DNA from: Clostridiales bacterium
GTDB taxonomy: Bacteria > Bacillota > Clostridia > Christensenellales > DTU072
NCBI GenBank assembly: GCA_012838805.1
Contig: DUON01000024.1
Coordinates: 1-64,000, forward strand
Direction: 5' to 3'
Length of the DNA stretch: 64,000 bases
Made by a program: the position numbers and the translations under genes. The notes under the pieces are model-generated. The model saw only the letters and a list, made by a program, of their open reading frames with translations, did no database searches and was not told the origin of the DNA. Every line of letters begins with the position of its first letter. Position 1 is the first letter of the stretch. Below are positions 1 through 64,000 of the stretch, piece by piece.

Positions 1-2
1 AA

Positions 3-2696
3 AAAACTTTGAGAAAATATAGAGCGGAGCTTGAAAATATTGTCGAGGAAGTGTGTATCAAAGCCCCTGACCTTTTCCAAAAGTATAAGGATTATATTAA
101 TAATATATTTGAGTTATTAAAAAATATATATACAAAAGAAAATTTTGAGGACTTTTGCCAGGCGATAAAGGTTGCCGACATTCCCAGAAAGCCGGGTCCG
201 AGAAACCTTTTGGGGATTGAAGCCGAATTAAATGACGATATTGGACTTTTTCATACGAGCTTTACAAAATATGTCAAAGAATTTCAAGCGGAATTGGAAC
301 AAAACCCAATCGAGGGCAAGCGCTTGAAAGAAAGCGTAAAAGATGTCAAAAAGCTTTTGGAGATTGTGCTTAGCGTAAGAGAAAGATACCTTTTTAACAA
401 ACAAAAAAGAAAAAAGCTGGATTTTGCCGATTTGTCCACGCTTGCCCTAAAGATACTTAGCATTGAAAGCTGTCGGGAAAAAATAAAAGACCAGTTTGAT
501 TTTATTTTTGTGGACGAATATCAAGATACCAACTATATTCAAGAAGAAATAATTAAGCTATGCTCAAAAGGGGACAATCTGTTTATGGTCGGAGACCCCA
601 AACAGTCGATTTATCAGTTCAGGGACGCCGAGCCCCAAATATTCTTAGATAGATATCATATCTACGAGACGAGCAAGGGCGGCGGCAAGAATAAAAACCT
701 AAACGACAATTTTCGTTCCGACCACAGGATTCTTGAATTCATTAATATGGTGTTTGGAGAAATAATGAGCGAGGACTTTGGAGGCGTGAATTACAAAAAG
801 AACGCCCTTCTTGTTCCCGACAAACCTTTTCCCAAAGTGTCCTCTCTTCCCGCAGTTGAAATATTTGAATACCAAAGCAATTCCAAGGCAGAACAGCCCA
901 AAGGCATATACAGCGTAAAAGAGCATACCCAAGCGTCTATCCAACAGGATATTCAAGCCAAATATGTCGCGGATAAAATCTTATCTCTTGTGGGGAAAGA
1001 ATATATCTATGACAAAAAGCTGAATGAAAAAAGATTGATTAAATTCAACGATATCGCCATTTTGATGTATAAGAGAGATGATAAGATAATAAAAGAGCTT
1101 GAGGCAAGACAAATACCCTTTTCGGCACCGGGCTTTAGCGAGGACAAAGTATATGAGATAGAGCTTATAGTCGACTATTTAAGGATAATAAATAATATGA
1201 CCGATGATATAGCTTTAACATCTGTCATGTTAAGCCCGCTGTATTCATTTTCTCCCAAAGAGATGCTTGAAATAAGAAAAAATAGCCTTAAAGATGCATT
1301 TTGGGAGTCCTTAATTGAATATAATGGAAACCAAACCCTTGAGTTCAAGATAAAAACCCTGCTTGATAATATAGACAGATATAAAAAGATGAGCTGGCAC
1401 TTAAGCGTTTATGAGCTTATGCTGACTATCTTGTCCGAGGGGTTTGACGCTTTGATATTAAAAAAAGGCGAAAAGGCGACGGAGCGAATAAATAACTTCA
1501 TCAACAGCGTTAAAGGGCGGGAATTCTCAAGGAGCGTAACTTCCTTTTTAGAATACTATGACAACGCCGAGAGAGAGGACTTTGAGCTGTCCACAATGGG
1601 CGACGCCGTAAAGATTTCTACTATTCATAAGAGCAAAGGGCTGGAATTTCCCGTCGTGTTTGTCGTAGATGCGGACAAGGGGTATGATGCAAGGTTCGAC
1701 AGCGAAAGGGACTTGTTTTTGGACAATGATTTTGGAATAGCCATAAAGCACTTTGACCATGACCAAAAGACCAAAAGCCATACCCTTTTGACAAAAAGTT
1801 TTCTTCTTAAAAAAAGGCACAGAGAAATCGAAGAGTGCATGAGGCTTATGTATGTGGCTTTCACCAGAGCCCAAAACCATCTCTTTATTTCGGGGAAAAA
1901 GCAATCGAAGGAAAAACTGTTTAGCCAAGACGGCAAGTCATTTATTGAATGGCTTTGCTATACCGCAAGGCAAAACCCCAAAATAAATGACTATATTTGT
2001 AAAGATGAGATTGTCTTTGAAACTCAAACAGAACAGAAGATAGAGGTTGTGTCTGAAAAACCAAAAATTGACTTTGGTCCTTTGGTTTTTGAATATAAAC
2101 ACAAGACGGCAACCCAAATGCCACTTAAGTACAGTGTGACTTCCTTGAAAGACTTTGAGTACAGCGAGGAGTTTACATATTCAAAAAATTCTTATCTTAC
2201 CGGACAAGAGAGTATTGAAAGGGGAATTTTTTATCACAAGGTTTTTCAGCTTATAGACTTTGAGAAAAGAGAGCGCCTAGATATAAGGCGTCAGCTTGAA
2301 GAATTCGCTGAAAAAGGCTTGCTTGACGAGGACGAAACAAGGGAAGCGGACATCACGCTTATTGAGAATATCTTAAAGAGCCAAATCATAGATTATGCAA
2401 TAGCAAACAAGTACTTTAGGGAAAAGCCGTTTATGCTTTATGTGCCCATGAACGAGCTTTTGGATACCGATTGCACCGACAAGGTGTTGGTGCAGGGGGT
2501 GATAGACCTTTTGATAATCGGCGAAAAGAACTACATCGTAGACTTCAAGGTCACCCAAAGCAAGAGTTCAAATGCGATGAAAACATATCAAAAACAGCTT
2601 TCAATATACCGCATGGCGGTTGAAGAGATAACGGGGCTTAAGGTGGAAAAAACATTTGTTTATTTAGTATTGCAAAATGAATTGGTGTCAGTCTAA
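3..2696 (+). CDS. addA: ATP-dependent helicase/nuclease subunit A (AddA), 5' end outside window
   Basis: Partial gene: the reading frame is open to the left edge, so the N-terminal part with the Walker A motif is missing. AddA is the helicase-nuclease subunit of AddAB, which processes double-strand breaks for RecA. Visible UvrD-type motifs, numbered from the TTG at 9, are DEYQDT near residue 168 (motif II), VGDPKQSIYQFR (motif III), NFRSDHRILEF (motif IV), TIHKSKGLEFPVV (motif V) and RLMYVAFTRAQ (motif VI). The C-terminal RecB-like nuclease shows GIFYHKVFQ, QGVIDLL and YIVDFKV; the last is the D-x-K catalytic motif. About 900 residues remain of a family usually near 1,200. addB would be expected upstream. 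The TTG at 9 is only the first possible start in the window and is unlikely to be the real one. Confidence 0.95.
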   Translation, partial: KTLRKYRAELENIVEEVCIKAPDLFQKYKDYINNIFELLKNIYTKENFEDFCQAIKVADIPRKPGPRNLLGIEAELNDDIGLFHTSFTKYVKEFQAELEQNPIEGKRLKESVKDVKKLLEIVLSVRERYLFNKQKRKKLDFADLSTLALKILSIESCREKIKDQFDFIFVDEYQDTNYIQEEIIKLCSKGDNLFMVGDPKQSIYQFRDAEPQIFLDRYHIYETSKGGGKNKNLNDNFRSDHRILEFINMVFGEIMSEDFGGVNYKKNALLVPDKPFPKVSSLPAVEIFEYQSNSKAEQPKGIYSVKEHTQASIQQDIQAKYVADKILSLVGKEYIYDKKLNEKRLIKFNDIAILMYKRDDKIIKELEARQIPFSAPGFSEDKVYEIELIVDYLRIINNMTDDIALTSVMLSPLYSFSPKEMLEIRKNSLKDAFWESLIEYNGNQTLEFKIKTLLDNIDRYKKMSWHLSVYELMLTILSEGFDALILKKGEKATERINNFINSVKGREFSRSVTSFLEYYDNAEREDFELSTMGDAVKISTIHKSKGLEFPVVFVVDADKGYDARFDSERDLFLDNDFGIAIKHFDHDQKTKSHTLLTKSFLLKKRHREIEECMRLMYVAFTRAQNHLFISGKKQSKEKLFSQDGKSFIEWLCYTARQNPKINDYICKDEIVFETQTEQKIEVVSEKPKIDFGPLVFEYKHKTATQMPLKYSVTSLKDFEYSEEFTYSKNSYLTGQESIERGIFYHKVFQLIDFEKRERLDIRRQLEEFAEKGLLDEDETREADITLIENILKSQIIDYAIANKYFREKPFMLYVPMNELLDTDCTDKVLVQGVIDLLIIGEKNYIVDFKVTQSKSSNAMKTYQKQLSIYRMAVEEITGLKVEKTFVYLVLQNELVSV

Positions 2697-2739
2697 AGCG
2701 TTCATATAACAAAAAAATAATAAAATCTTAATAAAAGTA

Positions 2740-2767
2740 TTGCAAAATCATTCATTTATGTTATAAT
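2740..2767 (+). promoter_or_regulatory. Sigma-A type promoter for the 355-aa membrane protein gene
   Basis: TTGCAA at 2740-2745 and TATAAT at 2762-2767 are 16 bp apart. The downstream gene starts at 2799 after an AGGAG ribosome binding site. Confidence 0.65.
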
Positions 2768-2798
2768 AAAAAAGAATTTTAGATTTTAGGAGAACATC

Positions 2799-3866
2799 AT
2801 GGAAGCTATTGAAAACGGAATCATCATTCCGATAAAAGATTTGTTGTCCAATTCGCCGTTGAGTCTGGAATTGACTTTGGCGATTTGCGGAATGGCCGCG
2901 GTGATTGTATTTTTCCTTTTTTCTCTTATCTTCTGGGCTTTGAGTTCGGTACAGTCTTTCAGAAAAAAACTTATCTTGGCATGCGAATATTTGAAGACTT
3001 CGGATGAAATAACAGAAGAGAATGTTGAAGGATTAAACAACGAGCTTAAGAAGATGCCCGAAGAGGTCCAGAAGGGCTGGAGCTGTTTTCTTGAACAAAA
3101 AGTCGGCTATCCTTCAGATTACATAACCAAAAAAGACGCTCTTCAAGACAAAAAGTTCAGCGGAAACCAAAAAGCCGGAAAGACTTTTTTCGGCATAGTC
3201 AGCACGTTTGTTATTGTCTTGACCATTTGGATAATGTATTTGATTAGTTCGGGGCATAGTCTTTCCCAAGTGGGACTGGAAGACTTTACTTCGAATTTTG
3301 AAGTTGTGGGCGCCATAATAGCGGCTTTATGCGCTCCGTTATTGGTCTATATAGTTTTGGCGGCGGTGTTGAATTTCTTATATAGAGTCCAATACAGGAA
3401 ACTTGAAGAGAGCTTTTTTGATTTTCAAAACGCCATAGACAGCAAAGTTATTATCTATGCTGAGGAAGAGGATGAATTCATATCCGAAAACATCGAAGAA
3501 ATCAATACGGCAATAGAAGAGATTCTATCCAACAAACTGGAAAACAAGGAGCTTGTGGAAGTTGTGACAGCGCCGGGGACGGAATATAAAGAAGAAATCA
3601 TAGAGAAGATAGAAACCCCAGAAGAGCCCCAAGCCGAAGTTGTTGCGGCGGAAGAGACTCCTGAAGAGAGAGAGTCCAAACTTCAAGGCTTGATAGCCAT
3701 AATCGATCAGGCGGTATACCATGACAAGAACATAACAAAAAAAGAAGTGGAAGAGCTTGCCTTGTTGATAAACCATGAAATGGAACATGGCTTCCATGAA
3801 AAACAAGACAAGTTAGTTTTGGAAGAATGCCTTAGAAAACTTGCCAAAAAATACGACAGCATGTAA
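2799..3866 (+). CDS. Three-helix membrane protein with acidic C-terminal tail, unknown function
   Basis: 355 residues, monocistronic, with its own promoter and terminator. A first hydrophobic helix lies at about residues 24-48. A soluble helical stretch of about 80 residues follows, then two more helices at about 127-150 and 167-192, then a long charged tail rich in Glu. A single helix, a cytosolic helical region, a helical hairpin and a tail is the plan of MotA/TolQ/ExbB stator proteins, but I see no convincing family signature and no MotB/ExbD-like partner next door. The last 60 residues look like an independent helical segment. I do not recognise the gene. An AGGAG site 7 nt before the ATG supports the start. 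Confidence 0.75.
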   Translation: MEAIENGIIIPIKDLLSNSPLSLELTLAICGMAAVIVFFLFSLIFWALSSVQSFRKKLILACEYLKTSDEITEENVEGLNNELKKMPEEVQKGWSCFLEQKVGYPSDYITKKDALQDKKFSGNQKAGKTFFGIVSTFVIVLTIWIMYLISSGHSLSQVGLEDFTSNFEVVGAIIAALCAPLLVYIVLAAVLNFLYRVQYRKLEESFFDFQNAIDSKVIIYAEEEDEFISENIEEINTAIEEILSNKLENKELVEVVTAPGTEYKEEIIEKIETPEEPQAEVVAAEETPEERESKLQGLIAIIDQAVYHDKNITKKEVEELALLINHEMEHGFHEKQDKLVLEECLRKLAKKYDSM

Positions 3867-3892
3867 TTAAAACCTGTTTTGAAGCATTAGAC

Positions 3893-3919
3893 AAAAGCCC
3901 GTCTTTAAGACGGGTTTTT
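3893..3919 (+). terminator. Intrinsic terminator
   Basis: Stem CCCGTCT (3898-3904) pairs with AGACGGG (3908-3914). It is flanked by AAAAG on the left and TTTTT on the right, directly after the 355-aa gene. Confidence 0.85.
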
Positions 3920-3942
3920 AATTAAATAGCGAATATAGACAA

Positions 3943-3971
3943 TTGTATTATTTAGGCTGATATGATATACT
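3943..3971 (+). promoter_or_regulatory. Promoter of the symporter-GNAT-glnS unit
   Basis: TTGTAT at 3943-3948 and TATACT at 3966-3971 with a 17 bp spacer. The gene starts at 4023 after a GAGGAG site. Confidence 0.6.
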
Positions 3972-4022
3972 TATATTCGTTATGAGAACTTTTCAAAGTT
4001 GCTTATTGAGGAGAATTTATAA

Positions 4023-5507
4023 ATGAATGGAGCAGTTGAAAACGGCTACCGAAAAAAATTAATGGTGAAAAACTCCCATAAGCTCGCTATGGGCTTGGGG
4101 GATTTTGGATACAGCCTAATCTCTTGCACCGCCGCCACATATATTATGACTTTCGGCACTATGGCGGTGGGCGTGAGCGGTACTCTGATGGGCATAGCGG
4201 TAGCCATAGGGACTTTTTTTGACGCGATATCCGACCCTATTGTCGGCTATATCTCCGACAACTCAAGAAACAGGTTCTTCGGCAAAAGACACGGCTTTAT
4301 GCTTTTTGGGCTCATACTTCTTGTTATGACAGGCGTGATTCTATGGGCTGTCCCCTTAGAAATGTCCATGATCGGGAAATTTATTTGGTTCGCCGTCGGA
4401 CTTACGCTCATTCGTACCTGGAATACCTTGTATTTTACGCCGATGTCCGCCTTTAGCGTGGAGGTCAGCGACGACTATAACGAAAGAACAACTATTCAGG
4501 CGATAAGGTCGGTTTTCTATATTTTGGGAATGATACTTCCCGTTGTCGCCATGGGCTTTTTTCAAAATAAATACACGGTCTATGACGAAGCGGGCAATGT
4601 GCTTATCGGCGGACAATTCTCCGTTCAAGGCTATGTGGACTTTTCTTATGTGGCGGGCAGTATAGCAATCGTGACCACGGTCTATCTGTTTGTCATGACC
4701 TTTTCAAATGTCCCGCGCATAAGACAAAGACAGATGCTGGACGAGATAGGCGAAAGGAAGAAAAGCTCATTGAAAGAAGTGCTTTTGGGATTCTTTAATG
4801 TGCTGAAAAACAAAGACATGAGATACATCATAGCCGGCTATTCAACCGCCATGGTTGCCGCAACCTTGATTATTACGCTTGGATTTCATGTGTTCACTTT
4901 CACATTTACATTGGCTACGACCCAGATGTATTTTCTTATGGGCGGGCTTTTGTTTATGACCATAGGCGGTCAGCCGTTATGGATATATATATCCAAAAAA
5001 ACCGACAAGAAAAGGTCCATGCTCATTGGATTGGGGCTTGCCTTGTTGGGATGTATTGGACTGCTCATTATGTTTTTGGCAAGGGCGGGGCTGAACAACT
5101 TTATAAGAGAGAATCGGCTGGGCGTTGCTCTTATGCTTCCTCCGCTTATGATAGCGGGAATGGGTACGGGCGTTTTGTACTCCATGCCGCTGGCCTTGAT
5201 TGGCGATGTGGTGGCAAAAACCAAAAAGACCCAAAAGGAAGAAAAAACCGGGACTTATGCGGGGATGATGACCTTGGCATATAAGACCAGCCAGGCGTTG
5301 ACACAGCTTGTGGCGGGAGTGGCGCTTGACCTCATTGGTTTCCAAGAGGGAAGCCATATTCAGCCCCAAGGAGTGGATGCATCGCTGGGGTGGTTTTTAT
5401 GTATTGGTCTGATATTGGCAATTTCGGGCGGTCTGCTTATTTTCAGCAGATTAAAAATAGACAAGGAAGAGATAACCAAAATACTGGAGGAACAGTCAAA
5501 TGCTTAG
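4023..5507 (+). CDS. MFS transporter of the glycoside-pentoside-hexuronide (GPH) symporter family
   Basis: 494 residues with about 12 membrane helices. The signature DAISDPIVGYISDNSR followed by GKRHGF matches the helix 2/3 region of MelB-type cation:sugar symporters, where the Asp residues line the cation site. The gene therefore probably moves a glycoside or hexuronide across the membrane with Na+ or H+. The substrate cannot be read from sequence and no glycosidase sits beside it. A GAGGAG site precedes the ATG. The stop overlaps the next gene by 8 nt, so the two are probably co-translated. Confidence 0.85.
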   Translation: MNGAVENGYRKKLMVKNSHKLAMGLGDFGYSLISCTAATYIMTFGTMAVGVSGTLMGIAVAIGTFFDAISDPIVGYISDNSRNRFFGKRHGFMLFGLILLVMTGVILWAVPLEMSMIGKFIWFAVGLTLIRTWNTLYFTPMSAFSVEVSDDYNERTTIQAIRSVFYILGMILPVVAMGFFQNKYTVYDEAGNVLIGGQFSVQGYVDFSYVAGSIAIVTTVYLFVMTFSNVPRIRQRQMLDEIGERKKSSLKEVLLGFFNVLKNKDMRYIIAGYSTAMVAATLIITLGFHVFTFTFTLATTQMYFLMGGLLFMTIGGQPLWIYISKKTDKKRSMLIGLGLALLGCIGLLIMFLARAGLNNFIRENRLGVALMLPPLMIAGMGTGVLYSMPLALIGDVVAKTKKTQKEEKTGTYAGMMTLAYKTSQALTQLVAGVALDLIGFQEGSHIQPQGVDASLGWFLCIGLILAISGGLLIFSRLKIDKEEITKILEEQSNA

Positions 5508-5865
5508 CATCATGCCCACAAACGACAAAAAACTTTTGGACAAGATGTCAAACGATATCTTCAGCCGTCATTATAACGGCGATATAGGCTATATACTTTA
5601 TGTGGACGAAAAAGAGGCGGGTGTGGCTCAACTTAGTATCGGCGAAACATCCGCAATTATGGCGATAGGAATTTTGCCCGATTATAGAAAAAAAGGCTAT
5701 GGCGACTTCTTTACAAGGTCAATCTTATTCCGCCTTAGTCAAATATCCCAGAAAATAAAAATAAATTATGTGGATGATTATTATACTAAATTCGGATTTA
5801 AGAAAAAAAACGATTATATGGAAATAGACTCAAAAGACTTGGAATTCACAAAAACACACTGTTAG
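5500..5865 (+). CDS. Small GNAT-family N-acetyltransferase
   Basis: 121 residues, shorter than most GNATs. The acetyl-CoA loop is visible as ILPDYRKKGYGDFF (R/Q-x-x-G-x-G/A type) around residues 58-71, after a short beta-rich start. The C-terminal YYTKFGFKKKNDY fits the usual GNAT beta6-beta7 end. It overlaps the symporter gene by 8 nt and lies 11 nt before glnS. The acceptor substrate is unknown. Confidence 0.7.
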   Translation: MLSIMPTNDKKLLDKMSNDIFSRHYNGDIGYILYVDEKEAGVAQLSIGETSAIMAIGILPDYRKKGYGDFFTRSILFRLSQISQKIKINYVDDYYTKFGFKKKNDYMEIDSKDLEFTKTHC

Positions 5866-5876
5866 GGAGAAACTAT

Positions 5877-7511
5877 ATGGAAGCGACTAACTTTATAGAG
5901 AACATTATCAACAAGGACTTGGAATCGGGAAAGGTCAAAAGCGTATATACAAGGTTTCCCCCCGAGCCAAACGGATATTTGCATATCGGACACGCCAAAA
6001 GTCTGTGCATAAATTTTGGCATAAAAGAAAAATACAACGGCAAATGCAACCTTAGGTATGACGACACCAATCCCGTTAAAGAAGAAGTGGAATATGTAGA
6101 CGCCATAAGAGAGGATATAAAATGGCTAGGCTTTGTGTGGGACGAGGAGAGGTACGCTTCGGATTATTTTGAACAATTTTATGAATATGCGGTAATGCTT
6201 ATAAAGAAAGGCTTGGCGTATGTGTGCGATTTGTCCGCCGAAGAAATAAGAGAAATCAGAGGCACTTTGACAGAGCCCGGAAAGGAAAGCCCCTACCGCA
6301 ACAGAAGCGTTGAAGAAAACCTTAGGCTTTTTCAAGAGATGCGGGAAGGCAAATACGCCGACGGCGAAAAGGTCTTAAGGGCGAAGATAGATATGGCGTC
6401 CAGCAATATGAATATGCGCGACCCCGTCATGTACCGTATATTAAGGGCAGAGCATCACAGAACGGGAGATAAATGGCTGATATACCCCATGTACGACTTT
6501 GCACACCCATTGGAAGACGCCATAGAGAACATAACCCATTCCATATGCACCTTGGAGTTTGAGGACCACAGACCCTTATATGACTGGTTTGTTGAACACT
6601 GCGAATTTGAGAACCCGCCCCAGCAGATTGAGTTTGCGAGGCTTGAAATCACGAATACGGTCATGAGCAAGCGATACCTTAAAAGGCTTGTGGACCAAGG
6701 TTTGGTGGACGGCTGGGATGATCCCCGCATGCCTACTCTTAGCGGGATGCGGAAAAGGGGCTACCCCCCCGAGGCTATAAAAAATTTCTGCCAAAAAGTA
6801 GGAGTCGCCAAGGCAAATTCAGTAGTCGACCACAGGTTGTTGGAATTTTGTGTAAGGGATTATTTGAACACCAACGCACCAAGGGCTATGATGGTAGAAA
6901 AGCCCTTAAAAATCATTATTGACAACTGGGAAGAGGGACGGTTTGAAACAATAGAGATTCCCGATTATCCACAAAATGAAGACAGCGCCACTCACAAAGT
7001 CAGATTCGGCAAAGAGATATTTATAGACAGAAGGGACTTTTCCCTAAATCCTCCGCCCAAATACCATAGACTTGTCGTGGGCGGAAAGATACGCTTGAAA
7101 GGGGCGTATATTTTGGAATACGCCTCCGTCGACAAGGACGAAAACGGCGAGGTCGTTGCCGTTCACTGCAATTATATTGAAGACAGCCGTTCGGGACAGA
7201 AAAATAGCAAAATAAAGGTCAAGTCCACTGTCCAGTGGGTAAATTGTGAAGATGCCCTGCCGTGCGAACTCTATAAGTATTCTTCGCTTTTTTTGGAGCA
7301 GGAAGACGCCGACGAAAATTGGGAAGAGAGAATCAATCCCAATTCCCTTGAAATAGTAAAAGACGCCGTGGTAGAGCCATTTTTGGCGGATCAAGAGATA
7401 GGAAAGTCTTTCCAATTCATGAGGGAAGCTTATTACAAATTGGCGGGAAAAGGCGAAAACGGGCTGAAATTCTATAGAATAGTGGAGCTTAAAGATAGCT
7501 TTAAGCTTTAA
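5877..7511 (+). CDS. glnS: Glutaminyl-tRNA synthetase
   Basis: 544 residues, close to E. coli GlnRS. Class I signatures are HIGH at residues 36-39 (in PPEPNGYLHIGHAKS) and MSKR at 263-266 in place of KMSKS. The GlnRS/GluRS-type beta-barrel anticodon-binding region makes up the C-terminal half. It charges tRNA-Gln directly with glutamine. Many Firmicutes lack GlnRS and use mischarging plus GatCAB, so its presence suggests an old acquisition. A GGGAG site precedes the ATG. Confidence 0.97.
   Translation: MEATNFIENIINKDLESGKVKSVYTRFPPEPNGYLHIGHAKSLCINFGIKEKYNGKCNLRYDDTNPVKEEVEYVDAIREDIKWLGFVWDEERYASDYFEQFYEYAVMLIKKGLAYVCDLSAEEIREIRGTLTEPGKESPYRNRSVEENLRLFQEMREGKYADGEKVLRAKIDMASSNMNMRDPVMYRILRAEHHRTGDKWLIYPMYDFAHPLEDAIENITHSICTLEFEDHRPLYDWFVEHCEFENPPQQIEFARLEITNTVMSKRYLKRLVDQGLVDGWDDPRMPTLSGMRKRGYPPEAIKNFCQKVGVAKANSVVDHRLLEFCVRDYLNTNAPRAMMVEKPLKIIIDNWEEGRFETIEIPDYPQNEDSATHKVRFGKEIFIDRRDFSLNPPPKYHRLVVGGKIRLKGAYILEYASVDKDENGEVVAVHCNYIEDSRSGQKNSKIKVKSTVQWVNCEDALPCELYKYSSLFLEQEDADENWEERINPNSLEIVKDAVVEPFLADQEIGKSFQFMREAYYKLAGKGENGLKFYRIVELKDSFKL
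7486..7511 (+). terminator. Hairpin overlapping the 3' end of glnS, possible terminator
   Basis: AGCTTAAAG (7486-7494) pairs perfectly with CTTTAAGCT (7499-7507) across a 4-nt loop and runs into TTAATT. The hairpin includes the last codons of glnS. The T tract is short, so termination may be weak. Confidence 0.45.
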
Positions 7512-7568
7512 TTGACAAAAAACCTTAAAATTAAATTAAAAAAAGTTAAAATAAATAGCATAAACCTA

Positions 7569-7597
7569 TTGAAATTATTTTAGATTAATTATATAAT
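7569..7597 (+). promoter_or_regulatory. Promoter at the head of the paralogous membrane-protein cluster
   Basis: TTGAAA at 7569-7574 and TATAAT at 7592-7597 with a 17 bp spacer. The predicted start near 7604 leaves an untranslated leader of about 60 nt. This leader includes a small hairpin (TAGGTG/CGCCTA, about 7618-7632) before an AAAGGAG site. Confidence 0.7.
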
Positions 7598-7665
7598 ATT
7601 AAATATATGTGTGGGATTAGGTGCTACGCCTATCTAAAATGATACCTTTATTAAAGGAGAAAAGT

Positions 7666-9582
7666 ATGATAAGTAAGTCTGAAATCAGCTATAATCAAGC
7701 GGAAAAAAAAGGCGGGGCACCGTCTGAAAATGTTGACCTTAATCAAACTTCTTTAGTAGAAGATTTTGAGAAAGAAAGCCAAATCAATTTAGACCCAGAA
7801 AGACTTACATACATTTGTGACTATTGCGGCAAAGTTAACCATATTGACGAGCCAAGGTGTTTAAGATGCGGCAAGAGAAGACCCAGAAGCGAATTTGTCA
7901 AAGCTATGACAGCGGTCAGAGAATCCAAAATCGCCAAGCAAGAATACGAAGCACAAAAAGCCGCGAAAGAGCTTGAACGGCAGCAGGCGGAGAAATACCT
8001 TGAACAAAGAAGCGCGCAAATGTTTGCAGACAAGGAAGCCGCACAAAAACTTGAATTAGCCAGAATTATGGAAGAAAAGCTTGCCGACGAAAAGATGAAA
8101 ATGGCGGCAAGAGAAGAGGCGAGAATCGAACAGGAAAGAGACCACGCTAAGAAAATGGCGGCGCGGGAGGCTGTTTTGCAGATTATCGCCGCTGAGAAAT
8201 ATGCCGACGAAATAGTTGCCCACACCAAAAAAGACGCCACGCTTGCCTTGAAAGAGCAAGAAGCCGAATACAAAAAGAAGATTGCCGAAGAAAGAGAGAA
8301 GGCAATCAATATAGCCGCTGAAAAGCTTGTTGCGGAAAGGGCGGGCATTGAAAGATACGCCGCCGAACAAATCAGCAAAATAAAAGACAGTTCGGAAAGA
8401 ATGGCTAAGGAAAGAATCCTTGCCGAAAGAGACCAGTCCGAAAAAATGGCGGCAAGAAGAGCGGTTCTCCAGATTATCGCAGCGGAAAAAGCCGCTGAAG
8501 AAGAGCTTAGAATAAATAAAGAAGCTTTGTCAAGAGCGGCTCTTAGAAGAATAGAAGAAGAAAGAGAGCTTGCACAGAAAGAAAGCAATGCAAGATTCCT
8601 TGCTGAAAGACAAGGCATTGAGAGAGCGGCGGAAGAGAGAATAAGAGCTGAAAGAGAAGCCGTCAAGAGGCTTTTGGAAGAAAAAAAGGCGTGGGAGATG
8701 TCACAAACCGCCGTCACACCCCCGCCAGACCTTGCCCAAAACAAACAGATTATTCAGCCTTTTGTGGTTGTGCCCTATGTAAATTCCCAACAACCGCTTT
8801 TACAATATAGGCCCAATCAAGTTTATAGATTTGTTCCCAATACATATACCGAACAGCTTGAAGCTAAGGAGCGGGCGGAGAGAGACCTTAGAGTTATGCA
8901 AGAGGGACCTCAACCCACAGACCAAGAAATCAAAGAACTATTGGCAAAGAAGCAAAGAGAAAAAGAGCTTGTGGAACAAGAGCTCAATCAGCTTAAGAAA
9001 GCCGATATGCATACAGAAGACTATCAGAAAACTGACAAGAAAGGCAAACTAAGAGTTAGGCTTGTCGCTTTGTTCAGCGCTCTTTTTGCTTTAGGGTTTG
9101 GCGCTGTGCTGTGGTTTTTGCCTCTTCTATCAAACAATGTTTACTCTGACCCCAACGGCAACTTAAACATCTTCACGGGCTTTTTGGTACTTTTGCAAGA
9201 CGGCATTAACGGAATTGTTGGAACCGAGCTTGCCTTATTAGAAGCCAATTCCTTTGTTGAATTTATTACAAGCCTTGACTTTTTAGGCGGTATTGTCCTA
9301 CCCTTCGGACTGTTTGTGGCAGTGATTACATACGCTGTTATCCTCATAAGGTCTATTGTTAGGATTATCACAGGAAGAGCGAGAACAAAGGGTCTTTTCC
9401 TTTCCATATTTGGTTTTGTGTTTATTCAGATTATTGTCGCGGGCATATTCCTATTAACTAATACCATGGAGCTTGAATTTATTAACAACATAGAGATATC
9501 CGTATACATCCTTGAAGGTCTGGGCTTGTTGACTCTTATTATGGCGATAATTAACAAAATAAATTGCCGTAAAAGAATCTGA
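7666..9582 (+). CDS. RanBP2-type zinc finger, coiled-coil, four-helix membrane protein; first gene of the motif cluster
   Basis: 638 residues from the ATG at 7666, chosen because AAAGGAG lies 7 nt before it; an in-frame GTG at 7621 has no such site. Domains in order: a zinc finger Cys51-x2-Cys54-x3-Asn58-x6-Cys65-x2-Cys68, which fits the RanBP2-type pattern; an Ala/Glu/Lys/Arg coiled coil (about 85-345) holding a duplicated segment; the cluster motif as IIQPFVVVPY then QQPLLQY (about 362-381); a second short helical stretch; and four membrane helices in the last 175 residues. A basic loop between helices 2 and 3 places the N-terminal part and the zinc finger in the cytosol. Function unknown. 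It could act as a scaffold that links a soluble partner to the membrane, but that is inference. Confidence 0.85.
   Translation: MISKSEISYNQAEKKGGAPSENVDLNQTSLVEDFEKESQINLDPERLTYICDYCGKVNHIDEPRCLRCGKRRPRSEFVKAMTAVRESKIAKQEYEAQKAAKELERQQAEKYLEQRSAQMFADKEAAQKLELARIMEEKLADEKMKMAAREEARIEQERDHAKKMAAREAVLQIIAAEKYADEIVAHTKKDATLALKEQEAEYKKKIAEEREKAINIAAEKLVAERAGIERYAAEQISKIKDSSERMAKERILAERDQSEKMAARRAVLQIIAAEKAAEEELRINKEALSRAALRRIEEERELAQKESNARFLAERQGIERAAEERIRAEREAVKRLLEEKKAWEMSQTAVTPPPDLAQNKQIIQPFVVVPYVNSQQPLLQYRPNQVYRFVPNTYTEQLEAKERAERDLRVMQEGPQPTDQEIKELLAKKQREKELVEQELNQLKKADMHTEDYQKTDKKGKLRVRLVALFSALFALGFGAVLWFLPLLSNNVYSDPNGNLNIFTGFLVLLQDGINGIVGTELALLEANSFVEFITSLDFLGGIVLPFGLFVAVITYAVILIRSIVRIITGRARTKGLFLSIFGFVFIQIIVAGIFLLTNTMELEFINNIEISVYILEGLGLLTLIMAIINKINCRKRI
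8134..8655 (+). repeat. Internal duplication inside the coiled coil
   Basis: The segment ERD-x3-KMAAR-x-AVLQIIAAEK occurs at residues 157 and 254 of the encoded protein, 97 residues apart. It is followed in each copy by LVAERAGIER or FLAERQGIER. The second copy is 7 residues shorter, which is one heptad, as expected if the coiled-coil register had to be kept. Confidence 0.7.
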
Positions 9583-9636
9583 AAATAAATTTTATTATAA
9601 TAAGGAATAAAAATAAAATATAAGGAGAATAATCTT

Positions 9637-10455
9637 ATGTCTAAGAAAATTGACAAGACAATACCTGAAAATTATGAGGAATTGTCCGACCTGGAATTTA
9701 TTGCCTATGCGGATTATTTAAGTTCGCCTTACTACCGAAATTACTTAGAAGCAAAACAAAGAAGCGAGATATCCCAGCCAAGAGATATTTATGCCGATTC
9801 CATAAGGCCGGGTGCGAGTGCGAGAAAAGTAAGAGGTGACATAGGTATTACATATAGAAGAAGAAGCGGTTTGTTGGCATTGATAGCGATTTTTATGCTC
9901 CTAATAATAGCAGTAGCCGCTGTAGGGTATTTTGATGTATATCCCGAATACGTGTCGGCTTTTTCCAGAACCCAAGGGGAGACGGTTGACCAAGTGGATA
10001 TGGCTGACCCCGTATTGGGAGCTCTTGTCAAATTCGCCAAGATGGATTTCGATTCGATTTTTTATGATGACGCTCTTGCAACAATAGAAGATGAAGAGAA
10101 TATCGGAGCATTGATTGCTTATTACGGCATGCCGGTAGCCATAGCGTTGGCACTATTGATTGCTCTTATCATATTCATTACGGCACTGGTTGCGATTGGC
10201 AAGAGATCTATTGCGAAAGGATATGTGGCTAAGAAAACCAAGTTTGGATTTTTGTCCATTCTGCTTTTTGTACTGTCTTTATTTGTAGCCGCCGCCGGAA
10301 TTGTATGGAACGGAGCCGGCTTCAAAGAAATAGTCGGTTTCTTTACTGGCGAGAGTTCATATATTCAAGCGGGCTATGGGCTTTATGCCTTGATAGGATT
10401 GTCGCTAATTAGCTTAATCTTTAATCTTTTCGCATATAAGAAAGATTACAGATAA
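9637..10455 (+). CDS. Four-helix membrane protein of the cluster, without the linear motif
   Basis: 272 residues. A soluble N-terminal part of about 78 residues is followed by helix 1 (about 79-99), an outer segment beginning DPVLGALVKF, helix 2 (about 168-190), a basic loop (KRSIAKGYVAKKTK), helix 3 (about 204-228) and helix 4. Helix 4 carries YGLYALIGLSLISL, almost identical to YGLYAVAGLSLISL in the gene at 12179, which shows that they are paralogues. The proline-rich motif of the cluster is absent here but is encoded by the small gene 24 nt downstream. An AAGGAG site precedes the ATG. Function unknown. Confidence 0.8.
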   Translation: MSKKIDKTIPENYEELSDLEFIAYADYLSSPYYRNYLEAKQRSEISQPRDIYADSIRPGASARKVRGDIGITYRRRSGLLALIAIFMLLIIAVAAVGYFDVYPEYVSAFSRTQGETVDQVDMADPVLGALVKFAKMDFDSIFYDDALATIEDEENIGALIAYYGMPVAIALALLIALIIFITALVAIGKRSIAKGYVAKKTKFGFLSILLFVLSLFVAAAGIVWNGAGFKEIVGFFTGESSYIQAGYGLYALIGLSLISLIFNLFAYKKDYR

Positions 10456-10479
10456 TTATTATCAATAAGGAGATGTATT

Positions 10480-10692
10480 ATGGCTAAGAGAAACAAGTAT
10501 CAGGAATTTGAACAGCCGAGAAGAAAGGTTATGAGACCCGTTTACAGAATAGTCAACAACACTGGAGTTGTACCGGTAGCCAAACCCGCTTCGAATATTC
10601 AATTGACACCTATCGTGCAACCCATAAGCTTTGTTCCCTATTCCACTCAAAGTCAACCTATATTTACTGACGACCAAGATTACGATTATTAA
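10480..10692 (+). CDS. Small motif-only protein of the cluster
   Basis: 70 residues, soluble. The basic N-terminus is followed by the cluster motif at about 38-61 (PASNIQLTPIVQPISFVPY, then QSQPIF), and the protein ends in the acidic, tyrosine-rich tail DDQDYDY. It resembles the 82-aa product at 11878 along its whole length. A clear AAGGAG site 9 nt before the ATG and the shared motif argue that it is real despite its size. It follows a membrane paralogue that lacks the motif, so the pair may do what the fused members do alone. Confidence 0.8.
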   Translation: MAKRNKYQEFEQPRRKVMRPVYRIVNNTGVVPVAKPASNIQLTPIVQPISFVPYSTQSQPIFTDDQDYDY

Positions 10693-10716
10693 ACAAACGA
10701 AAAAACACATTCAGTC

Positions 10717-10741
10717 TAAGCTCTCAATCTTTGAGAGCTTA
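10717..10741. other. Perfect hairpin in the 175-nt gap of the cluster
   Basis: TAAGCTCTCAA (10717-10727) and TTGAGAGCTTA (10731-10741) form an 11-bp stem with a 3-nt loop. No T tract follows, so it is not a standard terminator. A second, weaker pairing, GGCGT/ACGCC, encloses 10743-10787. It could be a processing or stability element inside the operon. Confidence 0.5.
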
Positions 10742-10867
10742 AGGCGTCTAATTATTGAGGAAGCCTTTCCAAAAATAGTTAAACGCCTATGTATTGAACT
10801 GTATACTAATATATGATAAACTTAATAAGTGCGATTAAACTTTATCAACCCTTAAAAGGGAGGGCAT

Positions 10868-11854
10868 ATGGCAAAAAGGTATTATGACGATTATGATAAC
10901 TATGGCTCAAGACAACAGTCATCTTTTGGCCACCCCAGTTTACCGCCCATAATGCCGGTAAAAAGGAAGGATATGCCCTTAACAAAGCAACAGATGCTGG
11001 AAGAGCAGCAGAAAAGACTTCAATTTGAAAGAAAGAGAAGGGCAGTTGCGAATAGAAAGAGTTATTATAGGAATCAAGCCTCGGGCAAGAGAAAAAAGGT
11101 AGACCCCAACAAGAAATACCGCTTGGAGAAAGACAAGAGGATAAAAAAAGGTAGAGATTATTTCTTCGTTATGAGAAAGTTTGTCTGCTTTTTGCTCTTT
11201 TTGCTTTTTGCGGCAAGTATAGGCTTGTTTGCGGTGGGATACCTGAACTTGGTTCCCGAATACACTTCACTATATGTAGAGCCCGATTATACGCCCGAAG
11301 AAGAGAGAATAACCGAAGACGAGGAAGAGCCCTATGTCGACCAAAGTGAACACTTCACAACAGTAGACCCGATATTCGGCTTTTTGAAAAGTACTTTTGG
11401 GCTGGACCTTGGGCCTTCGCCCAAATATGACCAAATGGCTGAACAAGCGGAAGTGGGATACGAAGACATTGTCGCATCCATTGCCGTTACATACTTCCCG
11501 GTAGCTATGGCTTTGTATATTATAGCAGCTCTGGTTTCTATGATAAAAGCCTTTTTGGCGATGTTTGGAAGAAGAATCTTTCGTCTGTTCGGTCTCAGCG
11601 CTATATGGATGTTGATTATGGCGGGAGTGGTTATTTTGGGAGGAACGGCATCTAATCTCTCCCTTGATGCCTCCATGGACTATTCTCAAATCGTACCTTT
11701 CTTGACATCTGCGCTCATAGCTCCCAGTGACCCCGCTACGGCGCCCCAAACCGCCGCCGGCTTTGGGCTTTTGGCTATGGTGCTGCTGCCCGTATTGATA
11801 CTGATACTATCACTCTTTGCAAAGAAGAAAGTGCCTTTTAGTATATTTGATTGA
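10868..11854 (+). CDS. Four-helix membrane protein of the cluster, without the linear motif
   Basis: 328 residues. A very basic, Tyr/Gln-rich N-terminal region of about 100 residues leads into helix 1 (about 101-124). An acidic outer segment follows with DPIFGFLKST, matching DPVLGALVKF and DTVFGLLSLL in its paralogues. Then come helix 2 (about 213-236), the basic loop MFGRRIFRLFG, helix 3 (about 242-262) and helix 4, ending in AKKK. Like the gene at 9637 it lacks the proline-rich motif and is followed by a small motif-only gene. GGGAGG precedes the ATG. Function unknown. Confidence 0.8.
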   Translation: MAKRYYDDYDNYGSRQQSSFGHPSLPPIMPVKRKDMPLTKQQMLEEQQKRLQFERKRRAVANRKSYYRNQASGKRKKVDPNKKYRLEKDKRIKKGRDYFFVMRKFVCFLLFLLFAASIGLFAVGYLNLVPEYTSLYVEPDYTPEEERITEDEEEPYVDQSEHFTTVDPIFGFLKSTFGLDLGPSPKYDQMAEQAEVGYEDIVASIAVTYFPVAMALYIIAALVSMIKAFLAMFGRRIFRLFGLSAIWMLIMAGVVILGGTASNLSLDASMDYSQIVPFLTSALIAPSDPATAPQTAAGFGLLAMVLLPVLILILSLFAKKKVPFSIFD

Positions 11855-11877
11855 TTATAAATTGTGAGAGGATTATT

Positions 11878-12126
11878 ATGGCAAAAAAGAAGAATAAAAA
11901 AGCTATCCAAAATCAGCAGGCGGAAAGACCTGTAAAAAGGGTTCCCAGAGAGCAAATCATATACGCCAAAGTTCCGAGTGGAATCCCTATTGCGCAACCT
12001 GCCTCAAACATTCAGTTGACCCCGATAGTGCAGCCTGTTGCGTTCGTACCGTATTCCACCAGCAGACAGCCTTTAGTGGTCATGGACGAAGTCTATGAGG
12101 GCTATGAGGAATATGAAGATTATTGA
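11878..12126 (+). CDS. Small motif-only protein of the cluster, paralogue of the 70-aa protein
   Basis: 82 residues from the ATG at 11878, which has GAGAGG upstream; an in-frame TTG at 11851 overlaps the previous gene and lacks a site. The motif PASNIQLTPIVQPVAFVPY lies at about 42-59, followed by SRQPL. The tail EGYEEYEDY is acidic and rich in tyrosine like that of the 70-aa protein. There is no membrane helix or signal peptide, so it is expected in the cytosol. Function unknown. Confidence 0.8.
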   Translation: MAKKKNKKAIQNQQAERPVKRVPREQIIYAKVPSGIPIAQPASNIQLTPIVQPVAFVPYSTSRQPLVVMDEVYEGYEEYEDY

Positions 12127-12178
12127 TTTAAGGATAATTAAATAATAGTACAAATTTTTATATATAAGGAGACCTATT

Positions 12179-12880
12179 ATGTCCAAGAAAGAGAAAAAAG
12201 ACTTGATTGACAATGAATGGCTTGATGAAGAAATAAGCCAACCCGCTTCTAATCAATCTCAAGCGCCTTCTGGAGTGCAGCTGTCGCCTATCGTACAGCC
12301 CATAGCGCTTGTTCCCTACAATACGCAGGAACAGCCTTTATTCCAATATGGAAGCTATGATGTAGCCAAGGCAAGGGAAGAGATCTCTAGGGAATTTGAA
12401 GAGTATACCGAAAGTAAGGAAGATTATGAAGAGCAAATCACCCAAAAGAAAGTAAGGTTTGTTCCTATCTTTCTTGCCGTATTGAGCTTGCTTGTAATAG
12501 CAGTGCTTGTGGTGGGCGAATTTGTGGCTCAGGAATATCTTGCTTTGACAGCGGGTATGAGCGGATACGCTTATATCATGGAGCTTGTGGACGTCTTTAC
12601 TGGCGTAGGCGAGCTTGTCATAGCTGATTTGATTTTCCCGGGAGCCGTTGCACTTGTTGCAGTATTCGCATTAATAAACCTAATAGCCTCCTTAATAAAA
12701 ATGAAGTCTAAAGGTGCATGCGTCATATCAAAAATATGTATGTTCTTTATGCTTACTTTTTCTTTGACGCTTGTACTCATAAGCCTTATGAACGACTATG
12801 AGATAATATATGGTTTATATGCTGTGGCTGGACTGTCCTTAATATCTTTGGTCATTGGTTATTTAGCAAAGAAAGCCTAA
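12179..12880 (+). CDS. Four-helix membrane protein of the cluster with fused motif
   Basis: 233 residues, the shortest membrane member. The motif GVQLSPIVQPIALVPY lies at about 32-47, followed by QEQPLFQY, inside a charged cytosolic N-terminus. Four helices follow: about 97-120, 142-171, 180-200 and 206-230. Helix 4 has YGLYAVAGLSLISL, shared with the gene at 9637, and the end is LAKKA. The loop between helices 2 and 3 is basic (KMKSKGACVISK), so the N-terminus is predicted inside. AAGGAG precedes the ATG. Function unknown. Confidence 0.8.
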   Translation: MSKKEKKDLIDNEWLDEEISQPASNQSQAPSGVQLSPIVQPIALVPYNTQEQPLFQYGSYDVAKAREEISREFEEYTESKEDYEEQITQKKVRFVPIFLAVLSLLVIAVLVVGEFVAQEYLALTAGMSGYAYIMELVDVFTGVGELVIADLIFPGAVALVAVFALINLIASLIKMKSKGACVISKICMFFMLTFSLTLVLISLMNDYEIIYGLYAVAGLSLISLVIGYLAKKA

Positions 12881-12929
12881 AGGAATATAAGAAAAAAACT
12901 GGGTTCTTACTTAAAGGAGTTGATTAATA

Positions 12930-13268
12930 ATGAGAAGAAGAAGAAACAAAGACAGCGGTTACGAACCCGCGGTTAAGCGCCAAATGCAGCCTAATCAACA
13001 GATATACTGGCCGTATCCTACGCCTCAAAAACCCAATGTGACGGTAGCCATGCCCAATACGGGAAACTATCAGTCATACGGCGTGGGAACAATAATCGGT
13101 CTGCCCCAATATCAATCCATAGATGAGTACGGAAGGGTGTTCCATCCTCCGCTTTTGTATGGAGCTCAACCTTGTTCGGCACCCGTGCCTGTGGCAATAC
13201 CGTCGTCTATTGTGCAGACCACTCCTATAACATTGCCGTTGCAGATGTCATATGGCGATAATAAATAG
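12930..13268 (+). CDS. Gln/Pro/Tyr-rich soluble protein of the cluster with a degenerate motif
   Basis: 112 residues, starting with four arginines after Met and rich in Pro, Gln and Tyr, so probably disordered. Near the C-terminus PSSIVQTTPI aligns with PSSIVQLPPI of the next gene, but the VQPI-x-x-VPY half has decayed to TLPLQMSY. There is no membrane helix. AAAGGAG lies 12 nt before the ATG. It sits in the series between two motif-membrane fusions and is probably a diverged motif-only member. Confidence 0.7.
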   Translation: MRRRRNKDSGYEPAVKRQMQPNQQIYWPYPTPQKPNVTVAMPNTGNYQSYGVGTIIGLPQYQSIDEYGRVFHPPLLYGAQPCSAPVPVAIPSSIVQTTPITLPLQMSYGDNK

Positions 13269-13296
13269 ACCCAAAATCAATTAGGAAGGTAGAAAA

Positions 13297-14325
13297 ATGA
13301 TAAATGATATGAACAATCAGCAAGAATCGCGTAATCCACAAAACACCAGTTTTCTGACTCCGCCTCCCAATACGGCAGGTGCGGGACGACCTACTGTTCC
13401 TCAAAGCGACAATGGGAAATGGGTTCCCGTAGACCCCAATACTTTGGGCTTTACGGTAAGCGGTGGTATGAATCAGCCTATCCAAGGTCCGGACGGCGCT
13501 TATTATTGCATAAGCAATTCGCAGCCCGAGTATGCCAGCATACAGGCAAACTTCAACAATGCAGTTCCCACTCCTTCTTCAATTGTGCAGCTGCCGCCCA
13601 TAGTTCAGCCTATATCGCTGGTGCCTTACGCTTCTCAAAATCAGCCCTTACTTCAGTATGACCCCAATTACAGACCTATGGAGCCAGAAGCGCCTCAATC
13701 ACCCAGATACAGGCTTAAGCCTTATAGAGGAATTTCTTTTATTCAGATTCTATTCTCTTTGGCAGCTATTATTCTGATGGTCATGATGCTGGTTATTGAC
13801 GCCAAGAAAGGCGGGGGAGCGGTGGACTGGTCGGCTTATAAAGCAAACGGTTCGGATACCGTATTTGGTCTTTTGTCTTTATTGGGACTTGGCGGTATGT
13901 CCAGCGTGTATTATGACCAATTATTAAATGTTTACTTTACAGAGGGTCTTGGTGCGGGCTTTTCCGCTGACTGGCTGCTCTCATTGATGCTGATTCTTAT
14001 TCCCGTATTCGTAATACTGATTGTGATTTCATCATTAGTAATGCTGATATATTATATTGTAAAGATAGGCGCTATGAAATCCCCGAGAGCATTCAGCGCA
14101 GGAGCGTTGATAAATCTGCTCTCCAGCGGATGTATTATTGCCATGATTTATGGAATATCCTCAAGAGAGAACATGAACCTTGTACCGGGTCTGTTCGTAT
14201 ATGTTGTCGCCGCCATAAGCTTAATCATGATTATCTTGCCATACTTTGCCAGAAAAAACGCTTATGTGCTTGACGAAATTGCACTAAAGAAGGTCTATAT
14301 ACTTGACGAACCTGAAAAAGCTTAA
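13297..14325 (+). CDS. Four-helix membrane protein of the cluster with fused motif; last gene of the series
   Basis: 342 residues. The long polar N-terminus (about 1-145) contains the fullest motif copy, PSSIVQLPPIVQPISLVPY at 93-111 followed by QNQPLLQY. Helix 1 (about 147-167) is followed by an outer segment with DTVFGLLSLL and YYDQL, helix 2 (about 228-256), a basic loop (KIGAMKSPR), helix 3 (about 266-284) and helix 4, which ends in ARKN. This topology is the same as in the genes at 7666, 9637, 10868 and 12179. AGGAAGG precedes the ATG. Function unknown. Confidence 0.8.
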   Translation: MINDMNNQQESRNPQNTSFLTPPPNTAGAGRPTVPQSDNGKWVPVDPNTLGFTVSGGMNQPIQGPDGAYYCISNSQPEYASIQANFNNAVPTPSSIVQLPPIVQPISLVPYASQNQPLLQYDPNYRPMEPEAPQSPRYRLKPYRGISFIQILFSLAAIILMVMMLVIDAKKGGGAVDWSAYKANGSDTVFGLLSLLGLGGMSSVYYDQLLNVYFTEGLGAGFSADWLLSLMLILIPVFVILIVISSLVMLIYYIVKIGAMKSPRAFSAGALINLLSSGCIIAMIYGISSRENMNLVPGLFVYVVAAISLIMIILPYFARKNAYVLDEIALKKVYILDEPEKA

Positions 14326-14338
14326 TATAATAATATTG

Positions 14339-14370
14339 AAAGGTGGGTATAACATCAATATCCACCTTTT
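14339..14370 (+). terminator. Hairpin closing the paralogue cluster, probable terminator
   Basis: AAAGGTGGGTAT (14339-14350) pairs with ATATCCACCTTT (14358-14369) with one G-T pair and a 7-nt loop. Only TTTT ends the stem, so some read-through into acpP is possible. Confidence 0.55.
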
Positions 14371-14416
14371 GAATAAAGATGTAATATAAGGTAAAAAGTA
14401 TATATAGGAGAAAGAA

Positions 14417-14647
14417 ATGGTTGTATTTGATAAAGTAAAGAGCCTTATCGCACAACAATTGGGAATCAGCGAAAGCGACATCACGGAAGACAGTTCCTTA
14501 GTAAACGATTTGGGTGCGGACTCTTTGGATATAGTACAAATGCTTATCAGTATGGAAAAGGAATTCGGAATAGTATTTGACGACAACGAAATAAAGAACA
14601 TAAAGACAGTAGGCGACGCAGTAAAATTCATAGACACTCATAAATAA
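14417..14647 (+). CDS. acpP: Acyl carrier protein
   Basis: 76 residues, the standard size. GADSLD holds Ser36, the site of 4'-phosphopantetheine attachment. The small acidic four-helix protein carries growing acyl chains in fatty acid synthesis. No other fatty acid gene is adjacent, which is unusual because acpP often follows fabD or fabG. AGGAG precedes the ATG. Confidence 0.97.
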   Translation: MVVFDKVKSLIAQQLGISESDITEDSSLVNDLGADSLDIVQMLISMEKEFGIVFDDNEIKNIKTVGDAVKFIDTHK

Positions 14648-14671
14648 TCTGAATTTTAAGCCTTATATCTA

Positions 14672-14701
14672 TTGACATATCTAAATAACTTATGATATAA
14701 T
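14672..14701 (+). promoter_or_regulatory. Near-consensus promoter of the rpmG-secE-nusG operon
   Basis: TTGACA at 14672-14677 and TATAAT at 14696-14701 with an 18 bp spacer. The predicted start is about 14708. Confidence 0.8.
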
Positions 14702-14706
14702 ATTAA

Positions 14707-14734
14707 AGCACCCTTTGGGGGTGTTAATTTTTTT
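14707..14734 (+). terminator. Terminator-shaped hairpin at the predicted transcription start of rpmG
   Basis: AGCACCC (14707-14713) pairs with GGGTGTT (14719-14725), then AA and seven T (14728-14734). It lies downstream of the rpmG promoter and ends just before the GGAGG site at 14735. It can stop transcripts coming from acpP and would form the 5' end of the rpmG mRNA. Confidence 0.7.
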
Positions 14735-14749
14735 GGAGGATTTTCTGGA

Positions 14750-14899
14750 ATGCGGGTTAAAATAACACTGGCATGTACCGAATGCAAGCAACGAAATTAT
14801 GATTTGACAAAGAACAAGAAGAACACTCCCGACAGAGTGGAACTATCCAAATATTGCAGATTTTGTAAAAAGCATACTTTGCATAAGGAAACCAAATAG
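14750..14899 (+). CDS. rpmG: Ribosomal protein bL33
   Basis: 49 residues, found by reading the gap. It starts [17 protein letters not shown] and has a zinc ribbon made of CTEC and CRFC, then ends KHTLHKETK. This is the zinc-binding C+ form of L33 in the large subunit. GGAGG lies 10 nt before the ATG, and secE follows after 9 nt, the usual rpmG-secE-nusG order. Confidence 0.95.
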
Positions 14900-14908
14900 G
14901 AGGTTCTT

Positions 14909-15241
14909 ATGGCAAAAAAGCGTAACAATTTAGATATTCCTGAAATTGAAGTCGCCTTAAACAATAAGACCAGCCCCAATCCTAAGATTAAGGCAAAAAC
15001 CAAGAAAAAGCCTAATGCCAAGAGAAAGTTCTCCTTGGGGAAAGTTTTCAAGGAAATGATAAGCGAATTAAAGAAAGTGGACTGGGCACCTTTCAAAAAG
15101 ACGAAAAACAACAGCGGAGTGATTACCCAAACCGCTACGGTCTTAGTTGTGGTAGTATTCTTTTTGATATTTATATCGCTATTCGATACCGGACTTACGG
15201 CTTTGTTGGACTTATTGCTTGAGGCAGCAAGCCCAAATTAA
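14909..15241 (+). CDS. secE: Preprotein translocase subunit SecE
   Basis: 110 residues. The conserved ELKKVDWAPFKKTK box precedes a single membrane helix (about 74-97), as in the short Gram-positive SecE. It clamps SecY in the Sec channel. The N-terminus carries about 45 extra lysine-rich residues compared with the roughly 60-residue SecE of Bacillus. It lies between rpmG and nusG as usual. Confidence 0.95.
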   Translation: MAKKRNNLDIPEIEVALNNKTSPNPKIKAKTKKKPNAKRKFSLGKVFKEMISELKKVDWAPFKKTKNNSGVITQTATVLVVVVFFLIFISLFDTGLTALLDLLLEAASPN

Positions 15242-15270
15242 GGTTTTTTAGGTAAAAAACAGGAGTAGAT

Positions 15271-15795
15271 ATGGACAATGATAATTTGAAGTGGTATGTG
15301 ATACATGTTTTTTCATCCTACGAAATGGTGGTGAAAAACAACCTTGAGAAGATGATTGAAAACAACAATCTTCAAGACTTCATTAAGGAAATAGCCATAC
15401 CCGTTGAAGAAGAAATAGTCGAAAAAAACGGCAAGCGTAAAATCGTGGAGAAAAAGAAATTCCCCGGCTATGTCTTCATCAAAATGATATATACAGACCA
15501 CTTGTGGTATATGATAACCAATACAAGCGGCGTTACCGGATTTGTGGGCCCCCAAGGCAAGGCTCTTCCCTTGACAAACGAAGAGGTCAAGCGCATGGGT
15601 CTTGAAAAGATAACAGCCGAGGAGTTCGACATAACTGTCGGCGACAATGTCAGGGTAATATCCGGTGCTTTGGAGACTTTCTTAGGCGTTGTGGAAGAAG
15701 TATCCATAGAAAAGCAAAAAGCAAGGGTTATTGTGCATATGTTTGGCAGACAGACACCAGTGGAGCTTGAATTCAACCAAATAGAGAAGATATAA
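15271..15795 (+). CDS. nusG: Transcription termination/antitermination factor NusG
   Basis: 174 residues. The NGN domain has WYVIHVFSSYE and FPGYVFIKM. The C-terminal KOW domain has VGDNVRVISGALETFLGVV. It binds RNA polymerase at the clamp and couples it with Rho or the ribosome. AGGAG precedes the ATG, and it is followed by rplK in the classical order. Confidence 0.97.
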   Translation: MDNDNLKWYVIHVFSSYEMVVKNNLEKMIENNNLQDFIKEIAIPVEEEIVEKNGKRKIVEKKKFPGYVFIKMIYTDHLWYMITNTSGVTGFVGPQGKALPLTNEEVKRMGLEKITAEEFDITVGDNVRVISGALETFLGVVEEVSIEKQKARVIVHMFGRQTPVELEFNQIEKI

Positions 15796-15823
15796 TTTTT
15801 TATAAAAGTTATATATAATGGGA

Positions 15824-15853
15824 GAGCGGTAAAAATCTTTCTAGTTGCCGCTC
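15824..15853 (+). promoter_or_regulatory. Leader hairpin before rplK
   Basis: GAGCGGTAA (15824-15832) pairs with TTGCCGCTC (15845-15853) with one wobble pair. A TATAAT at 15814-15819 lies just upstream but has no good -35 box, so a separate rplK promoter is doubtful. The hairpin probably belongs to the nusG-rplK spacer. Confidence 0.45.
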
Positions 15854-15882
15854 GCTAATACCAAGTAGTCAAGGAGGAGACT

Positions 15883-16308
15883 ATGGCAAAAAAAGTAACC
15901 GCAGTAGTAAAACTTCAATTGCCCGCAGGCAAAGCGACTCCCGGACCGCCCGTAGGTTCGACACTGGGACCATACGGCATAAATATCCCGGGATTTACTA
16001 AGGAGTTTAACGAAAAGACAGCAAAACAGGCAGGGCTAACGATACCTGTCGTCATGACTATTTATGCAGACCGTTCCTTTAGTTTTATATTAAAGACACC
16101 GCCTGCTCCCGTGCTTATCAAAAAAGCTTGCAATATCGAATCGGGAAGCGCTGTCCCCAACCGCGACAAGGTGGCGAAAATCACCAGAGCTCAGCTTGAG
16201 GAAATCGCAAAGACAAAAATGCCCGATTTGAACGCCGCCAATTTGGAATCGGCGATTAAGATGATAGCCGGCACAGCCCGCAGCATGGGCGTTACCGTCG
16301 AGGACTAG
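15883..16308 (+). CDS. rplK: Ribosomal protein uL11
   Basis: 141 residues, the standard length. The N-terminal signature [17 protein letters not shown] and the C-terminal RNA-binding end [12 protein letters not shown] are intact. It forms the GTPase-associated centre with 23S rRNA and L10. GGAGGAG precedes the ATG. rplA follows after 9 nt. Confidence 0.98.
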
Positions 16309-16317
16309 GAGGTTGAT

Positions 16318-17001
16318 ATGAAAAGAGGAAAAACATATTTGAATTCTCTGGCACTTATAGACAGACAAAAACAATATGAGACCGCCGAAGCCATAGAGCT
16401 GGTGCTTCAGACCGCAAAAGCCAAGTTCGATGAGACAATAGAACTTCATTGCAGATTGGGTGTTGACCCCAGACACGCAGACCAGCAAGTAAGAGGTATC
16501 GTCGTGCTTCCCCATGGCACGGGAAAAATTCAAAAGGTGCTTGTCATAGCCAAAGGTCCCAAGGCTGACGAAGCCAAGGAAGCCGGAGCGGACATAGTCG
16601 GCGCTGAAGAAATTATTCAAAAAATTCAAGGCGGATGGTTTGACTTTGATGTGTGCGTGACTACCCCCGACATGATGAGCCAAGTGGGTAGGCTTGGAAA
16701 GCTTCTTGGTCCAAAAGGTCTTATGCCCAGCCCCAAAGCGGGTACCGTGACCATGGATGTCAAAAAGGCTGTTTTGGACATCAAAGCCGGTAAAGTTGAA
16801 TACAGAGTGGACAAAAAAGCCATTATCCACTGTCCCATAGGCAAAAAATCCTTTGGCAAAGAAAAGCTTGAAGAAAACCTAAAAACCCTTATGGACGAAA
16901 TAATCAAGGCAAAACCGCCGGCGGCAAAAGGTCAATATATCAGAAGCGTTAGTCTTGCATCCACTATGGGTCCCGGAGTTAAAGTAAATTATAAGCAATA
17001 A
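16318..17001 (+). CDS. rplA: Ribosomal protein uL1
   Basis: 227 residues. It has the L1 hallmark [17 protein letters not shown] and the end [12 protein letters not shown]. It forms the L1 stalk that moves deacylated tRNA out of the E site. In many bacteria L1 represses its own operon by binding the mRNA; I saw no clear copy of that site here. AGGAGG precedes the ATG. Confidence 0.98.
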
Positions 17002-17005
17002 TCAA

Positions 17006-17034
17006 TTGACAAACCAAAAAGTAGCATTTATAAT
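17006..17034 (+). promoter_or_regulatory. Consensus promoter of rplJ-rplL
   Basis: TTGACA at 17006-17011 and TATAAT at 17029-17034 with a 17 bp spacer, a full match to consensus in both boxes. It begins right after the rplA stop. Confidence 0.9.
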
Positions 17035-17040
17035 GTAAAA

Positions 17041-17190
17041 GATTAATCAAAAAAATATAGAAACCGTTCAAAGACTGCAGGTGCCGTTATGGTATAATCT
17101 CTTTCATGAGGCCAGCATAGAAGGGTTGAGCTGATATCGTGATATATTGCTCCGCATTCTTTGAACAAGGCGGAGCATATTTTTTTGAAA
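17041..17190 (+). promoter_or_regulatory. L10 leader, autoregulatory mRNA element with terminator
   Basis: The 170-nt leader contains AAAGACTGCAGGTGCCG, resembling the conserved core of the ribosomal protein L10 leader. It ends in a strong hairpin, TGCTCCGC (17148-17155) with GCGGAGCA (17170-17177), followed by seven T. In Firmicutes the L10-(L12)4 complex binds this leader to reduce rplJ-rplL expression. The hairpin could act as an attenuator. Confidence 0.8.
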
Positions 17191-17203
17191 AAGGAGGATG
17201 GGA

Positions 17204-17695
17204 ATGCTAAATAAAGAACAAAAAAAGGCAAAAGTCGCCGAAATTAAGGAAAAGCTTGAAAAGGCTTCATCGTTTATTCTCATCGACTACAAAGGTCTGA
17301 ATGTCGCGCAAGATACCGAGCTTAGGAACGCTTATCGCGAATGTGATGTTACCTATGAAGTCATGAAAAACCGTCTTTTGGCGCTTGCGCTTAAGGAATT
17401 GGGATACGACCAATTCGATGAGGCGCTGAAAGGTCCGACAGCGGTTGCCATGGGAAGCGACGATATTGCCGCCCCCGCAAGAATAGCCTTAGAAAAAAGC
17501 AAAGCTTTTAAGAAAATCACAATCAAATGCGGTCTCGCTGAAGGCAAATTCCTTGACGAAGCGGGCTGTCAACAACTTGCGACCATTCCTTCAAGAGATG
17601 GATTGCTGTCGCAGATAATAGGGCTTTTACAATCGCCCATTGCGGGATTGGCAAGAGTTCTTCAGGCAATAGCCGAAAAACACGCTGAAGCGTAA
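17204..17695 (+). CDS. rplJ: Ribosomal protein uL10
   Basis: 163 residues from the ATG at 17204. The ATG at 17198 abuts the AGGAGG site and is too close to be used, whereas 17204 has a 6-nt spacer. L10 anchors the L7/L12 dimers on L11 rRNA; the C-terminal helix for this is GLARVLQAIAEKHAE. It is the likely repressor acting on its own leader. Confidence 0.97.
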   Translation: MLNKEQKKAKVAEIKEKLEKASSFILIDYKGLNVAQDTELRNAYRECDVTYEVMKNRLLALALKELGYDQFDEALKGPTAVAMGSDDIAAPARIALEKSKAFKKITIKCGLAEGKFLDEAGCQQLATIPSRDGLLSQIIGLLQSPIAGLARVLQAIAEKHAEA

Positions 17696-17737
17696 ATAAA
17701 ATAAAAACATAGAAAAAGAACAGGAGGATATAAAAAA

Positions 17738-18112
17738 ATGGCAGATTTCTCAAAAATCATAGAAGAAGTAAAGAAAATGACGGTTATGGAGCTTAACGAT
17801 TTGGTAAAGGCTCTTGAAGAAGAATTTGGAGTAAGTGCAGCGGCTCCCATGGTTGCAGGGGCCCAAGTAGCGGCTGGAGCGGCTCCCGCTGAAGAAGAAA
17901 AGACAGAATTTGATGTTATCCTTAAGTCCCCTGGGGCCAACAAGATACAGGTTATCAAGGCAGTTAGGGAAATTACGGGTCTTGGTCTGGTAGACGCAAA
18001 AGGTCTTGTGGACGGCGCGCCTAAGCCCATTAAGGAAGGCATATCCAAAGAAGAAGCCGACCAGCTTGCTGAAAAATTCAAGGCTGTTGGAGCAGAGATA
18101 GAAATTAAGTAA
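17738..18112 (+). CDS. rplL: Ribosomal protein bL12 (L7/L12)
   Basis: 124 residues. It has an N-terminal dimerisation domain, an Ala-rich hinge (about 37-52) and a C-terminal factor-binding domain with [17 protein letters not shown]. It recruits the translational GTPases. AGGAGG lies upstream and a strong terminator downstream. Confidence 0.98.
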
Positions 18113-18170
18113 GCTCTTTCTCTAAATATTTTTATAAAGTGTAATTTATAATAAACTTTGTAGTAAATAA

Positions 18171-18202
18171 AAGCAAGGCTATAAATTCTGCCTTGCTTTT
18201 TT
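18171..18202 (+). terminator. Terminator of the rplJ-rplL unit
   Basis: AAGCAAGGC (18171-18179) pairs with GCCTTGCTT (18190-18198), then TTTT. It lies between rplL and the convergent DUF1540 gene and may serve both strands. Confidence 0.85.
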
Positions 18203-18261
18203 AATAAAAAAGTTTTTCGCAAGCCTAAAGAATAGCTTATTAAAAGTATCAGCTTAATGCC

Positions 18262-18564
18262 TTATGGCTTTATTCTGGTAGCACATTTGGTATTCAGCAT
18301 CATATCCCCGACGAGGAGGGAGTTGGCGGCGCATCTTCTGTCTTTGTTATAGACACATTCCGCATAACATTGAACCACGCTGGGAGCGTCGTTGAGAAAT
18401 TCCTCCGCGGCTTCCAATTCTGCAAAGGTCTGTTCCAAAGCGCCTCCGGCTCTTTTTATTTTGGTGTCGCAAACACCCTTTTCATTGACCAAAATCACGC
18501 CCGCGTTGCAATGACATTTGAGGTTATGCTGACAGTTGCTTGTGGTGCACTTCAATTGCATCAT
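18262..18564 (-). CDS. DUF1540 cysteine-rich protein, two repeats
   Basis: 100 residues from the ATG whose A is at 18564; GGAGG lies 8 nt upstream on the minus strand. A longer frame up to 18747 has no ribosome site and runs across the rplI promoter. Two copies of the DUF1540 pattern are visible: CTTSNCQHNLKCHCNAGVI near the start and CYAECVYNKDRRCAANSL near the end, both of C-x3/4-C-x4/5-C type. DUF1540 proteins are small, probably metal-binding proteins of Clostridia with unknown role. It is transcribed divergently from rplI. Confidence 0.85.
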   Translation of the reverse strand: MMQLKCTTSNCQHNLKCHCNAGVILVNEKGVCDTKIKRAGGALEQTFAELEAAEEFLNDAPSVVQCYAECVYNKDRRCAANSLLVGDMMLNTKCATRIKP

Positions 18565-18625
18565 AGAAAATCCCTCCTTTAGTGTAATTGTAGTATGCAA
18601 AAAAAGAATGAATAAATTCATTAAT

Positions 18626-18654
18626 TTGACATTTAATGGTTTATGGGATATATT
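18626..18654 (+). promoter_or_regulatory. Promoter of rplI
   Basis: TTGACA at 18626-18631 and TATATT at 18649-18654 with a 17 bp spacer. Confidence 0.75.
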
Positions 18655-18682
18655 AAATGTAAAGAAAAAAAAAGAGGTGAAT

Positions 18683-19129
18683 ATGAAGATAATATTGTTA
18701 GAGGACATAAAAAGCATAGGGAAAAAAGGCGATTTGGCGGAAGTCAACGACGGCTATGCCAGAAACTACTTGATTCCCAAGAAATTGGCGATGAAAGCCG
18801 ACAAAAGTGCCATAAACGAATACAAACACAGAAAGGAAAAAGAAGAAAGGGAACTTCAGGCAGAGAAAGAAAAGGCACTTAAGCTAAAGGACACTTTGAC
18901 CAACAAAGCGATAGAGGTCAAGGTGAAATGTGGGGAAGGCAAGATGTACGGAAGAGTTACATCACAGGACATAGCCGACGCCTTATTGAAAGAGGGCATA
19001 GAGATTGACAAAAGAAAAATTATCCTAAGCCAGCCCATAAAAGAGCTTGGAGAACATATCGTAGAGGTCAAAGTTTATAAAGAGACTTCGGCAAAATTGA
19101 AAATCAATGTCGTAAAGGACGAGGGCTGA
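18683..19129 (+). CDS. rplI: Ribosomal protein bL9
   Basis: 148 residues from the ATG at 18683, preceded by AGAGGTGA. The N-terminal signature is MKIILLEDIKSIGKKGDL with NDGYARNYLIPKKLA. The long connecting helix and the C-terminal domain are complete. It binds 23S domain V and limits frameshifting. It is not beside rpsF-rpsR or dnaB here. Confidence 0.97.
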   Translation: MKIILLEDIKSIGKKGDLAEVNDGYARNYLIPKKLAMKADKSAINEYKHRKEKEERELQAEKEKALKLKDTLTNKAIEVKVKCGEGKMYGRVTSQDIADALLKEGIEIDKRKIILSQPIKELGEHIVEVKVYKETSAKLKINVVKDEG

Positions 19130-19196
19130 TTTTTCGGAATGAATAATAGCGATATAAATATAATAACAGTATTACGGATAGAAAAAAAGGTGAGTT

Positions 19197-19904
19197 ATGG
19201 AAGGCTTTGATATACTATATTTAATTGCGGGCGTATTGCTTTTGCCTATGATTTTTTATTCCATTCTTGTCTCGACCAGAGTCAATAAGGTCTTTAGGGA
19301 CTATTCCATTGTTTATGCAAGGTCTGGGATGACGGGATATGAGGTGGCAAGAAGGATGCTCAAGTACGCCAATTTAGATGGTGTTAAAATAGACAGAGTC
19401 AGAGGAAACCTTACCGACCACTATAATCCCCGCAACAACACAATATATTTGTCCGACAATGTATTTTCTTCTAATTCGGTTGCGGCTATCGGGGTGGCGG
19501 CACATGAAACCGGACACGCCATACAGCATAACGAAAATTATCTCCCCGTTAAGATTAGGTCCTTGCTTGTGCCTGCCGTAAATATCGGTTCCAAGCTTTC
19601 CATTCCGCTTATTATCATCGGCATAATACTAAGCATAACTTCTGCATTTGGAATTTATTTTGTCTATATAGGCATAGCTTTCTATGCCATAACCACTTTC
19701 TTTATGTTTGTGACTTTGCCTGTTGAGTATAACGCAAGTTCAAGAGCAAAAAAGCTGCTCCTGGAAATGAATGTTTTGGGCCAAGAGGAAGCTCACCAAG
19801 CGGGCAAGGTCCTCAACGCCGCCGCCAAAACCTATGTGGCAAGCTTTGCGGTCTCTTTGCTTTTCTTTATCAGAATGCTGGGCTTGTTTGGAAGACGGCG
19901 ATAG
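19197..19904 (+). CDS. YugP-type zinc metallopeptidase, membrane bound
   Basis: 235 residues. HETGHAIQH at about residues 102-110 is the HExxH zinc-protease motif of the Zn_peptidase_2 (PF04298) family. Hydrophobic segments are at about 4-24, 131-152 and 153-177, with another at the C-terminus. Substrate and role are unknown. AGGTGAG precedes the ATG. Its stop lies one base from the stop of ispDF on the other strand, so there is no room for a terminator between them. Confidence 0.85.
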   Translation: MEGFDILYLIAGVLLLPMIFYSILVSTRVNKVFRDYSIVYARSGMTGYEVARRMLKYANLDGVKIDRVRGNLTDHYNPRNNTIYLSDNVFSSNSVAAIGVAAHETGHAIQHNENYLPVKIRSLLVPAVNIGSKLSIPLIIIGIILSITSAFGIYFVYIGIAFYAITTFFMFVTLPVEYNASSRAKKLLLEMNVLGQEEAHQAGKVLNAAAKTYVASFAVSLLFFIRMLGLFGRRR

Positions 19905-19905
19905 C

Positions 19906-20997
19906 TTAAAAACAGCTACATACCGCCATACACGCTATGGCGTTTTCTCCGCCTATTTCGCCGATTCCCTCGGCTGTTGTGGCGGAGATGTTTATTTTTT
20001 CAAGGCTGATATTTAATAAATTTGATATATTTTCGCACATTTTTTTGATATAGGGGCTGAGTTTTGGTTTTTCAGCTATGATTACTGCTGAGATATTGTT
20101 TATTTTCAATCCTTTTTTTGAGCATATTTCATATACTTTCTTTAATAACTTCATTGATGAGATATTTTGATATTTTTTATCAAAAGGCGGGAAATGGATA
20201 CCTATATCGCCCTCTGAGGCTGCCCCAAGTAGGCTGTCCATGATAGCATGTATAAGCACATCGCCGTCCGAATGGGCTTCAAGCCCCTTTTCAAAAGGCA
20301 CCTTTTCACCGCCAAGTATCAAAGGGATGCCTTTTTTTAATTTATGGATATCATAACCTATCCCTACTTTTGCGTTTATGCCCAATAAATCTCTGTCGTA
20401 GGTTATTTTTATGTTCTGCCTTTCGCCCTTGACTATATAGGGCGGCTCGACAAATTTCCCGTATACCTCGCTGTCGTCGGTATAAGACTCGTTGCCTATT
20501 TGATTGTAGGAAAATAGTATTTGTTCACGGTGAAAGCCTTGAGGCGTTTGAACAAAAAAGTATTTGTCACGGTTTAAGTAGCCGACAATTCTTCCGTTTT
20601 CAACCAGCCTTAAGCTGTCGGATACTTCAATAGCGGGTATCGCGGAATTGTATTCTTTTGTGGCGAGGATAACTCTTTCTATCAGTGTGGTGCTGACAAA
20701 AGGTCTTGCTCCGTCATGTATGAGAACATATTCGCTCTTGCTTTTCTTGAGGGCGTTGTAAACCGATTCTGTTCGTGTCAAGCCCCCTTGAACAAAGCTG
20801 ACCTTGTCTTTGTCTTTTAATAAGCTGAGGATTTGTTTGTCGCTGGATACCACGAAGATATTTTTTATTTCTTCAAATTTTTCAAAAACCTTTACCGAAT
20901 GTAGAATAAGCGGGTCATACCCCAAAACGCTTATCAGTTTGTTCTGGGACATTCTTTGGCTTTTGCCGGCGGCAAGAATAATGGCGTCAAAACTCAT
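19906..20997 (-). CDS. ispDF: Bifunctional IspD/IspF enzyme of the MEP isoprenoid pathway
   Basis: 363 residues. The N-terminal IspD part has ILAAGKSQRMSQNKL (CTP-binding loop) and HDGARPFV; it makes CDP-methylerythritol. The IspF part begins at about residue 210 with GIGYDIHKLKKG and has AHSDGDVLIHAIMDSLLGA with the metal-binding Asp and His residues; it makes the 2,4-cyclodiphosphate. The intermediate kinase IspE is not here. The gene overlaps rqcP by 4 nt and the two are surely co-transcribed. Confidence 0.95.
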   Translation of the reverse strand: MSFDAIILAAGKSQRMSQNKLISVLGYDPLILHSVKVFEKFEEIKNIFVVSSDKQILSLLKDKDKVSFVQGGLTRTESVYNALKKSKSEYVLIHDGARPFVSTTLIERVILATKEYNSAIPAIEVSDSLRLVENGRIVGYLNRDKYFFVQTPQGFHREQILFSYNQIGNESYTDDSEVYGKFVEPPYIVKGERQNIKITYDRDLLGINAKVGIGYDIHKLKKGIPLILGGEKVPFEKGLEAHSDGDVLIHAIMDSLLGAASEGDIGIHFPPFDKKYQNISSMKLLKKVYEICSKKGLKINNISAVIIAEKPKLSPYIKKMCENISNLLNISLEKINISATTAEGIGEIGGENAIACMAVCSCF

Positions 20998-21248
20998 TTG
21001 TCAATCTCCATTATTTCATAAAGAGCGTTCGCCTCTTCCTTTTTTACATTCCCGTCTGGCACCTTAAGAACCTTTACGCTATACTTGCTCTCGCCAAAAA
21101 TCACCGTTATGATATCGCCCGCCTTTACTTTCTTGGCGGGTTTTGCCTCTTTACCGTTGATAAGCGCTCTTTGCCCTACACACGCTTGATTGGCTACCGT
21201 TCTTCTCTTTATTATTCTTGCCACTTTTAGAAATTTATCCAGTCTCAT
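20994..21248 (-). CDS. rqcP: S4-domain RNA-binding protein RqcP (YabO/Hsp15 type)
   Basis: 84 residues that are almost entirely an S4 domain: MRLDKFLKVARIIKRR, then GQRALINGKEAKPAKKV. RqcP works with RqcH in alanine tailing of stalled chains on the 50S subunit. No ribosome binding site lies before the ATG. Instead an extended -10 element (TGCTAATAT) ends 6 nt before it, so the mRNA may be leaderless. Confidence 0.9.
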   Translation of the reverse strand: MRLDKFLKVARIIKRRTVANQACVGQRALINGKEAKPAKKVKAGDIITVIFGESKYSVKVLKVPDGNVKKEEANALYEIMEIDK

Positions 21249-21254
21249 AACACA

Positions 21255-21263
21255 ATATTAGCA
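21255..21263 (-). promoter_or_regulatory. Extended -10 element placing the start of transcription at the rqcP ATG
   Basis: On the minus strand TGCTAATAT runs from 21263 to 21255, and six bases later comes the ATG at 21248. The -35 region is poor. Confidence 0.5.
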
Positions 21264-21396
21264 TATCGGAAAAAAAAAGACCAGAGGAAATCCCAAAACA
21301 CATGTTGACAACGGCGGAAAAATAGCTTATTATTAGAATAGAGTAGTATTTTATTAAAATTATTTTATATTTTTATAAAATCTTTTAATTTTTTGT

Positions 21397-21425
21397 TTGA
21401 CATCTTAAAAGATGTGTATTATAAT
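21397..21425 (+). promoter_or_regulatory. Promoter of rpoBC
   Basis: TTGACA at 21397-21402 and TATAAT at 21420-21425 with a 17 bp spacer. Two more TATAAT boxes lie at 21428-21433 and 21493-21498 without clear -35 partners. Confidence 0.85.
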
Positions 21426-21433
21426 GCTATAAT

Positions 21434-21573
21434 GTCTACTTATATGCAGAATACTTCTAACTCAAAAACCAGAAGGGTTTTTGGGGTAGGGGTATAATGC
21501 GGTTTATAAGGGGATATATGGAAATTTTTTATTACTTATTCGACCTAAATCTCAATAGAAAAGGAGCTATTAC
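21434..21573 (+). promoter_or_regulatory. rpoB leader with a stem-loop
   Basis: The 325-nt gap between rqcP and rpoB holds the divergent promoters and this 140-nt leader. CTCAAAAACC (21461-21470) pairs with GGTTTTTGGGG (21476-21486), giving about 10 bp with a 5-nt loop. GGGTAGGGGTATAATG follows, not a T tract. It may be a control element for rpoBC; no known class is recognised. Confidence 0.5.
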
Positions 21574-24500
21574 ATGTCTGAAAAAATTCACAAAGTCAAA
21601 TATGGTAAAGTAGAAAGATGGAGTTTCAGCCAGATTGAGCCTATCCTCGAAATACCATATCTTATCGAGGTGCAAAAGAATTCCTATGAGAAATTTGTCA
21701 ATCAGGGCATAAGGGAAGTTCTCGATGATTTTTCACCTATTACCGATTATAGCGGAAAGATGGAATTAGAGTTCCTTGAGCATACCCTTGAGGGCACATG
21801 TAAGTACTCTGTAAAAGAGTGCAAAGACCGTGATATCACTTATACTTCGCCCTTAAAAGTAAAAGTCAGGCTCACCATAAAAGAAACGGGTGAAATGAAA
21901 GAGCAGACTGTATTTATGGGCGATTTCCCCAAAATGACTGATAAAGGCACTTTTATTATCAACGGGGCGGAAAGAGTGGTGGTATCCCAGCTTATAAGAA
22001 GCCCGGGAGTTTATACAAAAGGCGCCCCCGACAAAAACGGCGTGATGAGATATGACACCACGATTATTCCCAACAGAGGAGCTTGGCTGGAATTTGAGCA
22101 AGACGCCAACAACATCTTGTATGTCAGAGTAGACCGAAACAGAAAAATAACCGCTACTATTTTGCTTAGGGCATTGGGATACGGCACACAGGAAGAGCTT
22201 GAAGAACTGTTTGGAAACGACGAAATGATAGCGGTTACCGCAGCGAAGGACGGAGATATACAGTCTTCTGAGGCGGCGAAAATAGAGGTTTATAGAAGAC
22301 TGAAGCCGGGCGAAGTGCCCACGGCCAACGCCGTGGATACCTTGCTTCCCAATATCTTTTTTGACGCCAAGAGATACGACCTTTCCAGAGTGGGAAGATT
22401 CAAATTTAACAAAAAGCTTTCGGTTGCGGAAAGGATAGAGAAACAGGTTTTGGCAAGAGATGTCATTGTGGACGGCGAAATTCTTGCCCAAAAAGGACAA
22501 GAAGTCGACAAAGAGACCGCCAAGAAAATCCAAGACAGCGGCGTGAACATCGTCTATATAATTACTCCAGACGGCGGAGAGTATAAGGTTATCGGCAACA
22601 ACACCGTTGACCTTGCGGCGTATGTGGATTGCGACCCCAAAGAGCTGGGAATACTTGAATATGTCTATTATCCCAAGCTTGCAGAGCTTTTGGAGATTTA
22701 TGGCGACGATATGGAAGCTTTGAAAAAAGCTATAAGTGAAAAGGTAGATGACTTGGTCATTAAGCACATAACCTTAGAAGATATTGTGGCGTCCATTTCC
22801 TATAACTTGGGAATGAAATACGGCTTTTATCAAGTGGATAACATAGACCACCTATCCAACAGAAGAGTTAGATCGGTTGGAGAGCTTTTGCAAAATCAAT
22901 TTAGGATAGGTATAGCCCGACTTGAAAGAGTGGTCAGAGAGAGAATGAGCATCGCTCAAGACCCCATGGAAATAACCCCTCAATCCCTGATTAACATAAG
23001 ACCTGTGTCCAGTGCCATAAGAGAATTCTTTGGCTCCAGCCAGCTTTCACAGTTTATGGATCAGCCCAATCCTATTGCTGAACTCACTCACAAGAGAAAG
23101 CTGTCGGCATTGGGGCCGGGCGGACTAAACCGTGAAAGAGCGGGATTTGAAGTTCGAGATGTGCATCACTCCCACTATGGCAGGATGTGCCCTATTGAGA
23201 CTCCCGAGGGACAGAACATCGGACTTATCACATCTTTGAGCACTTATGCGAAAATAAACGAATACGGATTTATTGAAGCGCCGTACAGACTTGTGGACAA
23301 AAAGACGGGAAAGGTCACCAAAAAAGTAGAGTACCTTACCGCCGAAGAAGAAGACAAATATATCATAGCGCAGGCAAACGAGCCTTTGGATAAGGACGGA
23401 AGATTTATAAACGACCGTGTTATCTGCCGTTATAGGGACTTCATTAAAGAATATCCCTCCGACCAAGTGGACTATATGGATGTTGACCCCAAACAGCTTG
23501 TGTCTGTGGCGACAAGTTTGATACCGTTTTTGGAAAACGACGACGCAAACAGAGCGCTTATGGGCTCTAACATGCAAAGGCAAGCAGTGCCTTTGATTAG
23601 TCCCGAAGCCCCAATCATTGGAACGGGTATGGAGCATAAAGTCGCTTTGGATTCTGGAGTGTGCATAATCGCCAAAAATGACGGCGTGGTCACAAAGGTT
23701 GTGGCGGATATGATTGAAGTTGAGACCAAAGACGGCAAGATAGACAAGTATCCCCTTCAGAAATTCGTCAGAAGCAATCAGGGCACTTGCATAAACCAAA
23801 AACCCACGGTCAAAAAAGGCGACACCGTCAAAAAAGGCGAAATCATAGCGGACGGACCCTCTATTAAGAACGGCGAGCTTGCCCTTGGCAAAAATGTTAT
23901 TGTCGGATTCATGACTTGGGAGGGATATAACTATGAGGACGCTATTTTGATTAGCGAAGACTTGGTTATCAATGATGTCTTCACATCCATTCACATTGAG
24001 GAATACGAACTTGAGGCAAGGGATACCAAACTTGGCGAAGAGCAGATAACAAGGGATATCCCCAATGTCAGCGAAGATCTGCTCAAGTACCTTGACGAAG
24101 ACGGTATCGTTATGGTTGGCGCTGAAGTGAGAGCTGGAGACTACTTGGTAGGCAAGGTTACCCCCAAAGGCGAGACCGAACTCACCCCCGAAGAAAGGCT
24201 TTTGAGAGCTATCTTTGGCGAAAAGGCAAGAGAAGTAAGGGATGTGTCTTTGAAAGTTCCCCATGGCGAAGGCGGAACGGTTGTGGATGTCAAGGTGTTC
24301 ACAAGGGAGAACAAAGACGAACTTGAACCGGGCGTAAACAAGCTTGTAAGAGTTTATATAGCCCAAAAGAGAAAGATATCCGTAGGCGACAAAATGGCTG
24401 GACGCCATGGAAACAAGGGTGTTATATCCAGAATTTTACCGCGTGAAGACATGCCATTTATGGCTGACGGAACGCCTCTGCAAATAGTCCTCAACCCCTT

Positions 24501-25425
24501 GGGCGTGCCCTCCAGAATGAATATAGGTCAAGTTTTGGAAGTGCACCTTGGACTTGTCGCCAAGCTGTTAGGCATTAAGATAGCCACCCCCGTTTTTGAC
24601 GGAGCCAGCGAAAACGACATAAAAAAGATGCTGGAACAAAACAACCTACCCTCAGACGGCAAAGTGCAGTTATTTGACGGAAGAACGGGAGAGCCGTTTG
24701 AAAACAAGGTCTCTGTGGGATATATGTATATGCTAAAGCTTGTGCACCTTGTAGACGACAAAATACACGCCAGAAGCGTCGGACCTTATTCTTTGGTCAC
24801 CCAGCAACCCTTGGGCGGAAAAGCGCAGTTCGGCGGACAAAGGTTTGGAGAAATGGAAGTGTGGGCTTTAGAGGCGTACGGAGCATCCAATATCCTGCAA
24901 GAAATCCTTACCGTGAAATCCGACGATGTCATTGGAAGACAGAAAGTGTTTGATTCAATAATAAAATCGGCGTTGACGACCGAGCCCGGCATTCCCGAAT
25001 CCTTTAAGGTTTTGAAAAAGGAAATGCAGAGTTTGGCTCTTGATATCAAACTTCTTACCGAGGGAGGAGAGACTGTTAAGATACCCGATGTCTATGAAGA
25101 CGACAGAGATTATGAAATGGCTCATGTCGAGCAGAGCAAGGATTTGGTCTTTGACTTTGACGATATGGGCGACATATTCAGCGAAGACGGCGACAAGGAT
25201 TCCATATTCGGCGACGACGAGGACTTCTTCGAGGAAGGCGGCTTAAATGCCGAAGAACTAAGCATAGAAAAGCTGTTTGACGACCTTGACGAAATAGTAA
25301 ACGATAAGACCGAAGAGGAAGCCAAAAAACTTAATTTAGATGACGACGATGAAGATTTCTTTCAAAACGCCGAAGAGCTGTTGCAGAAAGAATTTGACGA
25401 CGATGACCAATTAAGAGGTGAATAA
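21574..25425 (+). CDS. rpoB: RNA polymerase subunit beta
   Basis: 1283 residues, about 90 more than Bacillus RpoB. The rifampicin region is intact ([20 protein letters not shown], then [13 protein letters not shown]). Catalytic-site stretches such as [18 protein letters not shown] are also present. The extra length is a C-terminal tail of about 100 residues packed with Asp, Glu and Phe, with DEDFFEEGG and [10 protein letters not shown] as a repeated element. The stop shares one base with the rpoC start (TAATG), which indicates translational coupling. Confidence 0.98.
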
Positions 25426-28400
25426 TGGTAGAAATCAACAATTTTGACGCTATACAAATAGGACTTGCAAGCCCCGAAAAAATAAGGGAATGGTCGCATG
25501 GCGAGGTATTAAAACCCGAAACCATTAATTATAGAACGCAAAAACCCGAAAGAGATGGACTGTTTTGCGAAAAGATATTCGGACCCACAAAGGATTATGA
25601 ATGCCATTGCGGAAAATACAAGAGAATAAGATACAATGGCATCATTTGCGACAAATGCGGAGTTGAGGTCACCAAGGCCAAGGTTAGAAGGGAGAGAATG
25701 GCACATATTGAGCTTGCCGCTCCCGTATCCCATATATGGTATTTCCGCGGCGTGCCCTCCAGAATAAGCACAGTCTTGAACATGAGCCCCAAACAAGTGG
25801 AACAGGTTATATATTTCGCGTCCTTTGTAGTTATCGACCCCAAGGAGACTGAATTTTTCAAAAAACAAGTAATAAAAGACGACGAATATAGAGAAGCGAT
25901 AGAAAAATACGGTCCCAACGGATTTGAGGCAAAGATGGGCGCGGAGGCTCTTAAGATACTTCTTAAGGAGATTGACCTTGACGCTGAATCCGCAGAGCTT
26001 AGGGAGATCATTAAGAATTCCCAAGGGCTTAAGAAAGCCCGTGCGGCGAAAAGACTAGAGATTATTGAAGCCTTTAGAAGAAGCGGAAACAAACCCGAAT
26101 GGATGATATTGGATGTGCTTCCCGTCATACCGCCCGAGCTTCGCCCTATGGTGCAATTGGACGGCGGACGGTTCGCCACAAGTGACTTGAACGACCTTTA
26201 TAGGCGTGTCATAAACAGAAACAACAGACTTAAGAAAATGATAGAGTCTGGGGCGCCGGATATCGTTATTAGAAACGAAAAGAGGATGCTTCAAGAAGCC
26301 GTGGACGCCCTTATTGATAATGGCAGACACGGAAAAGCCGTTACAGGTCCCGGGAATAGAAACCTTAAGTCCCTTTCGGATATGCTTAGGGGAAAACAAG
26401 GTAGGTTTAGGCAGAACCTCTTAGGAAAAAGAGTGGACTATTCGGGCAGGTCGGTTATTGTCGTAGGTCCGGAATTGAAGATTTATCAGTGCGGACTCCC
26501 AAAAGAAATGGCATTGGAGCTGTTCAAGCCTTTTGTCTTTAGAAGATTGGTGGACCTTGGAATATGCCACAACATAAAGAGTGCAAAAAGGGCGGTGGAA
26601 AGGCAAAGACCGCAAGTATGGGATATCTTGGAAGAGGTCATAAAAGACCATCCCGTGCTTTTGAACAGAGCCCCCACTCTTCACAGACTGGGCATACAGG
26701 CCTTTGAACCCGTGCTTGTAGAGGGCAGAGCCATACAGCTTCATCCCCTTGTCTGTCCCGCATTTAACGCTGACTTTGACGGCGACCAAATGGCTGTGCA
26801 TGTGCCCTTGTCAATAGAGGCGCAGGCGGAAGCAAGAATCTTGATGCTTGCAAGCAATAATATCTTGAGGCTTTCGGACGGAAGACCCATTGTCAGCCCC
26901 ACCCAAGATATGGTTATCGGCGCTTATTATTTGACGCAGGTTAAGCCCGGAGCCAAGGGAGAGGGTAGATGGTTTGCGTCTCCTTATGAGGCTAAGATTG
27001 CTTACAACGTGGGAGACATTGAATTACAAGCGGAAATAAATGTGAGAATTACCAAAGAGATTGACAACAAGATATATCAAAAGGTTGTCAAGACCACTCC
27101 AGGGAAAATAATCTTTAATGAGGCGATACCTCAAGATTTGGGATTTAAGCCCAGAACAAAACCCGAAGAAATGCTGGACTATGAGATAGACTTCCATGTC
27201 AGCAAAAAAGAGCTGAGTCAAATCGTAGATAACTGCTTTAAGTTAAAAGGTGCGACCGAAGTCAGCAAAGTGCTGGATAAAATCAAAGCTTTGGGCTTCA
27301 AATACAGCACAATCGGTGCTATAACCACAAGTATTTTTGATATGCATATTCCCAGCTCCAAGAAAGAAATCCTTGAAAGAGCTGAGAAACAGGTTATTGA
27401 AATCGAAAAGAACTTCAAAAGGGGTATCATAACAGAAGAAGAGCGCTATAACGAAGTTGTGGATGTTTGGAAGAACGCCACTGACGAAGTGGAAAGGGAT
27501 TTGGAAACAAACTTTAGAAAATTTGACCAAATGAATCCTATCTGGATGATGGCACATTCGGGAGCCCGTGGAAGCATGCAACAAATCAAACAGCTTTCAG
27601 GTATGAGAGGACTCATGAACGACCCCACCGGAAAGATTATTGAGATTCCCGTTAAGTCCTCTTTCCGCGAAGGTCTTTCGGTTTTGGAATACTTCATTTC
27701 TTCTCACGGTGCAAGAAAGGGCGGAGCGGATACAGCGCTTAAGACCGCAGACTCGGGATATCTGACAAGAAGGCTTGTCGATGTATCGCAGGATGTCATT
27801 GTTAGAGAAAAGGATTGCGGCGACAATAAAGGCTTTATTATAAAAGACCTATACGACATGAACGGAAGATTGGTGGAAGACATCACTGAAAGAATCGAAG
27901 GCAGATTCACAATCGACGATGTCGTTCATCCCAAGACTGGCGAGGTCATAGTCAAAGCCGACACTTTGATATCTGAAGAAGATGCCAAGAAAATAAAAGA
28001 AGCCGGAATCAAGGCAGTCAAGATTAGAAACATCCTTAGCTGTAAGACAAAGCTTGGCGTTTGCGCCAAGTGTTACGGCGCCAATATGTCGTCGGGCAAT
28101 ATAGTGAAATTAGGTGAAGCGGTGGGCGTTATTGCGGCACAGTCTATCGGCGAGCCGGGAACGCAGCTCACCATGAGAACTTTCCATACTGGCGGCGTGG
28201 CTTCGGTGGCGGACATCACACAAGGACTGCCCAGAGTGGTTGAACTTTTTGAGGCGAGAAAACCCAAAGGCGAGGCTAAGATTGCCGACATAAGCGGTAC
28301 GGTAACCGTTGTTGAAGAAAACAAACAAAAGAAAATAATCATTCAGCCCAAAGAGGGTGACGCCAAAGAATATAAAGTGCCCTATGGCATTAAGGTTTTG

Positions 28401-29024
28401 GTCAATAACGGCGATGTTGTGGAAGCGGGCGATCAGCTGTATATGGGCTCTATTAATCCCGATGCCATTTTAAAGACAAAGGGAGTATCGGGCGTGCAAG
28501 AGTTTATGATAAGAGAAGTCCAGTCCACATATAGGTCAAATGGCGTTCACATAAACGACAAGCACATAGAGGTTATTGTCCGTCAAATGCTTAGGAAAGT
28601 AAAAGTCAACAACCCCAATGACACAAATCTTTTAGTCAACGAGCTTGTGGACAGGAATCGTCTTGACGAAGAGAACGAAAAGGTCTTGTCCGAAGGGGGC
28701 GTCCCCGCAACGGCGACCAGAGTGCTTTTGGGTATCTCAAAAGCGGCTTTGGCGACAGAATCTTTCCTTTCCGCGGCATCTTTCCAAGAGACCGCCAAAG
28801 TGCTTACCGATGCGGCAATTAAAAGCAAGGTCGATAACTTATTTGGGCTTAAGGAAAATGTCATCATAGGAAAACTTATTCCCGCTGGCACGGGTATGAA
28901 GATTTACAAGAATGTAGAGCTTGAAGCAGTCGGCAAAAAAGAACAAAAGAGACAGACCATGCTTGATAAGGAAACTTTGGACTATGACAGTTTGGATGAA
29001 GATATAGACAAGGTGGAACCATGA
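25425..29024 (+). CDS. rpoC: RNA polymerase subunit beta'
   Basis: 1199 residues, typical for Firmicutes. The zinc-binding [20 protein letters not shown] is near residue 61, and the catalytic Mg2+ loop [12 protein letters not shown] lies at about 446-457. Trigger loop residues are in [23 protein letters not shown] lies before the ATG. It overlaps rpoB by 1 nt and metK by 4 nt. Confidence 0.98.
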
Positions 29025-30184
29025 GATACTTCACATCCGAAAGCGTCACGGAAGGACATCCCGATAAGGTCTGTGACCAGATAAGCGACGCTATTTTGGA
29101 CAGCATATTAGAAAAAGACCCTGACGCGAGAGTGGCGTGCGAAACCTGCACGACAACGGGACTTGTGCTTGTCATGGGGGAGATTACCACGACGGCTTAT
29201 GTTGATATACCCGCTATTGTCAGAAATACCATAAAAGACATAGGGTATGACTCATCCGACCTTGGTTTTGACTATAACACTTGCGCCGTCCTTACCTCAA
29301 TTGACGAACAGTCCCCAGACATTGCTCAGGGAGTCAACAGCTCTCTTGAGGACAAAATGTCCAAGGAGAGGTTTGACAGCATAGGAGCGGGAGACCAAGG
29401 GCTTATGTTCGGCTATGCTTGCAATGAGACTAAGGAGCTCATGCCCCTTGCCATAAGCCTTGCGCATAAGCTGACAAAGAGGCTGTCCGAGGTCAGAAAA
29501 CAGCGTATTGTGGACTATTTAAGACCTGACGGAAAGGCACAAGTGACCGTAGAGTACCATGAGGACAAGCCCTTAAGAGTGGACGCTGTGATTTTGTCTA
29601 CCCAGCACAGCGCTGAGGCGGATATCGAGACTTTAAGAAAAGATATGACAGATTTGGTGATTAAAGAAGTCATTCCCAAGGAACTTATGGATCAAGACAC
29701 CAAGATTTATATAAATCCAACGGGCAGATTCGTAAGAGGCGGTCCACAAGCTGACAGCGGGCTTACGGGAAGAAAAATCATTGTGGACACTTATGGGGGA
29801 TATATCCCCCACGGCGGAGGAGCTTTTTCAGGCAAGGACGCCACCAAGGCAGACAGAAGCGCAAGCTATTATGCAAGATATGTTGCCAAGAATGTGGTTG
29901 CGGCGGGGCTTGCTGAAAGGTGTCAGATATCCGTAGCGTATGCGATAGGCAAAGCCAACCCCGTATCTATTGATGTCAGTACTTTCGGCACGGGCAAAAC
30001 AAGCGACCAAAAACTTGCTGAGATTATAAAAAAGGTTTTTGATTTCAGACCCACTGCAATTATAGAAAACTTGGATTTGAAAAAACCGCAGTATCTTGCC
30101 ACAGCCAGTTACGGTCATTTTGGCAGAGAAGGATTCACTTGGGAGAAGACCGATAAAATCGACGAGCTGAAGGCCCATTTATAA
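29021..30184 (+). CDS. metK: S-adenosylmethionine synthetase
   Basis: 387 residues. Signatures are [15 protein letters not shown] at the start, [12 protein letters not shown] (ATP-binding) and [16 protein letters not shown] (P-loop). It forms SAM from methionine and ATP. It overlaps rpoC by 4 nt (ATGA), so here SAM synthesis is translationally coupled to RNA polymerase. No S-box or other methionine riboswitch is present. Confidence 0.98.
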
Positions 30185-30185
30185 A

Positions 30186-32372
30186 ATGGAACTTAAGGGA
30201 AGCGTAGAAAGCATAATATTCAGAAATGAAGAGAACGGGTACACCGTAATATACTTTGATGCCGACGGCAAACTTATAGTTGCTGTGGGCATTTTTCCTA
30301 TTATTAGCCCAGGCGAAGTCCTTAAGCTAAAGGGGGAATATAAATTCAACACCAAGTTCGGTGAACAGTTTGCGGTGGAAAGCGTGGAATTCGTCAAGCC
30401 CGAAGACGCCGAGAGCATAAGAAAATATCTTGCGAGCGGTCTTTTTCGCGGCGTGGGCGAAGTTACTGCCAACCTGATTGTGGACAAATTCGGCACAAAG
30501 ACTTTGGAGATTATTGAAAACAACCCCGATGAGCTGACCAAAATAAGGGGAATTGGAAAGAAAACAGCCAATGAGATTGCCAAATGCTATAAAGAGAATA
30601 ACAAAGTAAAAGATATCATTCTATTTTTGCAAAATTATGGCATCTCCATATCCCTTGCCTTAAAAATTTATAAACAATATGAAGACGCATCTTTAGCCGT
30701 CATAAAAGAAAACCCCTATTGCATAATTGACGACATAGAGGGCGTGGGATTCGCTACGGCGGATAAGCTTGCGGCGAAACTGGGAGTTGAAAAGGACAGC
30801 TTATTTAGGCTTAAAGCGGCGATAATTCATGTCTTAAAAGAAGCTTCCCAAAAGAACGGACATACATATTTACCCAAAGCTTCAGCTTTCAAAGAAGCGG
30901 CTTATCTTACTGGGATTTATGACCAAGAGAGAATGGAGCTTGCGCTTGAAACCCAGCCTGACGGAGTGATAAGTTCTGAAATCGAAGGTCAGGAGATTTT
31001 GAGCTTAACCTCTATTTATAATACCGAAAAGAGTCTTGCAGCCAAGCTTGTGACCTTAAAGAATTTAAGCCAAGAGACGGATATCAATATAGACGAGGAA
31101 ATTTTACATTTTGAAAAGACAAACCGTATTGTCTTAGACCCCAAACAAAGGCAAGCGGTAGAAAGCGGTCTCAACAACGGCGTTGTGATAATAACCGGCG
31201 GACCGGGTACGGGCAAGACCATGATAATCAAATGCATATCCTCTATATTGAGCCAAAGGGGAAAAAAAGTCGCCTTATGCGCACCCACAGGCAGAGCGGC
31301 TAAGAGAATGAGCGAGGCGACGGGAGAAGAGGCTAAGACCTTGCACAGACTATTGGGAGGCGGGGGCAACGGCTTTGAATACAATGAGTACAATCCTTTG
31401 GAAGCCGATGTCATCATTGTGGACGAAATAAGCATGGCGGATATCTTTATTTTCAACGCCCTATTAAAAGCAGTGACCCCAGGCGCCAAGCTTATACTTG
31501 TGGGAGACAAAGATCAGCTTCCTGCGGTGGCATGCGGAAATATCCTTGCCGATATGCTCTCATCCAATCTCTTCTGTGCGGTATATCTTAATGAAATTTA
31601 TCGTCAGGCGAAAGAGAGCATGATAGTCGTCAACGCTCATAGAATAAACAATTCCCAAATGCCCGTGACCAAGAATTCCAAAGATTTTTTTATAGATAAC
31701 AAGAGCGACCCCGAAAGCATAAAAGACGCCATTATTTCTATGGCGGCAAGGCGTATACCAAACTTTTTGGAGATTCATCAAAGGGATATACAGGTGCTTT
31801 CCCCCATGAAAAAAGGTGTCGCCGGCGTGGAGAGCTTGAACGCCGAACTGCAGAGGGTCTTAAACCCCCACGGAAAGGAGCTTGTCCGCAACCATAATGT
31901 GTTCAGAGTGGGGGACAAGGTTATGCAAACGGTGAACAATTACTCTTTGGAATGGATAAGGACTCAAGAGGGTTTGGAAAGAGGGGAGGGCGTTTTCAAC
32001 GGCGACATAGGTTATATTATAGATATCGAACAAGGCAGGCTGATTGTGGAATTCGAGGACGGGAAAAAGGTCGTGTATGAGAATGAAGACCTTGACCAGC
32101 TCATGACCGCCTATTGCATAAGCGTTCACAAATCCCAAGGTTCGGAATTCCCCGTGGTCATAATAGCTGTGACAAGCGGGAATTATGCCATACTTACAAA
32201 AAATCTTTTATATACCGCGGTGACAAGAGCCAAGAAAATGGCGGTCATAGTCGGCGACGAAAAAAATATTGAAAAAATGATTAAAAATAACTATACCGCA
32301 AAGAGATATACTTTATTAAAGCATTTTTTATCGGAACAAGAGTCCAAATATATCAAGCTGTGGGGCGTGTGA
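30186..32372 (+). CDS. recD2: RecD2-type ATP-dependent DNA helicase
   Basis: 728 residues. The RecD2-specific N-terminal OB-like part begins MELKGSVESIIFRNEENG, followed by helix-hairpin-helix repeats (IRGIGKKTANEIA, IEGVGFATADKLA). The SF1B core has GGPGTGKT near residue 338, VDEISMAD, GDKDQLPAV and the C-terminal UvrD-like SVHKSQGSEFPVVI and YTAVTRAK. It is a 5'-3' helicase acting in repair without RecBC. The gap to metK is 1 nt. Confidence 0.95.
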   Translation: MELKGSVESIIFRNEENGYTVIYFDADGKLIVAVGIFPIISPGEVLKLKGEYKFNTKFGEQFAVESVEFVKPEDAESIRKYLASGLFRGVGEVTANLIVDKFGTKTLEIIENNPDELTKIRGIGKKTANEIAKCYKENNKVKDIILFLQNYGISISLALKIYKQYEDASLAVIKENPYCIIDDIEGVGFATADKLAAKLGVEKDSLFRLKAAIIHVLKEASQKNGHTYLPKASAFKEAAYLTGIYDQERMELALETQPDGVISSEIEGQEILSLTSIYNTEKSLAAKLVTLKNLSQETDINIDEEILHFEKTNRIVLDPKQRQAVESGLNNGVVIITGGPGTGKTMIIKCISSILSQRGKKVALCAPTGRAAKRMSEATGEEAKTLHRLLGGGGNGFEYNEYNPLEADVIIVDEISMADIFIFNALLKAVTPGAKLILVGDKDQLPAVACGNILADMLSSNLFCAVYLNEIYRQAKESMIVVNAHRINNSQMPVTKNSKDFFIDNKSDPESIKDAIISMAARRIPNFLEIHQRDIQVLSPMKKGVAGVESLNAELQRVLNPHGKELVRNHNVFRVGDKVMQTVNNYSLEWIRTQEGLERGEGVFNGDIGYIIDIEQGRLIVEFEDGKKVVYENEDLDQLMTAYCISVHKSQGSEFPVVIIAVTSGNYAILTKNLLYTAVTRAKKMAVIVGDEKNIEKMIKNNYTAKRYTLLKHFLSEQESKYIKLWGV

Positions 32373-33091
32373 TGAAAAGAGAAAGGATAAGGGATAAATT
32401 ATTAAATATACTGTTCCCGCCAGATGTCTCATGTATCGTCTGCGGAGCTGAACTCAAATATGACGAAGAAAGGGAGTTCAGCGTATGCGGAGCTTGTCAA
32501 AAAGAATTCGATTACATAGGGGATAGGGAGCAAAAGATATCAAACCCACGCCTTAATATAAGCGATTTCGCTTCGGTGTTCAAATATGAAGGGGCGGCGA
32601 AAAAGCTCACCCTTTCTTTTAAGGACGGCGACCGCCCTTATTTAAGAGAAAATATAGCCACATATCTTTACAAAATATATAAGGAAAGGGAAATGGACTG
32701 CCATATTATATGCTATGTCCCGTCCTCAAAACAAAAACTAAAGATACGCGGTTATGACCCTATGAAACTGGTGGCGGAATATATGTCTGTACTATGCGGT
32801 AAAGAGACAAAACATCTTCTTGCAAGAAAAGAGCAGCTTATCGACCAAACAGAATCTACGGACAGATACCAAAACATAAGCGGATGTTTTTATTATAATT
32901 CAAGTTACAACCCTGCGGGCAAAAAGATACTCCTTTTGGACGATGTGGTGACGACTGGGGCTACGGCGTCAGAATGTGCGAGGGTATTGCTTTTGAAAGG
33001 GGTTCAAGAGGTCAATTTGTTGACATTTACCGAGGCAAAGTCTTTTGAGGATTACAAGCATAGAACCGTCCAGAGAATGAACAACGCTTAA
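32372..33091 (+). CDS. comFC: ComF-family phosphoribosyltransferase-like protein
   Basis: 239 residues from the ATG at 32372, which overlaps the recD2 stop by one base (TGATG). A GTG at 32360 lies inside recD2 and is less likely. Two Cys pairs, CIVCG and CGAC, form a zinc ribbon. The PRPP-binding loop is LLLDDVVTTGATASEC. ComFC/GntX proteins are linked to DNA uptake and recombination. comFA is not adjacent here. Confidence 0.9.
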   Translation: MKRERIRDKLLNILFPPDVSCIVCGAELKYDEEREFSVCGACQKEFDYIGDREQKISNPRLNISDFASVFKYEGAAKKLTLSFKDGDRPYLRENIATYLYKIYKEREMDCHIICYVPSSKQKLKIRGYDPMKLVAEYMSVLCGKETKHLLARKEQLIDQTESTDRYQNISGCFYYNSSYNPAGKKILLLDDVVTTGATASECARVLLLKGVQEVNLLTFTEAKSFEDYKHRTVQRMNNA

Positions 33092-33117
33092 CTTGAAAAA
33101 AATCAAAGACTTTGTAT

Positions 33118-33146
33118 TTGATTTAAGCCCTTGTATCGGATATAAT
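33118..33146 (+). promoter_or_regulatory. Promoter of the P-type ATPase gene
   Basis: TTGATT at 33118-33123 and TATAAT at 33141-33146 with a 17 bp spacer. Confidence 0.6.
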
Positions 33147-33180
33147 TGTTAAGTAAAAAAACAAAAGCGAACAGGAAGAG

Positions 33181-35724
33181 ATGACATCAAATAAAGCAAA
33201 TAGAAAAATTGAGAAAGCCAAGCGCAAGACCAAAAGGCAAAGCCTAAAACATCAAAAAGCCATAAGGTACAATCCCGATATTAAGATCGGATTGACAAAG
33301 GATATAATAGAAAGCCGTATCCAAGAAAATCTTATAAATATCAAGGCCGTCAACCGTTCCAAGTCTTATGGAAGAATAATTTTTGAAAATGTATTCAATT
33401 TTTGCAATACCGTCACCATTATTCTTGTCATTATATTGATTGCCGTCGGTCAGCCCAACCAAGCTGTGTCTTCCAGCATTATTTTAGCCAATATCATAAT
33501 CGGTATTTCCCAAGAGATAAAAGCAAAACTCACGGTGGAAAAGCTTTCGCTTGTGGCGGACAGCGTATGCGATGTATTGAGAGACGGAAAGAAAGAGACC
33601 ATTTCCACCAAAGAGCTTGCTTTAGACGATTTATTTTACTTAAACGCAGGTATGCAAGTTCCCGTGGACGCTAAAATTATGGAAGGAACGCTGGAGGCTG
33701 ACGAATCCATATTGAGCGGCGAAAGCCGCGCGGTAAAAAAAGGCGTTGGAGACGAGGTCATGGCGGCAAGCTATGTGGTGGCGGGGTCGGCGCTTCTAAA
33801 AGCCGAAAAAGTCGGCAAGGACTGTTATATAGAAAATGTGGCAAGAATCGCAAGAAGAGTCACCAAGCCCAGATCCAATATCTTCAAGGCGCTTGACTCT
33901 ATCATAAAGGCAATTACTTTCGCACTTATTCCCTTGGCATTTCTTCTTTTTATTTCCACAAAGATTGTGGCGGGAGCGTCCATGAACAATACCATAATGC
34001 AGGTAGCGGGCTCAATCTTAGGAATGCTTCCCATCGGTATGTTCCTTTTGACAAGTACGGCTTTGGCGTCAAGCGTCTTAAAGCTGTCCAAAAAGAATAC
34101 GCTTGCCCAAGACCTTTATAGCATTGAGATGCTTGCTATGGCGGATACCCTGTTGTTAGATAAGACAGGTACGATAACGGACGGGAATCTTGAAGTCATA
34201 GAAGAAATAGTCCTTAATGAAGAAAAAGAGAACATAACCAGCATTATTACTACGCTGTTAGAAGCTACGCAAGATGTCAACCCCACCGCCCTTGCCTTAA
34301 AGGATAGATATAAAGACGAAAAAAAGATGAAAGTAGTCGACGCGATGCCGTTTTCTTCAAAAAGAAAATTCAGCGCCGTGGAGGTGGAGGGGGAAACGGT
34401 CTATTGCTTGGGAGCGCCTGATTTTCTTATAGACGAATGTAAGGAATTAGACCAATTTATAAATGATAGCTGTAAAATCTGTGGCAGAACATTGGTTTTA
34501 GCAAAATATAAGGGCAGACTGTCCGATTTAGAGACGCTTGACAAACAGGAAATGACTCCGTTATACGCTTTTTCTTTGCAAGACAAGCTGAGAGGCGATG
34601 TCAAAGAGACTTTGAACTGGTTTTATGACAATGAAGTGGACATCAAGATTGTTTCCGGCGACAATCCACAAACGGTGAGCAGAATCGCTGAAATCACCGG
34701 CGTTAAGAATTATGACAAGGTTTTGAACTGTGCGGAAATCAGCGACGAGGAACTGGAGGAAAGAGCCCTTGACACTGCGATTTTCGGCAGAGTCACCCCC
34801 GAACAGAAGAGCAAGTTAGTCGCCGCCCTTCAACAAAAGGGAAGGATTGTCGCAATGATAGGCGACGGCGTCAACGATGTTCAGGCATTGAAAGATGCGG
34901 ATTGTTCTATTTCTTTTGCTTCAGCAAACCAAGCGGCAAGAAATATCTCAAGGATTGTGCTTTTGGATAACGACTTCAAGACTTTGCCCGACGCTGTGGG
35001 AGAGGGCAGACGGGTGATAAGCAATGTGCAAAAGAGCTCCGCGCTTTACATAATGAAAAACCTGTTTGTCATGGCTATGACGCTCATATTCGCTATTTTG
35101 GCGTTTGTAGTCCGCAAGGACTTATATCCCTTTATACCCACCAGAATGCTGCTTATCGAATTTTTTGTAATAGGCGTTCCTTCATTTGCTTTTGCCTTGC
35201 AGGCAAATCCCAATCGGGCGAAAGGGAACTTTGTAAGAAATATTATGAAGTCATGTATCCCCGCCGCCTTGTCTTTGATAGTCGGGGTGGGGTTTTTGCT
35301 GATAATGATGTTCACAAATGTTATAGACCTTGCTTCGATATCCTCAAGCCTAAACGACTATCGCTCTTCTATGGCGGTCATTGCCTTGACTTTCTCCGCT
35401 TTTGCAGCATTGTTTATAATTGCATTGCCCTTGAATAAATTTAGGCTTATCGTTATCTTTGTTACCGCTGTTTTAGCAGTGGGAGCTATGTTCCTTGACC
35501 AGTTGGCGCTTGACGGGTGGTTTTTGACAATTGAACTGATAAAAGAGCCCATGCATATTATATGGATAGCGGCGGCGGCGGTGCTTTCTTTGATTAGTCA
35601 TATAGCTTTAAGAAAGGGTATCTACCATATTGATAAAAAATGGGGAGACAAGCTTGAGAAAACTTTTGCGGATATCAAGAAGTTACTTGCCAACAAACGG
35701 CGCAAAAAGGCGTATCAAAGATAA
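33181..35724 (+). CDS. Cation-transporting P-type ATPase, CtpE-like
   Basis: 847 residues with a basic N-terminus of about 45 residues. The phosphorylation site is LLLDKTGTITDG (Asp at about residue 329). The actuator loop reads ILSGES in place of TGES, and the hinge is MIGDGVNDVQALKDAD. The M4 segment GMLPIGMFLLTSTALASSV and the following QDLYSIEMLA recall mycobacterial CtpE, a calcium pump, more than heavy-metal ATPases, since there is no CPx and no N-terminal metal domain. The ion is not certain. GGAAGAG precedes the ATG. Confidence 0.93.
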   Translation: MTSNKANRKIEKAKRKTKRQSLKHQKAIRYNPDIKIGLTKDIIESRIQENLINIKAVNRSKSYGRIIFENVFNFCNTVTIILVIILIAVGQPNQAVSSSIILANIIIGISQEIKAKLTVEKLSLVADSVCDVLRDGKKETISTKELALDDLFYLNAGMQVPVDAKIMEGTLEADESILSGESRAVKKGVGDEVMAASYVVAGSALLKAEKVGKDCYIENVARIARRVTKPRSNIFKALDSIIKAITFALIPLAFLLFISTKIVAGASMNNTIMQVAGSILGMLPIGMFLLTSTALASSVLKLSKKNTLAQDLYSIEMLAMADTLLLDKTGTITDGNLEVIEEIVLNEEKENITSIITTLLEATQDVNPTALALKDRYKDEKKMKVVDAMPFSSKRKFSAVEVEGETVYCLGAPDFLIDECKELDQFINDSCKICGRTLVLAKYKGRLSDLETLDKQEMTPLYAFSLQDKLRGDVKETLNWFYDNEVDIKIVSGDNPQTVSRIAEITGVKNYDKVLNCAEISDEELEERALDTAIFGRVTPEQKSKLVAALQQKGRIVAMIGDGVNDVQALKDADCSISFASANQAARNISRIVLLDNDFKTLPDAVGEGRRVISNVQKSSALYIMKNLFVMAMTLIFAILAFVVRKDLYPFIPTRMLLIEFFVIGVPSFAFALQANPNRAKGNFVRNIMKSCIPAALSLIVGVGFLLIMMFTNVIDLASISSSLNDYRSSMAVIALTFSAFAALFIIALPLNKFRLIVIFVTAVLAVGAMFLDQLALDGWFLTIELIKEPMHIIWIAAAAVLSLISHIALRKGIYHIDKKWGDKLEKTFADIKKLLANKRRKKAYQR

Positions 35725-35753
35725 ATTTTTTGTGTATAATACAGAGAATATGT

Positions 35754-35782
35754 TTGACAATACTCATTTGTATTGATATAAT
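35754..35782 (+). promoter_or_regulatory. Promoter of the str operon
   Basis: TTGACA at 35754-35759 and TATAAT at 35777-35782 with a 17 bp spacer. Both boxes match consensus. Confidence 0.9.
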
Positions 35783-35787
35783 TATTT

Positions 35788-35822
35788 AGCTTGTTACGGT
35801 AATTGTACAAGCTTTTGTCTTT
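35788..35822 (+). terminator. Terminator-shaped hairpin at the predicted transcription start of the str operon
   Basis: AGCTTGT (35788-35794) pairs with ACAAGCT (35807-35813), followed by TTTTGTCTTT. It begins 6 nt after the -10 box, the same geometry as before rpmG. Confidence 0.55.
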
Positions 35823-35867
35823 AAAGAGGCTAAATATTGACAAAAGGCGTTCATTAAGGAGAAATTA

Positions 35868-36125
35868 GTGGACAAAATCTTAAAGGAACCTCGTGCAAAC
35901 AGAGTGATAGGGTTTCGCGAGGTTAGAAAAGCGCTAAACAACAATCGGCTAAGGTGTGTGACGATTGCTTTAGATACAGACGAAAATATGCTTTCTGAAA
36001 TAAAAGGTTTATGCCTTGAAAAGCAAGTTGAGACAAGTTTTTGTCCGTCAAGGGTGGAGCTTGGAGACCAGCTTGGATTGGATGTGCCTTGTTCGGTATG
36101 CGGCTTAAAGAAGTCTGAAAAATAG
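35868..36125 (+). CDS. L7Ae-like kink-turn-binding protein (YbxF type)
   Basis: 85 residues from a GTG start with AAGGAG 7 nt upstream. It begins MDKILKEPRANRVIGFREV, and its alpha-beta-alpha layout with CLEKQVETSFCPSRVELGDQ fits the L7Ae/L30e family. It sits directly before rpsL, as ybxF (rplGB) does in Bacillus. The C-terminal CSVCGLKK adds a Cys pair. It probably binds kink-turn RNA; its physiological role is unsettled. Confidence 0.8.
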   Translation: MDKILKEPRANRVIGFREVRKALNNNRLRCVTIALDTDENMLSEIKGLCLEKQVETSFCPSRVELGDQLGLDVPCSVCGLKKSEK

Positions 36126-36176
36126 AGTTATCCTATGGGTTGAAGGATGCTCATCCAAAATAAAGGAGGATATTAA

Positions 36177-36548
36177 ATGCCTACAATTAACCAGCTCATA
36201 AGGCAGGGAAGGCAAAGACAGACCAGAAAATCACAAGCGCCCATGCTTGAGGAATGCCCTCAAAAAAGAGGCGTGTGTCTTTCTGTCACGACCACCACTC
36301 CCAAAAAGCCTAACTCCGCTGTAAGAAAGATTGCCAGAGTTCGTTTGGTCAATGGAATGGAAGGTACGGTTTATATACCGGGTATCGGACATACATTGCA
36401 AGAACACAGCGTCGTACTAGTAAGAGGCGGAAGAGTTAAGGACCTGCCCGGCGTCAGATACCATATTATTAGAGGCACATTGGACACTTCAGGCGTCGCC
36501 AACCGTAAGCAGGCAAGGTCAAAATATGGCGCAAAGAAACCCAAGTAA
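36177..36548 (+). CDS. rpsL: Ribosomal protein uS12
   Basis: 123 residues. Decoding-centre signatures [19 protein letters not shown] and [10 protein letters not shown] are wild-type in the lysines that determine streptomycin response. AAAGGAGG precedes the ATG. It is followed by rpsG, fusA and tuf. Confidence 0.98.
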
Positions 36549-36590
36549 TCTTTGCGGGATGAGTTCAAAAAATAGGAGGTAAAAGTAGAT

Positions 36591-37061
36591 ATGCCTAGAA
36601 GAAGCGGGGTGCCGAAAAGAGATGTTCTGCCGGACCCGGTCTATAATTCAAAAGTAACCACAAAGCTTATCAATCAGATTATGCTTGACGGCAAAAGAGG
36701 AACTGCTCAGAAGATAACTTATGAAGCGTTCAAGATTATAGAAGAAAAACTAAACCTGAACCCTCAAGAGGTATTCATAAAAGCGTTAGAGAATGTTATG
36801 CCGGTTCTCGAAGTAAAGGCGCGCAGAGTCGGCGGTGCGAACTATCAGGTGCCATTGGAAATAAGACCCGAGAGAAGACAAACTCTTGGAATAAGGTGGC
36901 TGGTGCAGTTTGCCCGCAAAAGAGGGGAAAAGACAATGAAAGAAAGACTTGCGGCGGAGATTATAGACGCCTATAATAGTACGGGAGGAGCTTTCAAGAA
37001 AAAAGAAGACACGCATCGTATGGCAGAAGCCAACAAAGCTTACGCCCATTACAGATATTAA
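36591..37061 (+). CDS. rpsG: Ribosomal protein uS7
   Basis: 156 residues, the standard length: [16 protein letters not shown] at the start and [20 protein letters not shown] at the end. It organises the 3' domain of 16S rRNA. AGGAGG precedes the ATG. Confidence 0.98.
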
Positions 37062-37080
37062 AGCGAACAACAAAACTCAA

Positions 37081-37115
37081 AAAACGGCATACTCAATGAA
37101 GTGTGCCGTTTTTTT
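37081..37115 (+). terminator. Terminator between rpsG and fusA
   Basis: AACGGCATACT (37083-37093) pairs with AGTGTGCCGTT (37100-37110) with one wobble, followed by seven T. It should reduce transcription into fusA, so fusA may have its own start site in the 63 nt after it. Only weak promoter-like boxes are visible there. Confidence 0.85.
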
Positions 37116-37178
37116 AATAATTTGAATAAGAAAAACCTATATATTAACACTAAATTAAAAGATAAAACAGGAGAAAAG

Positions 37179-39257
37179 ATGGCAAGAGATTATTCACTTG
37201 ATAAGATAAGAAACATAGGGATTATGGCTCATATAGACGCCGGAAAGACCACCACATCCGAGAGAATTTTATTTTATACTCACAAGGTGCATAAGGTGGG
37301 GGAGGTCCATGAAGGCAACGCCACTATGGACTGGATGATGCAGGAGCAAGAAAGAGGCATAACCATTGTTTCCGCTGCCACGACAACCGAATGGAAAGAA
37401 CACTGCATAAACATTATTGACACGCCCGGGCATGTGGACTTTACTGTCGAAGTGGAGAGAAGCTTGAGGGTGCTTGACGGTGCGGTCGCCGTATTTTGCG
37501 CAAAAGGCGGGGTTGAGCCCCAATCTGAGACTGTATGGAGACAAGCAAACAAGTACAAGGTCCCCAGAATCGCTTTTGTCAATAAAATGGATATTAACGG
37601 AGCGGATTTTGGCAATGTCACAAAGATGATGGCGGAAAGGCTGAACACCAAGCCCGTTCCCATAGTATTGCCTATGGGAAAGGAGGAGTCCTTTAAGGGC
37701 ATTATTGACATCATAAAGCAAAAGGCTATCACCTATAAAGACGATATGGGTATAGAGATAGAATATGTCGATATCCCTGAAGAATATAAGGAAAAAGCCG
37801 AGAAAGCGCTTAGTTATATTGAAGAAATTGCTGCCGATTATGATGATGACATAATGATAAAAGTACTTAACGGCGAAAGAGCCGAAGAGAAAGAGCTCAT
37901 AAAGGCATTGAGAAAAGGTACAATAGCTTTAGATATCACGCCGGTACTATGCGGAACGGCGTATAAGAACAAGGGCATACAAAGACTTTTGGACGCCATA
38001 GTAGACCTGCTTCCCTCTCCCGTTGATGTGGAGAGCATAAGGGGGCAGAACGAAAGGGGCGAAGAGGATGTCAGACATTCGTCCGACACCGAACCTACGG
38101 CTGGGCTTGCCTTTAAGATTATGGTAGACCCGTTTGTGGGAAAGCTTGCGTATTATAGAGTGTACAGCGGCGTCATAAAAGCGGGCATGCAGATTTATAA
38201 CAGCACCAAGAAAAAGAAAGAGAGAATAAGCCGTATATTGAGAATGCATTCCAATTCCAGAACTGAAATAAAAGAAGCTTATGCAGGCGATATAGTTGCA
38301 CTTGTAGGACTAAAGGAAACCACAACCGGCGACACCTTGTGTGATATAAACAGACCCATAATACTTGAGAGCATGGACTTTCCCGATCCTGTGGTCAGAG
38401 TAGCTATTGAGCCCAAGACTAAGGCAGGTCAGGACAAAATGGGTGTAGCTTTAGCAAAACTTGCCGAAGAAGATCCCACCTTTAAGAGTTATGCCGACAA
38501 GGAGACAGGACAGACGATTATTGCCGGTATGGGAGAATTGCATCTGGAAATAATCGTGGACAGACTCTTAAGAGAATATAAAGTCGAAGCCAATATCGGT
38601 CAGCCACAAGTGGCTTATAGGGAGACGATTAAGAAAGAAGCTACAGCCGAAGGCAGATACATTAAGCAGACTGGAGGAAGAGGTCAGTACGGCGCTTGTA
38701 AAATTATCATCAGTCCCAACGAAGCCGGCAAGGGCTTTGAGTTCATAGACGAGATAGTGGGCGGAGCTATTCCAAAAGAATATATCAATTCCGTGGAAGA
38801 GGGCATAAGAGAAGCGGCGCTTGGCGGAGTGCTTTTGGGATACGAAATGGTTGACTTTAAGGTGAGGCTTATTGACGGAAGCTATCACGAAGTAGACAGC
38901 AGCGAAATGGCGTATAGAATAGCGGGCTCTCTGGCTTTTAAGGAAGCTGCCTTAAAGGCGTCGCCTACACTTCTTGAACCCATGATGGAAGTGGAAATAA
39001 TCGTTCCAGAAGAATATTTGGGGGCGGTTTTGGGCACATTAACTTCAAGAAGAGGCAGTGTAAGGTCTATGAGCGATAGACATGGAGCAAAAGTTATTAT
39101 CGCCGATGTTCCCCTTTCAGAAATGTTTGGATATACTACGGTATTAAGAAGTGTGACTCAAGGAAGAGGTCTTAGCTCCATGCAGCTTAAGTGTTATACC
39201 GAAGTTCCCCTTGCGGAAAGAAAGAAAATGCTTGACACTTCGTTTCCGAAAGCATAA
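37179..39257 (+). CDS. fusA: Elongation factor G
   Basis: 692 residues from the ATG at 37179, which has AGGAG 6 nt upstream; a longer frame from 37101 crosses the terminator. GTPase motifs are [30 protein letters not shown] and NKMD. Domains II-V are complete. It drives translocation on the ribosome. Confidence 0.98.
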
Positions 39258-39285
39258 TATATATAAAGACGGGAAAAATTAATAA

Positions 39286-39322
39286 AAAATCAGGTTTTTT
39301 CCTTGAAAACCTTGTGATTTTA
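39286..39322 (+). terminator. Hairpin after fusA, possible terminator
   Basis: AATCAGGTTTT pairs with AAAACC and then TGATT across a small bulge, with a short run of T at the end. It is weaker than the other terminators here and overlaps the -35 side of the tuf promoter region. Confidence 0.4.
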
Positions 39323-39323
39323 G

Positions 39324-39352
39324 GTGACAAGGCAAATAAAATAATATATAAT
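39324..39352 (+). promoter_or_regulatory. Promoter of tuf
   Basis: GTGACA at 39324-39329 and TATAAT at 39347-39352 with a 17 bp spacer. Confidence 0.65.
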
Positions 39353-39397
39353 AGAAAATACAAAATAGAAATGATTATTATTTGGAGGACATATTAA

Positions 39398-40603
39398 ATG
39401 GCTAAAGCAAAATTTGAAAGAACAAAACCCCACGTTAACGTAGGAACTATTGGTCACGTCGACCATGGTAAGACAACTTTGACAGCCGCTATTACAATGG
39501 TATCCGCCGCAGCAGGTTTTGCCCAGAAAGTCAAGTATGATGAAATTGACAAGGCACCGGAAGAAAAAGCAAGAGGAATAACAATCAACACATCCCATGT
39601 CGAATATCAGACAGAGAACAGACACTACGCCCATGTGGACTGTCCCGGACACGCAGACTATGTTAAGAACATGATTACGGGCGCGGCTCAAATGGACGGC
39701 GCGATTCTTGTTGTCGCATCCACAGACGGCCCCATGCCTCAGACCCGCGAGCACATCCTGCTTGCAAGACAGGTCGGCGTTCCCTATATCGTAGTATTTA
39801 TGAACAAGACAGACCAAGTTGACGACCCCGAACTTCTTGAACTTGTAGAAATGGAAATTAGAGACCTTCTCAGCGAATACGAGTTCCCGGGAGACGAGAT
39901 TCCCATTGTTAAAGGCTCCGCCCTCAAAGCTCTTGAAGCGGCTTCAGCCGGCAATGTAGACGATCCCGCATGTGAGCCCGTAAAAGAACTCCTTAAGGTT
40001 TTGGACGAATATATCCCCGAGCCTGAAAGAGATGTCGACAAGCCTTTCCTTATGCCCGTAGAAGACGTGTTCACAATCACAGGACGCGGCACGGTTGCGA
40101 CCGGTAGAGTTGAAAGAGGTACGGTCAAGGTTCAAGATAAGGTTGAGATCGTAGGTCTTAGCGAAAAGTCAGTCGAAACCACCGTTACCGGCGTTGAGAT
40201 GTTCCGTAAGCTTCTTGACTTTGCGCAAGCAGGCGACAACATCGGCGCACTTCTTAGAGGTATCGACCGTGACAGCATAGAGAGAGGTCAAGTTCTTGCA
40301 AAGCCCGGCTCTATCACACCTCACACCAAGTTCAAAGGTCAAGTTTATGTCTTGAAAAAAGAAGAGGGCGGCAGACATACTCCTTTCTTTAACGGCTATC
40401 GTCCCCAATTCTATTTCCGTACAACCGACGTCACCGGCTCCATTAAACTTCCCGAAAATGTAGAAATGGTTATGCCCGGAGATAACATCGATATGGATGT
40501 AGAACTTATCACACCCATAGCCATGGAACAAGGTCTTCGTTTTGCTATCCGTGAAGGCGGCAGAACAGTAGGCTCTGGAGTTGTTACCAACATTATTGGA
40601 TAA
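39398..40603 (+). CDS. tuf: Elongation factor Tu
   Basis: 401 residues. It has [14 protein letters not shown] (P-loop), [13 protein letters not shown] (switch I), [13 protein letters not shown] (switch II) and NKTD. It delivers aminoacyl-tRNA to the ribosome. GGAGG precedes the ATG. It has its own promoter and terminator, so it may be transcribed both with and apart from fusA. Confidence 0.99.
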
Positions 40604-40623
40604 TTATCAATTGACAATTTTTG

Positions 40624-40658
40624 AAAAGAGTCCGAAAATAGGTTTCGGGCTCTTTTTT
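40624..40658 (+). terminator. Terminator of tuf
   Basis: AAAAGAGTCCGAAA (40624-40637) pairs with TTTCGGGCTCTTTT (40643-40656) with one wobble and continues into TT. Confidence 0.9.
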
Positions 40659-40661
40659 ATT

Positions 40662-40690
40662 TTGTTTTGTGTAAGTATTTATGTTATATT
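40662..40690 (+). promoter_or_regulatory. Promoter reaching the ATG of the DNA glycosylase gene
   Basis: TTGTTT at 40662-40667 and TATATT at 40685-40690 with a 17 bp spacer. The predicted transcription start falls at or next to the ATG at 40698. Confidence 0.5.
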
Positions 40691-40697
40691 TTATCAT

Positions 40698-41159
40698 ATG
40701 GAAACAATAAAATGCTTTGGACCAATTTTTGATAGCGACAGCAAAATCCTAATTCTTGGCAGCATGCCCAGCATAGCAAGCCTTGAACAAAACTTTTATT
40801 ATATGCATCCCACGAACAGGTTTTGGTCGGTAATAGCTGAAATCACACAAAGCCCTTTCCCTAAGACGATTGAAGAGAGAAGAAATCTTGTCTTAGACAA
40901 CAAGATAGCGCTTTGGGATGTAATCTATGAATGTCGAAGAAAAGGCTCTTTGGACAGTGCGATTAGAGACGCACACCCCAACGACTTATATAAGATACCC
41001 AATATCGAGAAACTAAAAATTTTTACAAACGGCAGATTGGCGCACTCACTTTTGAAAAAATTCTTTCCTCGTCTAAAATCCCAATATCTACCCTCTACCA
41101 GTGCCGCCAATGTCAGATTTGACAAACAGAAATGGCTTGATATAAAAAAGCACCTATGA
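40698..41159 (+). CDS. DNA-deoxyinosine glycosylase (uracil-DNA glycosylase superfamily)
   Basis: 153 residues from the ATG at 40698; a longer frame would start inside tuf and cross its terminator. It has ILGSMPS near the start, YYMHPTNRFWSV and LPSTSAAN, the motif set of the hypoxanthine/uracil glycosylase branch. It removes deaminated bases in base excision repair. There is no ribosome site upstream, so it may be leaderless. It ends exactly next to the convergent GNAT gene. Confidence 0.85.
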   Translation: METIKCFGPIFDSDSKILILGSMPSIASLEQNFYYMHPTNRFWSVIAEITQSPFPKTIEERRNLVLDNKIALWDVIYECRRKGSLDSAIRDAHPNDLYKIPNIEKLKIFTNGRLAHSLLKKFFPRLKSQYLPSTSAANVRFDKQKWLDIKKHL

Positions 41160-41660
41160 TTATTTTTTGAAAGCGGGAGTTATGTCATAAGGCTCATTTG
41201 ACAATTCCTTAACAAAAAGAGCTCTTATGTATCCTCTATCAAAGGTGGTGGAATGGACAAAAAAGTCCTTTCCATAATAGTATCTTGCCAGCTTGAAGTA
41301 CTTGGTGTTGGTGTGCAGGGCGATTGCCTTGACGCCCATTTCTTCGCATTCCTCTATCGCGTACGCCAAAAGGGCAGACCCCACCCCCGTACCGCTTGAT
41401 TCCGTAGAGACAGCAAAACGATAGATATAAGCCAAATCTTGGGTAAGTCTTTCTATCCTTATGCTTCCGATTATTTGCGCATGCTTAACGGCGGCTATTA
41501 CCATATTATTATTGATATCATATATGACATCTTCAAGTTTTTCATTCAAGGCTGCGACTTCCACGCCGTTTGCCAGCTGGGCCTTATAGAGTTCAAAGGA
41601 CCTCAAAGTTAGCTGGTGGATTTGCTGGGCGTGTTCGATTGATGCGGGTATGATTTTCAT
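41160..41660 (-). CDS. GNAT acetyltransferase in the arginine cluster, possible N-acetylglutamate synthase
   Basis: 166 residues from the ATG whose A is at 41660, with AGGTG 6 nt upstream; a GTG at 41669 abuts the argB stop and is the alternative. The acetyl-CoA motif is VSTESSGTGVGSALLAYAIEE, with YYYGKDFFVHS near the end. It lies directly after argB in the same direction, so it may acetylate glutamate for arginine synthesis like short ArgA-type enzymes. This is inferred from context and no glutamate-specific signature was identified. Confidence 0.8.
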   Translation of the reverse strand: MKIIPASIEHAQQIHQLTLRSFELYKAQLANGVEVAALNEKLEDVIYDINNNMVIAAVKHAQIIGSIRIERLTQDLAYIYRFAVSTESSGTGVGSALLAYAIEECEEMGVKAIALHTNTKYFKLARYYYGKDFFVHSTTFDRGYIRALFVKELSNEPYDITPAFKK

Positions 41661-41669
41661 GCTTGACAC

Positions 41670-42533
41670 CTACCTTGTAATCATCGTGCCTATGCCGGAG
41701 TCTGTAAATATCTCCAGCATTACAGAGTGGGGGATATTTCCGTTTATTATATGCACGCAGTTTATTCCGCTTTCCACGCCTTGCATGCACGCTTTGACTT
41801 TGGGAATCATTCCGCCATTTATTTCTTCATTTTCTATCATTTTTTGCAGTTCGGCTATCGAAGCAAAGTGTATAAGGGAGCTTTTGTCGTTTATATTCTT
41901 ATAAATGCCGTCTATATCCGTCAAGTAGATTAATTTTTCGGCTTTTAAGGCTATGGCTATCTCAGCCGCTGCGGTATCGGCGTTGATATTATAGCTGTTT
42001 TGTTGAGAGTCTGCGCCTATCGGAGCGACAACGGGAATAAATTCGTCAGATATGAGAAGACTTAAAAGCTTGGTGTTGATATTCGTTATTTCGCCCACAT
42101 ATCCAAGGTCCACACCCTCGCTTTTCTTTTTTTCGGCTTCAATCAAATGAGCATCTTTTCCGCATATGCCGATTGCCTTAACTCCAAGATTGTTCATCCT
42201 GGCGGTGATATCCTTATTCAATTTGCCGCAAAGCACCATTTGCACAACCTCTATGGCGTCTTTGCTTGTCACCCTAAGCCCGTTGTGGAATTGGCTTTTG
42301 ATATCTAACTTTTCAAGCATGGAATTTATTTCAGGTCCTCCGCCATGTACAAGAATGGGATTGACTCCCACGACTTTGAGCATAGCTATATCCTGTAAAA
42401 TTGACTGCTCGTTTTCTGAATTCATGGCGTTGCCGCCGTACTTGATGACCACAGTCTTTTTGGCAAGCTTGTTTATATAAGGAAGCGCTTCCGCCAAAAT
42501 ATTGGCTTTTTCAATCAATTTATCGATATTCAT
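41670..42533 (-). CDS. argB: Acetylglutamate kinase
   Basis: 287 residues. Signatures are VVIKYGGNAM, ILVHGGGPEIN and the C-terminal GGMIPKV. It phosphorylates N-acetylglutamate in the second step of arginine synthesis. It overlaps argC by 4 nt. argJ, argD and argF are not in the window. Confidence 0.97.
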   Translation of the reverse strand: MNIDKLIEKANILAEALPYINKLAKKTVVIKYGGNAMNSENEQSILQDIAMLKVVGVNPILVHGGGPEINSMLEKLDIKSQFHNGLRVTSKDAIEVVQMVLCGKLNKDITARMNNLGVKAIGICGKDAHLIEAEKKKSEGVDLGYVGEITNINTKLLSLLISDEFIPVVAPIGADSQQNSYNINADTAAAEIAIALKAEKLIYLTDIDGIYKNINDKSSLIHFASIAELQKMIENEEINGGMIPKVKACMQGVESGINCVHIINGNIPHSVMLEIFTDSGIGTMITR

Positions 42534-43567
42534 AAATACCTCGCTATAAAGTCCAGTCCACGGCTTTCTTCTATACCGAACATGATATTCATATTCTGTA
42601 CCGCTTGACCGCTCGCACCTTTGACCAGATTGTCAAGGCAGCTGACCACAATGAGTTTGTTCAACCTCTTATCTTTAATGAAACCTATTTGAACATAGTT
42701 TGAGCCCGTTACATTCTTTAGTTCGGGAAGACGGTTTTCTTCAAGAACGCTTATGAACTTGCTTTCTTGATAAAAATTGTCGTATATGGCTTTGATATCC
42801 TTGTCTTGGTCAAACAAATCGCAATAAATGGTCGCCAAAATCCCCCTTTTCACGGGCAGGAGATGTGGAGAAAAATTTACTTTTAACGGTGCTTTGTTGG
42901 CTTTAGATAACTGTTCCTCAATCTCCGAAGTATGCCTATGGTTTGTCAAGGAATACGCCTTGAAGTTTTCTAAGTTTTCGCTCATAGAGCAGTTTATGTC
43001 GCTCTTTCTCCCAGCACCTGTAATGCCGCTTTTGGCGTCTATTATAATATTGTCCGCTCTTATCGCCCTTGCCTCCAAGAGAGGATATAAGGCAACTATC
43101 GCCGCTGTAGTATAACAGCCGGGATTGGCGACAATACGCGCTTTTTTTATCTGTTCCCTATAAATTTCGCTTAGACCGTATACGGCGGCGCTGTTAAGTT
43201 CGGGGCAAGGATGAGAGGTCTTGTAGGTATCCTCATATGTATTCAAGTTCTGATATCTAAAATCAGCGGATAGGTCGATTATTCTCGTCCCCTTGTTATA
43301 GAGCTCTTTCGCTGCGGCGGCGCTTGCCCCGTGAGGCAAAGCTAAGAAAACTATGTCGGACTCTTGTGCGATTTTGTCATAATCCGCTTGAGAAAAGCTT
43401 AAATCGCATCTGGAAAAGAGCGAAGGGTATATATCGCTGACTTTTTTTCCTTGGTCTGAACGGCTGGTCACATACTTAAGTGTGACATCAGGATGACAAA
43501 TAAGGATATTTATCAGTTCCAATCCCGTATATCCGTTAGCTCCTATGATGCTTGCATTAATATTCAT
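42530..43567 (-). CDS. argC: N-acetyl-gamma-glutamyl-phosphate reductase
   Basis: 345 residues. It has GANGYTGLELINIL (NADPH fold), VANPGCYTTAAIVAL with the catalytic Cys, and HRHTSEIEEQL. It is the first gene of the arginine unit, with AGAGGTG before the ATG and a promoter 23-51 nt upstream. Confidence 0.97.
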   Translation of the reverse strand: MNINASIIGANGYTGLELINILICHPDVTLKYVTSRSDQGKKVSDIYPSLFSRCDLSFSQADYDKIAQESDIVFLALPHGASAAAAKELYNKGTRIIDLSADFRYQNLNTYEDTYKTSHPCPELNSAAVYGLSEIYREQIKKARIVANPGCYTTAAIVALYPLLEARAIRADNIIIDAKSGITGAGRKSDINCSMSENLENFKAYSLTNHRHTSEIEEQLSKANKAPLKVNFSPHLLPVKRGILATIYCDLFDQDKDIKAIYDNFYQESKFISVLEENRLPELKNVTGSNYVQIGFIKDKRLNKLIVVSCLDNLVKGASGQAVQNMNIMFGIEESRGLDFIARYL

Positions 43568-43589
43568 TTTTCACCTCTTATGTTCAACA

Positions 43590-43618
43590 ATTATACAAAA
43601 ATATATGTGGATATGCAA
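43590..43618 (-). promoter_or_regulatory. Promoter of argC-argB-GNAT
   Basis: On the minus strand TTGCAT (43618-43613) and TATAAT (43595-43590) with a 17 bp spacer. An AT-rich inverted repeat (AAATAAT/ATTATTT, about 43622-43645) lies upstream. It does not match the ArgR box well. Confidence 0.7.
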
Positions 43619-43709
43619 GTAAAATAATATAAATATACATTATTTCTTAAGCTTTTTGGAGAATAATCTTATTTAAAAGGGGACTATACGAAATAGTAAC
43701 AATAAGAGA

Positions 43710-44303
43710 TTAATCTTTTTTTGAAAATATGCAACCACAAAAATTTTGACGATAGAGATTATATTTTCTACTTAGTTCAATTGACCTAAGGTATCCGCCT
43801 TTTTTCTTAAAATCAGAGGGCAAGAATTTAATGCCAAGCTCTTTTTCCAGCTCAAATCCAATTTGATTCAGCCATTCGGCGTTCTTAAGCGGGCTTACGC
43901 TCAAAGTGGTGGTGAAAAAGTCATAGTTATTGTTTTTGGCAGTTTCAGCGGTCTTTCTCAATCTTAAAAGATAGCATTTATAACACCTTGCATTGCCCTC
44001 AGAAAGCTCTTCCAGCCCTTTTGAGATATCAGAAAATTCGGAAGGGTCATATTCGGGGGATATAATGTCTATATCCAAATCCATTTCTTTAATCAGGCGT
44101 TTTTGTTCCAAAAGGCGTTTTTCAAATTCTTCTTGGCTGTAAATATTGGGATTGTAATAAAAAATAGAAAGGGCAAAATTATCTTTTAACTCTTCAATGC
44201 AATGGCTGCTGCAAGGCGCACAGCAACTATGCAACAAAAGTCTGGGTTTGTGTGAAAGATTGTTTATTATCTCTTGCATCTTTTTGTGATAATTTATTTT
44301 CAT
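43710..44303 (-). CDS. queH: Epoxyqueuosine reductase QueH
   Basis: 197 residues from the ATG at 44303. Metal-binding Cys motifs are LLHSCCAPCSSHCIEEL near the start, ARCYKCYLLRLRKTA in the middle, and FCGC near the end. QueH (DUF208) catalyses the last step of queuosine synthesis in tRNA, as an alternative to QueG. No ribosome site precedes the ATG. A TACAAT box ends 6 nt before it, so it is a leaderless candidate; an in-frame TTG at 44321 is less likely. Confidence 0.92.
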   Translation of the reverse strand: MKINYHKKMQEIINNLSHKPRLLLHSCCAPCSSHCIEELKDNFALSIFYYNPNIYSQEEFEKRLLEQKRLIKEMDLDIDIISPEYDPSEFSDISKGLEELSEGNARCYKCYLLRLRKTAETAKNNNYDFFTTTLSVSPLKNAEWLNQIGFELEKELGIKFLPSDFKKKGGYLRSIELSRKYNLYRQNFCGCIFSKKD

Positions 44304-44309
44304 AAGATT

Positions 44310-44315
44310 ATTGTA
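44310..44315 (-). promoter_or_regulatory. -10 box next to the queH ATG
   Basis: TACAAT on the minus strand, with the ATG seven bases after its end. The -35 region (TTTTAT) is weak. Confidence 0.4.
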
Positions 44316-44341
44316 ACACAATATAGGGATTTATAAAAAAC

Positions 44342-44370
44342 TTTATTAAGGCGATAAAGAATGTTATAAT
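44342..44370 (+). promoter_or_regulatory. Probable promoter of the HAD hydrolase gene
   Basis: TATAAT at 44365-44370 is clear. The -35 candidate TTTATT at 44342-44347 (17 bp spacer) is weak. It is divergent from queH. Confidence 0.4.
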
Positions 44371-44399
44371 ACAAATACCAACTTTTTTTGAGGGGTATT

Positions 44400-45293
44400 A
44401 TGAATATAAATTACAAAGAGATTTTTGCGGATATGGAAGTCAAGGGCTGTCCAATAATGGCGCTGTGCTATGACTTTGACAAGACTCTTTCTCCCAAAGA
44501 TATGCAAGAGTACGGATTTATCGACAGTCTGGGCATGACCAGCCAAGAGTTTTGGCATAAGTCCAATACCCTTGTCAGAGAACAAAACATGGATATGATA
44601 CTTGCCTATATGCTGACTATGACAACCGAGGCAAAAAGGCAGGATATAGATGTCACAGAAGAGGACTTAAGGAAACTGGGAAAGGGGATAGAGCTTTATA
44701 AAGGGGTGAAAAGCTGGTTTGACAGAATCAATAAGATAGGATTGGACAACGGCGTAGTCATTGAGCACTACATAATCTCATCGGGGCTTAAGGAAATAAT
44801 AGAGGGCAATGAAATAGCGCCTTATTTCAAGAAAATATATGCGTCTTGCTTTCTTTATGACCAATACGGCAAGGCTGTATGGCCAAAACAGGCGGTGAAC
44901 TTCACCACCAAGACACAGTATCTTTTTCATATAAACAAAAACTGCGACACCGAAGATGTAAACCGCTATATGCCCGAGGACAAGAGAAGAATACCTTTTG
45001 AGCATTTTATTTATATAGGCGACAGCGAAACGGACATTCCTTGCATGCGGCTTGTCAAGTCTTCGGGCGGGCACTCTATCGGGGTATACAAACCCGACGA
45101 CGACAAGGCAAAAACAATGGTAGAAAAGCTTATTCGCGAGGGAAGAATAAACTATTACGCCCCAAGCGATTTCTCTTCGTGTTCAGAAATAGAAAACATT
45201 GTCAGCAAAATAATCGTCCAAATAAAAGCAAAGCACGATTTGCTTTTATTGTCAAAAAACCAAATGCAAAAGGCGAAAAAATCATTAAATTGA
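44400..45293 (+). CDS. HAD-superfamily hydrolase
   Basis: 297 residues from the ATG at 44400, which has GAGGGG just upstream; a TTG at 44388 overlaps that site. HAD motif I is CYDFDKTLSP with both Asp residues, motif II is IISSG and motif IV is YIGDSETDIPCM. The long helical cap after motif I suggests a phosphoserine-phosphatase-like C1 cap. The substrate is unknown. It is a single-gene unit between queH and the ABC exporter. Confidence 0.85.
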   Translation: MNINYKEIFADMEVKGCPIMALCYDFDKTLSPKDMQEYGFIDSLGMTSQEFWHKSNTLVREQNMDMILAYMLTMTTEAKRQDIDVTEEDLRKLGKGIELYKGVKSWFDRINKIGLDNGVVIEHYIISSGLKEIIEGNEIAPYFKKIYASCFLYDQYGKAVWPKQAVNFTTKTQYLFHINKNCDTEDVNRYMPEDKRRIPFEHFIYIGDSETDIPCMRLVKSSGGHSIGVYKPDDDKAKTMVEKLIREGRINYYAPSDFSSCSEIENIVSKIIVQIKAKHDLLLLSKNQMQKAKKSLN

Positions 45294-45351
45294 AGCTTTT
45301 TCGCAAAGTTTTTTGCCTTTCTACCTTCCTTTTTACACTCTCACCTTTTAC

Positions 45352-45381
45352 TTGACATTCATTAACTATAAAGCTTATAAT
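45352..45381 (+). promoter_or_regulatory. Promoter of the ABC exporter operon
   Basis: TTGACA at 45352-45357 and TATAAT at 45376-45381 with an 18 bp spacer. Confidence 0.75.
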
Positions 45382-45418
45382 AATTATAAATATATAATAT
45401 AGGCTTTTAAGAGGAATC

Positions 45419-46147
45419 ATGCTGGAAATAAAAAACCTCACCAAGAGGTATAGAAACGCTAGCGTTAACGCTGTTGAAGATTTAAATTTGAAACTAAACG
45501 AGGGCGAGATATTTGGATTTCTGGGAATGAACGGTGCAGGCAAGTCCACAACGATAAAGTGTTTAACGGGGATATATCCGTTCGACAAAGGACAAATCAC
45601 CATATGCGGCAAGGATATAGTCAAAGACAATATACAAGCCAAGCTCAATATAGGATATGTTCCCGACAACCATTCGGTTTATGAAAAGTTCACGGGAAAG
45701 GAATATGTCAACTATATCTCGGACCTATACAAAATAAGCGTAAGCGACAGAAAGGAAAGACTGGAAAAATACGCCAAGATGTTCAGATTAAGTGAACATT
45801 TAGACAAGCAGATAAAGTCATACTCCCACGGGATGAAACAAAAAATCTGCATTATCGCGGCGCTTATTCACCAGCCGCCCCTATGGGTGCTTGACGAACC
45901 CATGATGGGGCTTGACCCACAGTCCACCGTTCAGATAGTAAGGCAGATGAGAGAGCACTGCCAAAAAGGCAATACGGTATTCTTTTCATCGCATAATCTG
46001 GATATGGTGGCGAAAATCTGCGACAGGGCGGCGATTATCGAAAAAGGCAAGTTACATACGATCATAGATCTTCATCAGAAGGGCAACAAGGAAACGCTAG
46101 AGGAGACTTTTCTAAAGATTACGGCTTTTGAGGAAGATTATGAATAA
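45419..46147 (+). CDS. ABC transporter ATP-binding protein
   Basis: 242 residues. Walker A is MNGAGKSTT, the signature is SYSHGMKQKI and Walker B is WVLDEPMMGLD, with the switch His in FFSSHNLDM. Length and the early FGFLGMNGAGKST place it with the exporters that use ABC-2 permeases. It overlaps the permease gene by 8 nt. AGAGG precedes the ATG. Confidence 0.95.
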   Translation: MLEIKNLTKRYRNASVNAVEDLNLKLNEGEIFGFLGMNGAGKSTTIKCLTGIYPFDKGQITICGKDIVKDNIQAKLNIGYVPDNHSVYEKFTGKEYVNYISDLYKISVSDRKERLEKYAKMFRLSEHLDKQIKSYSHGMKQKICIIAALIHQPPLWVLDEPMMGLDPQSTVQIVRQMREHCQKGNTVFFSSHNLDMVAKICDRAAIIEKGKLHTIIDLHQKGNKETLEETFLKITAFEEDYE

Positions 46148-47825
46148 TATAGTTACTTTGCTGAAAATGGAATTCTTGAACCGTTTTGAGAAGATTTCCA
46201 TTAAAGGCGTCAAACCCGTATTAAAAATCCTCATCACGCTTGCCATAAGTGCGATGTTTTTTTGGCTTATATTAAAAGGTTCGGGATATTTCTTTAGAAT
46301 GTTCAACAAAGCTGGCTTGGCGTATGAGGCGCTGGTCATATATTTTACGGGCGCTTTCTTATTCTTATTGATAACCAATATCAGCTCTACTATTAAAGTG
46401 CTTTACTTCAAGGGCGACAACGAAATCTTAATGAGATTTCCCGTTAGCGGTTGGGAAGTCTTTTGGGCAAAGACAATATTCTTATTAATTATCCAAGTGG
46501 CTTTGACATCGCTTGTATCCATTCCTTTATTGATAGCGTACGGTCAGCAAGTTAATGTGACGGCTTCATTTTATGTGTCCATACCCGCAGTCATCCTATT
46601 TCTTGTCTTTATTCCCTTTTTCTTATCCAATGTTTTGGCGATACCTTTTATGCATATAAGTAATAAGATAAGACATCATTATAGTTTCATTATTTTGGCT
46701 TTGACAATTGTGGTGACTTGCATATTTTTGATTTATACCTTGATATTCGAACGAATAATAGTATATATAAGAGACCAAGAATTGTTTTCGGTATTTGAGG
46801 ACAAGACAATACTTATCATAAGCCAAGCTATCAAGTACTTAATTCCCACAAAATACTTTGCGGGCATTATGCTTGGAGAATTTGATGTAACAAGGGTTAT
46901 TAACCGCGAGACCATGGTCGTTACGGTGGGCTCTACCAGAACGATGTCTTATTTGGTCTTGGCGATTATCCTTGAATTATCCGTTATTGGGTCGTATCTT
47001 GTGATAAAAAAGCTATACAGAAAGACTTTGCTCTCCAATATTGAAGCTGAGGGCAGTGCTTTCAAAAAACATACGAAAATCAAAAGAAGAAGCGAATTTT
47101 CCACCTTGATTTATAAAGAATTCATTCAGGTGTTTCGTTCGATAAACTATTCTTTCCAATATTTTGTGTTGGCGTGCTCCATGCCGATTATGGCATATTT
47201 TTGCAATCGCATAGCTTTGAGTATAGGCATGGACAATATCGGGAACAAGATTATACCCGGTCTCACTCTTATGGTAATGCTGATTTTTAATACCATTATC
47301 GTATCCTTTTCAGCCACATCCACCACAAGAGAGGGCTCAAAATTCTATCATACCAAGGTTATGCCCGTACCTATCCATAAACAGCTATTTGTAAAGTTTG
47401 TTATGTACGCCTTGGTTTCTTTTTTGGCGAACACTATTACGATAGCGATTATTATTTTGACCAAGCAGATGTCCACCGACGACAGTTTTGTCTTTATGAA
47501 GCCTTTGGCGATATATTTAATTTCAATAATGATATCCAGCGGTTTGACACTTATCGCCATGAAGATGGATATAATAAAACCAAAGATAGCATTAAGCGGC
47601 GACGGCGAGTTGACAGACAGCAATTCCAATACTACGACCATAGTGCTGATTGGTTTTATTTTATCTTTATTATTTGGGGTGGCGGGAATGCTTATACCGT
47701 ATTTATTAGGCGTGGAGTTTGAGATTATGTTCTATGCGCTTGCTCTCTTCGCTTTGACATTCCTTGTCTTTTCTTTGCTATTTTATTTTATAAGACTAAA
47801 AGCTGCCTATAACAAGATTACATAA
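46140..47825 (+). CDS. ABC-2-like permease
   Basis: 561 residues from the ATG at 46140, which follows TGAGGAAG; a TTG at 46128 is the alternative. About 12 hydrophobic helices are arranged in two halves. A polar central region (about 295-330, rich in Lys and Arg) separates the halves. It resembles the large ABC exporter permeases found beside such ATPases in Firmicutes. The cargo may be an envelope component or the secreted proteins that follow, but nothing proves this. Confidence 0.85.
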   Translation: MNNIVTLLKMEFLNRFEKISIKGVKPVLKILITLAISAMFFWLILKGSGYFFRMFNKAGLAYEALVIYFTGAFLFLLITNISSTIKVLYFKGDNEILMRFPVSGWEVFWAKTIFLLIIQVALTSLVSIPLLIAYGQQVNVTASFYVSIPAVILFLVFIPFFLSNVLAIPFMHISNKIRHHYSFIILALTIVVTCIFLIYTLIFERIIVYIRDQELFSVFEDKTILIISQAIKYLIPTKYFAGIMLGEFDVTRVINRETMVVTVGSTRTMSYLVLAIILELSVIGSYLVIKKLYRKTLLSNIEAEGSAFKKHTKIKRRSEFSTLIYKEFIQVFRSINYSFQYFVLACSMPIMAYFCNRIALSIGMDNIGNKIIPGLTLMVMLIFNTIIVSFSATSTTREGSKFYHTKVMPVPIHKQLFVKFVMYALVSFLANTITIAIIILTKQMSTDDSFVFMKPLAIYLISIMISSGLTLIAMKMDIIKPKIALSGDGELTDSNSNTTTIVLIGFILSLLFGVAGMLIPYLLGVEFEIMFYALALFALTFLVFSLLFYFIRLKAAYNKIT

Positions 47826-47835
47826 AGGTGAAGGC

Positions 47836-50424
47836 ATGAAAAAATTTCTTATAGCGATTATATTTCTTATACCTATTATAGTATTTGTCGCCATTCAAGG
47901 GACGAGTTCTGTTATTCAAGCGTGGGCTCCGCCCGTTAACGCCGAAAGAATAGAGATAAGGGACGAATTCAATAAAAATATTGGCAATGGAAAATTGGTC
48001 ATGCCCAGATATGCCTATGACGGCAGCGACGGCGTAGCTTATATTTATATAAATGTTTATCCCTCTATCGCGTTCTCTGATGAAATTCAGTATACGGTAT
48101 CTGAAGAAGAGAATTATAGAGGCGAATGCGTTATGGAGAAAGTGGACAACTCAAAATATAAGATAACCGCAAAAAAGAGCGGGGATGTACTGTTGAGAAT
48201 TTTTTCAGCCACAAACGACAACGCCTATAAGATGCTCAATGTGTATATCACCAGCGAATACATAAATAACCTATCAATCTATTCACAGAATCAGGAAGGC
48301 TCTCAAAAACATGAAGAGGGAGCGGAGCTGGTCTTTGAGTATGATATGAAGCTTTATGCGTTTGCAAACCCTATCGAGGCGATAGGGGAGAATGTAATAT
48401 TTTGGAAGACAGAGAATGAGGATATCGCATTAGTGGACGCCAATGGCAAAATCACGCCTATGGGAGTGGGAAGGGCAAAGATTACCGCCACTGTAAAAGA
48501 CAAGACCAATACCGAACACTTTACTTTTGTGTTTGTAAACATATATGACAATGTCATATTTAAGAGACTACAAGTCTATCTGAAGCGTGATTTCTTTGAA
48601 AAACTTGACGAATGGGAAAAAGAAGAGTATATATTCAAAAATTTAGTTGTGGAAAACAAAGAAAGACCCATAGAATATGCGGATGTCGAGCTTGTTGAAA
48701 ACGACAAGGACACTTATATTTATCAGGTGCGGGGCAGCCAAATCGTCATCGAGCTTATAGACCAAGACGAACTGATAATCACAAGTGAGTATTTGAGCGA
48801 TATATATTTAGAAAACGGCGGCTATACCTTGATTGTCAATTACAAGGACTTTAATGCCAAGTTCTCCAACAACATCGCATACTATGTTTCGGACAACAAA
48901 ATATTGGAGATAAGAAACGGTCTTATTATTCCCAAAGCCAAGGGCGTATGCCATGTTTATGCCAAGGATATAGTGACCCAAAAGAAAACAAACAGCCTAA
49001 AGCTTGAAGTAAAAGAAAGACCCCTATCATTCCAGCTCAATTACACCAATATGGATAACCAAAAAGGCATAAAGCAGCAGAGGGTGTGGGCGCTGAATTG
49101 GCTGGACGGCGATAAGCTCAAAAATACCTATAATCTTGGAATAGACCAGGCCACATTATATCCTAAATCTGCGAACATGGAGCTGGTTTGGCAGGTTGAC
49201 GATACTAATTTAGCCCAAATAGACCAAAAGGGCAATATTACATTCAAGCCCGAGAGCGTTGGGAAAATGGTCACCGTTACGGCGACGGTGCTTGTACATA
49301 ACATACTTACAGAAATGCAAAGATGCTATACTTTTGAAATGGTATCAGACCCCAATGCCGTCAATGTGTATTCAAAAGACCAGTTCATAAAGGCGGTCGG
49401 AAAAGGCAATCTGGACATGGCGGCGGTATTGCAAAGCGATTTAGAGATGCAAAAGGAAAAATTGGAAATAACAAACAGCATATACGGAAACGGCTATATG
49501 ATTAAATTTGCTTATGACGAAAACAGCGGACAAAACGATAAGGCTTTGGCTGTTTACGGAAGGGATCTAAGCGAAAAGACAACCTCTCTGATATTTGAGA
49601 ATTTTACCATACAGTGTTCGGACGAGTTCAAAAACGGTCAAGACAAGGGCAATACCATATTTATTGAGGATGTCCCGATTCCCGTTATAGTTAGGAACAT
49701 TATCGCAAGATACGCTTGGAACGCAATACATTTGGTGGATGACAAGGATGTGACGGTGGTGGGAAGCATTTTGGGCAATACCGGCTTTGCGGCGATATAT
49801 TTTGGATACAGCTATTATTTTGAAGACCGTCCCAAGGACAATATCACACTAAAGAATATTGTATTCAGGGAGACAGGTTGCGCCTCGCTGATTACCGTGC
49901 CAAGATCTATCAAAACCGATATTAGTGATGTCAATTATATGCCTAATATTATTATCAAAGGCTTTATAGACAGCTATAACTGGAAGAACTTGGAAGAGAT
50001 AGATAAGATGTTCAGGGCTTTTGACGCCTCTATGTTCGGAGACCTTGCCAAAATAAAGACGGTTATTGACAACTTGATGAGCGAGCTTTTGACAAACATC
50101 TTAAAAGACGAACAAAACAGCAAGATTATATACATTGATGAGAATGAAGAATTATGGATAAGCATGAATATGTTCACTTTGGGAATTAATCCATATATAG
50201 ACAGCGACAGTTTTATTTTGGAAAATAAGGATATTTTTGAGCTTACGCCCGTATATCTGCCTTCTTATGTGATAAACACTCTTAAGTTTTTCGGCTCTAA
50301 ATACGAGCTGAGAAATCCTTGCTATTTTCTGATTTACAAGTTTGACAAGGAAAATGGGCCGGCAATAAAGCCTAACGACGCTTGTCCTGAAAACGAGGAA
50401 CTGTTCAGTCGCCTTAGGGGCTAA
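47836..50424 (+). CDS. Large secreted protein with Ig-like (Big_2-type) repeats and a beta-helix-like region
   Basis: 862 residues. A signal peptide or uncleaved N-terminal anchor covers about 1-30. Bacterial Ig-like domains are suggested by DANGKITPMGVGRAKITATV (about 198-217), by NGLIIPKAKGVCHVYAKD near 375 and by DQKGNITFKPESVGKMVTVT near 475. Residues 515-720 contain short beta-strand turns such as DVTVVGSILGNTGFAAIYFG that look like a right-handed beta-helix. There is no LPxTG motif and no C-terminal helix. It lies 10 nt after the permease. Function unknown; adhesion or glycan binding is possible. Confidence 0.8.
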   Translation: MKKFLIAIIFLIPIIVFVAIQGTSSVIQAWAPPVNAERIEIRDEFNKNIGNGKLVMPRYAYDGSDGVAYIYINVYPSIAFSDEIQYTVSEEENYRGECVMEKVDNSKYKITAKKSGDVLLRIFSATNDNAYKMLNVYITSEYINNLSIYSQNQEGSQKHEEGAELVFEYDMKLYAFANPIEAIGENVIFWKTENEDIALVDANGKITPMGVGRAKITATVKDKTNTEHFTFVFVNIYDNVIFKRLQVYLKRDFFEKLDEWEKEEYIFKNLVVENKERPIEYADVELVENDKDTYIYQVRGSQIVIELIDQDELIITSEYLSDIYLENGGYTLIVNYKDFNAKFSNNIAYYVSDNKILEIRNGLIIPKAKGVCHVYAKDIVTQKKTNSLKLEVKERPLSFQLNYTNMDNQKGIKQQRVWALNWLDGDKLKNTYNLGIDQATLYPKSANMELVWQVDDTNLAQIDQKGNITFKPESVGKMVTVTATVLVHNILTEMQRCYTFEMVSDPNAVNVYSKDQFIKAVGKGNLDMAAVLQSDLEMQKEKLEITNSIYGNGYMIKFAYDENSGQNDKALAVYGRDLSEKTTSLIFENFTIQCSDEFKNGQDKGNTIFIEDVPIPVIVRNIIARYAWNAIHLVDDKDVTVVGSILGNTGFAAIYFGYSYYFEDRPKDNITLKNIVFRETGCASLITVPRSIKTDISDVNYMPNIIIKGFIDSYNWKNLEEIDKMFRAFDASMFGDLAKIKTVIDNLMSELLTNILKDEQNSKIIYIDENEELWISMNMFTLGINPYIDSDSFILENKDIFELTPVYLPSYVINTLKFFGSKYELRNPCYFLIYKFDKENGPAIKPNDACPENEELFSRLRG

Positions 50425-50453
50425 TAAAAAAAAACTATTTATTGGAGGTTATT

Positions 50454-51410
50454 ATGGCAGTAAGAAAAGGATGCTGCAGCGGCGGCTGTTTAGTAAAGAT
50501 ACTAATAACAGTAATAATTATAGCGGTGATTATTGGGGGAGCGCTCTGGTGGGTTTCCGTTCAAACTCCCGCAAAGTTGGGTTTTGCGGATACTGAAATA
50601 GGCGGAACCACATTGAGGCAAATGGGGCTTGCCGAGGTGAGAATTATCGACTTGATAAGGATTATCAGAAACCTATTGAAGCCCGACGAAAGCAAGATTG
50701 TCACAAATCCGTACGACCCTGAAAAAGACAAGCTTGCGGCGGACAATAAATTAAAAGACACCAGCATTCCCCTTGACGGAGAAGATCCCGATTATCTTCA
50801 CCTGCTGGGAGAAGAGCCCTTGACCACGACGACGCCCATGCTCTTGGAGCTTGCGGATACCGAAATAGCGTATATCATGGACGCTATAATCAATTCATCT
50901 GCCGAAGCAGACGAGGACCTGCAAGTGATTAGGGATTTGAACGCCGCTTTGGTACAAGTTGAGATAACAAAGGGTTCCACAACCACATTGGGAATGATGA
51001 TGGCGATTGATATCTCTTCAATAAAAAATGATATACCTATGGGAGGGGGCTTGCTCCCCGATAGGATATACCTCAACAGCGTGAATAAGCTGCAAGCCGC
51101 CAACGACGGAATCATTTCCACCCAATCTCAAGGCATTGAGATTAACGGCATGAAAGACGAAACCGCCAAGGCTGTTATCAACGCTTTGTTCAATGCGATA
51201 GTAAAGGAAGAGAATGTATCTGAAGAAGACCCCATAAAGTTCTTTAACGACGCTTTCGGTGCGGTGTTTAAGAGAGTAATCAACAACATAGGCTTGGTGG
51301 GGGATGCTGAACTTGACAGCAATGACGAAGTCATAGAGTCCACCATAACATACGGCAACCAAGGTATAGAGGAGCATATTATTAAGGTTATTACAAGGGA
51401 AAGCATATGA
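50454..51410 (+). CDS. Membrane-anchored extracytoplasmic protein, unknown
   Basis: 318 residues from the ATG at 50454 with TGGAGG 7 nt upstream. The start MAVRKGCCSGGCLVKI is followed by one membrane helix (about 16-36), and the rest is outside. The CC and C residues sit on the cytosolic side just before the helix. The body alternates acidic loops and predicted helices without a recognised domain. It overlaps the nucleosidase gene by 4 nt and follows the 862-aa protein, so the two probably work in the same envelope process. Confidence 0.75.
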   Translation: MAVRKGCCSGGCLVKILITVIIIAVIIGGALWWVSVQTPAKLGFADTEIGGTTLRQMGLAEVRIIDLIRIIRNLLKPDESKIVTNPYDPEKDKLAADNKLKDTSIPLDGEDPDYLHLLGEEPLTTTTPMLLELADTEIAYIMDAIINSSAEADEDLQVIRDLNAALVQVEITKGSTTTLGMMMAIDISSIKNDIPMGGGLLPDRIYLNSVNKLQAANDGIISTQSQGIEINGMKDETAKAVINALFNAIVKEENVSEEDPIKFFNDAFGAVFKRVINNIGLVGDAELDSNDEVIESTITYGNQGIEEHIIKVITRESI

Positions 51411-52075
51411 TTGTAGGCATAATAATAGCCATGTCCGAAGAGCTCAAGCCATATGAAAAACATATCAAAAGCATTGATATTCATTATGGCAAGCAATTTC
51501 ATAAAGGCAAGATTGGCGAAAATGAAATAGTTATCTGCCTTTCGGGCGTAGGCAAGGTCAATGCAGCTTTCGCCACGGCGGTCATGGTTGATAAGTATAA
51601 GCCCTCCCTTATCATAAACACTGGGGTATCGGGGGGCTTAGGGCAAAAAAAACCTATGGATATAGTCGTTGCGGACAAGGTCGCTCAGCACGATGTGGAC
51701 ACCTCTCCCCTTGGAGACCCAAAGGGATTTGTCAGCGGCGTGGACAGAATATACTTTGAGACCTCAAAGACCTATACCCAAAAAATATACAAGTATCTTG
51801 AAAACGCCTCTCTTGGGGTTATGGTCTGTGGAGACCAGTTTATTGCGGACAAAAAAAAGGCAAGTGAAATAGTTAAGACTTTCGGGGCGATAGCATGCGA
51901 TATGGAAAGCGGAGCGATAGCTCAGGTGGCGCATATGACGGATACAGAACTGGTTTTGATAAGAGGCATTGCGGACAGTGCCGATGACAAAGCGCCCGTT
52001 GATTTTAAGAAATTGGTCAGCGAAGTAAGTCTTAAAACTTATAATGCTGTAAAAAAAGTTATTGAAAGACTTTAA
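51407..52075 (+). CDS. mtnN: 5'-methylthioadenosine/S-adenosylhomocysteine nucleosidase
   Basis: 222 residues. It has GIIIAMSEELKP at the start, INTGVSGGL, ACDMESGAIAQV with the catalytic Glu-Ser region, and RGIADSADD. It cleaves the by-products of SAM-using reactions. It is joined by an ATGA overlap to the anchored protein gene, an unexpected partner, and is therefore probably expressed with the ABC operon. Confidence 0.96.
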   Translation: MIVGIIIAMSEELKPYEKHIKSIDIHYGKQFHKGKIGENEIVICLSGVGKVNAAFATAVMVDKYKPSLIINTGVSGGLGQKKPMDIVVADKVAQHDVDTSPLGDPKGFVSGVDRIYFETSKTYTQKIYKYLENASLGVMVCGDQFIADKKKASEIVKTFGAIACDMESGAIAQVAHMTDTELVLIRGIADSADDKAPVDFKKLVSEVSLKTYNAVKKVIERL

Positions 52076-52114
52076 TTATACAAAATATACTTAAGAGATC
52101 ATATAGGACGAAAA

Positions 52115-53989
52115 ATGAAAATAAAAAACATAATAACCAGATACAGCTTATTCTTTTCCCTGCTGCTTGACGCAGGCATGGGGGTTTTGGCGTTTGTTGC
52201 GGCGTATTGGACGAACAGAACACTTTTATTGTTCGCCCAAGAACCCAGCCTGAAGGTTATGTGGATTTATTTTGCTATCTGCATAGTCATCACGATTATG
52301 TGGGTATATATCTTGAAAGGGTACAAGACCGAATGGCGGTACGCAGGGATAACCGAGCTGTTCAATATCATTATCGCGTTTGTGGCATCGGGAATAATGG
52401 CGATACTCATTAGGCTTATTCCCTTTTTCTCCAAGAAAGTATTTTTCGCCACAATAGTGCTTTTCTATTACTATTATTTTTGTTTCATCATGCTTTTAAG
52501 GCTGTCCGCAAGATTTTATCTGGTATTGAAAAAGCGCTTTAGGGTGCTGGGAAGCAATAATGAAAACATAATTATATATGGCGCGGGATATACGGGCGCA
52601 GCTCTTGTGAAAAGGCTCTTAGACAAGCCCGAAGAGGGCTACGACCCTGTGGCGATTATCGACGACGACCCCAAAAAACACAAGAAATTTGTCAGCGACA
52701 TACCCATAATAGGCGGCAGGGACTGTTTGAACTATGCCATTAGAAAATATAAGGCTACTACTATTGCCATAGCCATATCCAAAATAACAAGAGACGAACT
52801 GATTTCAATTTATACTTATATCAAAAAGTTCAATATAAAAATAAAGGTCGCAAGCAATATGAGCGGTGCGGACGCGGTATTGAAAACCGATGTCATAAGC
52901 TTAAAGAACTTGAGGATAGAGGACCTTCTGCACCGAAAAGAGCATAAGATAGACAGAGACCTTTTGGATGAATTCATAAAAGACAAGGTGATTATGGTCA
53001 CTGGCGGGGCGGGCTCTATTGGAAGCGAGATTTGCCGCCAGGCGCTCTATTATCATTGCAAACATCTGATAATCTACGATCACCATGAATACGGCATGTT
53101 TAAGATAAACGAAGAGCTTAAAAAAACATACACAAGCGAAATATATTCCATGGAGATAGGTTCGGTCAGAGACAAGGATAAGGTGAAAAAAGTCATTGAG
53201 CGTTACAAGCCCAATGTGGTCTTTCACGCCGCTGCCTATAAGCATGTGCCTATGATGGAAATAAGTTCGGACGAGGCGGTGAAGAACAATGTCATAGGCA
53301 CTGAGAATGTCATAAATGAATGTATAGCGAACGGCGTTAAGAAATTTATTTTGGTATCTACGGACAAGGCGATAAACCCGGCGAATATCATGGGAGCCAC
53401 CAAGCGTATCGCTGAATTGGTGCTGCAATGCAAAGCTGGGACATCGTCCACACAGCTTGCCGCCGTTAGATTTGGGAATGTGTTGGGTTCAAGCGGCAGC
53501 GTCATCCCCACCTTTATGAATCAAATAAACAATAGAGAGCCCGTAACGGTGACACATCCCGAGATGAAAAGGTACTTTATGACCATACCCGAGGCGGTCA
53601 AGCTGGTTATTCAGGCGGGCGCATTAGCCGAGGGCGGAGAAGTGTTTGTGCTGGATATGGGCGAGCCCGTATATATAAAGGATTTGGCAATAGACCTTAT
53701 TAGGGCAAGCGGACTTATTCCCGAAAAAGATATCAAGATAGAATATACGGGATTAAGACCGGGTGAGAAGCTTTTTGAAGAGCTTCAATATTCGGACGAG
53801 GATGTGGACAAGACCCGCCACAGCGGCATTTTTGTCTGCAAGCTGGGCAAAGTAGACTGTGAAAAGTTTGAGAAAGATTTGCAAGAACTCAAAGAATACA
53901 CTGCGAAAAACGACAAAATTGCGGTGGAAAAGAAGATTTTTGAAATCGTGCCAAGTTTATATAGAGAAAAAAACAACATAGCGAAATAG
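52115..53989 (+). CDS. CapD/PglF-type membrane NDP-sugar 4,6-dehydratase
   Basis: 624 residues. Four N-terminal membrane helices (about 15-135) are followed by a first Rossmann-like domain (YGAGYTGAALVKRLL) and the catalytic domain with VTGGAGSIGSEICRQ and STDKAINPANIMGATKR. The active-site Tyr of most SDRs is replaced by Met in that last motif, as in PglF-type dehydratases. It converts UDP-GlcNAc to a 4-keto-6-deoxy sugar for surface glycans. It precedes glmM, which feeds UDP-GlcNAc synthesis. Confidence 0.93.
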   Translation: MKIKNIITRYSLFFSLLLDAGMGVLAFVAAYWTNRTLLLFAQEPSLKVMWIYFAICIVITIMWVYILKGYKTEWRYAGITELFNIIIAFVASGIMAILIRLIPFFSKKVFFATIVLFYYYYFCFIMLLRLSARFYLVLKKRFRVLGSNNENIIIYGAGYTGAALVKRLLDKPEEGYDPVAIIDDDPKKHKKFVSDIPIIGGRDCLNYAIRKYKATTIAIAISKITRDELISIYTYIKKFNIKIKVASNMSGADAVLKTDVISLKNLRIEDLLHRKEHKIDRDLLDEFIKDKVIMVTGGAGSIGSEICRQALYYHCKHLIIYDHHEYGMFKINEELKKTYTSEIYSMEIGSVRDKDKVKKVIERYKPNVVFHAAAYKHVPMMEISSDEAVKNNVIGTENVINECIANGVKKFILVSTDKAINPANIMGATKRIAELVLQCKAGTSSTQLAAVRFGNVLGSSGSVIPTFMNQINNREPVTVTHPEMKRYFMTIPEAVKLVIQAGALAEGGEVFVLDMGEPVYIKDLAIDLIRASGLIPEKDIKIEYTGLRPGEKLFEELQYSDEDVDKTRHSGIFVCKLGKVDCEKFEKDLQELKEYTAKNDKIAVEKKIFEIVPSLYREKNNIAK

Positions 53990-53997
53990 GGAGGGTT

Positions 53998-55287
53998 ATG
54001 AGGCATTTTGGGACTGATGGCATAAGAGCCATTGCGGATGTTTTTACAGAGGATTATTTAAGAAGAATTGTGCTTGCGGCAATGGAAGTAAATCCCAAAG
54101 CCAAATTCATAATAGCAAGGGACACAAGAAAAAGCGGTTTGGATATAGAAAGAACGCTTTCCCAAACAATTTCAGCTTGCGGGAACAAAGCCGTCGTATT
54201 AGCAATCACTTCCACGCCAACTTTGGCTTTTTTGACAAAAGAGCTCAAGGGCGACTTCGGCATTATGATTTCAGCAAGCCACAATCCGCCCGAATACAAC
54301 GGCATTAAGTTCTTTTCCTCTACGGGCGAAAAGATAAGCGATGAGATTGAACAGAAAATAGACTCCTTGATAGATAATTCTTTTGAAGAAAAAAAGACCC
54401 AGCATGAACAAATTGACTACTATTATGGCGATGATGACTATATAAATTATCTTATCAAGACCTTAACCCCCGATATTAAAGGAATGAAAGTCTGCCTTGA
54501 CTGTGCGAACGGTGCCACGGCGACTATTGCACCCATGCTATTTGCAAAGCTCAAAGCCGATGTCACCGCCTTTAATGTCAATACGGACGGCAAGGATATA
54601 AACATGGGCTGTGGTGCTACCCACCCTGAATACCTTGTCCAAAAGATGAAAGAAAAAGACTATGACATAGGTTTTTCTTATGACGGAGACGGGGACAGGC
54701 TCATGTGTGTTCAGAATGGAAGAATCTTTAACGGCGACCACCTGATGTATGTCCATGCCAAGGTTATGAAAGAAAAAGGAATATTGAATAATAACACTGT
54801 TATAGGCACCGTTATGAGCAATATGGGAACACAAAGGGCGTTTGAAAGGAACGGAATCAGGCTGTTAAGAACTGCGGTGGGCGACAAGCATGTTTATAGA
54901 GAAATGAAAAATAACGGCTATAACTTAGGGGCGGAGGAATGCGGACACATAATCTTCAGTAACTATATGAAGACAGGCGACGGGGTACTGGCAAGCCTTC
55001 TTACGGCGATGCTGGCAAGGGATTATGATTTAAGCACCTTGGACGATATAAAAGAATACCCCAAAGCTATCGAATCATATATGTGCGATAAAGAAACTAT
55101 GGAAAGATACAGAGACGACAAGGAGATACAAGAGTATTTGAGGGAGCTCAAATTCGAAGGTAGGACGGTGGTTCGTCCCAGCGGGACTGAGCCCAAAATA
55201 AGAATACTGGTGGAAGCCGCCGACAGAGAAGCCGCCGAGAATAAGGCGAAAGAAATCAAAGAATTTTTGCGTAGGAGGCTTGGATGA
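53998..55287 (+). CDS. glmM: Phosphoglucosamine mutase
   Basis: 429 residues, slightly shorter than most GlmM. The start is RHFGTDGIRAI, the phosphoserine loop is ISASHNPPEYNGIKFF, the metal loop is YDGDGDR and the phosphate-binding end is VRPSGTEPKIRI. It converts glucosamine-6-phosphate to the 1-phosphate. GGGAGGG precedes the ATG. It overlaps the next gene by 4 nt. Confidence 0.95.
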   Translation: MRHFGTDGIRAIADVFTEDYLRRIVLAAMEVNPKAKFIIARDTRKSGLDIERTLSQTISACGNKAVVLAITSTPTLAFLTKELKGDFGIMISASHNPPEYNGIKFFSSTGEKISDEIEQKIDSLIDNSFEEKKTQHEQIDYYYGDDDYINYLIKTLTPDIKGMKVCLDCANGATATIAPMLFAKLKADVTAFNVNTDGKDINMGCGATHPEYLVQKMKEKDYDIGFSYDGDGDRLMCVQNGRIFNGDHLMYVHAKVMKEKGILNNNTVIGTVMSNMGTQRAFERNGIRLLRTAVGDKHVYREMKNNGYNLGAEECGHIIFSNYMKTGDGVLASLLTAMLARDYDLSTLDDIKEYPKAIESYMCDKETMERYRDDKEIQEYLRELKFEGRTVVRPSGTEPKIRILVEAADREAAENKAKEIKEFLRRRLG

Positions 55288-56267
55288 TTGATATTTATGT
55301 AATGGATGAAGATAGATTCGAAAAAGTGGATATTTTGGGCAAGACGCCCAAGGAACTATTGACAGATAACTTAAAAGACAACTACAAAACCGTCAAAAGC
55401 ATAGATGAAATCGAAGAGAAAAGTGAATATACCGCACTTTTATATCAAGACACTCCCCTTGTGGACATGGATTTTTTATATGAGCTTTGCCAAAAAGGGG
55501 AGGGCTTCAGGCTTGGCGACGGTTTTATAAAAAGAAAAGGATACAAAGGCAAGCTCAAAAGCATTGACGACATCAGAGCCATACAGATAAAAAAACTTTG
55601 CGATATTGGACCGATATTTAATTTTCTGAGAGAAAAGGTTAAGGAATACTATAAAGATAAGGATATCTTGTTTTACGATATAGACTCATGCTATATCGAT
55701 TTGACCGTGGAGATAGGAGAGGGTACGATAGTGCACCCTATGGTCACCTTAAAAGGTAAGACCAAGATTGGCAAGAATTGCGTTTTATTTTCACAAAACG
55801 AAATTATAGATACTATTGTAGGAAACTGCGTGGATATCAGAAGCTCTTATTCATTGGATGCGGAGATTGGCGACTATACGACGGTCGGACCTTTTGCATG
55901 TTTAAGAAAAGGTGCTAAGATAGGGGCTTATTGCAGGGTGGGGGATTTTGTAGAGATAAAGAATTCCATAATCGGCGACAATACAAAAATGGCTCACCTT
56001 GCCTATGTGGGAGACTCCACAGTGGGGAACAATACCAATGTGGGATGCGGCGCAGTCTTTGCTAACTATAACGGAAAAATAAAACAAAGATGTACGGTAG
56101 GCAGCAATGTCTTTATCGGTGCGAACAGCAATTTGGTTGCGCCCGTCGTTGTCAATGACGGAGCTTATATCGCCGCAGGCAGTACAGTCACCCACGATGT
56201 CCCGGGAGGAAATCTCTGCATTGCCCGCTCAAGACAAGTATTAAAAGACAACTGGGAAAGGAAATAG
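55284..56267 (+). CDS. GlmU-like left-handed beta-helix acetyltransferase with degenerate N-terminal domain
   Basis: 327 residues against about 455 for GlmU. The C-terminal part aligns with the GlmU acetyltransferase: PFACLRKGAKIG, VGDFVEIKNS, AHLAYVGDSTVGNNTNVG with the catalytic His, and NYNGKIKQ. The first 110 residues lack the L-x2-G-x-G-T-x-M pyrophosphorylase motif and any sugar-nucleotide site I can see. It should acetylate glucosamine-1-phosphate, whereas the uridylyl step must be done elsewhere. It is coupled to glmM by overlap, which supports this role. Confidence 0.85.
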   Translation: MIDIYVMDEDRFEKVDILGKTPKELLTDNLKDNYKTVKSIDEIEEKSEYTALLYQDTPLVDMDFLYELCQKGEGFRLGDGFIKRKGYKGKLKSIDDIRAIQIKKLCDIGPIFNFLREKVKEYYKDKDILFYDIDSCYIDLTVEIGEGTIVHPMVTLKGKTKIGKNCVLFSQNEIIDTIVGNCVDIRSSYSLDAEIGDYTTVGPFACLRKGAKIGAYCRVGDFVEIKNSIIGDNTKMAHLAYVGDSTVGNNTNVGCGAVFANYNGKIKQRCTVGSNVFIGANSNLVAPVVVNDGAYIAAGSTVTHDVPGGNLCIARSRQVLKDNWERK

Positions 56268-56625
56268 TTCCGCTTCCTTTTCTGTACCGCTTCCGTTTCG
56301 GAAGCGGTACATAACACGCACTAACACAAGCTCTTAATAGGTTTTGGGTTTATTATATAGGTTGGATAATTTGGTGTTTTTTCTTAAATAAGCAACCTGT
56401 TTTCTTTGCCAAAAGACAAAATCTCTTTGTTCCTACCGATAAGTTCTTAATGGTTTGTTCTTATACGATATGACTTTTTTCGCTTTGCGATGAAGAAAAT
56501 GTATTGTAAAGCGTGTAATTTTCCGCCTTATATAGTGGGGCGGAATGCACTATGTTCTGCGGGGCGTATTTATATTGACAGTAAATATCTTGTATGTTAA
56601 AATGTATCAAGTTAGAGGTGAAAAA
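56268..56625. other. 358-nt gap with several inverted repeats
   Basis: No gene is seen. The strongest element is GTACCGCTTCC (56284-56294) with GGAAGCGGTAC (56300-56310), an 11-bp perfect stem without a T tract. An earlier CCGCTTCC (56270-56277) could pair with the same right arm. Others are AGGTTG/CAACCT (56359-56398) and TTCCGCC (56521-56527) with GGCGGAA (56539-56545). No tRNA fold or known riboswitch is recognised. The promoter of the next gene closes the gap. Confidence 0.6.
56575..56603 (+). promoter_or_regulatory. Promoter of the winged-helix pair
   Basis: TTGACA at 56575-56580 and TAAAAT at 56598-56603 with a 17 bp spacer. It lies 23 nt before the GTG start. Confidence 0.75.
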
Positions 56626-57024
56626 GTGCTTGATAAAAAAGCTTACGCTGTTTTGGAATTTATAGTCAATTCTTCACAAGACGGAGACTCTATTGTTCTG
56701 GAAAAAGACGAGATTTTATCAGGCGTGGACAACGCTGTTGACGAAGAGGAATTAGCGTATTGCATAGAAGACCTGTCCCTTAACGAAATGATAGCCGTCA
56801 AGTATTCGGACGAAAATCTATATGTGGTCACGCCTTTGCCCAAAGGACGCGTGGCGGCGGAGAAAAAAGTCCGGATTTCCAAACTTGCGGAAATTGAGAG
56901 AAAGAGCTTACAAGAAGAACTGGTCATTGACTATAAAAAGATTGCTTGGGTGGCGGGATTCTTTGCGTTTTTGGGCGGGATGTTCGCCGCTGCGATAGCT
57001 TTTATTATTGCGAGGATATCTTAA
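56626..57024 (+). CDS. Membrane-anchored winged-helix-like protein, first of a pair
   Basis: 132 residues from the GTG at 56626, which has AGAGGTG 6 nt upstream; the longer frame from 56545 would start upstream of its promoter. Residues 1-75 look like a winged helix (helices, then MIAVKYSDENLYVVTPLPKG as the wing). A basic linker follows, and one membrane helix at about 108-130 leaves almost nothing outside. It is probably a cytosolic domain tethered by its C-terminus. Function unknown. Confidence 0.75.
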   Translation: MLDKKAYAVLEFIVNSSQDGDSIVLEKDEILSGVDNAVDEEELAYCIEDLSLNEMIAVKYSDENLYVVTPLPKGRVAAEKKVRISKLAEIERKSLQEELVIDYKKIAWVAGFFAFLGGMFAAAIAFIIARIS

Positions 57025-57027
57025 GGT

Positions 57028-57390
57028 ATGGTTCTCAATAGAAAGGAAAAGGCTTTGCTTAATATAGTCTATAAGACAGCGGTCAATAAAAACGGACAAT
57101 GTCTTTTGACGCCGCTGGATATCCTTCAAAAGATTCCCTACAAGCTGGAGTTCACCGAAAACGACTTGGACAAGGTCTTGAATGACTTGGCATTAGACGA
57201 CTATTTCACAGTGGATAAAGCCAAGCATCATGGCGAAATTGTATATGTCTTGGCATTAAAGGAAAAAGGACTTTCTTATATAAGAGATAAGAAAAAAGCA
57301 CGCAAAAAACTCTATATCAGAATTATTACCGCCATACTCATTGCCATTATGTCATTTATAATAAAATGGATATTGGACAAAATTTTTTAA
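57028..57390 (+). CDS. Membrane-anchored winged-helix-like protein, second of a pair
   Basis: 120 residues, 3 nt after the previous gene. The layout is the same: an N-terminal helical domain with a wing (YFTVDKAKHHGEIVYVLALKEKG), a basic linker (RDKKKARKKLY) and a C-terminal membrane helix at about 98-118. It is probably a diverged paralogue. An AAGG lies very close to the ATG, so translation may depend on coupling. The position 9 nt before uvrB suggests co-transcription with it. Confidence 0.75.
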   Translation: MVLNRKEKALLNIVYKTAVNKNGQCLLTPLDILQKIPYKLEFTENDLDKVLNDLALDDYFTVDKAKHHGEIVYVLALKEKGLSYIRDKKKARKKLYIRIITAILIAIMSFIIKWILDKIF

Positions 57391-57399
57391 GTAACCATT

Positions 57400-59367
57400 A
57401 TGAATAAATTTATACTATCTGATAATTATCAGCCCTGCGGAGACCAGCCGCAGGCTATTGACAAACTTGTAGAAGGCGTCAAAGACGGGCTTAGAATGCA
57501 GGTCTTATTGGGCGTGACGGGAAGTGGAAAGACCTTCACTATGGCGAATGTCATAAAAGAGCTCAACCGTCCCACATTGGTGATTGCTCATAACAAGACC
57601 TTGGCGGCGCAGCTCTGTAACGAGTTTAGAGAATTGTTCCCCAAAAACAGAGTGGAATATTTTGTATCCTATTATGATTACTATCAGCCCGAAGCGTATA
57701 TCCCGGGCACAGATACCTATATAGAAAAGGATATGTCCTTAAACGAAGAAATAGATAAATTAAGGCATTCCGCGACGGCGTCTTTAGGTGAAAGAAGAGA
57801 TGTCATAGTGGTGGCTTCGGTATCCTGTATATACGGATTGGGCGCCCCAGAGAGCTATTTTGAGAATATGATAAGCCTAAGACCCGGCATGGAAAGGGAT
57901 AGGGAAAAGCTTATTGACGAACTGGTAAGGCTGCAATACAAAAGAAGCGATATCGACTTTGTAAGGTCAACTTTCAGAGTCAGGGGAGACAGTTTGGAGA
58001 TATTCCCCTCAAACTATTCTTCAGTAGCGATAAGGGTTGAATTCTTTGGCGACGAGATAGAGCGAATAAGCGAAATCGACCTCACCACCTCAAGACGGAT
58101 ATCAGAGCTTGAACACGCCGCCATATTCCCCGCAAGCCACTATGTCGTGGGCGAAGAGCAGCTGAAAAACACCTTGGAAAGAATAAGAAAAGACATGGTC
58201 GAACAGGTGGAGAGGTTTAAGAAAAAGAACAAGCTCATAGAGGCACAAAGACTTTCTGAAAGGGTTCTATACGATATCGAGATGATAAGGGAGATTGGAT
58301 ACTGCAGCGGTATAGAGAATTATTCGCGATACTTTGACGGCAGACAGCCCGGAGAGCCGCCTTTTACGCTCTTGGACTATTTTCCCGATGACTTTTTACT
58401 GTTTGTGGATGAATCACATATGACTCTTCCCCAAATACGAGGAATGTACAATGGCGACAGAGCAAGGAAAAAAAATCTGGTGGACTATGGCTTTAGGCTG
58501 GAGGCGGCATACGATAACAGACCCTTAAATTTTGACGAGTTCTTGCAAAGGTTTTCACAAATAATATGCGTGTCGGCGACTCCCGGCGAGTACGAAATGC
58601 AGGAGCAGTCACAGGTTGTCGAACAGCTGATAAGACCCACGGGGCTTGTCGACCCCAAGATAGAAGTCAGAAAGACCCATGGACAGATAGACGATCTGAT
58701 AGGCGAGATATACGAAGCCATAGAGCACAACGGCAGAGTACTTGTCACCACTTTGACCAAGAGAATGGCGGAGAATTTGACCACTTTCCTAAAAGAGCGG
58801 GACATAAAAGTAAATTACATGCACAGCGATATCGACACCTTGGAAAGGATTGATATCATATCCGATCTGAGAAAAGGCGAAATCGATGTTCTGGTGGGAA
58901 TCAACCTATTAAGAGAGGGGCTGGACTTGCCCGAAGTAAGGCTTGTGGCAATCCTTGATGCCGACAAGGAGGGCTTTTTGCGCTCAAGGTCATCTTTAAT
59001 CCAAACCATAGGCAGAGCCGCAAGAAACGCCGAAGGCAAGGTGATTATGTACGCCGACACCATAACCGGAAGCATGAAAAGCGCCATTGACGAGACCAAC
59101 AGAAGAAGGGAAGTCCAATTAAGGTATAACAAGGAACACAATATCACCCCCAAGACTATTATTAAGGACATCAAAAACACCTTGCAAATAAGCAAAAAGC
59201 CCAAGGATAGGGAAATCGACAAGATGAGTCGCAAGGAAATAGTCAGAGAAATAGAACAGCTCACTTCGCTTATGACAGTCGCCAGCAAAAATTTGGAGTT
59301 TGAGCTTTGCATAAAATTAAGGGATGAAATAGCCGAACTTAAAAAAAGATTAAAAAAAGCAAAATAG
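57400..59367 (+). CDS. uvrB: Excinuclease ABC subunit B
   Basis: 655 residues. It has [15 protein letters not shown] (Walker A), the beta-hairpin [16 protein letters not shown], and the C-terminal UVR motif with [17 protein letters not shown]. It verifies damage and loads UvrC in nucleotide excision repair. No clear ribosome site precedes the ATG, so coupling to the upstream pair is possible. Confidence 0.98.
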
Positions 59368-59410
59368 TTTTTTGTTCTCTTTCTAATTAGATTTTATAAA
59401 AAAAATATAC

Positions 59411-59416
59411 TATAAT
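59411..59416 (+). promoter_or_regulatory. -10 box in the uvrB-uvrA spacer
   Basis: A TATAAT box in the 110-nt gap. The -35 position is poor (TAGATT at 59388-59393), so a separate uvrA promoter is only possible. Confidence 0.35.
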
Positions 59417-59477
59417 GTAAAAAAAAGAATATAAGAATAGGACTTATAGGCTCTTATTCAGGAGATAATAACTTAAG

Positions 59478-62297
59478 ATGATTAAATCTATACAAGTAAG
59501 AGGCGCCAAGGTACACAACCTTAAGAATATAGATGTATCTATCCCTCGTGATAAATTTGTGGTATTTACTGGGCTTAGCGGAAGCGGTAAGTCTTCGCTT
59601 GCATTTGATACCATTTTCGCAGAGGGGCAAAGGCGGTATGTGGAGAGCTTGTCCAGCTATGCCAGACAGTTTTTGGGACAAATGGACAAGCCCGATGTGG
59701 AGAGCATTGACGGGCTTTCCCCGTCCATATCCATAGACCAAAAGACCACTTCCCATAACCCAAGGTCGACGGTGGGTACGGTTACGGAGATATATGACTA
59801 TTTGAGGCTTTTATTCGCCAGAATAGGCGTTCCGCACTGTCCAGAGTGCGGCAAGGAAATCTATTCCATAACCGTTGACCAAATAGTAGACAAGACGCTG
59901 ACAAAAGATATCGGCTCCAAGATTATGGTTATGGCGCCTATCGTTCGAGGAAGAAAGGGCGAATACCAAAAGCTGTTTGAGGATTTGAGAAAGAACGGAT
60001 ATATCCGTGTCAAGGTGGACGGAAAAATATACAGCTTGGACGAGGAGATACGCCTTGAAAGATACAAGACCCATGATATATACGCCGTAATAGATAGAAT
60101 AATCATAAAAGAAGATATCAATCGAAGATTAGCCGACAGCGTGGAAGCCGCTTTGAAATTGGGGGACGGTTTGGTGATTATTGAAGAAAACGGCAAAGAA
60201 GAGCTGTTTTCCACTAAATATTCCTGTCCGGACTGCGATATCTCCCTTGGCGAAATAACACCCAGAATGTTTTCTTTTAACAGCCCCTATGGCGCTTGCC
60301 CGGAGTGTGCGGGATTGGGATTCAGAAACGAAATCGATATAGACAAGCTCATTCCCGACAAGAATCTGTCCTTAAGACAGGGAGCTTTTAAGGTCAGCGG
60401 TTGGAAGCTGGACATGGGAAGAATCGCTTATATGCAGTTCAAGGCGCTAAGCAAGAAATATAATTTTTCCATGGACACCCCTTACAAAGACCTTCCCGAC
60501 CACATAAAAGAGCTCATACTCTATGGCAACAGCGGAGAAAAGCTTAAGATGAAATGGCAGTCTGAAAGGTTCAACGCTGAATACTATTCGGAATATGAGG
60601 GCATTGTCAACAATTTATTGAGAAGATATACCCAAACCCAGTCTGAGGGCGTAAAAAGGGATATCGAAAGGCTTATGACATCCAGACCTTGCGAGGCATG
60701 CGGGAGCAAGAGGCTTTCAAAACAAGCGCTTTCTGTTAGGATAAACGGTAGAAACATCAGCGAAGTCACAGAAATGCCCGTGGATAGGCTTCCGATATTT
60801 TTTGACAACCTAAAATTAAGCGAAAGGGAGAGCATTATTGCCAAACCCATATTAAAGGAGATAAAAGCCCGCCTTAACTTCTTGATAGATGTAGGTCTTT
60901 CATATCTTACGCTATCCAGATCCAGCAGTACCTTGAGCGGCGGCGAAGCTCAGAGAATAAGGCTTGCCACTCAGATAGGCAGCGGGCTTATGGGAGTATT
61001 GTATATTTTGGACGAGCCCAGCATTGGACTTCACCAGCGGGACAACGCACGACTTATTGCCACCCTAAAACGCTTAAGGGATTTGGGCAACACGCTTATT
61101 GTCGTCGAACACGACGAGGAGACAATACGAGAAGCCGATTATATAGTAGACATCGGACCTTATGCGGGCATACATGGCGGTGAGATTGTGGCGGCAGGCT
61201 CTTTGCAGGATATCATGGACAACCAAAAGTCCATTACAGGTCAGTACCTTTCGGGGAAAAGAAAAGTACCCTTGCCCGAAAAGAGAAGAAAGCCCAACGG
61301 CAAAATCCTAAGCGTGATCGGCGCACGGCAGAACAACCTTAAAAACATAAATGTGGACTTTCCCTTGGGCTTGCTCAATGTGGTGACGGGAGTGAGCGGA
61401 AGCGGAAAATCTTCTCTTGTCAACGGCATACTCTATCCGTATCTTGCCAATAATCTAAACAAAGCCCGTATGGAAATGGGGAAATTCGAAGAAATACAAG
61501 GTCTTGAACACTGTGACAAGGTCATAGCAATAGACCAAAGCCCTATCGGCAGAACCCCGCGGTCAAACCCCGCCACCTATACGGGAGTATTCACATATAT
61601 AAGAGAGCTTTTCGCCATGGTGCCCGAGGCACGTTCAAGAGGCTACAAGCCCGGAAGATTCTCATTCAATGTCAGTGGCGGAAGATGCGAAAACTGCAGC
61701 GGCGACGGCATCATAAAAATTGAGATGCACTTCTTGCCCGATGTGTATGTGCCTTGTGAAATTTGCTATGGCAGAAGATACAACAGAGAGACCTTGCAAG
61801 TCAAGTATAAGGGCAAGAACATATCTGAAGTTCTGAATATGACCGTAGACGAGGCATGCGAGTTCTTCAAAGATATCCCCAGAGTATACAACAAGCTCAA
61901 GACCATTCAAGATGTAGGGCTTGGGTATATCAAGTTAGGACAACCCGCCACCACCTTTTCGGGAGGCGAAGCACAAAGAATCAAGCTTGCGACCGAACTA
62001 AGCAAAAGACCCACGGGCAAGACGGTTTATATTTTGGACGAGCCCACTACTGGATTGCATATTGCCGATGTCCAAAAACTCATATATGTACTGCAAAGAC
62101 TGGTTGACAACGGCAATACCGTAATAGTCATTGAACACAATCTGGATATCATAAAGACAGCCGACTATATTATTGATTTAGGCAAAGAGGGCGGAGACGA
62201 CGGGGGAGAGCTTATCGCCAAAGGTACTCCCGAGGAAATAGTCCAAAATCCACAAAGCTATACCGGCAAGTATCTAAAAAAAGTCTTGGAAGAATAA
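59478..62297 (+). CDS. uvrA: Excinuclease ABC subunit A
   Basis: 939 residues. There are two ABC modules, with [12 protein letters not shown] and [13 protein letters not shown] as Walker A and [15 protein letters not shown] and [15 protein letters not shown] as signatures. Zinc-binding Cys groups are [18 protein letters not shown] and CENCSGDG with CEICYGRRY. It detects DNA damage and hands it to UvrB. AGGAGA precedes the ATG. Confidence 0.98.
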
Positions 62298-62313
62298 GAA
62301 GAATTATTTTTTG

Positions 62314-62348
62314 GGTGGGAAAGCACAAAGTATATTTTCCACCTTTTT
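62314..62348 (+). terminator. Terminator of uvrA
   Basis: GGTGGGAAA (62314-62322) pairs with TTTTCCACC (62335-62343) with one wobble, followed by five T. Confidence 0.8.
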
Positions 62349-62351
62349 ATT

Positions 62352-62357
62352 TATGCT
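62352..62357 (+). promoter_or_regulatory. Possible -10 box next to the DUF421 gene start
   Basis: TATGCT ends 6 nt before the ATG at 62364. The -35 region falls inside the terminator and is poor. It is listed because no ribosome binding site precedes that ATG. Confidence 0.3.
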
Positions 62358-62363
62358 ACTACT

Positions 62364-63029
62364 ATGCTGGTAGTAATTTTTAGGTCGCTTATTATTTTGG
62401 TCTTTTTAATCGCCGGAATGAGGCTTATGGGCAAAAGAACTATCGGTGAATACCAACCCTTTGAGTTTGTCATAGTCTTGGCGGTGGCAGAGCTTGCGGC
62501 AACTCCTATGCAGGACATTTCTACTCCCATAATTTATGGTTTGGTACCCCTGATTACGGTTTTCGTGGTACACTTTATACTTTCCAGTATCAATAAAAAA
62601 TCTATCAGATTAAGAAAGTTCCTAAACGGCAAGCCCATGATAGTTATCGACAAGGACGGCATAAATTCTCAAGCGCTTAAGGAATTAAATATGAATACCG
62701 ACGACCTTATGGGAATGCTTAGGGGACAGGGCTGTTTTTCTATAGAGGAAGTGAACTATGCCATTATGGAGACCAACGGCAAGCTTTCCATTATGCAGAA
62801 TGAGAACGCACCCGGCTCACAGAGTATACCCATGTCGGTAGTGGTGGAGGGAAAGATAATGGGAGAGAATATAAAAAATATCAATTTGGATAAGCAAAAA
62901 ATCTTAGACATAATAAGAGAAAAGAATTTGAAGCTCAATGAAGTTTTACTTATGACCTTGGACTCTAAAAAGGTGTTTATTCAGCCCATAAACGGCAAAT
63001 ATATGACTTTCGAGGCGCAAGATGTCTAA
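62364..63029 (+). CDS. DUF421 membrane protein (YetF type)
   Basis: 221 residues. Three N-terminal membrane helices contain the family signature GMRLMGKRTIGEYQPFEFV. A cytosolic part follows with NGKPMIVIDKDGIN and GMLRGQGCFSIEEVNYAI. DUF421 proteins are common in spore-forming Firmicutes. The pairing with a DUF4363 gene is typical. The exact role is unknown. There is no ribosome site before the ATG. Confidence 0.88.
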   Translation: MLVVIFRSLIILVFLIAGMRLMGKRTIGEYQPFEFVIVLAVAELAATPMQDISTPIIYGLVPLITVFVVHFILSSINKKSIRLRKFLNGKPMIVIDKDGINSQALKELNMNTDDLMGMLRGQGCFSIEEVNYAIMETNGKLSIMQNENAPGSQSIPMSVVVEGKIMGENIKNINLDKQKILDIIREKNLKLNEVLLMTLDSKKVFIQPINGKYMTFEAQDV

Positions 63030-63393
63030 GTATAAAAGTGTTATCGTAATCATAGCAAGCGTTTTGGTCATTGCAGGCGGTATAGCCGAACTCATTTATA
63101 TAGACAAGACTTTTGAAGAATTTATTGAAAGGATTGATTATATTTTGGCTCAGGACCAATATAGCGTGGAAGATGTCAAAGATACCGAGGAATGGCTTAA
63201 GAGAAAGCATAAAGGGCTGGAATTCCTTATCCCGCACGACCAACTGAACGAGCTTTCAATCTCATTCAACGAGGTGTCGGGGGCGGTGGAAAGACAAGAC
63301 TATGAAGCCGCAAGTGCCATGCTCCACAGAACAAGGGAATATGCGATAAGGCTGAACGACTTATACAGCTTAAGAATTCAAAATATAGTTTAA
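63022..63393 (+). CDS. DUF4363-like membrane-anchored protein
   Basis: 123 residues. One N-terminal membrane helix (about 7-27) is followed by a helical extracellular part ending in SAMLHRTREYAIRL. Size, topology and its place after DUF421 fit DUF4363. It overlaps DUF421 by 8 nt, so the two are translated together. Its stop overlaps the stop of the convergent gene. Confidence 0.75.
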   Translation: MSKYKSVIVIIASVLVIAGGIAELIYIDKTFEEFIERIDYILAQDQYSVEDVKDTEEWLKRKHKGLEFLIPHDQLNELSISFNEVSGAVERQDYEAASAMLHRTREYAIRLNDLYSLRIQNIV

Positions 63394-64000
63394 GAGGGCA
63401 AGCTCATCAAGGCGGAAATGATAATATACCTTAAATCGCTTAGGAGAGTGACGCGCGAATAGCCGGGAACATTGAGCGAACTCAAACCGCCCGTAACCAC
63501 TTCCAAGACGTTGATTAATGGACTACCCCCGTCTTCATGAATAAGGGATTGCTTTTTTTCTTCGAGTTTCATTCTATTTATTGAGCAAATCTCCAAAAGG
63601 CGAGCTTCGTATATTGAGCCGTCCTCCAGCTGATTGGCTCCGTCCATAAGTTCAATCAGCGCAAGATATATTTCGTTTGCCGTCTGGTCTTTTAAGTCCA
63701 GCTTTTTTGCCTCAAGATTCGCTTGCGGGTTTTTTTTGGCGACATTTTCCGCATCCTCTTTTTTTTGGTAGGCTGAATATATGACCCTGTATTCGCCGTC
63801 CTTCTGATAAATGTATCCGCCCGCCCCCGATTGCCGTACCAAAAGCGATTGAGCATAGGCATTGTCTCTTGACGGAAAGCTTCTATATAAAAGGTAGACT
63901 TGCGTGGGCTCATCTTCCTTAAAAATCCAAGCTCTTAACGCCTCATATGGCTGATTTGCCAGCAAGAAATTAAGACCGATCAGAACGATTATTACCACCG
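63390..64000 (-). CDS. SPOR-like membrane protein, start outside window
   Basis: Open to the right edge, so the N-terminus is missing; 202 residues are read from a GTG at 63998. A hydrophobic stretch at the edge (VIIVLIGLNFLLA) is followed by a region resembling a SPOR peptidoglycan-binding fold: SRDNAYAQSLLVRQSG, then GEYRVIYSAYQKKEDAENVA. A helical C-terminal half comes after it. It probably sits in the membrane with the body outside. The family assignment is tentative. Confidence 0.6.
   Translation of the reverse strand, partial: VVIIVLIGLNFLLANQPYEALRAWIFKEDEPTQVYLLYRSFPSRDNAYAQSLLVRQSGAGGYIYQKDGEYRVIYSAYQKKEDAENVAKKNPQANLEAKKLDLKDQTANEIYLALIELMDGANQLEDGSIYEARLLEICSINRMKLEEKKQSLIHEDGGSPLINVLEVVTGGLSSLNVPGYSRVTLLSDLRYIIISALMSLPS

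Follow-up and report, generated by a model that had tools for sequence, protein, structure and literature searches.

Tetraspan membrane proteins whose short tail motif docks them on scaffolds in the cytosol serve as a working analogy for the locus described here, a cluster of eight genes (A-B-s1-C-s2-D-E-F) in the window, a stretch of 64,000 nucleotides from a Clostridiales bacterium. The claudins and TARPs (PMP22-EMP-MP20-claudin) share with the membrane proteins of this cluster a four-helix plan in which a large segment on the outer side connects helix 1 to helix 2. Claudin-15 was the best Foldseek match of the B protein (E 0.09, prob 0.87). Alignments with claudins and TARPs reached Z 9-10 over about 150 residues, values with which designed four-helix bundles tie. 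For helical bundles, Z values of 9-12 lie within noise, and the resemblance may reflect no more than a common arrangement. The W-GLW-C-C signature of the first outer loop of claudins was found in 0 of 186 cluster domains, and none of the four-helix proteins gave a Pfam claudin match. Since designed bundles tie at Z 9-12 and the signature is missing from all 186 domains, we call these proteins tetraspan-like and dropped any fold claim beyond that. Two other Pfam families approach the B family, namely DUF4064, matched by 3 of 38 members (best E 7e-5) with the window's B not among them, and SUR7/PalI, matched by one protein (SUR7, E 0.0014). However, most members match neither family, nor do the window's own proteins.

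The A protein combines its four helices with a zinc ribbon, for which described relatives also exist. Its spacing, C-x2-C-x3-N-x6-C-x2-C, is that of RanBP2-type zinc fingers and was found in 36 of 39 A proteins. The RanBP2-type family PF00641 was matched by 6 of 16 A members (best E 0.0016), and the residue preceding the first Cys, Trp in RanBP2-type fingers, is Tyr or Phe in the conserved ribbon of A. The spacing itself is generic among ribbons. When the ribbon profile was compared with solved structures, the best matches were the ribosomal eL40 ribbons (E 0.003-0.02) and ZNF265 (E 0.6), all of them weak. The double zinc ribbon family DZR (PF12773) was matched by 11 of 16 A proteins (best E 2.5e-9) and DZR_2 by 12 of 16. 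DZR proteins have two consecutive CxxC..CxxC ribbons, as do many relatives of A, whereas the window's A has one, the first of the relatives' two being gone. No family covered the coil, motif and four-helix parts of A. A zinc ribbon is also present in 8 of 35 orthologues of E.

Searches of Pfam, NCBIfam, PHROGs, PADLOC and PDB sequences gave no family assignment for the cluster, which is thus a gene set matching no curated family searched here. A defence or phage origin was rejected, as neither PADLOC nor PHROGs gave a match. By sequence, no solved-structure relatives were found for F or the motif, and for A the weak ribbon matches were the only ones. A literature search found no paper on the eight-gene cluster.

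Gene layout and the four-helix proteins

The original prediction had placed eight genes encoding no recognised enzyme between glnS and acpP. All eight ORFs are present, and no recognisable enzyme or ATPase was found among them. They lie head to tail on the + strand, as do all features described below, with gaps of 24-175 bases, and an AGGAG-like ribosome-binding site precedes each of the eight starts. Upstream lies glnS (5877..7511), the neighbour kept in nearly all loci of the families f1 and f3, and downstream lies acpP (14417..14647), followed by secE-nusG-rplK. A promoter-like site (TTGAAA-17-TATAAT, 11/12) occupies positions 7569..7597 in the gap between glnS and A and is, by consensus match only, the likely start of the operon; another consensus match (TTGACG-17-TATAAT, 11/12) is located at 14303..14331, before acpP. 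No strong + strand terminator was seen between these two sites, and no RNA elements or tRNAs were found within the window. The eight genes are one operon. In comparison with congeners, pN/pS was 0.25-0.44 across all eight genes, and 0.25-0.34 for the small ORFs s1, s2 and E, which are therefore under purifying selection. Because synonymous change exceeds amino-acid change throughout, small ORFs included, all eight are real genes.

Gene A (7666..9582, 638 aa) encodes the zinc ribbon (residues 51-68; 7816..7869), a long coiled coil, a copy of the motif (8722..8814) and a four-helix domain (approximate limits 9061..9579). Genes B (9637..10455, 272 aa) and C (10868..11854, 328 aa; nearest paralogue B) encode four-helix proteins lacking the motif. 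The D protein (12179..12880, 233 aa) consists of the motif (12263..12352) and a four-helix domain, and F (13297..14325, 342 aa) has an extended N-terminal region, the motif (13573..13665) and a four-helix domain. The other three products are soluble. Both s1 (10480..10692, 70 aa; motif 10585..10674), with a basic start and an acidic, Tyr-rich end, and s2 (start at 11878; 11878..12126, 82 aa; motif 11998..12090) are small motif proteins, and E (12930..13268, 112 aa) carries conserved DEYGR and SAPVPVA blocks. As had been predicted, E contains a decayed motif copy (13179..13256); the copy is real, the motif being intact in many orthologues.

A four-helix plan had been proposed for five products, and four helices were indeed predicted in each of A, B, C, D and F, with AlphaFold models of B (mean pLDDT 83.8) and D, as single chains, confirming them. 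Judged by their basic inner loops, these proteins would have both termini in the cytosol; helices 1 and 2 would be joined by the large outer segment and helices 2 and 3 by a basic loop. Homology joins all five membrane domains, with profile-profile probabilities of 94-99.9%, as compared with no more than 1.2% for the controls (EcfT, a 7-helix family and an MFS protein) against the five domains and against each other. The common origin suggested earlier for the products at 9637 (B) and 12179 (D) holds in that they are homologous (98.7%); by profile, however, they are not the closest pair, which is B with C (10868) at 99.9%. Almost no polar residues are invariant in the four-helix domains, which argues against an active site in them.

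A motif confined to the cluster

The motif is a Pro/Gln peptide of roughly 30 residues with the consensus xQLTPIVQPIxxVPYxTQxQPLxQY. It had been claimed for at least five products, and a five-row profile run on the 1.69-Mb genome recovered exactly five sites, those of A, s1, s2, D and F, with E values of 2e-17 to 2e-11. The next-best match in the genome had E = 2.6, so that the confinement of the motif to the cluster is far beyond chance and no unrelated protein of the same genome carries it. Membrane and soluble proteins are thus both among the carriers. The small proteins display an extended form, in which a basic, MAKKNKK-like start is followed by [F/W]-R-x-M-N-N..PVPVA, the motif and an acidic Tyr-rich tail. 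With a 24-row profile, the motif was detected in all 40 searched genomes of the organism's own family, f1, and in 66 of 396 genomes of the order, belonging to the three families f1, f3 and f14. A class-wide sample of 391 genomes added no carrier to those already known in the order.

The motif is strongly conserved. In F it is the slowest-evolving part, with a mean pairwise identity of 0.77 as compared with 0.29 in its membrane domain; the best-conserved parts of A are the zinc ribbon (0.51) and the motif (0.47), against 0.22. In the AlphaFold model of D, the helices are confident (pLDDT above 90), whereas the motif region lacks structure (about 50). A docking or self-assembly tag would be expected to look like this, a disordered but strongly conserved peptide found on both membrane and soluble products of a single operon. 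The motif copies within a genome showed no signal of co-variation or gene conversion (identity 0.473 observed, 0.478 shuffled), and therefore lend no co-evolutionary support to one common receptor.

In family f1, which comprises uncultured gut and digester bacteria, the cluster occurs together in nearly every member. Most intact loci read glnS-A-B-s-C-s-D-E-F-acpP-secE-nusG-rplK, with the same flanks, so the cluster is kept as a unit; several of the statements made here rest on fragmented metagenome assemblies. When genome contigs were searched for relatives, a single protein gave no matches and an alignment did. Variants were found in a few genera. Genus g8 has A-B-C-s-D-D-E-F, and its B-C-s order makes one motif per four-helix subunit a tendency rather than a rule. 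Genus g9 has a block duplication (A-B-C-s-B-C-s-D-E-F) as well as an extra pair of s and a four-helix gene standing alone elsewhere. In the termite-gut genus g3 the cluster is split: one contig carries glnS-A-B and another C-s-D-E-F, and the genes have been retained. In the genome UBA1782, five tetraspan units stand in tandem within one frame of 955 aa, the fifth being cut by a short run of N (an assembly gap).

Smaller versions occur in related families. In f3, three genes follow glnS, the first encoding a zinc ribbon and the motif and the other two four-helix proteins, and f14 has a version that is placed differently and is rich in small proteins. The motif-free family f20 has a single gene downstream of glnS, encoding zinc ribbons and four helices and matched by the A profile at 34.8 bits, which is a likely precursor. 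The series of one gene in f20, three in f3 and eight to ten in f1 suggests an A-like founder, to which the motif was added later, and expansion through duplication, and the zinc-ribbon protein A is probably the evolutionary founder of the cluster.

A proposed membrane assembly and the alternatives

The best-supported reading, to which we give about an even chance, is that the operon specifies a membrane assembly which is structural rather than enzymatic and is built of tetraspan subunits with a common disordered cytosolic motif. The original prediction of a multi-subunit membrane assembly is thereby favoured as plausible, in that the genes form a conserved unit, are retained after a split and undergo fusion; the physical assembly itself we infer. 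This reading is based on the conservation of the cluster as a unit across the whole of f1, the retention of its genes after the split in g3, the tandem fusion of four-helix units in one genome, which suggests side-by-side packing, the recurrence of the motif on soluble and membrane proteins of different build, and the lack of a recognisable enzyme or ATPase in the cluster. Counting against it, tandem duplication alone could keep paralogues adjacent.

In the most economical model, the five paralogous tetraspan subunits A, B, C, D and F would be the bricks of a membrane patch or complex with a structural role, which A would organise from the cytosolic side. The disordered motif of about 30 residues would lie on the cytosolic side as a common docking or assembly tag, binding a common partner or itself, and would be present in cis on A, D and F. 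The B and C proteins lack the tag and their genes are usually followed by one for a small motif protein, which might then provide the tag in trans; s1 and s2, tiny basic-to-acidic adaptors, seem to bring in trans the motif that is built into other subunits in cis, and E may be a further soluble tag carrier. With its zinc ribbon, coiled coil, own tag and tetraspan domain, A would be the likely organiser and hub as well as the founder, and the subunits would form one complex with a scaffolding role.

The clear duplication series from f20 to f1 and the block duplication in g9 would also suit a local radiation without a joint complex, in which a zinc-ribbon/tetraspan gene behind glnS was duplicated repeatedly, the copies took up separate minor envelope jobs and the motif is an inherited linker. 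We consider this rather doubtful, as the motif also occurs on soluble proteins that lack a membrane domain and evolves more slowly than any other part of F, the gene set outlives the cluster split in g3, and tetraspan units fuse in tandem. A cytosol-to-membrane tether appears unlikely; here the ribbon of A would bind RNA, the ribosome or some other nucleic acid, and the motif proteins would deliver this cargo to a membrane platform. The ribbon spacing kept in nearly all A proteins and the eL40 and ZNF265 matches point towards it, the small proteins could assist through their basic starts, and the operon stands beside glnS, secE, nusG and rplK; but the zinc-ribbon matches are all weak and the spacing generic, the window's A has lost the first of its relatives' two ribbons, and adjoining genes are neighbours only. 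The alternation of small genes with membrane genes might also suggest that the four-helix proteins export a modified peptide or signal for which the small proteins serve as precursors. This is scarcely credible, given that the same motif is embedded in larger membrane proteins and A, that a leader/core layout is lacking, and that the cluster contains no modifying enzyme, ATPase or peptidase.

A lineage-specific scaffold of the pole or septum, taking over DivIVA-like duties, was considered in view of the distribution of DivIVA (PF05103). A match spanning the N-terminal region at the curated cut-off was found in none of 34 f1 genomes, one of which (G009) passes the cut-off over the coiled-coil part only, whereas 18 of 24 representatives of other families of the order pass it, those of f14 and f3 among them. 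Nevertheless, this role is very unlikely. In f3 and f14, most genomes with the cluster retain a DivIVA-like protein, for which reason DivIVA replacement was rejected as a rule for all cluster carriers; and one clade amounts to one event, so that the absence in f1 is a lead only. Moreover, three other family representatives, one of them only 51% complete, have neither DivIVA nor the motif, and a divergent DivIVA could be overlooked. Loss of MreB was likewise rejected, since MreB is present everywhere and is divergent in f1 as in several other families.

Returning to the favoured membrane assembly, its fullest version would be an undescribed bacterial assembly of interchangeable tetraspans, gathered by the motif in cis or by tiny adaptors, which expanded within a single order of uncultured Clostridia from one zinc-ribbon/tetraspan gene into a set of eight to ten and perhaps became a polar or septal scaffold after the loss of DivIVA in f1; taken as a whole, we hold this to be distinctly improbable. 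The finding concerns a gene set that keeps a fixed order throughout a bacterial family, beside core translation and transcription genes, and belongs to no curated family. With its layout, and with a traceable history that runs from one gene to ten, it can serve as a test case for the origin of multi-subunit membrane structures by duplication. The motif profile provides a handle for finding the missing partner, and helps to annotate proteins now called 'hypothetical' in genomes from gut, rumen, termite and digester.

Sequences flanking the cluster in the window

Directly 3' of acpP, a consensus match identified a promoter with the perfect consensus TTGACA-18-TATAAT and a preceding TG (window 14672-14701), which is accompanied by a terminator-like hairpin at 14707-14725. 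On the other side of the cluster, the ORF at window 5500-5865 encodes a 121-aa protein, which has no Pfam match and reads like a GNAT acetyltransferase. ORFs of similar size were found immediately upstream of glnS in several relatives, including the motif-bearing family f3.

A lone gene and variant forms in relatives

In the motif-free family f20, of the same order, we found only one zinc-ribbon/four-helix gene, located 3' of glnS (L194:3669-4604) and lacking the motif. This lone gene likely represents a precursor state of the cluster. In g9, the genus with a block-duplicated cluster, one of the small motif proteins forms a stand-alone pair with a four-helix protein, distant from the main cluster (L146, L147 and L148). 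A frame of 955 aa in the genome UBA1782 (L092:5080-7947, equivalent to L151:5096-7963) contains five tetraspan units in tandem, the fifth of which is interrupted by a run of N. We also observed that the 951-aa A protein at L151:11579-14434 has a very long coiled coil, together with a low-complexity stretch of GMNPAM/NNPAMMGANAQ repeats.

DivIVA and MreB across the order

In the genomes G000-G033 of f1, the family carrying the full cluster, none of the DivIVA matches to PF05103 at the curated cut-off extended over the N-terminal region. A search with the same profile detected DivIVA in most other families of the order, and it is mostly kept in f3 and in f14, another motif-bearing family. MreB was found with PF06723 in the same f1 genomes, but its sequence is much more divergent there than in many of the order's other families: best E values are mostly from 1e-20 to 1e-60 in f1, as compared with 1e-110 to 1e-145 in those families.
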